Assembly (NCBI RefSeq): GCF_009389715.1
Contig: NC_052399.1
Location: forward strand, 5,086,585 to 5,150,584
DNA length: 64,000 bases
Direction: 5' to 3'
From: Phoenix dactylifera
Taxonomy: Eukaryota > Streptophyta > Magnoliopsida > Arecales > Arecaceae
Shown here in pieces: positions 1-64,000 of the stretch; the stretch's first letter is position 1, and each line of letters opens with the position of its first letter. The notes under the pieces are model-generated. The model searched no databases. It was not told the DNA's origin and worked only from the letters and a program-made list of their open reading frames with translations. The translations under genes were made by a program, and so were the position numbers.

Positions 1-582
1 TACTGTTAATCCAAATAGAGATCACTGGACAGTATTAGAAAGAATCCTTAGGTATTTTAAGGGTACCAAGTCTTATAGTTTGTACTTTAGTGGATTTTCT
101 ACTATTCTGGAAGGTTATAGTGATGCCAACTGGATCAGTGATACCTTAGATGTTAAATCTACCACATGATATGTTTTTCTTCTAGGAGGTGTTGCTGTGT
201 CTTGGAAGTCCACCAAACAAACCTTAATATCTAGAGGTATCATGAAGTCTGAACTGATAGCTTTAAATACCACTAGCACTGAGGCTGAGTGGCTCAGAGA
301 TCTACTTATAGATCTTCCTATAGATGAGTCACAGTTACCACCTGTTTCATTACATTGTGATTATAAATCTGCAACAGATAAGCGCAGCCAAGAAAATGCT
401 AATGTAAAAAATGAACATGCACTTAAAAGTGTGTCATAAATCATTAAGATATAATTAAAAAATAACGTTATTGCTTTAAATTTTGTAAAATCGGAAAATA
501 ATTTAGCTGATCAGCTTACAAAATATTTGTATAGAATAGTAGTTCTAGAGTCGTCAAAAGGGATGGGGCTTAGCCCATAAAG
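1..582 (+). pseudogene. Ty1/copia retrotransposon pol 3' end (RNase H), broken
   Basis: The reading frame starting at base 5 gives a copia RNase H region (VNPNRDHWTVLERILRYFKG, then GYSDANW, then [20 protein letters not shown]). An in-frame TGA at 167-169 and a second stop near 437 interrupt it. Downstream codons (LNFVKSENNLADQLTK, then ESSKGMGLSP) match the usual copia pol C-terminus. The element enters from the left edge, so gag, integrase and most of RT lie outside the window. It is a dead copy. Family identity is established knowledge of copia pol; the stops are seen directly. Confidence 0.88.
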
Positions 583-1122
583 ATAGATCACCACGGTGGG
601 AACCCAATCTTAAAAAGTTCAATGGGTAAAAACAAATCAGAGTGTGACTAAGAGGAACACTATTTTATATTTTTCTCATCCCTATGGCGCTAGTGCTTAT
701 AAATGCAAGCGGTAATATGAGTTTATTTGTATAATTCTTAATGAGTCCGAGATCTAAGAGGCAGGAGCCTTCTTGCTAGCTTTCTTATTAGGACTCACCT
801 ATATGTGCAGTCGTGATGCCGCGATTATGAAAAATAAGTGATTTTCTAAAAAAGTACATGAAAGATACCTGTGCATGGCCATATTAGCGCAACCCGCTTA
901 GAACCTAGATCGGGCTATATTATATGTGCTATTGATTTAATCTGAGCCATGGACCGAGGTTCAAGGTTAAGACCACCTTGGCTCCACAGATGTAATCAAC
1001 TGTCACTAAGTAAAGGTTCAAACCGAAAAGTACCTACACCTATTACATAATATAAAATATCCAGCATTTTATTTTGATTTTAAAATTATTTTTAAAAAAA
1101 TAAATAATTTTTTGTGGGGGAT
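583..1122 (+). other. Non-coding stretch between copia pol and LTR
   Basis: There is no ORF of note. The stretch ends in an A/T-rich run and a purine tract (TGTGGGGGATTG near 1113-1124) that looks like a polypurine tract priming plus-strand synthesis next to an LTR. Confidence 0.5.
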
Positions 1123-1600
1123 TGTGGAAAAAATTAAATGCGCATGGGGCCATTCTCGGGCCGCATGCGCAATAGCCAGCTGGCGCCCGCTGCGGTTTTC
1201 CTCCGCATAATTATTGCGGACGCGTCTGCAAAAATGACCAAAAAGCTCCTGACTAATACCCCTATATAAACCCCTTCATTTCATCCCTTTCAGGACACGA
1301 AAAATTAGAGAAAAATACCAAAAAAAATTTGGAGAAAAGTTTTTCCTCTTAGCCACTTCTGATTTTCATTTTTGCAATTCTATTTATTTTATTTTATTCT
1401 TTTTATTTCGTTCTTCGCTGGATCTGCAAGTTCGATCGGATTCGATTTAGCTTGTTCCGAGACGTACCGAAGAAGAAGTTTAGGGTCGTCGTATCTCTAA
1501 AGAGAATTGTCAGGAGACCCGTACGTGGGGGCAAATACTTTTTTGGGATAATGTCTACGCGCTTCGACCTGCCTTCAATCAAGCTATTTCCTCTAACTTT
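1123..1600 (+). mobile_element. Probable 3' LTR of the copia element
   Basis: It starts with TGTGGAAAAAATT directly after the purine tract, as an LTR should start with TG. It holds a TATA-like CTATATAAA at 1262-1270 followed by a pyrimidine-rich leader. The 3' border is not clear: I see no confident CA end or target duplication, so the end given is approximate. Without the 5' LTR in the window it cannot be checked by self-comparison. Confidence 0.55.
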
Positions 1601-2087
1601 TATTTTAAATTTAATATTAGTAGATTTGTAGTATTTGCAATTTTATGATTTAAATATATTAAATGAATAGGTTTATTTTGTGCTAGAATAGATTTCTTTT
1701 TTGCTAAAATAGAATTATTTTGATGCCAAATAATATATACATATATTATTTCTTTTAAAATTTTTTACTATTTGTAATTTTTAGATTTATTTGTTTATTT
1801 AGATAATATATTGCTAACAGAAAATATATCGAATTTTCCTCTCTTCTAAACTTCCGCTTGCTCATCTCTTACAATTTTTAATATTATTCCACTTATGAAG
1901 CATTCCAAGCTGAAGTAGTTGTAGCAAATAACTATTGTAATCCGGATACTAGTATATGGCCATATGGATGCTATATTTCAAATACGAGATATTCCAATCC
2001 CAGGTAGTTTTTGCAAAAAGCAAAATTAATCAAGCAACTAGTATTGGCAACATGCTAAGTTGCTAACAATTCTAGATGGCTTATCTG
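1601..2087. other. AT-rich intergenic DNA
   Basis: No gene or recognisable repeat was seen; it may include the tail of the copia LTR. Confidence 0.4.
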
Positions 2088-2521
2088 AAAAGTGGCAGAA
2101 TTGCCACCAAGGTGGTAGTCCAGTTGGAACGGGGCGTTTACTTCTAACCAAGTGGTTCCAGGTTCGAAATGCATGGGCGTCGATTAAATTTGGAGACCGT
2201 ATGCCCCGCGCCTGGACACGGGGTCTAGAAGTGCTACTGGTCGGCTGGTAGCCTGGGTGGTGCCAGGTGTGACGTACTCACACGAGGTACTCGTGCCAGA
2301 GCCCAGTAGGGTAATGAGCCGAGGCCACGGGTGGGGAGGGTATAAGTAATATATGGCTGGGGCCTGGTGAGCTGGGCCTATACCAAACGGTCATTCTGCC
2401 CGCATCGAACATGCTCCTGGCGGGAGGAGGGCCCAGTGTGGGGCTGCTACGCGGGGGTGGGCTTGTCCCTTCCTCCCCTCTTCCTCTTTTTTTCAGAAAA
2501 AAAAAAAAAAGTGGCAGAATT
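2088..2521 (+). mobile_element. tRNA-derived SINE, copy 1, with target-site duplication
   Basis: A perfect direct repeat containing GTGGCAGAATT flanks the unit (2088-2102 and 2507-2521, counting shared A residues). The body is about 2103-2510. Pol III promoter boxes are visible: box A TAGTCCAGTTGG at 2116-2127 and box B GGTTCGAAATGC at 2161-2172, about one tRNA spacing apart. The 3' end is a pyrimidine-rich block (CCCTTCCTCCCC...TTTTTTT) then an A tail of about 14. A related copy lies at 34390-34735. Boxes and duplication are seen; the class follows from known SINE structure. Confidence 0.9.
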
Positions 2522-3059
2522 ATGTTCATGATTATTTCTATTGGGTATTTACATCAAAAAAGATTATTTCCATTAGGCGTTGCATGGAAGAGCTTATCCG
2601 TCCCGATCCAAATGTTATCTGCGGGCCCTGCCGTTTACGAGCGTAGGCCACCAGTTTTAAAGTCTACTGACCGACCATCAACCATCAGGTGATAGAACGA
2701 AGTGAATTAGGGATGAGATGTTGACATCCAGGGGACCAGCACCCAGTTCATCTTGTCTTTGAATTTCTTAACATGATGTTCAGAAATTTGTCCAGTCCGA
2801 AGATATGTATGGATTGGACGGCTAATTTGCTAAGTATAAATTACTTGATCATATACTGTATGTATTAGCAAATATAATTCATGACCACGCAGAGGAAGAA
2901 ACTCAAAATTTTGGAACAAGAGAAAGGAACTCGAGGAAAAGAAAAGTCTCACAGATGGATACGACGGCTTGACAAGAAAGAATAGAAAAATATCGGCGAA
3001 CATTCTCACGGATGACGCTTTATATTTTTTCTTTTAAGTCACATAACAGGCAGTCTTAT
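2522..3059. other. Intergenic DNA
   Basis: No supported gene or RNA was found. Confidence 0.4.
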
Positions 3060-3322
3060 TGTCACGCCCCGAACCCGTCACTTGGATTGATTACATGATA
3101 CCGCCGCATGAGCTCTAGAGTGATGCCATAGAGAACATACAAGGCCTAAAATAAACAAATATCCAATAATTCAACAATGAATAGTCGAATAATCTAACTA
3201 GATAAACCATCATAATCAAATTGGTTCTATTATAAGATTTTCAAATGTTCATCGGTATCGGAAAATAAACTGGCTAACTAACTCATAATTCTAATGTTCG
3301 AACTCCACGCCCAACCCATCCG

Positions 3323-4604
3323 TAGGGGGAATGGGTCAGGTCGGATCGGGCTTGAGTGACCCCGACCCAACCTGTTTCTTTTTCTAGTCCTAATTTTGGA
3401 TCCGAACCCGACCTATTTGAAGATTGGGTCGGATCGGATCCACGGCTATAATTTTTGATCCAACAGGTAACTCAAGTCGGGTCGGGTCCATATATAACCC
3501 AGACCCGATCCAAAAAAAATCAGGTTCGGTCGTGTTCGGGTCGAATTCGGGTCGGATCTGGGTCGAGTCCGGGTCAACAACAAGGGGGGCGGACGGAGGG
3601 ATTGAAGGCGCAGCCCGTGACTTTGTCAACAACAACGTTGCAGTCTTTGATGGGTTCTTAGGGATCGAAGACCTGAAGGAGGGTCTCGCGTGTGGCGTCC
3701 CAACCGAGGCCGTGGATGAAGATCTTGAGGTGGGAGACGTCATGATCAGCGACGACATGGATGCAGGCGAGGAGGTCAGGGTCGGCAACGGCGACGTCAA
3801 GAAGAAAGCCGATGAGCTGGTCCTTGGTGTAGGGCTCGAGGAGGCGGTGGAGGTGGTCAGGGGTGGGCAAGCCGGAGGAGTTGTCATCGGAGCCCCCACC
3901 GCAACCCCAACCGCCGGAGGTGCTACCACTTTCGGCGCCGAAGAGGATGAAGTCGTGGTCGTGGGTGGCGGTGACGGTGGGGTGGTTCTGCTTCGTCTTG
4001 GGCTTGAGGCCAAGCTTTGCCTTCGACTTTCCCATGGCTAGATGGATTCGAGAGAGAGTTAGGGTTTTGGAGACAAGCGGGGTAGGGGAGAAGGAGAGGG
4101 GAAAAGGATAAGATGCTGCACAAAAACAAGGGCGAAGGAGAGGAGAAGGAGAGGGTTTTGAGCTTTGCCTCTTCCCCCGCACAAAAACATCCCCCCGCAC
4201 TAGCTCTTTTCCTTGAAAAATGCTTTAGAAGGTATCTCAAAAGTAGATGGCAATTGATAGAGCCATCTCCTCGGTACTCGTACTCGTGAGTCCTTGGATA
4301 CAGAGGCGGGGAAAAGGTTGCGGGAAGAGTCGGAGCGACTTGGGCCTATAGGCTGCGGCCTAGGCCTATGAGCCAGCAAGTCCAAATGAGTAATCCAGAT
4401 TCAGATCAGGTCATGAATAAACGTTCCAAAATTTAGCCAAAAACTAATGGATCAGATCAGATCCGAATCGTGTCTAGATTTATTAAACCCAGATCCGATT
4501 TGAAAAATAAAATAGGTCCAATTTTAGAATCCAACTTAGCATTATGGGTCCTTTAAAATAGGTCGGATCGAGTCATGGGTCAACCCGACCCATTTGCAGT
4601 CTCA
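3323..4604 (-). mobile_element. Non-autonomous TIR transposon carrying a UBA2 gene piece (Pack-type)
   Basis: ACCCATCCG occurs immediately left (3314-3322) and right (4604-4612) of the unit, giving an 8- or 9-bp target duplication. The left end TAGGGGGAATGGGTC and the reverse complement of the right end (TGAGACTGCAAATGGGTC) share AATGGGTC. Subterminal zones on both sides are packed with GGGTC/GATCC words, as in plant hAT and Mutator non-autonomous elements. An 8-bp duplication would suit hAT and a 9-bp one Mutator; I cannot decide. The core holds a fragment of a host gene. Confidence 0.72.
3605..4035 (-). pseudogene. Truncated UBP1-associated protein 2 (UBA2)-like RNA-binding protein fragment
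   Basis: From ATG at 4035 the frame reads MGKSKAKLGLKPK, later LLEPYTKDQLIGFLLD and HLKIFIHGLGWDATRETL. These match the N-terminus and start of the first RRM of the UBA2A/B/C family, nuclear proteins that bind U-rich RNA. At the expected YG of RNP-rich text there is a stop (about 3655-3657), after which KDCNVVVDKVTG continues in the same frame and homology ends in transposon sequence. So only about 140 codons are kept, with one stop. The GC-rich DNA 4040-4330 may be captured 5' leader. Not expected to be functional. Confidence 0.8.
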
Positions 4605-5899
4605 CCCATCCGAAACTATGCATCCTAGGACTCCAAAAAAAGAAGAAAAATGTGGTGCGAGCTTTATAGCCAAATAAAAATTTCACACAATCACACCAAT
4701 ATAAATATAGTAAATTTAAAATAAGGATTAACTACAAATATCATCAAAATGCAGACAAAAATCATAAAGCCTTATACTGATTATTCAACATAGCTCAAAA
4801 AAATATATATATAAATATGCATCCATAAATGTATGTCATCAAACATATAACCCCTTCCAGAAAATATGTAAGATGTTATCATACAGTATATTTTTATTTT
4901 TAATCTTTAATTTTTATCCAGATTTTCGATCGACCGTTATCTTTCTGATTTGGACTATTTATGGTCACACTTTAGCCCGTAACTGGCAAACCATAATTCT
5001 ACGCTTCGGCCTGTAGTGGAAAACCAGAATATCTGCACTTCGGCCTGTGGTGGCAAACTGATATGTCACGATTTAGCAATCTATAATATGTCTAGTCTAA
5101 ATTCTTCTGTTTATCAATCAAATTATTCAATTTCATTTATATTTAGAAAAATATATTTTCATATTATATTTCATGCACAAATTCCACAATAATCAATATC
5201 ATATCCCAACACCCAAAACCATAATCCAAGTAGCCATAATCACCAATATTTAATATATCTATATATTAACGAAATATATATGCCAAAAATCATTAAGTAG
5301 TCATATAGAAAACAATGCAAATCCCAAATCATCAACACATGTTACAAAATATATATTATCCATAAAGGTGATTATGTACAGAACATCTTATCTCAGACTC
5401 AAACACTGGGTATACTGATTCTCTCCTTGATCTAGGAACTCAAGGGCAACGTGGTCTGCTCGACACCTTCTTGCCCAGTCAATTGTCCCACTACAAGATC
5501 AGGCCTAATTATCAAAGTAACCACAATAACCACGATCAATGGTACGAAATTATAGAATAATATTAAATTTTAACATTGCCTACCCGAACCCTCAGGTCGC
5601 ACAATGCCGACTCGAGACCTCTAATCGCACAATATCAGCTGAGACCCCTCCTACTGGTCAACTCGGGTTTATCCAAATATTTGGATCCTCTCTAGTCTTA
5701 AAATATCTACAGAGAGAAAGAGCGCTAAAAAGAGAAACATTGGAGAGAGAGAGCAAGAGAGAGAAAGAGAGAAACAAGAGGGAGAGAAAGAAGAGAGAGC
5801 ATTGGGATCGGCGATGTTGCCCGGCTTATTCAGCCCGGCTCATAGCCGAGACTAGACTGTGGCTGGGTGTGGAGGTTTGGGCTACACTAGAGGGTTGCT

Positions 5900-6937
5900 C
5901 TTTTCCTCTAGAAGGTGGCCTTGGCGCGGTTGCCGACATGCTCAATGCTGTGTAGACGTGGTATGAGCCTTTCCCCCTCATGTCCGGACTGTGGGGCGGA
6001 CGAGTCGGTAGATCATGTTCTATTCCACTGCGTATGGGCGAGAGTTGTTTGGAATTTGACTGGGATCCCGGGGGATACCTGGAGGAGTGGGGTTTTTTTC
6101 CTGGAGAAGGTTCGGCTTTGGGCTGGTGCTCCTCAGATGCGGGGATTGGCTATTAGGGCGTCTTGTACAGCGTACTAAATATGGCTAGCCAGGAATGCCC
6201 AGGTGTTTGGTGAGCGCCGGCTGTCCCTACGATTCGTGATGGAGCGGGTCTGTGCTCAGACGACAAAGATTATCCAGGTAGAGCCAGCTCATAGACCTTT
6301 GATAGCTCGGGACATCTGGGGATCCCACATTGCTTCGGCAGCTCCACACAGGGTATTCTTTACCTGGGAGCCCCCACCCCCGAGTTTCCTCAAGGTCAAT
6401 TTTGATAGCTCTGTCTTGGATGGTGGTAGGAGGGGAGGGGCCGGATTCGTTATTAGGGACCCGAGGTCTGATGTGGTGGCAGCAGGAGGCCGTCAGATTT
6501 TTGATATTTCTGTTCCAGGGGCAAAGTTGCGAGCGGCCTGGATGGGCCTGTCCTACGCGCGGCGGGTACTTCGGGCGAGCTCGGTTCTTCTGGAGGGTAA
6601 TTCAGCTACGGTGATTAGTTGGATCCGTAGGGGCCCGGTTAGTCACGGAGGTGCTCATCCTCTGCTTCACGACATTTGGATGATGGTGAGAGAGGGGGTC
6701 ACGCTACAGGCTATGCATGTATATCATGAGGCCAATGGGGGCGGCCGACTGGGTGGCCGCGTTTATTGCGAGCCACTCTGGAGGCACCCTATGGGCTGAG
6801 AAGAGAGAGATGCCCGGAGCACTTCGGGACATTTTGTATTCTGACTCTTTAGGGTGTATTTGTATCTGTGATATATGAAATGCCCGCTTTAGCAAAAAAA
6901 AAAAAAAGAAAAAAAAAAGAAAAAAAAGAAGAAGAAG
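5900..6937 (+). pseudogene. 5'-truncated LINE: RT zinc-binding tail, RNase H and poly(A)
   Basis: The first part (about 5950-6180) reads CPDCGADESVDHVLFHCVWAR, the CxxC-HxxxC zinc-binding region after a plant LINE reverse transcriptase. A stop follows at 6176-6178. The next frame (6203-6799) is RNase H-like: FLKVNFDSSVLDGGRRGG, then AGFVIRD and SATVISWIRRG. A small frameshift near 6735 moves ADWVAAFIASHSGG out of frame. The copy ends in a mixed A-rich tail (6894-6937), the mark of target-primed insertion. It is dead because of the truncation, stop and frameshift. Confidence 0.87.
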
Positions 6938-7248
6938 TTGTGGCCAACCACCCCCCCCTCCCCATGGCAGTGGCCTCCGATAACAACGGTAGCAACAACA
7001 GCCGCCACCTTAGGCAGCAGCAACGCCCTTAGCGGCGATAGCCAACCGGACGTGAAGAAGAAGATAAAAATAGAAGAGAAGAGGGCTTTCCCTTCTCGGC
7101 CAAAATTCGGCAGCCAACAACTCTAATCAGGCCATCAAAGGTGGTCTTTGGGGTCGTAAAAGAGAAGGAGAAGAAAAGTCAGGGGTCAATACCTCAACCC
7201 CAATAAGAAATCGACGGTAATACAGGAAAATTTTTCAGCTGGAATCAA
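6938..7248. other. Intergenic DNA between LINE and MITE
   Basis: It contains GCN-like trinucleotide text (about 6980-7035) but no supported gene. Confidence 0.35.
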
Positions 7249-7729
7249 GGGCTCGTTTGGTTCGCGGGAAGTATTTTCCCTCCTAGGAATATGATTCCTG
7301 GGAATCAGATTCCTAGGAAGAGGATACCTAGGAAAGTACTTTTGACATGTTTGGTTAACCATGGGAAAGTGACTAATTTCCAAAGTACTTATGTTTGGTT
7401 GACCATCCACTTTCCTAGGAAAGTTATGTATAATTCCTATTATGCCCTTAATAAAAATTAGGTCTTTAATGCCTCTTTAATGCTTCTTTAATGCTGAAGG
7501 GTTTTTTTGGGAAAAAATAAAAAAGGAGTGATTCCCACCTCATGGGAAAGTAACTTTCCCATGTTTCTCATGGGAAAGACTTTCCCATGAAATGTGGGAA
7601 TCATATTCCCATGGGAATACAACTTTCCCATCTCTCTCCTTTGAAAACTCCAACCAAACAAGAGGCATTTCATTACTTTCCCGTTGACCACACTTTCCTC
7701 CTTCGTTTTCCTGCGAACCAAACGAGCCC
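7249..7729. mobile_element. PIF/Harbinger (Tourist-type) MITE
   Basis: Terminal inverted repeats GGGCTCGTTTGGTTCGCGGG (left) and the reverse complement of CCTGCGAACCAAACGAGCCC (right) bound a 481-bp unit. A 3-bp CAA lies outside each end (7246-7248 and 7730-7732). The interior is non-coding and repeats words such as CATGGGAAAGT and its complement, so it would fold. The terminal sequence and 3-bp duplication are typical of Tourist-like MITEs. Confidence 0.85.
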
Positions 7730-7732
7730 CAA

Positions 7733-10700
7733 AGGGAAACTTGACGAAATCACCGGTGACTGATCGAGAATGAGAGGCAATGCAAAAAGGGAAAGCGGAG
7801 TGCCTTTTTATAGGCTCAATCTAGTGTTCCAATGAGCCCTAGACTCTGCGTGCCTAACAGAGTTTGTAAAGAAGTCACACTCCTTTCGGAAGTTAGCTCA
7901 AAAAGACTCACAAATTGCTAGGAGTGAAAATGGATCAGCTAATATCTAATCCATTCTGTATCTTAATTTATTTGCAAAACAAGTATAAACATGAGCATTC
8001 CAGTAATGTCTGTATCTAAGTCTGCAACTTTATTTTCATGCATAATATTTCTTTTTTTAAAAAAAAATCGTGATGAAATAATATTTCGCTGCATGCCCAT
8101 AACTGAATAATAGGCTGGTACCAATTTTTCTACACTACGTCCACCCTATATATTGAAGGCTTACTTTAGCCAAACTTGAACACCCACCTCCCTGCCCAGG
8201 TAGCAAAAGATAGATACTATTTGAGCAAACGCTCGGTAGTCCTTATACTAAAAAATTGAGAGAATAATTAATAAAAAAAGTATGGAGTTGGTTGCCACAG
8301 CATTAATTTAGTCCCTAGATATATTAGTGTCTACAAAAAAAATAAAGAACAATATTTCATTTGTTTGGTCCTTCCAGGCTATGCTATAATATGGCAATAT
8401 ATAAAGCAGGCCTTTCGACATCGAAGCTTACGCGTTGATCTTAATTTACAATAGCTAGCTGATGAACGAGGCCCATAGTAGCGTTGTTCACGTTCCAGAT
8501 TCCCATAATTATTCTATTCAAGTTTTGCTCTAGTGCATATATTTTTTCTCTCTTAGAGATCCGTATATTTTGATTGAATGGTCCAAGAAACTATAAGAAT
8601 CTAAACTGGTTGTCCTCCATATGGTATCGTAGCTTGTTTTCTTTTATTTTTTTATGCCAGGTATTTTTTTAGCAGCTTTTGGAACGTAGCCTTTCATCTT
8701 TGCCTCCTGGGGGTTAGGTGGGCTACATTTCAATGCTAATTAAGTCTATCGGGCTTTCAACTTCTTTGGTTCTGGACCAGAAGAAGGGCCTAGTGGTTGT
8801 TGGTCATAAAGGCCTGCCAGGCTAGATTTGAACCAACTTGTCCATTCAAAATCTTAAGATAAATGTTGTTGTAATATATTTATATATATACAAAGCAGAT
8901 ATTTGTAGTTTTTATGATCTGAGACTTGTCCTAGTAGTTCTTTCTAAGTATTGGGATCTAGATAATTATAAACGAGTAAATCTTTCTCCCATTTTCTCAT
9001 TAAAAAAAAATCGTTTTTAGTACTTGACAAATTAAAGGGCTGAAAACCATAATATGTATGTACAAATAAAGGATTCTTGAAGCATGTTGATCAATCATCA
9101 TTGTACAAATAAAATTATGCAGGTCACTGTTATTGATGCTCTTCCAATGTTCATTTGGCTTTGAGTGAATATTTTCATATAATTCTGAGTTGGCAAAAGA
9201 GACAAAAGACCACGATCAAATCTTCTTGCCAAAATATTTATAGTTCCAATTAGAGCAACCAGGGTGGCACCAGACTCTTACCAAGCTACACATGAATGTT
9301 ACTAAATTGTTATGATTATTGGAATTTTGACTCTATCCGTATGCATTTCCAATCACTTGCCATCTTTATTTTTTTAGTAACCTAATAATATCATGGTAAA
9401 TGACTAACCTTTCATGTACTTAACTAGAATTTGTTTTGTTTTGTTTAAAAAAAACATATTGCAATGGAAAATTATATATTGAGAACTTTTGATGCCAAAT
9501 TCCTATATTAATTGCAATAGTTAGCTCTCAAGGACAATATATATGGATGACCAAAATATAAGGAGAATGCATACTCAAGTACCACCATAAATTAATTCAT
9601 ACCCAAGTACCACCATAAACTTAACCTTTTTCTCAAAAAAAAGAAAAAGAAAAGGGGAGAGAAAAAAAATCGCCATCACTTAGTTCGTTCAATGAGAAAT
9701 TGAAAATTCTACTCATAGCAGCGTTAGGATGAAGCCTTTTTTTTGCTAATGTTGACTACTCAAGGAATAATATGGTTTGTGTGAAAACTCTCAAACTTGT
9801 ACTTTAGTTTTATTGTTTTTTATTGTTGTCAAAAGATGTTCACAGCATGGACATGCAACAATTGACTAGACTTACAGAAGCACAATTCCTCTCTAAATGT
9901 CAAAGGTCAAAGTGCACCAAAGTATGTCGATATATATATTTAGCCGAAACCAGTAGTTGTGATGAATTTACTTTGTCCGATGAAGCCGTGATCAAAGGAA
10001 GACCAGCTGCTGGCTTTGTTCACGGTCGCAACTTCAGAACATATATATATATATGTATGGCCGGCACCATTTCGTTCAGGGTCAGGGGTCATGACCCCAT
10101 CAAATGATGTGGATCTCAATCTATATTGTAGATAATGAAAGGTTTCAACGAAGTGATCACACATGCCATCAGTAATAGATTTACACAGGTCGTACTTTTC
10201 AGGTACCCATGACACCAACGTGTATGACATTGGTTTGGATTGCTTGATTTCTTGGAACATGACTGACATCCTTTCTTTAGAGCATGGCATTCAAAAAATC
10301 ACTCAGTATGACAATAACTACGTAGTTTCCCACTTGCCGAAGCAGTTGCCATTCGACAATAGTTCTCCATTGAATCTAATGTTGTCGTGTTGAACTCAAT
10401 CTAAATGGATATGTAATTCTGGTAAGCTACCATCTTTTGCTAAAACAATATCATCAGATAATAAAATTATCTATACTTTGATTGCTGCTGCATTATTTTG
10501 TGAAGGACGATGCGGTCGTGCATAGCGTCGTATTTTGAACAAGGATTGGAGTGCATTTCTTGCAAGACTCTACTTGCCAATGTATTATGCACGCGAGAGA
10601 AATTATGTTTTAATCTGTCCTTGTTTAGTTTCTATGCACATTAAGCTAGCCTCCTTTAGCAAGAACGCACAATTTTAAGCTTTCAACATATACATTTTGT

Positions 10701-11005
10701 CAAACGTAGATTAATATTTCAAATAGATTATCAGAAAGAAGGGGGTATAGACTAAAAAGAAAAGAACAGAAAATACGCAAACAAGCGCGAGGAATTATGC
10801 TTTAACTTGTTCATGCTTATCCACAATAAACTAGCCGGCCCCTTCAAGGAAGAAACTAAATATACGGTACTTGTCCGGAAAGGAGCAAATCAAAAGATTA
10901 AAAGGGGAAAAGTCTCCATACTAATCCTACGTTTTTCTTTGCCTGCATATGATAATAGATAAATAAACCTAGTAGCCTAAGTAGATGCTATTAATTAGAG
11001 GGGGG

Positions 11006-11043
<38 letters not shown>

Positions 11044-12310
11044 TAGAGTCTAGCTTCTTCAAAGGAACATGAGAGAGACGGGTAAGATTGTTCCATCTTT
11101 CTCTAAAAAGTTTCCACTGACCAAAGTTGATCTTTGAAAATTTGAATGCCTCGATCTCTCTCGTGGGGAATGGCTACCTAACCTCGTGTTCGAAGGACCG
11201 GCAGAGCAGAACACGAGAATTCAGAAAGTGGCCAACCCAATTGCATAAAACAAAACACACCGCTTTAGGCTCATCAATCATGGAGCCCCAGATCTATCAT
11301 ATAATACAAGGTTTTTCCATGGGATCGATGCCTTTTTCTCATCAACTCACCTTGGTCCACATCCAAAGCAATCGGACTTCGTGTAGTAGTAAAACGTGTG
11401 CCGAACCGCAGGACGGCCATAGTATTCATGCGCGCGTTACGGCTGTACCTGAACTCGCCGCTTCGTTTGATGTCACGGTGGTGAAGACGTTGACCATGAA
11501 TTTTTTAGATGCTTGCAGAGAAAGCTAGATATTTTTTTTATACAATGGCCCCACCCACTAAATAATACTAAATATGTATAAGTGAATTAAAAAAAATAGC
11601 GAAGCGTGAAAAAAAGACCACTTGATTCTAAAAATAAAAAAAAATCAAAATGATGGAGGCGACTCGGTCGGCAGCACTGTTCTTCTCCGATAGATATAGG
11701 AGTCCGAAAGAAGCTGCACTCTCTCGATAGCCCACATATATCACGGAGCAACTCCGATCCGCCAATATCATTTTACCGGCCTCAAATTCTTTTGATCATT
11801 ATAGTCGAGTCTCTTTCAAGATGAATGCAGTCCGCGTCCAGAACAAACATCACATATATCATACCCTCTCACGCAGTTCTTAATTCTGCTCCAATGATAG
11901 TAATTAATGTCGAAGATACGTTAGCCTCCGGCTGTCACAAGTCTAGCGTTATGGTATCTGATAACAATGCTAGAATATCTTTTCTCTAATTAGAAAAACC
12001 TAAATCTGGCCTAGACTAGGGTTATGATTAAGATAATATTAAACCGGTTTCTCAATTTTTTTGGTACATAAACTATTTTCCTAATAGTCTGGAAGAATAT
12101 ATTAAATTCATGCAAATTTTAAGGGTTTGATTTTTTTTTCGTTTCATTTTCTATTAGATCCAAATGGTAAAGTTAGATCCTAAGTGATTTGGTTTTGTTC
12201 CCACGAGAATCATACCTCGCCAAAAACTATATTTGGCCCTCAACAAAGTAACAAACACCACGTCGTCATTCCCTGAATGAACCACTACGAGGCGCATAGC
12301 TAGCGCTGCC
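7733..12310. other. Intergenic DNA without a recognised gene
   Basis: I looked for genes on both strands and found none I can support. Open frames near 9940-10290 (minus), 10163-10393 (plus) and 11127-11528 (plus) have no family I recognise and no clear splice context. The stretch is AT-rich with short A/T runs and one dinucleotide repeat at 11010-11041. Confidence 0.5.
11010..11041. repeat. (AG)n microsatellite
   Basis: About 16 uninterrupted AG units, preceded by a G/A-rich run. Confidence 0.95.
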
Positions 12311-12322
12311 TCTACCGCGTAA

Positions 12323-12421
12323 CACGTGTCCAATGTGGCTTAATGGAGAAGAGATGAAAGGCTGAGAGCTGGCAGCCAGCTGGCACACACATGTTCCATC
12401 GTCATGTAATGATCACACGTG
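12323..12421. promoter_or_regulatory. Two G-box (CACGTG) sites upstream of the VQ gene
   Basis: CACGTG occurs at 12323-12328 and at 12416-12421, both inside ACACGTGT, the core of an ABA-responsive element bound by bZIP/bHLH factors. They lie about 500-590 bp before the VQ start codon. The motifs are seen; their use is inference. Confidence 0.5.
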
Positions 12422-12710
12422 TGAATATCCTTACCCCCGTTCCCTCTCACGCGCACCATGAAACCAAAACCCGTCTCTGTTAAGAATGCTATTTTTGGTT
12501 CGGATCCATATCCCAACCTTATCCACATGCAAAAACATACGTGTGAACTGCCTCCTTGGAAAGAGGGCGCGAACCCAACCGCCCACGATCCTCTCTCCCG
12601 CCATCCTCTCCCGCGTCAACATGTAACCTTCCCTCCAACTCCCTTTTACCAACGGCCTCCCCCTACAAACCCTGCAATCCCGCCACCACATCACGCTTAC
12701 CCTTTCTTTT

Positions 12711-12764
12711 TGTCAACGGTCAATTTGGCTGGCTCCTGCCCTCCTCCCTCCCTTCTATATATCC
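12711..12764 (+). promoter_or_regulatory. W-box pair and TATA box of the VQ gene
   Basis: GGTCAA at 12718-12723 is a complete W-box (TTGACC) on the minus strand, and TGTCAA at 12711-12716 carries the TTGAC core. The TATA-like CTATATATCC is at 12755-12764, about 150 bp before the ATG, leaving room for a start site near 12790 and a pyrimidine-rich leader. W-boxes bind WRKY factors, the usual partners of VQ proteins, so feedback is plausible but unproven. Confidence 0.55.
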
Positions 12765-12910
12765 TCCCCCACCAACCCCAAATAAAGCATTCCTTCCAGC
12801 TCAAAAATAAACACCACCACCTCCTCCTCCCCTTCCTTCATCCATTATCATCATCCCTTCTCCTTCCATCCTTCTCTCTTCCTTGAATCCTTTTGAATTC
12901 TATTTTCATC

Positions 12911-13585
12911 ATGAGCCCTTCGTCGCGAGAGATCAGCGGCCCCCGCCCGGCTTCTCTCAAGATCCACAAGGACTCCCACCTTATCCACAAGCAATCCTCC
13001 TCCTCATCATCATCATCCTCCTCCTCCACCACCACCACCACCTCCTCCTCCAGCACCCACCACCACCACCAGCGCCACCACCCCGTCATCATCTACACAC
13101 ACTCCCCCAAGATCATCCACACGCAGGCCCGCGACTTCATGGCCCTGGTCCAGAAGCTGACCGGCCTCTCCCACTCCACCGACGACAACGACGACGCTGC
13201 CGCCGCCGCCGCCGCAAACAATCCCCCTCCCCCGCCATCCAACATTACACGCAAGAACGCCGACACCGTCCATGCGGCTACCGACGACTCGTCGTCATCG
13301 TCCGAGAACTACAGCATCGCCGGGGACGTCGTCCACCACGTCGGCTGCTCCTCGCTGCCATGTGCCGCTGCCATGTCGCCGCTTGGCTTCGACCCTTCAC
13401 CACCGTCTAACCCGTTTCTGTCGGAGATCCCGCTCTTCACGCCCAACTCCTCGGACTTCTTCTGCCCGCCGAGGTCCTTCTACAGATACCCGGAGTCGGC
13501 GGTGTTCTCGCCGTCCATTCCGAACATGGGCGGCGCCATCTCGCCTTCCATGATGGAGGCCATGAAGGCATTCCCGGAGTACTGA
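12911..13585 (+). CDS. VQ motif-containing protein (VQ8/VQ20-like), intronless
   Basis: The ORF from ATG at 12911 to TGA at 13583-13585 encodes 224 aa. Residues 9-27 (SGPRPASLKIHKDSHLIHK) and the ending MKAFPEY match the VQ8/VQ20-type clade. The VQ core FMALVQKLTG is at 76-85 and fits FxxxVQxLTG. VQ proteins are plant nuclear cofactors that bind WRKY factors. Residues 29-57 are Ser, Thr and His runs from trinucleotide repeats; Ala and Pro runs follow the core. The frame is open 18 bases further up, but that codon is TTG, so the first ATG is chosen. A single exon is normal for VQ genes. Confidence 0.93.
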   Translation: MSPSSREISGPRPASLKIHKDSHLIHKQSSSSSSSSSSSTTTTTSSSSTHHHHQRHHPVIIYTHSPKIIHTQARDFMALVQKLTGLSHSTDDNDDAAAAAAANNPPPPPSNITRKNADTVHAATDDSSSSSENYSIAGDVVHHVGCSSLPCAAAMSPLGFDPSPPSNPFLSEIPLFTPNSSDFFCPPRSFYRYPESAVFSPSIPNMGGAISPSMMEAMKAFPEY

Positions 13586-13776
13586 TGAGACCGGCAGGAG
13601 GCCTGATTTTCATTGATTGGTAATAATTCTTCTAGTTTCGTTTGTTTTGGTTGGGTGATCCTATGAGCTCAGGAAGCGGGGCAAATGTGAATAATATGAT
13701 TCAATTCATTCGTTGTTGGACTCCTTGCAATTGGAGGTTGGAGGCCTGCATCTAGTTTTCATTTTCTTGTTCTTGT

Positions 13777-13782
13777 AATAAA
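13777..13782 (+). terminator. Poly(A) signal AATAAA of the VQ gene
   Basis: AATAAA lies about 190 bp after the stop codon, in a T-rich 3' UTR-like stretch. Confidence 0.6.
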
Positions 13783-13799
13783 ATGGATTTTGGAATGCT

Positions 13800-15712
13800 T
13801 CTTCGTTGCTTCTTTTTTTGTCATCAAAATCCGAACAAGCTTAAGAGATCAGACTTGTTTACAATCAAGAAGTTTGCATGGCAAGGCAGTTCGCTGACGT
13901 AATGCAGTTCATACTAAGGCATTAATGCAGGGCAAATAACGAACACGAAAAACTGATCATTCCCATGGAAAATAAAACATGAATGCAAGTAGATCAGAAT
14001 ACAGGACGTTCATACCACCAGGCAACTGAAACTTAATTGCACTCTCGATAAATTAGAAATTATGCATGAATATGATGGGAGCTCTATATAACAAAAACTT
14101 CGGGATATAACCAAGAATAGAATAGTTGCTAAAACATAGATGGATAACACACACAATAAAAAATAGAGTTAGGCCATGAATCATTGCAAATAGCATCAAA
14201 TAAAATCCACTCCATGATCCGTATAGATTAGAGAACACTTCAACAAGGACGTTCCGAAAATTATTGCATTTAAAATGGCCCTAGTCAAATACTCCATATA
14301 TAAACTTTCCGAAAGCAATTTAATTAAAAAGATCCTTCAGAAAGTTTGCAGAATTTACTTCCTTGTCTCTAAATGAAATGTATTTTGGAACCAACCATTA
14401 ATATGCATGTGGAACGTTAATATCTTCAGATATTGGAAATTCTTTCATGAAAATCGAAAGTAATGATAAAATATGGTACTTGTTTACTTTACAAGTAATT
14501 TATTTCGCTTTTTGAGAAGGGCGGAGGCCAATTCGATATCCAATCAGGGATTATTATTCCCAGTAGAGTTACAATTTAGTGGTCAAGTAAAACAGAAGGA
14601 AAAGTTTCTTTTCTTTCGGAAAAGGCATATATATATATATATGTCGAAAGCCGGTGCGGAACACCACGGTGGAGTGGAATTTCGATGTCGACCACCTAAT
14701 TAGAGCACAAGGTCATATGTGAGGAAGAACTTTCATTAATGGCGGATTCCGAAATTCTCGGAATAAGTTGAAGGACGCAGAAACCACAGCTTTCAAAAGA
14801 GAATCATGCAGTAGTTGTGTCGGTGATTGGAGTACAGACTGCACGTCCATATCATTGAATTGCTTTCCGGAGTTTTGAATTAGTGAAATCTTTCTAAAGC
14901 ACTGATTCTCCCAAGTGGAGTCAAATGCTCGGTGGAGTTGAAACCCAAGCATCTGCATTAAATAGTAAAAAAACTATTTTTATATTAAAATCTAACAAAA
15001 AATAAATGACAAATAATGGATAAAGCTAGGAAAATTAAAATCCTATCAAATTGTTGTAAGTCAGATTATGCAGCCCACTTTTAGGAATCATACTACAGTC
15101 GCTGCATCACCAACTCAAGGCCTTTTTAGATTAACGCAGATTCTAATATCAAAAAAAAAAAAAAGAATTCAATCAATAAACAGGTTAAGCCAGCTTCCCG
15201 CATGCCATAAAAGTTTGTTTCATATATGCGCGAAAGCTCATCCCCTACCCTGAAATCTCTGACGTTCCTCAAAAGTGATTGCAAATGACTGGAGAACATA
15301 CGTAGAAACCAAAATACCTGCGTTAGGGCATGGGAGAGGGTATGGAGGAAAATGGAAAGCACTCCTGAAAGCTCCAGTAGCACCAGAAAATTAGAAATAT
15401 AGGATGGTGCGTTTCATAAAGAGCAGCAGCCATCATGGGATGAGACCATGAAACTTTTTGAGCAGTCTACGGCCGCCATTAGTAATTGTTTTCATGGCAT
15501 GAGCTCAAGAAGGACGAGGATGGTTAAAAAGATGCCTCTGGTAACTGCAATGTCATATAAGCTGAATACAGTAATGTGAATCGAAAATGTCTTTTTGTTA
15601 TTTGTCTTCTTATTTCCATGCCTTGTACGTTGGGGTGTTGATGTAGGTAATCAGAAAAAAATCTTATTTATGGATACATGAAACAATTAAGCATACATGA
15701 TTATATACAAGG
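13800..15712. other. Intergenic DNA between VQ and DUF639 genes
   Basis: No supported gene; the part nearest 15712 should contain the 3' UTR of the minus-strand DUF639 gene. Confidence 0.5.
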
Positions 15713-18700
15713 TCACTTCCTCTTTTTATCTTCTTGGTCCCGTTCAAGTACTACAGGAGCAGCTGGTATGCTGAACCACCACTCTCTTATTCTCCTTGTC
15801 CACCTCTCTGTACTAGACCTTCTTGGAGGCGAGTTTCTTGTGAATGTCTCCAGAAATATCATTAAGATGATAAGTTTACCAGGTAGAAAGGCTACAGCCA
15901 AGGCCATTAGAACAAGCACCAGTATAGCTCTGTCTGTTGCCTGCCTCACATATGAATAAACAGTTACATATAAGAATTTGACATTTAAATGCATGCATAT
16001 ATGGGAAAAAAGGGCAACATCTATTAAAGAGACTATTGTCTCACTCAGTTCTTATAATCCAACAAAAGCTTAAGAACTTATGTTTGCATGTGCATATACT
16101 CCTCTAGGTGACGCTGTGTTGAATTCGTTACATAATTGGCAAACATATGCACTGTAAGATCCAACCAACAACTAGCTACTAGATGAAAATAACCTTCTAT
16201 CACATGGATGAACCTGTTAAAGCACTGTGAAGTGGCTGTGGACAGAGACATCGTCTCAGATCAAGCTAACCAATAATGTGACGACGTGAAATTCAATAAA
16301 CTTGGGGGTTCACTTGGTGATTCACTAATTTAGATAACGTGAGTTTCAAGATCCAGGTATTAAATGTGGTGTTACTTGAACTGTAATATCATCCATCACA
16401 AAAGAATGAGAGGTAATTGAAAGAACTTTTTTGGTATAAGAAAAGACGAACTTGAACTGTGTCATCCTGATAATTCAGTATATTTGTAACATGCACCAGA
16501 TCCAAAGATATGTTCTGTATATTCCTATATATGTGTGCATGCCCATGCATTTACACTTATATAATGATAGACAAGAAAGGGGACACCTCTCTCACCTTCG
16601 AGCTCAATACAAGTAGTGAAACATAAAAAGGAAAGAGTGCAAGTACCCAGCAATGCGGCTAAATGGAAAAGTCAGGAAGGATTAAAGAAGATAGCGTCTC
16701 CCTCACACTAATGACTAATCACATACAGTCTGAATAACTTCCTACTAAAACCCCTGTACTAATGAGATGAAATATTTCCATGATCTTAGCTCCAAATTTA
16801 AATTATTTATCCAGGCATGCACGCACACACGCACAATGAAAAAATATCAGAGATATGTTGGTACAGAAGGTAAAGAAGAATAACCTGAGAAGGCACAGCG
16901 AGTAACAAGGCTCGTAACTTTAAGAGAATGATATTCCCATCCTGGACCAGCTCCTCAACTTGGGAAATAGCATTTTGAACAGCCAAGAGCTGCTCCATAG
17001 TATTCATTGCCGGAGGGGCCATCACCTTAATATGATTGATTGGCCGGCCTTGACTACAAAATCTAGTAAGCAGCATGAAGATTGCAATAAAGAGAAGCAC
17101 CACAACCAGCACATAACCTAGCCATCCCCTGCATTCGTTCATATTGACAGTATGAAAGAGCCATGACATGAATTAATAATAATGCATATGAAAAAGAAAA
17201 TATTCTAAATAAGCAAAATATTCTTTTATGAACCAGTCAAAAGCAAAGTTCCATTCATGAAATTAGAGGACAAACTACACAATAATAAATGAATGAAGAA
17301 CTAGCAAGGAAGCATCTTCCTGCAAAGCACAGCATATGACTCAATGTGAGGACTCAAGTACTAATGACATGGATATTGCAAGAGCTGCAACAGAAGTGTT
17401 TCTTTTGAAAGAATTCCAGATTAGCAAGCTCCTAGTTTGAAGTTCCAAAACACTGAGAATACAAATTTTAGTCTTGCAAAATATCATCATTTATAATCAC
17501 AACATAATGCCTACCACCATGCCACCTGATAAAAGCAGCATCTAAAACTCCTCCAATATTATAATGTATTTTAATACCATTATGGCTTCTATGCTTCCAC
17601 TGAATTCTCAAAAGTATTTGTCCCTCTCATATGTCAGCAGTGTCTACTTTTGTGTGTAAAGAGAGCTGGGCATGGGTGTGTGCATATGCATTCACGCATG
17701 TCTGCAGGTGCGTGCATGCATGTGACTTGGTATTTTTAAGATATATAGCAGCGCTTCTTACAGTGGACCTTGCTTTCCATAATTATTCCTGAAACTTGTG
17801 CTCCAGCTTTCATGGCACCTGAGCAGAGCATTGATATTGTAGGTCTCCATCATTAAATTTTTCCCACAATATGCATTGTATTGCGATCGGTTGTCGATGC
17901 TGGATTCCTCTCATAGTTGCTAGCTCTGCTAGGCTAGTATCAGTGCCCAGCATAGGTCACCATGACATCTATCTATTCTTTCTTCAAAATTATAGGTCAC
18001 CATGACATCAATCCATTCTTTCTTCAAAATTATTTTTAATTAGAAAAGATGGTAAGGTCTTTTTTTTCATTTTGACAAGGTGTGGTACATTCGCTGGCAC
18101 ACCAACTGGCACCAGCACATAAATCTTTGGTTAAGCACCAGCACTTAAATATTTGGTTTGCATAGCCTCCTACAATAGTTTACTAATTATTGTGCTAATG
18201 GAGCACAAACTCATTGTTTAGGATCTTGAAAGCCAAGTTTGGAAAACACATACAATATTCCTTCTGCATGCCAGCAAATTTCAGCCACAATCAACTTTCA
18301 TCTACAATTCCACCACTAGTGATCAACTCACAATTTGGTTTATAACCTTTGATAGACATCCACAGGACCATAAAACATGTGGTGTTGCATAAATGGCATA
18401 AAACTAATATTACCTATTCCTATCTAAAAGGTTTCAAAGCCTTTTCGTCCTCCATCTTCAGACCAGATGGGCAACAGGTTAGAAAATCTGCTTAGACATT
18501 ACAAACTATTGGAGCTCACTCCCTTGTCTAGACCTCCCATCTTTCACATTGTATACAAGGTTCAGTATAGCTTCTTATTGCTTAGAAAAGTTGCACTACA
18601 AGCAATCTTGTCAAAGGTGGCCGCATAAGTCCTTTGCACATGGTTCCTAATGGTGATACCACCTTGATACATAGCAAGCGCCTAACAACCGCCAATTGCT

Positions 18701-21700
18701 CATGCTAATGCCTTTGCACATATAATAATGACACAGCTTAATCCATATATATGCTACATATATACGCACTTGTGGTGGACAGATGGACAGATGGATGGAT
18801 AGTCATGATCATGTAAGTCCACCAACAGGTGAAATATTGGTTACATTACTTACGAATATAATGAATCTAGGTAATTTTAACTCCAAGGGCCTGCACTGCC
18901 ACCTCGGCATTTCTTCTAAGGTGCTCGAGGGGGGAAGTGTCTAGAACTGCCTAGTCAGATTAGCAACCATAGATATGAGTATCAAGAGTTCATCTTTTGA
19001 GTGCAGACTTTTTGATTACTGCACTTGAAAATGATAAAACCAAATCTAAATTCAAAAGCATTGCAGCAATCAGGTTTGTACCATCAACATCCCTTTTTAG
19101 TGGAGCCTGGAAGAACAAAGTTGAACTTGAATAAGATAAAATGAAGGGAACAACAATATTTCCATTGAGCATTGCTTAAAATAGTGTCTTAAAATGGAGT
19201 AGGACAGGGAGAGAGAGCATGGTTCCTAGAACAGTTCAACCAGATAATGTTAGTAATTCTTGCTAATTTGCTATTAAGTACTAAAGTATCAGCCGGTGAT
19301 CATCAAAGGTTCTGTCAAATCCTGATACAACTTTGACCAACTTTGAGCTATCATGAGGTCAGTTAATCCAACATAAAATCCTTTTCAATTTGACAGTTCA
19401 ATATATGAGTAATAGGACCTATTTACACACCCTCAACTACCCCTCACAGTTTACCAGCAAACTTTTGCACTCTCTACTTACCTACTAATCTACCATAAAT
19501 TCTAATTACATTCCTCTTATATAATTGTTCATAGTATGTTTATTTCAAACCAAAGTCTGCTGAACCGGCATGAATCAAACCGATACCAGCTCCGACCAAT
19601 ACAGTTCGGCTATACAAAACGGTTCCAGCCCAATGGGGCCGGAATTACAGTGTTACACCAGTGCGAACCGCACCAATTCCATTTATTTTGGGCTTTTGGC
19701 GGCCCAAAGCCATAGCGCGTGGGCGCTGTGACTTTTTGAAAAGGCCACAGCGCGCGTTGTGGCCTTTTTGGCCAAATGCGACAACCATAGCTAACGGCTT
19801 TAGTTTAAATGCCACAGCCTATGGTTGTGGCTTTAGTTTAAATGCCACATGCTCTTTTTTTTGCCAATTCGGTACTGGTAACGAACCGGTAATGACGCCG
19901 ACCGGTACCGGTTTGGCAATCTTTGTTTCAAACAATCAAGTTCTTGTAAAGCCATCTTACTGGTCTTCTGTAGTTGTCTTTAGTTTGGAGTTATTTCATC
20001 AAGGTGCATTTTACTAAGCCTGCTTTCTTCTACCTTGGCAAGAAGCTTCAACTAATTCAAATGACCTTTGAAAAATAACTTCTGTCCATCTTAGCAAGAC
20101 TGCTTCACACATTTGCTACCTCAGATATTATCTGATTGATGAAACAAAATGTAGCACTATAGCATGTATGCCGATGTATTCAGAATGTTCCAGGATTGAA
20201 AAAGATGCAGATGTTTCATAAAGTTTTGATGTCCCAGATACTAGACACTATCTAAGATTGACAAATGATCTAAATGATGTGCTCCCAAAAAATTAACATT
20301 TGAATAGATTTTGAAGGAACTTGAGTTTCTCAAGCTAGAAAAAACAAGAGATTTTTGTAAAATCTTTAAGAGCTTGTGTTCTGGTTTTTGCTCAAGGAGA
20401 CCCCTTGCAGCAGGCAACTGTTGGCATTTTGCTGAGCATACCCCCAATTGTTCAACTACACTAATTTGGCATCTGAGCATCAAGGCAGTTTTTTCCATAA
20501 TTAACCTAAGCATGCCTAGCTCCAAACAAATCAGGCAATTTGGGCTACCTAACAGAAGTAAATGATGTATGGATAACTTGCGACATCAGAAGTTGCAACA
20601 TCCTATGTTATGCTACAAAAGGCTTCTCCATCCACGAATGACAAGTAGAAAATTAGAAATGTTGAACTACATAATCAAGCTTGGACATTTCTGACTGACG
20701 AAACCAAGAGTAGCAGGTATGCTGGCATATTTGGAATGCCCCAAGTCTAAAAAGATGCAGACATTTCATAAACTTTTACTGTATGATAAATGATCTAAAA
20801 TTCTAAATTATGTGCTCCCAAAAGATTGACATTTCAATAGATATTGAATGAAGTGGAGTTTGTCAAACTTATTGAAAAAAAAAAAAGGAGCTCTGATAAA
20901 ATCTTGCTTTTGCTCAAAGAGATCCCTTGCAGCAAGCATCTGCCAGCATTGTGCCGAGCATATCTCCAATAGTTCGACTGCATCAAATCAGTTTTCTGCA
21001 AAATTAACATGACCATGCCCAGTTTCAAACAAATCAGGCAATTTGGGCTCCTTAACAGAAGTAAATGAGGTATGGATAATTTGTGACATCAGAAGTTGAC
21101 ACTTCCTGTGTTATGCTACATAAGGCATCCCCATGAATGACCCCATAGAAATCTAGCAACCATGAGAGTACAATATCTGGCATCATGCAAATAAACATAT
21201 ATCTCCATGATTATACAATTTTAATGAAGGTTTAAAAGCTTAGCCACCATGGATGGCCGAGGCCTACCTCACATTACACTCAACACGGCTTTACGCACCC
21301 TATCCGGCTATCTTTAGGCATAGTTGCATATTTTATTACACATGAAGAGGGTATGAAAGAATGAACCACAACAGGAAAAACAACAAACAAAAGAAAAGAA
21401 AATATAAAGTTGATGTCAGATTCATGTATTTCATATGGCTGGTACTGATTCTACTTGAGATCTTATACCGAGAAAATCTGATACTCTAAACTTATGCACA
21501 AAAAAACCATGTCATTTGTACTTTGATGTGAAATAAACTTCAGAATTCTCCAAGACCATTACTTTATGAATATTCAATATGCACAAGACAGAAAGCACCA
21601 TTCAGCAATCACTGCTCCCTTTCTTTTTTTACTTTTTCTTTTTTCTTTCTTTTTTTTGGATGTAACCCCATATCATTCAGAGGTTGGGACATTAAACCGA

Positions 21701-24700
21701 ATGTAACACTCATTGCTTTGGTGCTAAGGAACCTTCAGAAAACAGATTAATCATCTCTATGCTGATAAATAATATTTTTTTTCTAGAAAAAGTAGCAACA
21801 TGCTTAAATACATTATAAAAAACAAAAGTGAACAAGTATTCAAAATGAGTTGGACTAGTTACAAAGAAAATCATGCACTATTGATAGATTTATCTGTGAA
21901 AAAGCAACAGAGTCAAACCTGAAAATTATGTAACAAGACAAAGAACAGAATGCCAAAGACTTGAGAGATTCATCCCATGATGCCAAAGAAATGAGGATTT
22001 TTCCCAGTTCAATCATAGGATATAATAGCTCCTGCAAGTTGAAGGCAATGTGATAAAGCATATAATATCTATGCAAAACAAGAGCATCAATGGATTTAAT
22101 GACAGATTGACAGTTCAATTGACTATATTTGACTAAAGTGATACTAGTTATTCAAATACATCATTAACTCATATTCCACAATTCACAGAAAGGAAACACA
22201 GCAAGAATAAACAGGAAACAAAACTTACACAATAACCAATTTATGGCATTCTTCTAGAAATGGATACTGGATGCTCAGAATCAAGTTGTTAAATAGAATC
22301 AAGCACCGATTTTTCCTCAATATGTCCTTTCTTACAGTTTCAAAATTTTGTAAAGAATACTACAATCATTTTCAAGCCAAGGTTGTGCTTTGTGCTCATG
22401 AATTCCTGCAAAAGTAGACTATTGAACCCCAGATCCCCATGATTCTGTTTAAAATTACGTAGGATGAGAAATGTCCTGTGAAATGGGGGTAAATGACCTC
22501 ATTTAGAAGAAGGCAGGAGAAATACAGAAGTAATCAAGCATCTTAGAAGGACATGCTGGCAAAAGTTGAGCAACTGGTCATTCCACAGATCCATGAGGAT
22601 CGAGGACAGACAGTTAAATGCTGTCTATTGGAAATATATTAATTGACAATATTGTATCTGATAATGCAAGAGCAAGAACTTGGACAAACAACCAGAAAAA
22701 GCAAAGAAAAAGGTATGGATATATTCAAGGATGAACATAAGCAAGATGACACAAGTTTTGGATAATGTAGGCTGTTAATATGTGGTTACGGGGCTCAGCC
22801 CACCACTTCAGGCCAGAATCTTGTTGCACATAACAATTCCAAGTGCAAAATCTCAGCCTAAGGATTGCATAAGTTGATTGCCTGCTCTTTCCGGCTTGTC
22901 AGGCTAACATAGTATAAAAAGGTTCGCCAAACCGGCCAGAGTATCGGACCAGTCCGACCTGTAACCAGTACAGCGGAGCCGTGAAAACCGGTACAGGGCC
23001 GAACCTAGCCGGAGCCGGGGAAAAAGAAGAGAAGGAGAGAGAGAGAGCGAGGAAGAGAGGGAGAGAGGAGAGGCCTCCGCCACCCGCGGAGGGCTGCAGG
23101 GGCTGGCGGAGGCCGAGCGGGGGGGCGGTGGAGCCGCAAGGGGCAGGGGAGCCTGCGGGGACGTGGCGGAGGCCGAGGTTGCAGCTGCGTCCCCCGTTTA
23201 TACGCGGCCGCGGAAAAAAAATTTAAGAATTTTTAAGTGAAGTCGGCAACCAATTTGCCAACTTCACTTAAAAATTTCTAAATTTTTTTCCGCGGCTGCG
23301 TTTCGAAACAAGGGACACGGTAGTAGCCTCGGCCTCCACCGCGCCCCTGCAGGCTCCCCCGCCCCCCCGCGGCTCTCCGCCGGCAGCCTCTCCTCTCCTA
23401 CCTCCCTCACCCGCTCGCTTTTGCCTTCTCTTCTTCTTCCCCGGCTTCAGCATGGAAGAGCTAGCCGGTTCGGTACCGGTTTAAACCAGTCCGAACCGGA
23501 ACCGTACCAGTCCGATAGGCGACCGGTACGTCTATCGGTATCGGTATGGCGACTGGTACGCCTATCGGTACCGGTACGGCAAACCTTGGTATAAATTGTA
23601 TGCATGTAGCTTAATTAATGTGTATAGTTATAAAATAAATAGGGTGTGGTGCTTATACTTCAAACTCTGGCTAGAAAACAATAAAACAAATGATGTAATA
23701 AATTACAACAGCAATATAACCCCCGAAATATTTTCAAAAAAAAAAAGTCTCAACTGTTATTTTCTTTACTAACACAAAGCCTTGCTCACCCATGTACAAA
23801 GAAAAGGGAAAAAAGGTTACAAAAATTTGGATCCTCTAGGAACCTATCTTCAAAGACACAAATATTCCCAAGCCTAATCACTTAGGGGCTTTCCTTTATC
23901 AATGCATACCAGAATAGGACCTTTACAACCTAATCCTATCCTAAATAGGACTAAAGCAGACCACAAATAACCTCCATTGACCCAAAAAAGTAGGACTCTA
24001 ATACCCTAAATGACTTTATATGAAACTACAACTCTTGCACCAATTTAAATAAAAGCTTGGTGACCCATTTCTGTTTGTCTCTTGGACTATCTTTGATCAC
24101 TTTTTGAGTTTGAAGCCCACAAAATCATGGCTCTCCCACTACATCATAACAACTGAGTAACTTGTTATATTGACAACAGTGGCACATAATACACATGATG
24201 CATATGCTTACCTGCAAAGTGCGATCTAATCAACACGCACCATATGAGCACATCTTCATATAAACATTTATACCATATTAAAAAAGAGCATGGGGGATTC
24301 TTGGGTCTACCAAATTTGCCCACCGGTGGAATATTATTTGATTCATAAAAACACTATTATATAACTATCATCAGCATGGGTAGTTTTAAAAAAAATATAC
24401 AAATAACTGATCTCAATCTTCTCTTGCACATCTAAATCACACATCAGATTTGATCTTCCTGATGCCCCAGATTCCTCTTCTCGTATCCGAATTAACATCT
24501 CTCCAACTAACAAGCTTATTTCTATTTCTATCTCTCTCTAACAACCTTATCCACCTCCAATCTCTATCTTATGTTTTAATTTTTATTTTCTATTCTACTT
24601 CTTATCTATTAAATGTTATTTATTATCTTTGTTTGGTACTTTGGCCTTAAATCAAAATCATGATAATAATTTGTTGTGTGTTATCTTGTTACCAAACATG

Positions 24701-27700
24701 TCGCACGTACCTATATAATTATATAAAGCCATTTCAAGCCATGCACAATCAGGCCCATATGAACTAAAGAACACAATTATTTTTCATATCAGACTATGAA
24801 GATGATACAGTAATATAACAATAATCAGTTGCAGTAACACAAGGTCACTAGCAACATGCATAAAAGAAAATAGATAACAACATGTTGAATACCTTCATCA
24901 CTGCCAAATTGGTATCAATTCCATCTACTTTAACTCCATCAACCGTGGCTTTTGCTTGCTCTACCATTTTGTAGTTATCCCGGGACTCGCTAACAGCCTT
25001 CTCTAAGGAACTCATCTGCCCTACAACTAGTTCGCCAACAAGAAGCCTTTCATTATTAGCATCTAGAGACACCACCCCCAGATTTGACAAGATTGCTAGA
25101 GCAGATATAGAATACATTCCACTTCCAGAACTGAATTGGTTAACCCGATCCAACCCCCTAGAAGACATCATATCAGCAAGTGTTTCTAGTATCAGGTCAC
25201 CTCCAGGAAGCTGATCACAGAGGTTGAACATTAGAAGCGCCTCACATTTTATGGGCATTGAAGGAACTACCTCTTGAATAGCTTGTAAACGCAGAATGCC
25301 TAGTACAGCCTTCAACAGTGTTTCTTCCTTCTCAACACCCTTTATTTGGAACTTTCTAATAAAACTGTGGGCATAAAGAATTTCTTGCATAACGGCTAGC
25401 CAATAGTCGCGACGTGAATGACCTGTAAGCTCTGGAAACTCCATGATCACTGGTTCTGATCTACAAACAACATTAAAGGCATAATTAGTTACAATGCAAT
25501 TATCTTCTTCAAGAATATTCAACGCTTACTAACATCAACAATCCATAAATTATCCACCCAATACCCAAAGAAAAACAACATGGGGAAAAAAAAAAGTGGC
25601 AGTAAGGGAAGCTAAGAGTGCAACATTAGTAAACAGGCTGATAAATAATATGACTTACAAGGATATTGATTTGTACATGACTGCTTTGTCAAAAAGACGT
25701 GAACCCCATGGCCCACTCAACTCAGGCTTGATAACCTGCTTCAAATCATCTGCAAGTTCATATACTTTTGCTTTGTCATAAGTTACAACTCGTAGAGGTT
25801 CAAAGTAAAGAGCATGATCTGTCAGTGTTAATCTTCCTGCATTAATAAGGTTTAATAAGTAATCATATAGCAGCAAGAGGACATGAACTGTGAACAAAGA
25901 TTTGTGAATCTAAGTACCTAAAAATAAGCTGTCTATCCTAGATCATTAATCAATTACACGACCTATATTGTTCACCAAACCAAAAAGTAGAATGTTAGTA
26001 AGCACAGAAACCCACCAGGCCATATAGAAATTCCTACATGTTCAAGTACTGGTTGGGTAGTCAATGTTCCATCCAAATCAAGGATCCTTTCTCCTCTATC
26101 TGATCGAAGACCCGAAAGAAGAGATGATTCTGATTGAGTCTTCATTTTTTTTATTGCTCTGTATAAGGGGAAGAAATTCTAGAATTAGACACAATTTACC
26201 GATAATATGTTCAGTTATGAGCCAACACAGCATATGCATAACTGAAATATCATTGGGAATGAAGAAAGGTAAAAATCCTGCATATGCAAAAAATAAGACT
26301 TGAAAGTAGAGTGATAGACTAAAAGGCATTGTCTACTTTGAGAACACCGAAGTATCAAAACTTTTGTAAGTCTTTGGAATGTTTTACTCATCACCACTTA
26401 CTACAAGTAATCTATCAAATATAATCATGAAACTTCCAACATTAGACATTATGCTTGCCACAAACCTAACTTGGCATGAATATTCCCTCAACCAGTATGG
26501 ACAAATTATTCATGTTAATTAGTAAGTTAGCCATAATTAGCAGAAAAGACCACTGGACTTCATGCCTCAAGTAACATAAAGAGATGAAATTTTGTCCAAA
26601 AACAAGATAAGTTAGCATAAAGACATCCAAATATTTATTAAACTGCAAAAGAAATTACTTCAATTCATCAGGAAGTCACGAAAAGTTGCAAGAAGCTAAG
26701 ATACAATGCCATCAAACCCAATGAAACATTAACAAAAGTAGAGAAGTAGACAACATAATAGATAACAGTATATTATGCTGTGCGCTCTCGCGCAGGAGGG
26801 GCTGGTGCAGTTTATATCATGGATTTAAAATATATTAAATAATCATCCGAATACTCAACAAGGCGATGCCAGGGAATAAAAATTAGTGTCCTTTATCTTC
26901 ATTATCATGTGAAGAAGCAGGAACTAAGGGAAGAAAGAAGTAGAAGAAGTTGAATGGAGATTCTTGAACGTGGAAATCAGAAAGGTTAGGTCAGGAGTTT
27001 CCTAATTTAAGTTTTACGCTCATTTGAAGAAACATGTACAAAAGGAAGGAGTTACATTCTGTTTTTCACATTCCAACAGCTGCATTACAGCGCTATGGAT
27101 TTGGCTTCAACTTCTACATTTCAGTTATCATGCTTTGGTACAAGTATATTGCTCATGACAGTGAGGGTGGTTGTTTTCTTTATTTAGAAAAAATACAGGA
27201 GAGAGTTATGATCAATCTGGGCCACTCATTTTATCTGAGAACTAATATGAGTTCTGCTAATAAGATCAACCAGAGAGGCTATTTTCTTGGTTGTGCATAG
27301 TTTTCAGTGAAATGAAAAAAGCATGGAGCAAAGTGACATGAGAGGTAATTTGAAGGGGCATAATTGAACAGGTTCACAAAAATTGTTATAGATATGAGCA
27401 GTTAAAAGCATTAAAGTAGTGTTTTATTTTATCTGAGACACAGGATTTTCGACAAGCAATAGACCCATGAGAAAGAGCTAAACTATAATATAGTTTTACC
27501 GACCACATATGTTTAGGAGAAGGTGCAATTTTAATGCTATATCAAACATTCCAATAGCACCAGAACAGGGACAAAACCTCAATTCTTATCATGGAGAGAA
27601 GCTCCAAAGAATGGGATTATCTAACAGAAAGAATAAAACAAGAAAGTATACAATTGTAATTTTCCTGGAAAGTGAATAAGAAAATGGTTCCATTCAAATT

Positions 27701-29728
27701 TGATAGTGTGAACAAGCACCAGTTTGATTGTTTAGGTTCTCAGATGTTTACTATGCAGAAATTTGCACATGCGGACAAGCACGTACGATGAGATGGCAAA
27801 ATGGGATGTGATTTTCTACAGGTCAAAATGTTTAAGTAATATGAACGCACAAAGTAGAAGCATCAAAAAAGTGAGGATACTAAGGTGGTTAAAATTGAAT
27901 GCCATAGGGAAAGCATATTATTTGTACAAATCAAGATAAATGGAAGAGAACACCAGTAATGGTATGAATACACTAGGGGAATAGCATAAGCAGATACCAG
28001 CATAGACTAAATAAGAACATTGCATTTGTTAGAAATGAATGTGTTAGGAGAAACATACAAATATAATTGAAGAACAATGCTGGGTATGGTCTGTGCAGGT
28101 GCAAGCATACTTAGATGTTCTTAGTTGAAAATGCTAGAAGAGCGATGTTCTTAGTCTGTCCACTGTGGTTCATCTGAGATGTTATAGTTTAAGTTTGTAA
28201 GAAGTCCTTAATTAGTAAGATATGCCTTCACAAGTTAACAGGCTCTGCTATAAGACATTTGTGAAATAGATTGTTTCATTACATTGTCAATCACAGGCAT
28301 AAAGTATTAATAAAACAGATAGTTAGCAATATTGTACATTTTCCTACTGACAGCATGGTGAATGAAATATGTTGAATGGTAACCTGTCTAGTGCTCCAAG
28401 GTATTTGTCATATATAGCAAATGAAAGTCGACCTCCAGTCGAAGTTGTAAGCACATCAAAAAGATTGAAGCAGGTAATTACATCTGCAACGGTGGGGATT
28501 GCAGGTGCTATTCGAGAAAAAGCATTTACCCCAACAGTACTCTCCTTGTCCACCTGCAATAAGGATGAGACACAATTGAGTTTGGAAGAACCAGACACTC
28601 AGGATTGTGAGATATGTCAGCCAAATAAAAAATATTGGAATAAAAATTCCGGTAAAATCTATGTGTGAGAGGGTCTCTTTAAATTATCTACCTTGAGTAA
28701 AGGCTGACTAGCGGCAGCAGGAGCTTCCCAGGCTAACATCATATCAAATGTCAGGCGGCGAAGGTTCTTATCAGAGAGGTGGCCTGTGACTTGAGTAGAG
28801 AGAGATAGTGCTCTAAAGCAGCAGTACTCCAAGAAATTTCTTGCATAATTTGATGGGTGTTTTATGGACTCAGATGCTTCCTTGTCAAAGTTATGCTGAA
28901 GCTCATCCATAGAAACTTCAAGAATTCTGCAGCAAAGTGGCAATGAAAGCAAAAATTAGCACAACCTGACAGCAATCAAACATTAAAAAAACGACCATTT
29001 ACAGAAACATCTAATAATCGCAAGGTTAAAAAGGTTGTGTCCCGGCCTGCAACACTGCTTACAAAATAGTGCAATATTAAATGTTACAAAACAATCCCCC
29101 AACTTTCACCGCATAGTGACTGATCAAAAAACAGACACCATAACCTTTGAACTTTACTGACAGTTTATTTTGATGAGAAATAATGATTTGCTCCCTGCAT
29201 TTTGTACCGAAACTAGTAATTGGATAGCTAGAAACCTTTAGAAGTCACTTTCTTGAAAATTGAGAGGAGACAAGACAAAGAAACCCCGTTTTCTAGCCCA
29301 ATTTCTGTAGGGCAATCCCATGTTCCTTTTCTCATTGCCAACAAGTTGAGATGAAACTGCTAAGCTGAACGCTACAACATATAAATAGTGCTGCTCTCTG
29401 TTGCGTTTCAGGGGGACAAAAAATCGAAGCTCGATCTAAACATACGAAAAAAGAAAAAAAAGAATGCATTCGATTTGAAGTAAAATCAGATGGAAACGAG
29501 GAAAGTGACAGAAGTATCATGATAATAAGATATATACCGGGAGCAACGGCCGACGATGACGTTGGCCATGGGGGAGAGCTCGGAAATCCACTTGCGCTTG
29601 CCGGAGGGGGAGCGGGCCATCTCCTCGAACTCCTCATCGAAGGAGTTCCGGCGGCTGAGCGCCCACTTGAACGCCCCGTCCTTCACGAGCCCTTCCAACA
29701 CGTTCCGGGTTTTGCTCATCATCGGCAT
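15713..29728 (-). CDS. DUF639 family membrane protein, nine exons
   Basis: Coding exons in order: 29538-29728, 28692-28926, 28384-28553, 26016-26158, 25659-25836, 24893-25460, 21919-22031, 16885-17128, 15713-15940. All introns are GT-AG and the 2070 coding bases give 689 aa, close to the Arabidopsis family length of about 690. Exon 1 starts MPMMSKTRNVLEGLVKDG; exon 2 has NFLEYCCFRALSLSTQVTGH; exons 4-5 have PGRLTLTDHALYFEPLRVV, which looks like a GRAM/PH-type fold. Hydrophobic segments lie near residues 534-556 (exon 8) and 619-645 (exon 9), so the C-terminus is membrane-anchored. The function of DUF639 is unknown. The frame stays open upstream of 29728 only from a TTG. Introns 6 and 7 (3.0-5 kb) hold repeats. 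Confidence 0.93.
17955..18034. repeat. 40-bp tandem duplication in DUF639 intron 7
   Basis: The block beginning TAGGTCACCATGACATC occurs twice head to tail (about 17955-17994 and 17995-18034) with very few changes, so it is recent compared with the larger duplication at 20165-21130. Confidence 0.8.
19550..19930. mobile_element. Foldback element of the GGTACCGGT family in DUF639 intron 7
   Basis: The left end (CAAAGTCTGCTGAACCGG) and the reverse complement of the right end (CAAAGATTGCCAAACCGG) match at most positions. The interior has an arm pair AAAAGGCCACAGCGC / GTGGCCTTTTT. Related elements lie at 22919-23586 and 41588-42010. It is non-coding. The class (Mutator-like or hAT MITE) is inferred. 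Confidence 0.6.
20165..21130. repeat. Diverged ~0.5 kb tandem duplication in DUF639 intron 7
   Basis: Two head-to-tail blocks (about 20165-20600 and 20700-21130) share long stretches, for example CAAACAAATCAGGCAATTTG followed by GGGCT and AACAGAAGTAAATGA, and the CCCTTGCAGCA block. Substitutions and small gaps separate them, so the duplication is old. No coding content. Confidence 0.8.
22919..23586. mobile_element. Long foldback element in DUF639 intron 6
   Basis: The ends AAGGTTCGCC (left) and GGCAAACCT (right) are inverted. Flanks TAGTATAAA (22910-22918) and TGGTATAAA (23587-23595) agree at 8 of 9 positions, a Mutator-like duplication size. The two halves pair along much of their length; the centre (about 23203-23300) is a near-perfect hairpin with CCGCGG at its base and an AAGTGAAGT stem. 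The left arm holds a purine-rich run and the right arm its pyrimidine complement. It is non-coding. Confidence 0.75.
29538..29728 (-). other. First coding exon of the DUF639 gene
   Basis: It is GC-rich compared with later exons, and its donor is CCCG followed by GTATAT. Listed to fix the 5' end of the gene: the MITE at 30156 begins 428 bp upstream of the start codon, in the likely promoter or 5' UTR. Confidence 0.85.
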
Positions 29729-30155
29729 CTCCTTCACCTCCCCCTCAAAACCCCAATGCTTGGACCGCTTTAAATTTCCAAATTCCAATGCCTCAGTCTC
29801 TACGATCTCGTTCTCTTCCCCCCTCCCCAACGAAAGCCCAACCTAAATCCTTCTCCGCTGAGATACCCATTTGGGCAAAAGGGTATTAGATTTCTCGGAG
29901 TAATAACCATTAGAAGAATGTCCTTGTTCTTGCTTCTACTGGGATTTGAAGGAAGATTGTAGGGAAAGAAACGGATAGGGCAAAAGAGGAAAGGGTGGGC
30001 GGACGCAAAGCGGCGAGATTTTATTCGGGGCGCGGGGCCGCCGTAAGGAAAACCAAATGCTGAGTGGTTTTGTTTTATGACTGCGGTTTTGGCACAGCGA
30101 CAGGTATGCTGGAAAAAAAGAAGATTGGGGCGGTTGCTGGAGGGGCTTCTTTGGG

Positions 30156-30862
30156 GGTAGTTCTATATACACCCCCCCTATTGCTCAGGACACCCCCCAA
30201 AAACCAAAAAAAAAATACCCAAACTAATCTTTAGTGTAATTACCATATTGCCCTTGAAATTTTCTCATACACCCCCCCTTTCTCCTCCTCCGTTTCGTTT
30301 TGAAAAGAAAAAAAAAACACCCCTCAAACCCCCCTTAAACCCCTCCTCCCCCGTTCCCCCTTCTCCCTCTCGTCGCCGGCATTCTCCCGATCTCCGACCA
30401 CCTCGCCAACCGAACAGATCTGTTCGGCTGCACAGTGCCGAACAGAAGGCTTCTGTCCGGCACTGTTCAGCCGAACAGAAGCCTTTTGTTCGGCGATCCA
30501 GTGCCGAACGGAGCACGAACCGTGAAAAAAAAAAATTTCGGGAGAAGCCGGCGAGGTGGTTCCGGGAGAAGCCGGCGAGGTGGTCGGAGATCGGGAGAAT
30601 GCCGGCGACGAGAGGGAGAAGGGAGAACGGGGGGGTTTTGGGCGTTGGCGAGGTGTTTTGCAGGGGAAGAGCGGGGTGGGGGGGGTTGGGGGGTGTAGAG
30701 AGCAATTTAGGTGAGGGGGTGGGGAGGGTGGGGGGTAATTTAGGAATTTTTAATTTTTTAGGGGTGTCCTTAGCAAATGGGGGGGTGTAGAGTGTATTTA
30801 ATTTTTTTTTAATTTTTGGGGGGTGTCCTGAGCGATAGGGGGGGGTGTATATAGAACCAGCC
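30156..30862. mobile_element. Foldback MITE, copy 1, with 10-bp target duplication
   Basis: The unit starts GGTAGTTCTATATACACC and ends with the inverse of GGCTGGTTCTATATACACC. CTTCTTTGGG flanks it perfectly (30146-30155 and 30863-30872). Both arms carry matching blocks: the C-run/G-run terminus, an A-rich spacer, the CGCCGGCATTCTCCCGATC block and its inverse, and a centre of CTGTTCGGC-type words in both directions. Compared with copy 2 (35872-36758), about 150-190 bp of the left arm near 30409 is missing. A 9-10-bp duplication suggests a Mutator-type transposase source. Apparent ORFs inside are by-products of repeats. Confidence 0.87.
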
Positions 30863-30872
30863 CTTCTTTGGG

Positions 30873-32880
30873 TACCTGGTCTACTTGGAAATACGGTCGT
30901 GGGCACGTGCCGAGCACCGTGCGTGGCTGGATTTGGTAGCTGTTAATAGTACACGAGGAGAGACTATCTCCGGTACTGCATGCATCGCTTGGATGTACAC
31001 ACGGCCAATCAGAGCGCCCATTTTTATGGTCACATTCATTAAGCATTTATATGAGTACAACGCTAGTAGGAATGAAACTAGATCTAATAACATCGGTTCC
31101 AACCTATTTCCATATCCAACTAATATTTATATTTATATCCATCAAAAAACAATAGTATGAATATAGATAAACAACTATTCGATTTGTATCCGAATATCCG
31201 ATACTATTTATAATCTTATTTAATTTTATAAAATATTTATGAACTTTTTAAAAAAATAAATAACTATATTAATAGACTTTTAACTTGATTTATCATCCAC
31301 TTAGCAATATCTTTAATTCTGTGATCATAAAGTTTAATTATCCGATTTATATCCATATTTTTGGTATTTATTTTGTATTCGCATCTTTTTAAAATAAATA
31401 TAGATACGAATTTTTGCATTCGACTAACATTCTTATCTATATCTATATTCGCCAAGCAAAATAAATATGCATATAAATATATTGGTGTTCGATCCGATTT
31501 TAACCCTAACTGCTAGAGAAATGAGCGGTTATGATTATGGACGTGCACCGTCATATGTCACATGGTAGGATGTAACTTCTTATATATAAGATGGGCGTTG
31601 TGTCATGAACAATATTCTTAGCAGGTTATTTTAAGAGAATTTGGATTGTGAAATACTGGGTTAGAGATCAGGTTGAAGTGAGAATCCAATAAAATTGACC
31701 AAAACTTGGCTCTTCAAGCTGGTTGGTTGAATCTTGTCTGGCTGTGTAGGATTGTTTATTTAGTCTGAGCAGACATCTGATGCTGGTCTTCACTCTGACC
31801 ATGCTTCATGCTAAATACAAGTTTATAAATTAGTTATTTAGAACCGTGGTTGGAGAAAGTCCAATCCAGAGAACTTCATCGACAAAATTTGAATCATGAC
31901 TTCTTGCAAACAAAATTAGGTGCTGATTGTTTAAGTTGAGCTCAAAGTTTTCATCTTGGTCAAGATCCACATTTGCATTAGTACTGCACACCAATTAATA
32001 TAAAATTACTAAATATTGCACTCTTAAATTCAATCTATTCCGAAACACGGTTAATAGAATGTTAAAATATTGGTTGAGATTTTTTTATTTGAGAACTAGG
32101 CATAAGAAAAAAGTTGAAGGAAATAGAATGAAGTCAGGCTTAGAAACATGGTTATTGATCCCAATGTTCAATAACTTTACCCAACTACACTAATTGGTAC
32201 CTTCTTAATTAATCAAGGTTCTTTGATCTCCCTTTTCATAACTTTAATTAAATGCTCTAATATTTGAACAATAAAAATGCTATCATCAGAATATTTAGAT
32301 GGTCAATGGTTAAGCTTGAATCATGCAATTAAGGGCTAAAACTTGGTATAGGTCTTTAATAAGACACATGCCGCCGCACATAGTGTATATTTGTGCTATG
32401 TTGTACTAGCCGTAATGCATATGTAAATGCTCATGGCTGCTAATGAATTTTAAATATAGGATAATTTTAATTTTTATAAAAAATTAAAAAAAATTAAGCA
32501 AGGATGGGGTGCCAATATATGGTCTTTATAATTTTTTAGATTTATTTATTAAATTACAACTTAAACTAAACAAGCTTTTAGTTTTTGGTATAACCAACAA
32601 ATCATTGTTCATTCAGACTCACTAGCGCTTGCTATGCATAGAACGTAGAAACCTCAGTTAAGGAGAATTTTCCTTTGGAACCATTTACCAGAGTCAATCA
32701 ATGTTAAAATATTATTTTTCCATATAGATTTATCGTAATTCAAATAATTAAAAGAGAAATCTAATTAAAGCTATTATGGAAATTGTAAGCTGCTTTTATA
32801 TAGTTTTAGGATTGATGCTCCTTTTTCTAGGCTTGGCAGGCTTCGGGGAGATAGAAGTGCATCAATCCTGAAAAGTGGTT
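30873..32880. other. AT-rich intergenic DNA
   Basis: No gene was seen. Bases 31090-31500 contain ATCCGAATATCCGA and similar words in both directions and may be a decayed MITE; I cannot set its ends. Confidence 0.4.
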
Positions 32881-32884
32881 AAAT

Positions 32885-33745
32885 GCGTAAATTTTTTTAT
32901 AATTTTTTTGCATACATATTCTTCTAAATATTAAAATTTACGTGAATACTCTTCCAAAATTGATATTTGCATATATACTCTAATCAAATACTTATTTTAT
33001 ATGTATACTCATGCCATCTAATGCCGTTAAGAAGTTAGCAGTTAAAAATTAAAATAATTAAAATACCATTAATGGGTAAACATGCAAAAAGAAAAATTTA
33101 TAAGGGTATACATGAAAATAGCAATTTTGGAGGGTATCCGTGCAATTTAATATATTTAGGAGGGTATACATTCAAAAAAAATTCTTAGATTTTTGCATAA
33201 ATATTCTTCTAAATATTAAAATTTGCACAAATACCCTCCAAATTGATATTTAACTTGCCTGCCCTCACAAAACACTATTTTTGTATGAATACTTTTAACA
33301 TAACTATTCAACTAACGTAATTAGCCAAAATTATATTTATTTAAATTAAAATAATTATAAAAGTATCCTTTTATTACTAAAGTGGGTAACAGGTTAACAA
33401 ATCTTATTGGAAACTAAAATTAGATATTTTTGCATATAAATCCTCATAAATATGTAAAATTGTATGAATACTTTCACAAAATATTATTTGCATATATACC
33501 CTTATCAAATATTTCTTTTTACACATCTACCTATTAAGGTTATTTTAATTATTTTTAATTTTAAGCCACTAATTTTTTAACGACATTAGATGGGATGAGC
33601 ATATATGCAAGAAAAAAGAGAAATGAAAGGTATATACACAAAACAAGTATTTTATAAGGATATATATGTAAATATTAATTTTGGAAGGATATTCATGTAA
33701 ATTTTAATATTTAGAAGGATATATACACACAAAATTTTTATTTAT
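32885..33745. repeat. Two adjacent AT-rich foldback units
   Basis: Unit A (about 32885-33182) starts TTCTTCTAAATATTAAAATTT and ends with an inverted version containing ATATTTAGGAGGGTATAC. Unit B (about 33183-33745) starts with nearly the same text and ends with its inverse near 33690-33720. The words CTCCAAAATTGATATTT and inverses recur in each arm. They are non-coding MITE-like foldbacks lying head to tail. Ends are approximate. Confidence 0.65.
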
Positions 33746-34377
33746 TTATATAATATTATGCATGTATATAGTTTTTTAGAAAGGTTGCTTAAATGTACAA
33801 CAAAAGTTATTTGGCTAAGTGTCAACATAATACCCAAACCACCCTTCATGCTTTACAATAATTCTTGTGTCATACCTATCTCTTTGTTCTTGAATTAACA
33901 AGCACAATAGTGCAGTTTCGAGATCTTGAATGACCATTTTGTATATAAAAAAAAGATCAGATGTTACTATTTTGCAGTTCACCCTTTCCAAGATCTCGGA
34001 TCATAGGACCATAACTAGATTTTTATTTAAAGATCATACGTCTTGATGCAACATTAAAATTATTTTATTGTAACCTAACTATTATATGCTCAAAATATGA
34101 TTATTATTTTTTGCATGCAAGAATAAAACTGACCCTCCATATCATATGATAGTAGGAGCCTCTTGGCCGGCCTCTGGCTCTTTATTCTATGCGTGAAATG
34201 GGCCCTCCATGGCATTACACGTTATCCCAACCTTGAGCTCGATCCAATGTGATATCCTCCCAGGTTTTAGCAAGCAAATCAGCTCACGGAAACATCAAGA
34301 TTACAAGCATTGGCCTGTCATGGATGCTACTATTTATGCTTCGATATGTGCCTCAGAAATTGTGCCTGTAGCCACTG

Positions 34378-34744
34378 AAAACTCACAATCCTGCGACCAA
34401 GATGGTAAGGGGGCTTAGACTCCACCCGAGTTGTTCGGGTTCAAAACGTGCGGGCATCAATTAAATCAGAGAACCGCATGTCCTGCGTATGGATGACTCT
34501 GTGTGGATATGCTTTTCTAAGCTTCCTTCCATTAGTACAGAAATGGCGCTGGAGTAACGTACTCACACGTGGATGGCCCAGTTTAGTTTTCCACGGGTTG
34601 AAGAGAGTACGTGAAAACTTGCAATCCGCATCGGACATTTTTTAATGAAAGGGGAGTCAGTAAAAGCTGCTATGCGGGTAGGGTTCTGCCCCTCCCCCCT
34701 CCCCTTCTATTTTTCTACCCAAAAAAAAAAAAAAAACTCACAAT
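34378..34744 (+). mobile_element. tRNA-derived SINE, copy 2, with target-site duplication
   Basis: AAAACTCACAAT flanks the unit (34378-34389 and 34733-34744, sharing tail A residues). Box A-like TGGTAAGGGGG is at 34403-34413 and box B GGTTCAAAAC at 34438-34447. The body after box B and the pyrimidine-rich 3' block before the A tail are collinear with copy 1 (for example CGATTAAAT against CAATTAAAT, and CGCATCGAACAT against CGCATCGGACAT). It is more diverged, with a shorter body. Confidence 0.87.
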
Positions 34745-35861
34745 TCTCTTCATCATGCAAAAGCCAACCTGTTGGCCCGTGGTACGATATATCCATCCCA
34801 ACTGCACCTTACGACGATCGAGACTTGTCAAAGCGGATCGCTACAAAAGCCGGTAACCGTAAGGTAGGGACGGACTGCCACCGAATCGAGTACTGATATG
34901 ACCTTCTCTGCCTCGCGCTCGCTCGATCGCCCATAGAGCCTGGATGGATGGTTGAGCTGCAAACCTGCCAATTGGTCTAGAAGATGCAAAGATGCGCAAA
35001 TGCCTGCATAAAAAAATCTAACCTATCATTCCAAGATGAGGGAGATGGATAAGATAAACCACTCCGATTAAGCACGACAATCGAGTTAGATCGGATGGAT
35101 GGCAATATAGATCGAATTAAAAATTTGTCAATCTAAATCTAATTTATTTATTAAATAGATCAAAATTTTAGATCTGAATCCGATTTATTTATTAAATAAG
35201 TAATCCAATATGATCTAATCTACATAACAATTTATTAAACATATCAAATTAGATTAAATGAGATAGAAGAATTTTTAATAGTTTAAATAAATTTAAACAG
35301 ATTAAACAAAGTAAGCGAGTTAGAAACAAGTTAGACAGATTTTAAATAAATTAAATAAATTTTGAATAGATTAAATAGATTAAGTTATAATTTAATTTAA
35401 TTATTAAATAAATCAAAATGGGTCTACACGGATTAAATGGATCAAAATGTTTCCAGAACGAATCATAAATTGCCACGCTCCGAGTCCGCTGGGTACAGTG
35501 ACTTCCTTCGTGATCGTTTCCGGTATTTATTTTTTAATAACAGTACTTTCTATTATTTAATAATGCCTAAATCCACGGAATCCATATCAATCCAGCTGTC
35601 ATCTATTTCCAAATGAACCGCGAATCACACCCCAGTTAGATATAGATGGATTTGGACCGTCAAAGATATTTTGACTCGAGTCAAACGCTTTAGGATCACG
35701 GAATTGACGGTTGGTTTTTTTTATTTTATTATCAAAAAGAAATAGGAAACGGTACCGCGTGGATACCGTAACAAGAGGGAGAGAGGATTTACCGCCCAAA
35801 AAGCGCGTCGAAGAAATCGCAGTCCACCGCGGGTTCGGATGTTATCTTCCAAACGGAATGG
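34745..35861. other. Intergenic DNA
   Basis: No gene was found. 35090-35450 is low-complexity text with repeated ATTAAATAGAT-like words, possibly an old repeat. Confidence 0.4.
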
Positions 35862-35871
35862 ACGGTGCAGG

Positions 35872-36758
35872 GGTAGTTCTATATACACCCCCCCTATTGC
35901 TCAGGACACCCCCCAAAAACCAAAAAAAAAATACCCAAACTAACCTTTAGTGTAATTACCATATTACCCTTGAAATTTTCTCATACACCCCCCTTCCTCC
36001 TCCTCCGTTTCGTTTTGAAAAGAAAAAAAAAAAACACCCCTCAAACCCCCCTTAAACCCCTCCTCCCCCGTTCCCCCTTCTCCCTCTCGTCGCCGGCATT
36101 CTCCCGATCTCCGACCACCTCGCCGGCTTCTCCCGGAACCACCTCGCCGGCTTCTCCCGAAATTTTTTTTTTTCACGGTTCGTGCTCCGTTCGGCACTGG
36201 ATCGCCGAACAAAAGGCTTCTGTTCGGCTGAACAGTGCCGAACAGAAGCCTTCTGTTCGGCAACCCTCAACCGAACAGATCTGTTCGGCTGCACAGTGCC
36301 GAACAGAAGGCTTCTGTCCGGCACTGTTCAGCCGAACAGAAGGCTTCTGTCCGGCACTGTTCAGCCGAACAGAAGCCTTTTGTTCGGCGATCCAGTGCCG
36401 AACGGAGCACGAACCGTGAAAAAAAAAAATTTCGGGAGAAGCCGGCGAGGTGGTTCCGGGAGAAGTCGGCGAGGTGGTCGGAGATCGGGAGAATGCCGGT
36501 GACGAGAGGGAGAAGGGGGAACGGGGGGGTTTTGGGCGTTGGCGAGGTGTTTTGGAGGGGAAGAGCGGGGTGGGGGGGGGGGTTGGGGGGTGTAGAGAGC
36601 AATTTAGGTGAGGGGGTGGGGAGGGTGGGGGGTAATTTAGGAATTTTTAATTTTTTAGGGGTGTCCTTAGCAAATGGGGGGGTGTAGAGAGTATTTAATT
36701 TTTTTTTAATTTTTGGGGGGTGTCCTGAGCAATAGGGGGGGTGTATATAGAACCACCC
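35872..36758. mobile_element. Foldback MITE, copy 2 (full-length), with 10-bp target duplication
   Basis: It starts GGTAGTTCTATATACACC and ends ATATAGAACCACCC, flanked by a perfect ACGGTGCAGG (35862-35871 and 36759-36768). The element is 887 bp and folds on itself almost end to end: terminal C-run against G-run, CGCCGGCTTCTCCC against its inverse, TTCACGGTTCGTGCTCCG against its inverse. The centre is a run of CTGTTCGGC / GCCGAACAG words with a repeated unit around 36300-36365. It is highly similar to copy 1, so the family moved recently. No transposase is encoded. Confidence 0.9.
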
Positions 36759-37019
36759 ACGGTGCAGGGGTGCAACATGGCCACGGTGGAAGCTTCACAT
36801 GCAAACACCCTCGTCTGTCTTTCAAATTACTGAAATGTCACCTAAAGATCGTCTTCTTCCTCTGATTTTTCTTAAATAACAATATCCTATGATGGTTAAA
36901 AAATAACGTTTCATTTTCTACACTTTCACAGAGATTTTCTTTTGGATGCATTCATTTACATAGTCATAGCATATTTTCATGATAAAGTGTATTTATCAAT
37001 TACTACACTTGATTAATAA

Positions 37020-37360
37020 TTTAGAGTTAAGAACATTGCAATTGGGGGCGGACTGCATCCTCCTCGAGGATGATTCGGTCACGGTGGTTGAGTGGATCTG
37101 GGGTTGAAGCCTCGACACTAGCTTTAAACTGCTGCTACGCGACATTCGCAAGCTTTTAGTTGAGCGTGGACTCTCGGAGACCACACATATCTACATGGAG
37201 ACGAATAGTATGGCTGACTGAGCGACCTCATTCGCAGCCCACTATGTTGGAGGCTTCATCTGGGCCGATTACGTGACGGTGCCTCATGATTTGTGTTATC
37301 TTCTTTTTACTGATTATGCTGATTGTATCCATGCTCGACATGTGTAAGCTGTCGTTGTTA
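37020..37360 (+). pseudogene. LINE RNase H remnant
   Basis: The frame from about 37022 reads ELRTLQLGADCILLEDDSVT, then VVEWIWG-stop, LLLRDIRKLLVERGLSETTH, and MAD-stop-ATSFAAHYVGG. This is the plant LINE-type RNase H tail also seen at 6203-6799. It has at least two in-frame stops and no clear A tail. It is a decayed fragment. Confidence 0.75.
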
Positions 37361-37649
37361 AAAAATTTTTTTGCAATTGTTCTATAGAATATTATTTTGT
37401 GAAAAATATAGTTTTATGCAATGAAGAAATGATGGATGAGATGACGCTTAGAGAAAACAAAAAATAAATAATTGCATAAAAATAATAAAATCTAGTGCAA
37501 ATGCATGAGTCATGGATAGATATAGGACTAAATTAATTTTGCTATATATAAATATGGTAGTTTTGAGGAATATTTACACTTGTTTGTCTTTTGGATTGCC
37601 AATTTTTTTTAATTGTTTTTTTGGTAAGTTTTATTTGTAAGCACCTACC

Positions 37650-38844
37650 CAGGGCTGGAAGTGGGCTCGGGCCGGCCCGAAGCCCATCGGGTCGGGCCGC
37701 ATGCGGGCCGGGCTATGGGCTAGACCCAATGAATTTCGAGCCGGGCTCGGGCTGCAAACTTAAGCCCAATTTTATTTCGGGCCGGGCTCGGGTTTCCTAT
37801 TGGCCCGGCCCGGGCCCGGACCAAGCCCGAGCCCAATGTCAGCCCGAACCGAAATCAACCACGGCCCGAAATCGACCACGGCCCAAATTGGGTATTTGGC
37901 CATTTGGGTAACCGGGTTACGGGATTTGGGGATTTTTTGCGGTTGCCGAATCGCGATTTGCAGAGGCTCGTCGTCGTCGTCGTCTAGGGTCCGGTGGTGG
38001 CGTGGGGCTCGTCGTCGTCAGGTTCGTCTAGGCCGGTGAACCTGGGGATCACCATCGATTCGCCTTCGGCTTCCTCCTAAATGCTGTCAAGAACTCCTCG
38101 CTCCCATTAACAGCGCAACGGCGAAACACGAAACCCGTCGCCTGTGCCGGGTCCGTCCGCCCCTGCGCCATCACGGCGTCGCTACCGGACTTCCCCGGCC
38201 CCTCCGCCCACGTCACCATCTCGAGGAGACATTCGTCAAACACGGCGGTGGCGTTGCCGAAGACGAAATCGACGGTGCCGGAGATACGGCAGCGGCAGTA
38301 TAGCTGCCGGAGGGACCGCGCATAGAGAGTATCCTGGTGGCCGTCGGCAGCGCGGCCGCGAGGGAGGGCAGTGGCGGCGGCGGCGAGGCGGCGGTCGGAG
38401 AGGGAGAGGTGCTCGAGGCAGTTGCGGGCGGCATTGGAGCGGTCAAGGTTGGAGGAGGCGGCGGCGAGGATGGACTGGACGAGGGAGCGGGCGGTAGGGA
38501 GGGCGGTGGAGGAGACGGAGATCCTGAAATCCTACAGAAGCCACCTGATCCCCAGGTTCGTTGGCCTCCCTACAGAAGCGATCCTGGAAGTGCTCGGACT
38601 CGGCCTCTGTTCTTATAGCCCTTCCCATGAAGGACTTACAGATGCTTCAAGTTTTCTCCCAATTGGGCTATCAGGAAACAGTGCTCGGGCTATAAGTTTT
38701 CTTCCACAATCGGGCTGGCCCAATCGAGCTCGGGCCGATTTTCAATAATACTATTCGGGCCTAGGCCCGGCTCGAAGCCCGGAAAATAAATTCGGGCTGG
38801 GCTTGGGTAGGGGTGTGGCCCGGCCCGGCCCACTTCCAGCCCTA
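37650..38844 (-). mobile_element. Non-autonomous hAT-type element carrying a pectinesterase gene piece
   Basis: The left end CAGGGCTGGAAGTGGGC and the reverse complement of the right end TAGGGCTGGAAGTGGGC match at 16 of 17 bases. Flanks CACCTACC (37642-37649) and CACTTACC (38845-38852) agree at 7 of 8, an 8-bp hAT-like duplication. Subterminal zones on both sides are dense in GGGCCGGGC/GCCCGGCCC words. The core (about 38055-38620) is derived from a host gene; no transposase is present. It lies about 1.3 kb upstream of the TMEM214-like gene. Confidence 0.85.
38055..38620 (-). pseudogene. Rearranged pectinesterase/pectinesterase inhibitor fragment
   Basis: Read on the minus strand, 38520-38340 gives the inhibitor-domain text ARSLVQSILAAASSNLDRSN and NCLEHLSLSDRRL. 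Near 38332 this passes without a stop into catalytic-domain text QDTLYARSLRQLYC, then GTVDFVFGNATAVF and FVFRRCAVNGSEEF. Plant type I enzymes have the linker and the first part of the catalytic domain between these blocks, so a couple of hundred residues are missing at the junction. The Asp in GTVDF is kept. A stop follows RKPKANRW. It is a captured, internally deleted piece, not a working enzyme. Confidence 0.85.
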
Positions 38845-38852
38845 CACTTACC

Positions 38853-40090
38853 ATAGCAAGACTCTTGTTATCAATTACAAGAACGTTGTGAGAGCTCCGA
38901 GGGCATAATTTGATCAATTATATGGTATAATAAAAATATGGTCCATATATTACTCAAAATGATTTAAAGAAAAAGGAATATAGAACAACTAGTTTGCCTT
39001 TATATGAGAAAAGGGGATAGCAGACGAAGTTAAATAGAAATAGAAATACATCCAATAATATCTCGAGCACATGATGCTATGGAAACATAGGATACATTGG
39101 ACTTACCAAAGGATTGCCTCCAATCTTTGTGAGGTAATGGGATTACATTATATATTTTCTTCTCCATCAATAAACTATTTTAGCATTAAATATATTTGGC
39201 CTAGACTTTGATGTTTGCTATTCTTTTTGTTACCCAGTAAAGTGTCTATTTTGCATATTATATGTCATTAGTATGTATAAGATACATTGCATGTGCACAT
39301 GATTCATTGTATAGCTTAAAAGCGATGCATAGCCAATATGTTGGGCCTAACTTGGCTCTTATTATAAATAATATTTCATAAATATTTTTCATTTGTGTAT
39401 AGCATTACTTTCAATTATTGAAGTGAACTTGCATGGCAATTAAGCAGCATAGTTTATTATTAAATTAAGCAAGAAAATACTTGTTGCTTTTGATGATCTT
39501 ATCAAAATACTTCTCCATAATTTCATTTGTGCTTTTAAGGTATGGAAATTGACTTCCTTAATTAACTATTTTCTCAACCAAAATGTTAAAAATTAATAAT
39601 TATTTTTTAAACTTTTTATTTTTTATGCAAGTCTACAACATATCTCAATTAGAATTTTCACGTATAATCCTATAATCATGTTTCTGGATATTGATCTAGA
39701 TTTTCGTATCTCAAGGGTAAATAAGAAACAAACTAAACAAATATTTGGCTTACATGGAGAATTTTGAGAATCAAATGTATGCTTCAACTATTTTTTTTAA
39801 AATCAAATTATATATTCTTAATATTATATTCATTCATAAACTAATATTTCTCATTAGATATATTACATTTTCATTCAGAATATCAAGTTTAATAAAAAAA
39901 TAATTTTTGAAAATATTCTAGAAAAAGATAACTAAAGATATGGTGACCAAAAGATATACTTCAAGTGAAAAAGAAAGAAAAATAAAAAAAAACTAATTAT
40001 CAGTGACTTCAAAGTAAGTGGCTCCCCATTTTAGATGACGATCCGAATTAGAACACCCGTCCGAAGGGGGAGCCTTCCCCCTCTCTCCGC
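38853..40090. other. AT-rich intergenic DNA
   Basis: No gene or clear element; its right part is the promoter region of the TMEM214-like gene. Confidence 0.5.
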
Positions 40091-40098
40091 GCCTGCTC

Positions 40099-40107
40099 CT
40101 ATATAAA
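40099..40107 (+). promoter_or_regulatory. TATA box of the TMEM214-like gene
   Basis: CTATATAAA lies 86-94 bp before the ATG, followed by a C/T-rich leader, a usual plant arrangement. Confidence 0.7.
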
Positions 40108-40192
40108 GGATAAACACCCCCCCAACCTCCGTCCGTGGTCTCCTCTCCCCCTCTTTTCTCTAGCTCTTGCCGTCAAACCCCAATCAAGAGCC

Positions 40193-43100
40193 ATGGAGGA
40201 CACTTTCGGTACCCCCATCGTGGATGAGTCCTCCTCGTCCGCCGCCGCCGCTTCGGCGGAGGATCCCGACCACGGCTGGCAGAAGGTCACCTACGCCAAG
40301 CGCCAGCGGCGCCCGCAGAACGCCGCCGATCCCGACCGCAACCGCTCCAACGGCCTCCACCTCGCCGGAGATCGCCCCCACGTTTTCGCCTCCGTCGAAC
40401 AGAAGGCGCAGGAGCGCCGCCGCGCCCTCGAGGCTGCCGCTGCCGCCGCCGCCGCGGCTTCCGAGGCCGGCGCTGGGGCTCCCAGATCGAAGACCGCAGC
40501 CGCCGCGTCCGACGATGATGACGATGATAGCGGTGCGGAGGCCCCCCGCGGGGGACAGGAAAACGGGGAGGTGGCCAAGAAGGTGAAGCAGAAGAAGCCT
40601 AAGAAGCCGAAGGTCACGGTCCAGGAGGCCGCCGCCAAGATCGATGCTGCGGATCTTGGCGCATTTCTGGTCGAAGTATCGGTGAGAATTTGATCTGATT
40701 CGGTTTTGGGACCGAAGTCTCCGTTTATTGCTGCAAAGATCGAATCTTTGGAATAAATTTATCCCCTCCCCCCTCTTTTTTTTCGCAGGCTTCCTATGAA
40801 TCGCAACAGGATATTCAACTCATGCGGTTCGCCGATTACTTTGCGCGATCCTTTGCCCCGGTCAGCGGATCGCAATTCCCATGGACCAAGATGTTCAAGG
40901 AGTCCCCTGTTTCCAAGATCGTTGATGTGAGTTCGCTCTGCTTCTTGTGGCATGAATTTTTGACAAAAAATAGTTATTATAATTATTATAATTTTGAAAA
41001 GGTTCTGGGTTATAGTCTTTTGTTTTTTAATGAAATACTATGCATGCATTAGTTGGGTCTACAGACCATTACCTTGAAGACGGCATGCATCATGAATAGT
41101 TGATTTGAAAAGGTTTCTCTTATATTTGATGTTTATATTTCTTGAATATACTGTAGTTATTATTTTCAACTTGCATATGCCAATTTGGATTTGTTGTTCC
41201 TGAATTCCAACACATCTGCAGACGTCTATAGCTAAGAACATGAATTAAGGTTTGACAATATATCACATTATGTAAATCTAGTGTGATCCAGGTCATTGTA
41301 GACAGGAGTTGGTAGATCTGCTCAAAATGATGAAACTCAAAGCCATATGGAGAAACCGAGCAAGAAATATTCTAGTGCCTTCTTTAAAAGAAAAGTAACA
41401 TGGATTTATTGGGAAAATTTTCTCTTAATGCATCAATTTGGTGCATATGCTTGCCTAATATACAATTTTTTTCCTCAAGGACAAGAAGATAAGAACTTTT
41501 ATGTGTTAAGGGGCTGTTTGGCTACGTATTGTTTGTTCTCACTAAAAGGATTGTTTTATATAGATTGATTTTTAGGAAAGTTTCAATCAAGGTTCGCCAA
41601 ACCTGTATTGCGGCTCGTACATGCCGGTGAGTAGTTCAGTACGGTATGTACCCTACCAAGTTGGAGCATACTGAACTAAGGGGATGGAGAGGGAGGGGGA
41701 TGGAGGAAGAGATAGAGAAGGAGGGGGGGGGGAGAGAGGGGAGCGAGGGAGAAAGCAAAGAAGGAAGAGGGAGGGAGGGAGAGGCAGGGGGGAGAGAGAG
41801 GGAGAGGGAGGGGGCTCATATAGAGGGAGAAGATGGAGAAGGAGAGGGAGGGGGGGATAAAGAGGGAGTGGGGCTCACGTAGTGGGAGAAGAGGGAGGAG
41901 AGGGGAAAACAAAGAGAGGGATGCAGGATGAGGGAAGGTTATAAACAGAATTGACTTACCGAACTATCTCGATATGGTGTCGGTTCGGTGCAAGTCGAAT
42001 CGCCTGATTCAGCTATTGCTGGACTTGCAATTGTTGGTTATGGATTGGTGGAGCTGTTTAGGTTACTTCTAATGCTTTGATGTGTCACATGCTGAAATAG
42101 GAGCTTAAGTTTGAGTTTGCGTCACCATTTTAGCAGCTAGACAATATAATGCTGCTTAATTTCTTGATAGCCATGGATGATCTGAAAGGAACCATTTTTA
42201 GAACAAGCTCATTATCTTTTATTGTGTAACACTTCTCTCGATTAGAAAGGTCTAGTTTGAGCATAGTTGCCCAACCTCGATTATGTAGCATTTGGGTGAC
42301 CATGATAATTTAATCCAGTCTTGATCAACCATTAACAACCATGTGTTGGAGGTTGAATGCTGTTGACGATGGTTGGCCTTGTTTGACTATAATGCAGATG
42401 AATGGCCAAGATAATCTGAGCTTACTTGCTAGGAGATCCATTTCACATGCAATGTGTTTGTTCTCAAGACACAAGTCCTAGAAATGGTTTTTATTTGCTT
42501 TCTTGGGAGGGGGAAAGGGTAGGAAACATACTGGCAAACACTCAATAGACATAGTAAACCTTTAAACAGTATGGCTAAATAAAAATGACAAAGGAAACTA
42601 CTGCTAGCCTCTTTCAATGCGTTTTTGCATGTGTTCCTCAAGTATTTCATGAGTGTTCGTGTTTGTTTCTCAAAATGCTCATTTTTCTATTTTTTTGTGT
42701 TTTGTTTCTCACACGTTTACTATGAGTAGAAAGTATAAAGTATGAAAATAACTTGTCATCCATGATTGTAATCAGACATAATTGGTCATGGATATAAAAC
42801 ATAGATTGTTTATGACCATAATACCTGTTGTTTTTGATCTTACCAATTTGGCAGGTGGTTGACCAAGTTATGGAAGTTAGTCTATAGTTTGTTTTGGCTT
42901 ATATTCTTGCAGCATAATTGTCTCTTTGGTGGGGCATGGTTGAACCGCTTTGTTTAGCTTTGAGTCTTGTTGACTCTAACAAGTATTATTGACCAGCTAA
43001 TGTCTCTAATGTGAAAAAGGAATGAGTCAAGATTCAGTTTAGCTGCTAGGGCTTTTTGTCTTGCCAAATAATAATAACTGATAAAAGCCTTTATTGACAA

Positions 43101-46100
43101 CAGAATCCAATAGATGATGGCCTAAGATGATACCTAGGTTGCTCAAGGGACTCTAGCAGAAAGAAATATACTTGTCCTAGTTTATTTATTTTTCTTTTCT
43201 TCTCTAAGATTTTCTGTATATATTTATATATATTTACATGTATATGCATCTAAGGTTTTTGAAAGCATCATCAAGGCTAAGGAATGCTCGGGTCAAGTTA
43301 CAAATCTAACAGATGGATGAATTTAGATATCATTGGTTTTAACAGGTGATATGACATAATATGAAATAAAATCCTCATGGAGGTAATTGCAGGACATTTG
43401 CTGACAAGTTAGCTTAAGAGAAAATTGAAGCTTATATTAGACGAAGTGCATGTTCAAGTAAATTTTGTTTTAAGAATCAAGAAGTGGAAGCAAGTGAAGC
43501 TTTTGGAAGAGCTGGAGAAAGCTAATTCACACTGCATATGGACTGGATTTGGATTCACGACTGTGCAAGGAAATGCTGTGCATGGATGCTTATCAACTGC
43601 TTACTAGCATGGTCAAGAGCAAAGTCTCTGTGCATGTGCTATCTTGTGCATAAATCCTGGTGTGCCAATGAATGGCAGATGGGTGGCTGTGCATGGGTAT
43701 TTTAGTGTGCAGTTATGCTCCCAAGATTTGTCCCACAGCACATTTCTATGGTTTATTTTTTTTCGTGGTCTAATAAATCAAAATTGGGGCTAAATAGAAT
43801 CCTACCTGTTTCTGTTCATATGATAATTTTGTGAATGTAATCATAACCTCACAAAGAATTGTTATCTATGGTCTGATGACTGACTTCTTACACTCTAGCT
43901 ACATGTTCTCCTCTCCACTTAATTAATTTCTGTGAATTTGTATTTTTTGTTCTGTCATGTGGGGCTTTTTGCATCCATTTCTGTAGCACAAAATCAAGCC
44001 GCATATTTTCCCTTTCTCAGCTTTCATATCTAAATGGACAAAAAGGATAACACCTTTATGTTTTAACTCGTAACAATTTGATCTTTTAAGCTGTTGGTGG
44101 TTTGATTACTGTGGGTGCCTTTTTTTGTGATGCTGGTTTTCAATGTTAGTTTTTGGCAGCAGACTTGCGAACATCTTGTTCTAACTGTCTTTACCCAATA
44201 TTTTACACTTGATGTGGAGTGATATTGCTTATTTCTCAGTTTACAAGTTACTTACATGCCTTCTCTTTCACCAAGTTTATATCATCATTAGCATTTTGTT
44301 CGTTTGATTCTAACTGCATGTAACTGTCTGAAATATGTTAACCCGCACCTGATAACTCTTTTATAATGTTGTCATTCACTTTTTGAGGTTATAGTTATTA
44401 AGATCGTAAAACTATATCAGATCTACGAAAGAGAGTGTTAGATGCATTAGAATTTTTTGCTTTCAATCTGCTTCTTCAGTTTAAAACAAGAAATCTAATC
44501 ACCTTCATTTGTCTGCAACAGATTCCTCTTTGCCACATATCTGAATCTGTTTATAAGACATCAGTTGATTGGATTGCTCAGAAATCCACTGATGCACTTG
44601 GTGATTTTGTTTTTTGGTGTCTGGATGCCATCCTTGCTGATCTGGCAAGTCAACAAGCGGCTGCTAAAGGCTCAAAAAAATCTGTTCAACAGTCTCCAGC
44701 AAAGGCTCAGGTGAACATTCAACACAACTTGCAGCTTTACGAAATGTGCTAATAGCATGACCCGAATAGCTAATGAGGTTTAGTAAATTTAGAACTGATG
44801 CAAAGACAGGGAGCAGCTTAAACTATATACATGAAGTTCTTTTTTTGATGATAGAAAACAATAGGTGGGATGAAGATAACCAGCTGAGAAGGCGAGAAAT
44901 CAATTTTAATTTGTCCAATATGCTGAATGGCTTATTCACAAATTTTCTACTATTTTTTATGATAAAAACTAATTAATTTTCACTCTTGATATTTTTATGC
45001 AGCTTGCCTGGAAACTTTTCCAATTTCTTGTATTTGTTTTACTTCCCTATATATTGCAACAATGAACAATGTTTGAGCACTCAGGGCCATCTTGACAGTT
45101 GACAATAAACTTGAAAAAAAGTTTATCTGATGCATACAGTCACGAAGGTTATGATTTTGACTTATATACAGAAGGCAGATCTTTTCAAACATTATTATTA
45201 GCTCATATATGTAGGTAAATAAAAAGAAGAAGCAGGCATTAAGGCCAAATTCCTAACTCCTTATCTTAGTCGTATTTATATGGTGTTTACTGTTGGTTGA
45301 AGAGATAAGTTGGACAAAAAAATGTTATGCATTAAAAAATAGAAGACGAGATGCTAAGACATTGATCAATTACACTGAGGAAACAGAGTGCTCCTTGTAG
45401 CATCCTAAAGTGGACACTAACCAATTAGCATCCTTCTAGTCTTTTTTATTGAGAATATATATTTAATATAAATTTTCGTGAAAGCTACTTTTTTAATTTC
45501 CCATATTCCTTTTCTTTCTTGTCAGTTTTTTCTTCATTCTTTATTTTGACCTTTTCTTTGTTTCATCTAACAATTCTTTGATTCTTCCCCTTTTATTAAA
45601 CTCTTCTTTATTAACCAATGAGTTAGTTCTTTTACATGTCTCTTGAGAAACGAGAGGGGCCTGTACAAGTCCTTTATATTCTGCACACATCTTTCGACCA
45701 TCTGAGGTTTGCTTGAGAAACACCGTGGAAATCATCCTTATTTTCCATCACTGCATGTATGCGGTATTTAATTGATCTATTGAGAGGCTATGAGAGCAAG
45801 TTCAACTTAGTGCTCAGTATGCTTCAACTGTCATCCACATAAAGCAATTTATTTGTAAGTGTATGTATATAAACACACATATACACAATGCACACATACA
45901 TATATAATCATATCACAAGGCATAGATTTTTTTTTTATTTGTGTCTTGGGTTATGAAGTCCAATTTAGTATTCAGTATGCCTTCAAATTGCCATCCGCGT
46001 CAAATTTTTATAAATTTAAATTTTACTAAAGAAATTATGTAAACTTTGATCAGCAAGGCAATTTTTTTGTGTTTTGTGTTTTTTTTTCTTTTTTCTTTTT

Positions 46101-48623
46101 TTTTTTTTTTTAGGGGGGGCGGCGGGCGGGGGGGGGGGGGGGGGGGGTTGTTGGGGGATGCATGAAGGATAGTCCTATGGATAATGTAGTCTATAGCATT
46201 CAGTATGCCTTCAAATTGCCATCCACGTCAAATTTTTATAAATTTAAATTTTACTAAAGAAATTATGTAAACTTTGATCAGCAAAGCAATTTTTTTGGGT
46301 GTTGTGTTTTTTTTTACTTTTTACTTTTTTTTTGGGGGGGAGGGGGGTGTTGGGGGATGCATGAAGGATCAGTCCTATGGATAATGTAGTCTATAGCATA
46401 TTTTATGTACTTTATGATTACTGTAACACTGTTTCTGACCTTTCCGTTCCAAATTGTTGGGATCTGGCTTGATTACTAGGGTTATGGCAAGTGTAGTTCT
46501 CATGTCATTCTATTATGCTTGACTAAGTTCGCTTTAGAGTTTAATAACTCAGCTATAAATAAGTTGGGTGTTTGAAAAGTTAATAGCATGTCTACAGACT
46601 GACATATGATTTAAAGTTTTGGCTGTGGTTTTGTTCACACTGTTAAAGTTAAGCAAGCTCTTACATGCGCACTTGTACATATTGAAAAAGAATATATACA
46701 TTAGATAGTTTTTGACAACAATAATTTAATCTGTAATTGCAGTCACAGAGTTTTTGAACTGAACTTAGGACATGAGTTTCCATAAATTTTGCTTCATAGA
46801 GTTATGACATGAAATATTTTGGTTTTTTTGATGTTTATAAAAAAATAAACTCAACTTATTTATTGTGAAAAAATTGCTGACAAATAACTAGTTAGAATAT
46901 ATTATTAATATCATTGTACATAACACTACCAACTGCAGGTTGCAATATTTGTTGTTCTGGCGATGACGTTAAGGCGGAAGCCTGACATATTTATAAACTT
47001 TTTGCCAAGACTAAGAGAGAACCCCAAATATCAAGGACAAGATAAACTTCCAGTTATAGTTTGGGCGATTGCTCAGGTAACATGTTGATTGCCTTTTCCC
47101 TTGTTTGACTGAAGGAAACAAGCTGTCATTATATCTGCTGTCATATAAACCAATAAGATTTTTTTTTTTTTTAAACAGGCTTCTCAGGGAGATCTTGTCA
47201 TAGGGATGTATTTATGGGCACATTACCTGTTGCCTCTGATTTGTGGAAAATCAAGTGGGAACCCACTATCTAGGGACTTGCTTTTGCAGTTGGTCGAAAG
47301 GTTAGCCTCAGGAAAATTGTAGTTCTAGTGACATATCTGCCATCTTCACGTGCTTGGAATGCTAGCTTCTTTTGCATTTCGTTTGCAGATTTTTGTCAGT
47401 GCCAAAAGCTCGACCTATCTTATTGAATGGTGCTGTCAGAAAGGGGGAACGTCTAATGCCACCTGTTGCACTTGATCTGCTGATGCGAGCTACATTTCCT
47501 AATCCCAGTGCTCGAGTCAAGGCATGTTTTCCTTTTGCATGAAAGCTTTGCCATCTTCTTGGTTGCACACTGTTGGAGTTGGGCATTTTTAATAAACATG
47601 TAACTTATGCAGGCTACGGAGAGGTTTGAGGCGGTATATCCTACTCTTAAGGAGCTGGCTCTTGCAGGTTCTCCGGGGACTAAAGCTACAAAACAAGCAG
47701 CGCAACAGCTTTTGCCTGCTGCTGTCAAAGCTATGCAAGAAAGTATGGGAAATTGGTGGTGTTGTATTGTAAATATGTTCGAAGTATCATGTTTTATGTC
47801 AATATTTCTGATCTGTAAAGAAGCAATATATATAAAACTTAATATCAATAGTGATGATAATTAAAATCATTCTTTGCAGACAATCCAGAACTAACCAGAG
47901 AAGCTACTGATACTTTTATCTGGTGTTTGACTCAAAATGCTGACTGTTACAAGCAGTGGGTGAGTGTTCCTATTCCATATTTGAACTTTCTTCCAATAAT
48001 ATTGACTTGTCTAAGTAACCCTCAATAATTATTGCTTAATCTGGTGTTGAAATAACGATATCAGGAAAAACTTCACTTGGACAATGTGGATGCTAGTGTT
48101 GCTGTTCTACGAAAATTGTCTAGTGAGTGGAAGGATTACTCAACAAAACTCTCTCCTCCTGTTGCTCTGCGGGAGATGCTGAAGCACCTAAGGGCTAAGG
48201 TAAGCAACTTCATGGATGCTTTATTAATGGATGGGCAGTTGAATGCTAGATTTTCATTGTTGTGAAACTTGAATCTGTGTTTCAACTTTTTCAACATGAA
48301 TTGCAAATATGCTGTCATTTTGGTTTTAGTTGGTGTCCGATGTTACAATGCAAGCCCAATTTGTTAAGAGGCACTTCTGTTTTGTCATGCAGAATGAGGA
48401 AGCTCTAGCTGGGGTTGTGGATTCCAGCAAGCAAGCATCCATTAAAGATGCAGACAAGTACTGCAAGGTGATCTTGGGAAGGTTAACACGGGGCTTTAGC
48501 TGCTTAAAAGTTGTTTGTGTGTTCTTGCTTGCAGGTGCCGTTGGTTTTGCTGTATCTCCAAACATGGACTCCTGGGACTGGAATAAGATCCGGGAGACGT
48601 TTGGTTCCCTTCAGTCTTTCTGA
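40193..48623 (+). CDS. TMEM214-like (DUF2359) ER membrane protein, ten exons
   Basis: Coding exons: 40193-40681, 40789-40926, 44522-44710, 46939-47076, 47179-47300, 47389-47521, 47613-47742, 47880-47959, 48065-48199, 48393-48623. The 1785 bases give 594 aa, near the ~600 aa of Arabidopsis DUF2359 proteins. GWQKVTYAKRQRR at residues 28-40 is the family signature. A basic KVKQKKPKKPKV stretch follows an acidic run in exon 1; the last exon ends with one hydrophobic helix (about 555-572) and a short tail, suggesting a tail-anchored ER protein. Animal TMEM214 acts in ER-stress signalling; the plant role is unknown. The intron after 47521 has a GC donor. A GT at 48468 after CTGCAAG is not used, since the open frame encodes the conserved membrane end. 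Confidence 0.93.
41588..42010. mobile_element. Foldback-family element with polypurine core in TMEM214-like intron 2
   Basis: The left end AAGGTTCGCCAAACC is the same as that of the element at 22919. The right side (about 41950-42010) has CGGTTCGGTGCAAG-type text. About 230 bases between (41676-41905) are almost all G and A on the plus strand. The right terminus is not clear and no duplication was found. Confidence 0.55.
42020..44500. other. Rest of TMEM214-like intron 2
   Basis: This is intronic DNA; no nested gene was seen. Confidence 0.6.
45965..46405. repeat. ~215-bp tandem duplication with G-tract in intron 3
   Basis: The block starting ATTCAGTATGCCTTCAAATT occurs at about 45970 and 46199, and its partner end GATGCATGAAGGAT...AGTCCTATGG at about 46157 and 46358. 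Each copy has a poly-T run followed by a G-run. In copy 1 this is an almost pure G tract (about 46113-46147); in copy 2 it is shorter. The copies are very similar, so the event is recent. Confidence 0.87.
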
Positions 48624-50149
48624 ACATAACATAATGCCTAGTTAACCTAATCTGTCCACCAGTCAAAAGAGTAACAGAGCAGGAAATCAGTTCCAAAATC
48701 AACGGCAATCATTTGCTTTTCCTTTTCATCCTTGGAAAAGTGTTCTGAGGAAGTACTGTTAGTAATGTTAAAGTTGTTGAGCGAGGGGAGGTTTAGGTAG
48801 TTTTCTTTTAGGACTTTTTTATCTCCTTTTGCAGCAAAGGATGAAGAGTTGTTTTGTTTTGATTTTAATTGCTGCTGCTGTCCTCAGGAATTCTTTTGAT
48901 TAATTGGTAGTTCTGTGCCTCTTGTTACCTGATATGGTGGCCCAATATTCATTTCTTGGACGTAGCAGCTTTTTCCATGTCATTCTATGAGTTAAATCTT
49001 GATGTTTTTGTGATCTCTGTTGGAATTTCATTGTTCATTAGCAGTGATCGTTTGTGTGATTACCGGCTAATTCTATGGAGATCAATTCCAGGAGTGAGCA
49101 GGCTTGTGGCCCTTGACCATCAAATTTGCTAATCCAATCAGTTGGAATGCCGTTTAATTTGAGCCTGCAAGGCAGGCCTACTTTGCCTCGAGGGAAATGG
49201 TAAGTCGGTCACAAAGGTTCATGAAACTTCCCCGCACATCCTTTGCAGGCATTAAGGACATCTGAACCCAGTTCATCGACAGCTGGTGGGAATCTCCGGT
49301 CCAGTAGAAAGAAGGTTTAGTTTCACCCTCTAACAAGGCATACTGAACTGATATATGCATCGTCTCAAGCGTGGATTGTTTGTCAAACTTATATTCCTTG
49401 CTGAAGCAAAAGCTTATTCATCGCATGAAATCTTAGCGAGCCAAATTTTTGCCGAACATGAGCTGCTTGGACGCTAGTAGATACATTTTGGAAGGAAAAT
49501 TTGGTAATTTGCAGATTTTTTTTTTCATTCTAATCAGCAGCAAATTAGAAAGTAACGGATGCAAACGATTTTTTGTCAGATCATTTACAAATTCTGATTT
49601 GGTGGCATGGAAATTTTCTTTGGGGGCCATCATTTCTCATCTGACATGCGTTGGACCTGCACCTGGTGCAGCGTTTCAGGTTAAAATTCGGTGCTTTCAA
49701 CAATATTCGGTGTTGGGTTGCAGTTGGGCTTTTGAGTTTTATTGTAGCTGTTATCAAAACTCTGATCCATCCTTCGTTCGCCTTGCGTCCTTCTGAATTC
49801 CTGTGCATTGATATGATGATGTTATTAACTTGCAAAGAGCTTACTTTCCCTCAGTGCACGCTGCACCAGTTCCTTCTCCTGTCCCTTTACTTAGGTCGAT
49901 GGGTTGGATTAGCTATATCAGACTGGCCCATAAATTATATCTGCCCATGTCACTTAGATTGTGCTCGATCACACTATTCCAAACCTAAAAGCTTGGAGTC
50001 GTCGGTTAAATACCTGGATTAGTATACGGAATGTTCAGCGTGATGGACAGTCGGTGGTATCCATTTCTTCTCGTACTTTTTCCAACCAAAGCTCGAAGAT
50101 GAGGTGGTAAAGGTTTCACCGACGATACAGTCGTGGCACGATGGCTTTC
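48624..50149. other. 3' flank of TMEM214-like gene and intergenic DNA
   Basis: The 3' UTR should lie in the first ~300 bp. No other gene is supported. Confidence 0.5.
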
Positions 50150-51360
50150 TCAGTAGTTGATGGGTCCAACCCATGTGCTTGGATTGGATTTTCTTCTCGT
50201 GTCCTCCTTTTCCCCCTCAGCTGCATCACTACTGGCCTCTAAACATACTCTCTTGAGGGCCTTTCTTTGTTTGTTTGCACTCCAACGGACTTTGGGGGCC
50301 TTGGATTGCATGCCCTCACAAGCTGCCCATGCTTTTCTTCGTTCCGACACTCCATGGGCTAAACTGGTAAGGGCGAAGTACAAGTTTTGTGGTTCCTGGT
50401 TCCCATACAAAAACCCCGTGGGATGCTCCCCGATATGGAGCAAAATCTGCAGCTACGGACCAACGGTTGGATGGCAATTTATTTGGTCTATTGGCAATGG
50501 CACGCAGGTCAATGTCTTGTGTGTCCCTTGGCTAGCGCCCATCCATCTTAATCATTGACCGACCTTCATTAAAATGGATGTTAATTTATCTGATCTTTGT
50601 GTGGATGATTTGCACAAACGATCGTAAATGGGAAGCTTCTCAGTTGGCTTTGTGTTTTAGTGATGAAATGATGACCCAGATCCCTTTGGCGCAAAGAACA
50701 GCTTGGTTGGGGGGGGGGGGCTTACCAGGTGATAACATGAATTTCAAATGGGTTTGGAAGCTGGATGTTCTTATGTGGGTTTAGTTTTTTTTGTTGGAAA
50801 CTGTTGAAGCTAAAAATTCCATGCAAAAGTATTTTGTGCGGTAGAGGCATCCTTCCATGTGACCTTCTAATTGGGACTTGCGTCCGCACCAACTTTCTCA
50901 TTGTGGCCTGCCCTTTTGCTGCTCGCTGTTGGAGCCTGTTGTCTCAGCCGCGTGCTCTTGGATTTGTTCCTTCGTCTTTGCCGGATCTGGTGAATTTTTG
51001 TAACCACATCCAAGGTAGAGAAAGGCATTCAATCCATTACTGCATGCATGGCATGGATTATTTGGTCCGCCAGAAATTAGAGGCTATTTCATGCATTGCA
51101 GTCTTCACCGGCAGATTTGGCAAGGATTATCATTTTACCAATATATTCAAGCATTAGATGTTGCATTCCTTTACTGATATATTCCAGAAATTAGATTGTG
51201 CTATGAACACTTTTGCTCACAATAGCGGAAGGGAAGGCGATGCAATTAGTGAGATACTGTGGAATTCATGCGGAGTTGGTTTATTTACCCAGTGCCATGT
51301 CGGATGGGAAGTGGAGTCGGTCAATAATGTGGTGAAGCATAGTATTTTCCTTGCTTAGTA
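50150..51360 (+). pseudogene. Decayed LINE reverse-transcriptase C-terminal region
   Basis: One frame reads PWAKLVRAKYKFCGSWFPYK, then CSPIWSKIC and WSIGNGTQVNV, the region after the RT fingers of plant L1-type LINEs. The expected GGLGLHAL text just upstream lies in another frame, showing a frameshift. Later pieces (about 50780-50960) resemble the zinc-binding tail (FCWKLLKLKIPCK, ACPFAARCWSL). Many stops; no A tail found. Confidence 0.78.
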
Positions 51361-51396
51361 GAAAAATTGTTTACAGCTTGCCCGTGGCCATACAAA

Positions 51397-53366
51397 GGCC
51401 CTGTTTGGGGGAGCTGTTGGAAGTAGAGCTGTTGGAAGTAGAGCTGTCTGAAGTAGAGCTGTTATAAAAAGCTGTTTGCTGTTTGGTAACTACATTCGTA
51501 AAGTGCTGTGGTACTTTGTTTTGTATTTGGTAAACAAACTGAGAAAGTACTTTTATATGACAAAATTACCATAAAGGACATTGCATAGTATTATACAACA
51601 CAACATAATAAAACATAACATAAATTAATACATAAATATACGATATAGTATAATATTATTGTAATATAAAATAATATTATGTTAATATAGCATAATAGTA
51701 ATATAATTATTAGAGTAAATTAATATTTGATAATATAACATAATATTAAATTATTTAACATAACATATTAATGTATTATGATATAATATAATATATATTA
51801 TATTTATAATATAATACAATAATAAAAGTATAAAATATTATAATTATTAGTATAAATTAATTTCTCATAATATAACATAATATTAAATTATTTAAAATAA
51901 CATATTAATGTATTATAATGTAATGTAATATAATACAATATTTATAGTATAATACAATAATAAAGGTATAAAATATTATAATTAATATTATAAATTAATT
52001 TTCCATAATATAACATAATATTAAATTATTTAAAATAACATATTAATGTATTATAATGTAATTTAATATAATACAATATTTATAGTATAATACAATAATA
52101 AAGGTATAAAATATTATAATTATTAGTATAAATTAATTTTTCATAATATAACATAATATTAAATTATTTAACATACCATATTAATGTATTATGATATAAT
52201 ATAATATGATATTATATTTATAGTATAATATAAAAATAAAGGTATAAAATATTATAATTATTAGTATAAATTAATTTTTTATAATATAACATAATATTAA
52301 ATTATTTAACATAACATATTAATGTATTATGATATAATATAATATGATATTATATTTATAGTTTAATACAAAAATAAAGGTATAAAATATTATAATTAAT
52401 ATTATAAATTAATTTTCCATAATATACCATAATATTAAATTATTTAAAATAGCATATTAATGTATTATAATGTAATGTAATATAATACAATATTTATAGT
52501 ATAATACAATAATAAAGGTATAAAATATTATAATTATTAGTATAAATTAATTTTCCATAATATAACATAATATTAAATTATTTAACATAACATATTAATG
52601 TATTATGATATAATATAATATGATATTATATTTATAGTATAATACAAAAATAAAGGTATAAATTATTATAATTATTAGTATACATTAATTTTTCATAATA
52701 TAATATAATATTAAATTATTTAACATAACATATTAATGTATTATGATATAATATAATATTATATTATATTTATAGTATAATACAAAAATAAAGATATAAA
52801 ATATTATAATTATTAGTATAAAATAATTTTTCATAATAATTTTCCATAATTTTTCATAAAATAATTTTTCGCGGTCCAGGGGCTCTTCTTCATGGTCCAC
52901 GCTCGAGGAGGACCTCAGCGTGGGCCGCGAGGTTGATGATAAAAAAAAAAAATAATAGATTGATTTTGGAAGGTATAGAAAAGGATTAAAATTTTTTTCT
53001 TCTAAAATGTGGTTCAAGAGATGCATACAAAAATTGAAAAGAAAAATACCTTTTCTTACGGAAGGGAGTCTGACGGCTTGGGTTCTTGGCTCCAGCAGAT
53101 TTTTAGGTTTATACAGGGATAAACTATGTAATTATGTTATTTTAATATGGACATTTTTGTCAAAAATATAGCTTTCCGAAAAAGCTGAAACAGCTTCCTC
53201 CCAAAAGCTCCAAATTGGAGCTTCCTCCCAAAAGCTGTTTTCAGCTTCCCGCAAAAGCTGAAACAGCTTTTTGAAAAATTTACCAAACATAGTTTTTCAT
53301 CTAAAAGTACTTTTGGAGGGCCAGAAAGCACTTTCTGGCCCTCCAAAAGCTCCCCCAAACAGGGCC
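51397..53366. mobile_element. Long AT-rich Harbinger-like MITE, copy 1, with tandem units
   Basis: Ends GGCCCTGTTTGGGGGAGCT and AGCTCCCCCAAACAGGGCC are perfect inverse repeats; AAA lies on both sides. Between about 51590 and 52830 the DNA is nearly all A/T and made of ~140-bp units that share ATAAAGGTATAAAATATTAT and TAACATAATATTAAATTATT. I count about nine or ten units. A GC-richer block with CGCGGTCCAGGGGCTCTTCTTC follows near 52870, then inverted CAGCTTCC/GGAGCTT words before the right end. Confidence 0.85.
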
Positions 53367-53601
53367 AAAGACGGGTAAAATGAGTTTTGGTATTTCCCAA
53401 ACAAGCTTTACTTTTTATTTTTTTAATTTATTTCTCTCCTGAGGCAGAGGAGGCTTGGGGTGTTATTTACTTGCCAAACGGATGCCGGCATACCATATCG
53501 GCTGACACATAGGCGTGTTATTTTCTTATATTACTTTTTCCATATCATCCTAGTATCATAAATTAGATGTTAATCAATTTTCCGAGGGCAAACGATCCTA
53601 A
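53367..53601. other. Spacer between the two AT-rich elements
   Basis: About 235 bp; no feature seen apart from the TAA target repeat at its right end. Confidence 0.6.
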
Positions 53602-55140
53602 GGCCCTGTTTGGGGGAGCTGTTGGCAGTAGAGCTGTTGGAAGTAGAGCTGTCTGAAGTAGAGCTGTTATAAAAAGTTGTTTGCTGTTTGGTAACTACAT
53701 TCGTAAAGTGCTGTGGTACTTTGTTTTGTGTTTGGTAAACAAACTGAGAAAGTACTTTTGTATAACAAAATTACCATAAAGGACATTGCATAGTATTATA
53801 CAACATAACATAATAAAACATAATATAAATTAATACATAAATATACGATATAGTATAATATTATTGTAATATAAAATAATATTATGTTAATATAGCATAA
53901 TAGTAATATAATTATTAGAGTAAATTAATATTTGGTAATATAACATAATATTAAACTATTTAACATAACATATTAATATATTATGATATAATGTAATATA
54001 TATTATATTTATAGTATAATACAATAATAAAAGTATAAATTATTATAATTATTAGTATAAATTAATTTCTTATAATATAACATAATATTAAATTATTTAA
54101 AATAACATATTAATGTATTATAATGTAATGTAATATAATACAATATTTATAGTATAATACAATAATAAAGGTATAAAATATTATAATTATTATTATAAAT
54201 TAATTTTTCATAATCTAACATAATATTAAATTATTTAAAATAACATATTAATGTATTATAATGTAATGTAATATAATATAATATTTATAGTATAATACAA
54301 TCATAAAGGTATAAAATATTATAATTATTAGTATAAATTAATTTTCTATAATATAACATAATATTAAATTATTTAACATAACATATTAATGTATTATGAT
54401 ATAATATAATATGATATTATATTTATAGTATAATACAAAAATAAAGGTATAAAATATTAGAATTATTAGTATAAATTAATTTTCCATAATATAACATAAT
54501 ATTAAATTATTTAATATAACATATTAATGTATTATGATATAATATAATATTATATTTATAGTATAATACAAAAATAAAGGTATAAAATATTATAATTATT
54601 AGTATAAAATAATTTTTCATAATAATTTTCCATAAAATAATTTTCCGCGGTCCAGGGGCTCTTCTTCGTAGTCCACGCTCGAGGAGAACCTCAGCGCGGG
54701 CCGCGAGGTTGATGATAAAAAAGAAACAATAGATTGATTTTGGAAGGTATGGAAAAGGATTAAAATTTTTTTCTTCTAAAATATGGTTCAAGAGATGCAT
54801 ACAAAAATTGAAAAGAAAAATACTTTTTCTTACGGAAGGGAGTCTGACGGCTAGGGTTCTTAGCTACAGCAGATTTTTAGATTTATAAAGGGACAAACTA
54901 TGTAATTATATTATTTTAATATGGGTATTTTTGTCAAAAATACAGCTTTCCGAAAAAGCTGAAACAGCTTCCTCCCAAAAGCTTCAAATTGGAGCTTCCT
55001 CCTAAAAGCTGTTTTCAGCTTCCCGCAAAAGCTGAAACAGCTTTTTGAAAAATTTACTAAACACAGTTTTTCATCTAAAAGTACTTTTGGAGGGCCAGAA
55101 AGTGCTTTCTGGCCCTCCAAAAGCTCCTTCAAACATGGCC
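53602..55140. mobile_element. Long AT-rich Harbinger-like MITE, copy 2
   Basis: It starts GGCCCTGTTTGGGGGAGCT and ends AAAAGCTCCTTCAAACATGGCC, with TAA at 53599-53601 and 55141-55143, a PIF/Harbinger-type duplication. It is collinear with copy 1 but has about six ~140-bp AT units instead of nine or ten, so the copies differ mainly by array length. The right end has more changes than the left. No coding content. Confidence 0.87.
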
Positions 55141-55640
55141 TAAAGTCTGGTGCTTGTTTGCTGCTTTTCCTCATGTTTCTGAAATGAACGGTTATGCACA
55201 CGTATTATAAAAATACAAAAATAAAAATTTGGTGCACCCACAAAAAATCTCTATATGGGCGGACACGTGTTAACTGCCGACTGGGGTTCTCAACGGAGCT
55301 GCTGCCCGCCACCCAACATCCAATCCCACCGGCTTTCCACCCAAATTCGGTGGTCTTACCAGTCCCAGGGCAAGCGTGAAGAATGGGGACGCATACACGT
55401 CTTCCGAGTCAATATTTAAATATTTTATTTTAATATATTTAACAGTCCCATCAACCCTCCTAGTGGTGGATGCATCAGCAACGGTGGTGCTACTACAGTT
55501 GTTTTTTTTTTTATACGAGTGATGATGATCGTTGATACATTTTTACTATGAATATATTTAAAAAAATCAAAAAATAATAAGTCACACCAATCTATAGACT
55601 CCAAAAGTGATCAGCCACTCAATCTATCTATAATTTTATT

Positions 55641-55643
<3 letters not shown>

Positions 55644-55700
<57 letters not shown>
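55644..55700. repeat. (AT)n microsatellite
   Basis: About 28 uninterrupted TA units. Confidence 0.95.
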
Positions 55701-55702
<2 letters not shown>

Positions 55703-56039
55703 TTGAAAAGTAATGTTTTAGCGTATTATGGTCCAAATATTTCAAATATTTTAAAGCAAATCCAATACGGATTATGTTCACGGAAGTCACACACAGATTC
55801 AATATATTCCATAAGGGTTACAACGATCTCTTTTCTCCATTGGAGATTGCATAATTAGGGCTTATAAGAGAGATCAAAATTTTTCTGGGTTTACAATAGA
55901 GATAGAACTCAAAAAATATTAAGGTTTACAAAAGACCTATATTTATAGGTTTCCAACATATAGGTATCTTCTCTACGAAACCCTAAGTCAAAAGCTCATC
56001 TTGCCATCCGTTTCAATTAATTCCGCGATCAGGAGTCGG

Positions 56040-56345
56040 GTCGACTCGGAAATCCTCGGATTAGTTCAAAAAACGGCACCGAAAACTGGCACGTTCTGTC
56101 TTTGAGTCGACTCTTTCAGTTTTGGAGTCGACTTGAGCAGACTTCGAGTTGACTCGACTTCTGCAAGCAACTTGAAAAATACCTCTCTGTCTTTCTCTGC
56201 AGCACTTAGTGAGTAGACTCTTATTAGTTCATGAGTCGACTCGATCAAACGTGACGTCGACTCCTGTAGCTTTACAACTTTGCAGCTTTCTATTTTTTCA
56301 CTGTGACACATAGCGGGTCGACTCTTTTATCCTTAGGATCGACTC
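56040..56345. repeat. GAGTCGACTC palindrome cluster
   Basis: GTCGAC occurs exactly at 56040, 56106, 56127, 56235, 56256 and 56317, usually within GAGTCGACTC-like text, with several one-base variants. Such text recurs in some plant LTRs, so this could be an LTR piece; no ends were found. Confidence 0.65.
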
Positions 56346-56597
56346 AAGCTTCACATGAGTCGATTCTTATATGCTAAGGATCGGCTCTATTTTGCTGGTT
56401 CAAATAAATTTGAGTTAAAATTCAACTGAAGTCATTTCGAGTTTTGCGGCATCTTTCCTCAACATATACCCTCTCTTTTGTTTATTTCTCCAAGTCCCAC
56501 CGTCTCTCCCTCCCCCCCACCGACGTCCCCCACTCGCCTACTTGTGTCTCATGCTGGTGCTGGCCCCTTCTGTACTCTCTGTTGTTTCCCATATAAA

Positions 56598-59500
56598 ATG
56601 CCTCGCTTCTTCTGTTGCTCCTGCAACGCCCCCTTTTCCCCTCAGGTTCTCACCTCCTCTTACTCACCCTCCCCGCATTTCTTTTCTTCTGGATTCCCCC
56701 TTGGGGTCATCTTTTGGTTATCTGGGATCTTTATTTCTGATCTCTTCATGCTAAAAATTTATTCATGTATCGGTTTCTAATTGGAACGCTTTCTTCTTGG
56801 CTTAATCTAGCTCGACACTTTTCTTTTTCTAGGCCACTGCGCCACTGAAAACTATGTCGCATTTACCAGTTGCTGGTTTTAGATATGCTCGCACCGGACC
56901 TGTTGCCCGACGGGAGGCTTTGGGCTTGAGAAGTAAGCTTGGAACTCAGTGGAGTTTTGTTGGTGGATCAAGATTTGTGCTTCGGCCGAAAGTTTCAAGA
57001 ATCATCTACCATAGGAGAGGATTTAGTCCGTCAGCTTCGGGTAATTCTCGGACTACCAACTACAATATATTTTTTTTTCCAGTCTAGCCATCATTTTTGC
57101 TTTCGTAAAGCTGGCTGCATTTGTTGTTGTTGCTGACATCCAGAGGGTATCATTCTATTGTTACCGTTGCTATGAGAATCTTTGCTGATATGTAGCATCT
57201 TGGTTTCTGCTAGCCCAATTCAACGCTTTCATAGACTAAGTTGGAAACCGAGTTGACTCTGGTTGCTATGTTAGAAGATTTTGACTAATTGATATCAGAC
57301 CGACCACTTAACTATATCTTGATCACAAATTCTTAGACATACCCGTAACCTTAATCAATAAGCCCGGCCTTAGATGACTGGGGCTGTTTTTCTGAATTCT
57401 AATTTGCCATCATCATTGGAAACCTATGATGTTAAGATGTAAGCCCTTTTATAATTGATGAAGCTCCAGATTGAGAGTTGAGACTTCTTTGTGCCAAAAA
57501 CCTTGAACTTTGACTTTGCGTCTTAAATGTCTCATCATTACAGGAAGAAACCATATACTTGTTCTGCTGACTAATGGATCCCTCCTATATCTATAGCTTC
57601 CATCCATCTTGGTTACTGGGTCAGGGCAAGAGTTATCATCTTTTAATTTCTGCCACCGCACGGAGCTTCCCTGACGATCACCTTGTTTTTTGCTAATTTA
57701 TCATATGTGCAAGTTGGGTAGAATTTCTGATAATAAGCTGTATATAGCGTGCTGTTTTTAGGGGTCTATGCAATTCAATTAAAAATGTTATATGCATGGT
57801 AGTTGTACATGATATTGTTTTTAGGGGTCTCTGCAAGCCAATAAAAATTTCATATGCATGGTTCGATTAATTTCTCATGGTTTTTTGAACTTTGGAAAAA
57901 TATGTTTAGTAATCTACGAGTTCTCTAAAGATATCTGTTATTATTTTCAACGTCCATATACAAGGCATTAAATACTTCATATTGCTAGAAGTGTGAGGAT
58001 TTTTTTTTCCTCAAAATTTTAAATTAGATGGGCTTAGCTTTAGTGGTAGCATTTTCATGATTCCCTTCCCCACTTCAATGATGTTAATTTGCTTGTTTAC
58101 CTGCTTCTGTCTTTCGTATCATTTTATCTGCTCATCTAACATCATCATTTCTTTTCTGGTCTTTCTTATATAGTTTTATTTTCTTTTCTCTATACCCTCC
58201 TAAATTTTTATCCACTATCTCATCTTGTCATCTTAACCATAAACATTTGTTTGCTCACATACTTGAGGAAAGATCATTTCTTCATGGTTGTTGTAATTCT
58301 TTAAATCAAGGATCCTTTTAAGAACTAATCTTTTTGAGGGAGAGGAAAAGGTGGAAGGGGATTGACTGCTGAGTACTGGCTTTTTCGCGCCACTACAATT
58401 TGCAGGATGATTCTGTTTAGGCAATACAGTATACTTAATGCATGCTGATTTTTAGCTATGATTTCTGACACAACAGGTTTGTTCACTAGTGTCATGTCTG
58501 TGAGTTTACAAACTTGGAGTTGATGGTTCTTTTAATTTTGCCTGCAAGGGGTACTGTCGTTGGCTGGGGCATATAGTACTTGTAAATGTAGTCATCAACT
58601 TTTGCTCGCAATTTCTGAGCTATTCAGCTGAGTTGGAACATCCTGCTTCACTGCAAAAAGTTGGATCCTTTCCACCCTTTGGACGTTGTAGTTATATTAT
58701 GACCTGCTTTTTTTTCTTTCTTTCTTTCTTTTTTTTCATTGTAAGTTATTAGTTTACTCTTTTACTTTCTCTTTTACACTCTTTTTCAAGATAAATTTCG
58801 TTTGATCTTCATGATTTTGCATTAGTATTTTTATTGCCGATACTTTTGTGAACTGAGTTATCACTGGATGGTTGATACTTGATACTGTTATGCATGGTTA
58901 TGGAATCTGACTCATCCAAATGATTCTACAGTAATGTAGCAAATGTGAATTGAACAGTTCTAGACCCATTATAATAGTCCCAAATTTGCTATTACTCAGG
59001 CAAAATGCCACTTTCTTTATGTGCATTTCTGTAACTCAGGCAAAAGCTGGACCATATAAAACAGTCTATTGCCGGACAAAGATAGTTTAGGGAAATGACC
59101 CATCTATAGATGTGCTGACTTTTACCAAAGCTCCCACAGGTCCTCCTACTATGGGCTAGAGTTGATATGAAGATATCAACTAATTAAGAAAATAGTGGCT
59201 GCGAGAGGAGAACGCTTTAACAATAGTTAAATGGTTTAACATCTAACTTGGCAGCTCAGTAACAGTAAAGAATACCAAAACTATTGAGGATGAAATTGGC
59301 AGAAACTTTGGTCAAGCTTATGAGCATGTAAGTCAAAATAATTTGGCTTTTAAAAGAGAAATTTGTAAAGACAACTGTGTCTATCATGAGAGGCTTAGAA
59401 GATGAAGGCGTGGCACTTGTGATGCCCAAAAGCTCTTCAACTGAAATAGGGGAGGAATCAAAACTGCTGCAATTCAGTTTTATTGAAAATGATCTAGGTC

Positions 59501-61836
59501 AAAAATTGGTACAAATAATTTCATGGAAAGAGGTAAGAGAAGTAGATGTCTCAACCATTCTTATTTATTTAAGGATGTTTAGGTGTCAACTGGTGAGTAA
59601 AGATGAGACTACCCTCATAAATTCTTATATTCATCTGTAAATGAAATAGTATCAGAACAAACTCTAAGCTCCATGACAACAGCAATAATCAGTGAATGAT
59701 GGAATAATATCGGAAATGTGATTTCTGGCGCTATACGGGATCAGGCAATAAGGAGTGGCCATAACTGCTAATGTAAGATCTGATGCCATGTTTACTTGAG
59801 AGATTGACTTGATCCAACTTCTGTGGTCTGGAATGTGTTTGCTGATATTGTCAAGAAGAAGATCCATAGGTTCTGGAAAATGTTTCATGGAAACAACCAA
59901 ATTGGTTATGAAGATGAGAGGATGGCATCATGTCAATACAGGTTCTTTTTTTCCCCCAGGGGCTGTGTACGTGCATGTGCATGAGTGTTGTGGGTGGGTG
60001 TTGGGGGAAGCGGTTGGAGTGATGGTTTACATAAGGCCCATAGACAATGGGCTACACCTACACAGTACAGGGTAGCCATCCCACAAATTCTTCTAATCCT
60101 CGGAATGGCGGTGAAGGCGAGATTTGAACAAAGGTCTTTGGTACAATTATCAAGAGATATTAGCAACCTGGTAAGCTGACATCTTCCTATTGTGTACATC
60201 TAGTTCAACAGTACATGATCATGAATGAGTCAGAAATTCTGCACCATGGTGCTTTCTTGAAGCTTTCATGAAGTTTCCATGACTTCTTTCGCTTGCACTC
60301 TATGAAACTTGAGGAAAAGTCTGTGTTTATGTATTTTCTTAATGTACAACAAAACATTCGCAATTTCATACTAACTTACTCTTTCATGTGTAGAATCCAT
60401 GATATGACTCTAATAAGCAGGAGGAGGCTGAGCATAGAAATAAAAACATCAAAAACATAGGCATAAGCAATAAAATAGGTGATGCTCTCTTTTTGATGGT
60501 TATCGTTCTATATACTGATGTTTTCTGCCTCCTCTATTGTGAAACTACGGGAAGCAATCTGTCTAACAAGCACCTGGTTCCAGTGCTGGTTTTCATGTCC
60601 ACGTCAACATGAGACCTTTATCACATGAATTTTGCATGACACATACAATTCTTCATGGTCTCTGCAATGTAAAAAGAATGAGAGCAAGGCAAGATTTTAA
60701 GGACATTCTTCTCTAATATCTTTCACAAGACTATATCATATGTACGTTGCTCACATTCTGTTTTACATTTACTCTTATAAGAAAGAATTGTGATTTTGCA
60801 TGGTCATTGAAATTTTTTTTCCTGAAGTAAGAATGTGCTGATCCTACTAGATGGCTAGCTCTATGCTAGGCGTTGCTGCTTTTTGACATCATGTTGCTGA
60901 GCACCAATCAACTTTTTATTTTTTGGTTTTTTCCACTGGAGAATAAAGATATTTACCATAACAGGGATTACGACTTCGCAAATTGCCAGCAGTGCTTTCA
61001 CCTGGGGCACAGTTGCAGTTCTTCCATTCTACACTCTGATGGTTCTGGCACCTAATGCCAAACTTGTGAGTATAATTTGTAGATTTATGAAGTGAATATG
61101 ATTTCAAATTGACCAGTGTATGAGCATCTCAATACATGCATGTTCTACTTGAATTTGTATATTGACTGGATTTCTTAATTGCCAAAACTCAGACTAAAAG
61201 AACTATGGAAAGCAGCACTCCTTTTGTTATTCTCGGAGTTCTGTATGCATACCTTCTTCATCTGTCATGGACTCCTGACAAATTAGGTTCGATGTTTGCA
61301 AGTAAATACTGGCTGCCAGAGGTTCGTATTCAGTTTATGCTGTACAGTCTTGAATTAATCCTTGCAGTATATCTTTGATCTGGCACATCTGTCATGCTAT
61401 CTGCAGTTACCTGGCATAGCAAAAATGTTTACAAATGAAATGACTCTGGCTTCTGCATGGATTCACTTACTGGCTGTAGACCTTTTCGCAGCAAGGTCTG
61501 AATTTTGCTACTCTTCAAATCTTCTCTCTCCTTTTTGTGCTGCTTTCACTGCTCCCCTCAATCTCAAGTTCTGTCCAATCTCTACACCGAACAAAGAGAA
61601 TGATGCATCATCTCCTATTTTTCTGTGTTTTGTATAGAGTAGCCCATTCTTTTTTCAGTACAGAAATTCTTATGCACCCTGCGTTTTTGTCATCCAGGCA
61701 GGTATTTCATGATGGTCTGAAGAACAAAGTAGAGACCCGACATTCAGTTTCTTTATGCCTTCTTTCCTGCCCGATTGGAATTGCTACTCATGCCATCACT
61801 AAGATACTAACAAAGAGGGCAAATCGATCACATTGA
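56598..61836 (+). CDS. ABA4: ABA4, neoxanthin synthesis protein (DUF4281), six exons
   Basis: Coding exons: 56598-56645, 56833-57040, 60965-61065, 61193-61321, 61407-61495, 61698-61836, all GT-AG, giving 237 aa. ABA4 is a chloroplast membrane protein required to convert violaxanthin to neoxanthin, a precursor of abscisic acid. Family text is clear: [20 protein letters not shown], then [20 protein letters not shown] and [16 protein letters not shown]. Four hydrophobic segments lie near residues 100-115, 129-145, 174-191 and 208-227. The first ~85 residues are transit-peptide-like and weakly conserved. Exon 1 is least certain; translation could start at the ATG at 56854 in exon 2. Intron 2 is 3.9 kb. 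Confidence 0.93.
57041..60964 (+). other. ABA4 intron 2
   Basis: This 3.9-kb intron has no coding content. It holds a possible minus-strand SINE near 59933-60190. Confidence 0.75.
59933..60190 (-). mobile_element. Possible tRNA-derived SINE in ABA4 intron 2
   Basis: On the minus strand, CAGCTTACCAGG (near 60180-60168) resembles box A and GTTCAAATCTC (near 60130-60119) box B, at about tRNA spacing. The other end reads CCCCTGGGGGAAAAAAAGAAC, which could be the A tail. It resembles Au-type plant SINEs as I remember them. No target duplication was found, so support is moderate. It differs from the family at 2088 and 34378. Confidence 0.5.
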
Positions 61837-62270
61837 TGCTTAAATTTAGCTGAACATTTTTTTTCAGCAATTGTGTTAGAAGAATAATGGACATTTGAAA
61901 TTATGCCACCCTATGCTCTAGTGGGGTTAATATTTGAGCTTGTAATACCAGATTTTTTTAATACATTATTTACTTGAACCGGCAAACTTCAATAGTGCTT
62001 GCTTTCCAGTTGCTGGTAGGAGTGCACCAATTTGCTGCAGTCCGAGTGAGTGATTATGGCCTGAAGAAAAACTTTGAGACAAAAAAATTTATTCAGCTAT
62101 AGATATTACAGATCTTTTTTTTAAAAAAAAATAAAAATTGGTGGAGATATCACAGCTGAAAAAGATGCTGCAGGAGATGTAAGATTACTCCAAACATATA
62201 TAAAAGGCTGGTGGACATTAAATTATGTCCAAAAATAGTTCTTAGAAAAAACAGAATATACTCAAATAGT
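61837..62270. other. Convergent 3' spacer between ABA4 and MurB
   Basis: 434 bp holding both 3' UTRs. No other gene was seen. Confidence 0.7.
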
Positions 62271-63798
62271 TTAAGTTCTATAAGGTAAATATTTTATTTC
62301 CTCTTTGAGTTCTATCCCAAACATTTGATCGACTCTCTCTTTGACATGGTTAATCAGTGCAAGCATATCTGCCGAAGTGGACCCATTGAAGTTGATGAAG
62401 AAATTGGCATGAACCTTGGAAACCTTGGCACCACCTATCTCAAGCCCTTTGAGCCCAGCAAACTCGATTAGCTCTCCCGCCGATATTCCCATTCCCAGGG
62501 GATTCCGAAACACGGACCCGGCGCTGCGCTCTCCAATTGGTTGGCTCTTCCTCCGCCTGCATTTTTTCATACAGCTTACGATTCCACCGAAAACGAAAAA
62601 CGAAGAGCAACGACAATAAGTTGCAAATAAATCAGAAAAATTAGCTGAATAATTGATCTATGAATTATTTATATACGATGCATAAGACCGATAATTTCAT
62701 TTAATTAGTTAATAAAATCTAACGTCTGCTCGGATCGATCCAATACAATTCGTGCATCCCTACTCAAAAGTGCAGCTCTAGGAGGAGACTAACCAGAAAT
62801 AAATGGATGGATTCAACCTCACCTCTCCAAGAAGGCCCTCTGCCGCTCCCTCGTTCTCTCGGCCGGCACCAACCGGAACGTGACCGCCGCAATGGCGGCC
62901 AAGTCCTTCATCCGTTGGAAGGTCGAGCACCGATATCCGAAGGCCATGTCGCTCCTCCTCAGCACCCTGAAGTCTCCATCCACGGTGACCATCTCCACGC
63001 TATCAATCACATCTCCAGTCTCCTGCCGCAAATTACACAACCGCTGAGATCAGATGGACAGAAAGAAAGCCGAACACGATAAAGAAACCAAGGCAGATTA
63101 ATGAATTCACCTGCCCACCAGCTCCGGCATTCATGAAGACAGCCCCGCCGACCGTCCCCGGGATGCCGCCGGCGAACTCGAGGCCCGAGAACCCCGCGAT
63201 GGAGCAGCGCACTCCGAGGCGGTTGAATGGGTATCCGCTGCCAACCCGATAGACGCCGGGCTCGACCACTTGGAATTGGTCGAGGCGGTTGAGCAAGACA
63301 AAGCCGTCGAAGCCGCGGTCGTCGAAGAGGCAATTGGAGCCCTTGCCGAGGATCAACAGGGGAATGGACCTCGCCCGGCAGTAGCTGCAAAAAAAAAAAA
63401 TAGCGTGAGTTACGCGGCCGACGAGCGTATGGTGTTTGGTCCGAAGGTGGTACCGACCGGATGGCGGCGACGAGCTGGGAGGGCCGGGAGACTTGGAGGA
63501 AGTAGCTGCAAGGGCCGCCGATGCCCCAGCTGCCGAGCTCCTTGAGATGCTTTTGGTTTCGAAGGATGCATTGCTCGACGAGCGATTGCTCTCGTCGGTC
63601 ATCTAGCGAAGGTATGGAGGTCAGGGAGAGCTCTTCTTTGATGGATAGAGCATTTGAGGTGTTTGAGGGGAGGAGGAGTTGGTGTTGGGGGAAGAGGAGA
63701 GAGGAGCTTTTAGCTCTCAAAGAGCCATTTGGGTTGGCTTGAGTGGGGGAAGAAATGAGGGGAGACGAGGGGATAGAAAACAACGCCATGCTTCTCAT
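62271..63798 (-). CDS. MURB: Plastid-targeted MurB (UDP-N-acetylenolpyruvoylglucosamine reductase), four exons
   Basis: Coding exons: 63458-63798, 63111-63384, 62823-63022, 62271-62556; all GT-AG, 366 aa. MurB is the FAD- and NADPH-dependent reductase making UDP-MurNAc for peptidoglycan. FAD-site motifs are LGKGSN (126-131) and GGIPGTVGGA (186-195). FGYRCSTF (Tyr235) and GSVFRNP (Ser286, the proton donor position) are intact, as is the C-terminal FGIELKEEI with the expected acidic residues. These fit type II MurB. Residues 1-60 are rich in Ser, Pro and Leu, like a chloroplast transit peptide. The frame is open further to an ATG at 63984, adding 62 codons; the ATG at 63798 is chosen because it starts the transit-like sequence. 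Confidence 0.94.
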
Positions 63799-64000
63799 TC
63801 TCCTCTCCCCTCTCGCTTCTTTCTTCTTTCTTGGGCTCTTAAGCCTCAGGCCATAGGAACCATTCCATCTATTTCTAGTTAGTTCTCTATTTTTTTTTTT
63901 TTTTTCATTCTGAAATGGAGAGTCTCTGAAGCCATAGATCAAACACGGAGGCCGCGCAGTGCAAAATACTGCGGATGGTTGCATTCATCTCTTTCTCGTG
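63799..64000 (-). promoter_or_regulatory. 5' leader/upstream region of MurB
   Basis: This stretch has a run of T (plus strand) near 63890 and the in-frame upstream ATG at 63984. No TATA box was identified before the window edge. Confidence 0.35.

Follow-up and report, generated by a model that had tools for sequence, protein, structure and literature searches.

An intact nuclear MurB gene with a putative plastid transit peptide in Phoenix dactylifera

Results

Gene structure and genomic setting

The stretch of Phoenix dactylifera DNA analysed here (64,000 nt, hereafter the window) carries a reverse-strand gene whose coding sequence corresponds exactly to positions 62271-63798, with the ATG at 63798 and a stop codon ending at 62271 (Table 1). 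Its four exons, of 341, 274, 200 and 286 nt, are separated by three GT-AG introns and encode a product of 366 amino acids, with no internal stop. The coding sequence has a third-position GC of 0.69 overall, and the GC of introns 1, 2 and 3 is 0.51, 0.43 and 0.35, respectively. An initial annotation of this DNA had described exons joining in frame into an intact MurB, and our reading agrees with it down to the coordinates.

Table 1. Features mapped in the window, with strand and basis or remarks
Feature	Position	Strand	Remarks
Reverse-transcriptase-like ORF (PF13456, RVT_3)	6179-6796	+	perhaps a retroelement remnant
VQ-motif protein ORF (PF05678)	12887-13582	+	
DUF639 (PF04842) ORF	24851-25525	-	partial match to this plant family
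Pectinesterase fragment (PF01095)	38052-38531	-	
ABA4-like gene (PF14108)	60967-61836 (mapped part)	+	several short exons; convergent with MurB, whose stop codon lies about 435 nt away
MurB exon 4	62271-62556	-	most of MurB_C; Ser286, Glu358 (E. coli Ser229, Glu325); stop codon
MurB intron 3	62557-62822	-	266 nt, GT-AG, phase 2
MurB exon 3	62823-63022	-	Tyr235-Arg236, aligned with E. coli Tyr158-Arg159
MurB intron 2	63023-63110	-	88 nt, GT-AG, phase 0
MurB exon 2	63111-63384	-	FAD-binding core; GKGSN and GIPGTVGGAVFMNAGA stretches
MurB intron 1	63385-63457	-	73 nt, GT-AG, phase 2
MurB exon 1	63458-63798	-	encodes the putative transit peptide and the beginning of the FAD domain; from the spliced reading and composition

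The splice sites differ in how tightly they are fixed by the reading frame. The donor of intron 1 (CCG/GTCGGT) is a weak consensus site, and it is the sole GT that gives a stop-free frame in a scan of 60 nt to either side; one alternative acceptor of this intron is also stop-free, with a product of 361 amino acids. For introns 2 and 3, 19 and 17 GT-AG pairs (the chosen pairs counted in) leave the frame open, so that an open frame alone cannot fix these introns, and the donors CAG/GTGAAT and GAG/GTGAGG were preferred for their agreement with the donor consensus and for the unbroken match to MurB that they give. As in-frame ATGs occur also at 63984, upstream, and at 63789, the chosen start is a candidate. 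The chosen ATG stands 202 nt from the end of the window on its upstream side, and little of the promoter is therefore in view.

Elsewhere in the window, seven of nine sequences scanned matched a family, two of these seven being readings of the ABA4-like gene, and two matched none. The ABA4-like gene, when its fragments were joined by hand, matched its family with an E value of 7.1e-36, and a single-ORF reading scored 25.8 bits, under the cut-off of 27; a PGA2 match likewise fell below its cut-off. The matches to DUF639, VQ, ABA4-like and pectinesterase families indicate a land plant, plausibly a flowering plant. A search for tRNA genes with ARAGORN found none. The window also holds two copies of a repeat (30154-30863 and 35870-36758), which share direct pieces of 430 and 256 nt with 97.4% and 97.7% identity (blastn) and further inverted pieces.

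Assignment to the MurB family

The predicted protein contains FAD_binding_4 (PF01565, residues 99-224, E 8.2e-21) followed by MurB_C (PF02873, residues 263-361, E 8.9e-32), the domain order of MurB. Two of the seven NCBIfam MurB models listed exceed their curated cut-offs, namely PRK13905 (288.9 bits against 259, E 3.3e-86) and TIGR00179 (214.3 bits against 144.5), and the remaining five match below theirs. Among 15 sequence matches in the PDB, 13 are MurBs, and these rank best; the two weakest are a FAD-binding protein (8ot8, E 8.9e-06) and xylitol oxidase (2vfr, E 2.7e-04). On this evidence the match lies far above chance, and the protein encoded at 62271-63798 is, by its sequence, MurB (UDP-N-acetylmuramate dehydrogenase).

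An identity as some other FAD oxidase, a grouping that, in a fold search, the initial annotation had named as fatal to its reading, was rejected on sequence: MurB_C is present, the 13 best PDB matches are MurBs, and proteins outside the family appear only as the two weakest.

Catalytic and substrate-binding residues

In the alignment with E. coli MurB (92 identical of 285 aligned residues), Tyr235, Arg236, Ser286, Asn290 and Glu358 of the plant protein correspond to Tyr158, Arg159, Ser229, Asn233 and Glu325. Of these E. coli residues, Tyr158 also has a role. Ser229 is the general acid according to the title of a reference in PMC12844806, an extract of which gives Arg159, Glu325, Tyr190, Lys217 and Asn233 as contacts; contacts of an inhibitor, in the extract of PMC10058398, are Ser229, Tyr190, Asn233 and Gln288. 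The catalytic Ser and the C-terminal acidic residue, which had been described earlier as kept, are thus present as Ser286 and Glu358.

Two further positions differ from E. coli. The column of Lys217 holds Ser in the plant protein, and Thr in 4pyt and Val in 9dtk (PDB alignments compared by eye), and that of Gln288 holds His, as it does in S. aureus MurB. Because both positions vary among bacterial MurBs, neither substitution would count as a clear loss. The column of Tyr190 (Gln266 in the plant protein, Met in S. aureus) falls in a gapped part of the alignment and is uninformative.

In overall layout the plant protein resembles S. aureus MurB (PDB 1hsk; 96 identical of 278 aligned residues, the aligned sequence being residues 32-312 of the PDB match). 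Both are without two stretches that are peculiar to E. coli MurB in this comparison, one of 17 residues before and one of 24 residues after the catalytic Ser motif. The plant protein differs from its S. aureus counterpart in carrying about 80 additional residues at the N-terminus and in being encoded by a gene with introns.

The N-terminus

The first 50 residues contain 28% Ser+Thr, three Lys+Arg and neither Asp nor Glu, whereas residues 71-366 contain 9% Ser+Thr and 29 acidic residues. A Ser-rich, acid-free composition of this kind is found in plastid transit peptides. The composition supports designating the N-terminus as a putative plastid transit peptide; of the earlier claim to such a peptide, the plastid-like character of the N-terminus stands, and the claim is restated here as one drawn from composition. 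Representative orthologues of the pathway carry predicted transit peptides, according to an extract of PMC4815162.

Constraint on the reading frame

Neutral evolution of the same gene was simulated with substitutions only (n = 2000). The fraction of copies left stop-free fell from 56.75% at 0.02 and 22.75% at 0.05 substitutions per site to 5.65% at 0.1, 0.25% (5 copies) at 0.2 and 0.1% at 0.3. Since only 5 of 2000 copies remained stop-free at 0.2 substitutions per site, the MurB coding sequence is likely under constraint, unless that constraint ended recently. The simulation speaks to constraint on the reading frame and not to expression.

Prokaryotic relatives

A short-pattern scan of prokaryote genome contigs for MurB yielded 62 candidate stretches, of which three were confirmed, with a best identity of 36%; this is too few for a tree of plant MurB origin. 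Two readings from Candidatus Gracilibacteria (L002 and L003) end early under the standard code, with 10 identities in 48 aligned residues and 11 in 53, and were left out of the MurB comparison. Gracilibacteria read TGA as Gly.

Discussion

The locus is a real and ordinary plant MurB gene, of a kind already known. The explanation we favor, with a probability of roughly 0.85, is that it is a nuclear gene for a retained, plastid-targeted reductase that forms UDP-MurNAc (UDP-N-acetylenolpyruvoylglucosamine reductase) in the plastid peptidoglycan pathway. Synthesis in the cytosol would yield a MurB precursor for import into the plastid, where NADPH would reduce the FAD bound to the enzyme; the resulting FADH2 would in turn reduce UDP-GlcNAc-enolpyruvate, the product of MurA, to UDP-MurNAc, with Ser286 as the probable general acid, and UDP-MurNAc would then enter the retained pathway. 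The gene structure, the family and the residues are shown above; that the gene is expressed, that its product is imported and active and that partner genes are present is inferred. The initial annotation had left a choice between a retained plastid wall step and a new substrate. Of these the wall step is the more likely and fits published inventories; the new substrate lacks positive evidence, most of the mapped substrate residues being those of an ordinary MurB.

These inventories, which are cited here from extracts, already place near-complete pathways in flowering plants. In 2016 the full gene complement except PBP was reported for taxa across the streptophytes; every pathway gene had evidence of expression, but this evidence did not come from every species (PMC4815162). 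Nine of the ten pathway genes are given for several mono- and dicotyledonous genomes, papaya and apple being named (PMC9954125). For Asparagus and Citrus, one extract, in which the toolkit counts MurA to MurG, describes a full set including PBP-family orthologues (PMC10784329), and another describes nine genes, the bifunctional PBP being replaced by a transglycosylase domain alone (PMC12681378); the two disagree over PBP and agree on the early steps. MurB is placed among the nine because the inventories speak of all genes except PBP; the extracts do not list MurB separately for each plant. The surprise that had been implied in an intact MurB from a flowering plant is thereby not supported, nine of ten genes having been published for several monocots and dicots, so that a number of flowering plants should have such a gene. 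The statement in the initial annotation that Arabidopsis keeps only part of the pathway was correct, the retained genes being MurE, MraY, MurG and Ddl (PMC9954125, PMC4815162); according to the same extracts, seed plants lacking the full set usually retain four genes, which do not include MurB. Given this published pattern, Phoenix dactylifera likely keeps the nine-gene set. By inference, the gene resembles the MurB of the plastid pathway in moss, gymnosperms and nine-gene flowering plants in being nuclear and in sharing a transit-peptide-like N-terminus, the MurB domains and the catalytic residues.

Other readings of the locus keep the gene and change its history or its use. The protein might be made and imported but repurposed, acting as a FAD reductase on another plastid substrate after other early Mur genes were lost. 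MurE of angiosperms provides a precedent, since in Arabidopsis and maize it has a part in the expression of plastid genes (extracts of PMC12681378 and PMC9434261); yet most of the mapped substrate and catalytic residues of the present protein are those of an ordinary MurB, two equivalog cut-offs are passed, and the four genes usually left in seed plants short of the full set are, in the published extracts, without MurB, and we consider repurposing unlikely. That the other early Mur genes are gone and MurB alone persists for a new plastid reaction seems very unlikely. The gene could also have been silenced recently, its coding sequence still intact but its expression gone, on the way to the loss seen in many other flowering plants. 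Such a course would be in keeping with losses of pathway genes in multiple independent events (PMC4815162, in part), with the pseudogenes suggested among plant Mur genes (Bjorn 2020, as cited in the extract of PMC12681378) and with the weak donor of intron 1. It is nonetheless rendered quite unlikely by 366 codons without a stop or frameshift; of the 2000 simulated copies, 5.65% were still free of stops at 0.1 neutral substitutions per site.

A bacterial source must be weighed as well, the MurB family being bacterial. Recent transfer or contamination is however opposed by three introns with splice signals, by the plant-type genes in the neighborhood and by the distance to prokaryotic sequences: 83 plasmid records were matched, none with at least 60% identity and the best with 40.5% among the 25 matches listed, and the best of the three loci from the short-pattern search of genome contigs reached the 36% noted above. 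We regard this explanation as extremely improbable. On a deeper time scale, most plant peptidoglycan enzymes are attributed to bacteria other than cyanobacteria, MurA and MraY being rare exceptions (PMC8227023, from an extract).

The persistence of the early steps in the absence of a known cross-linking enzyme is a question that a single MurB gene cannot settle. The locus does add one intact gene to the published pattern, in which some plants keep a near-complete plastid pathway while their relatives have lost its early steps.
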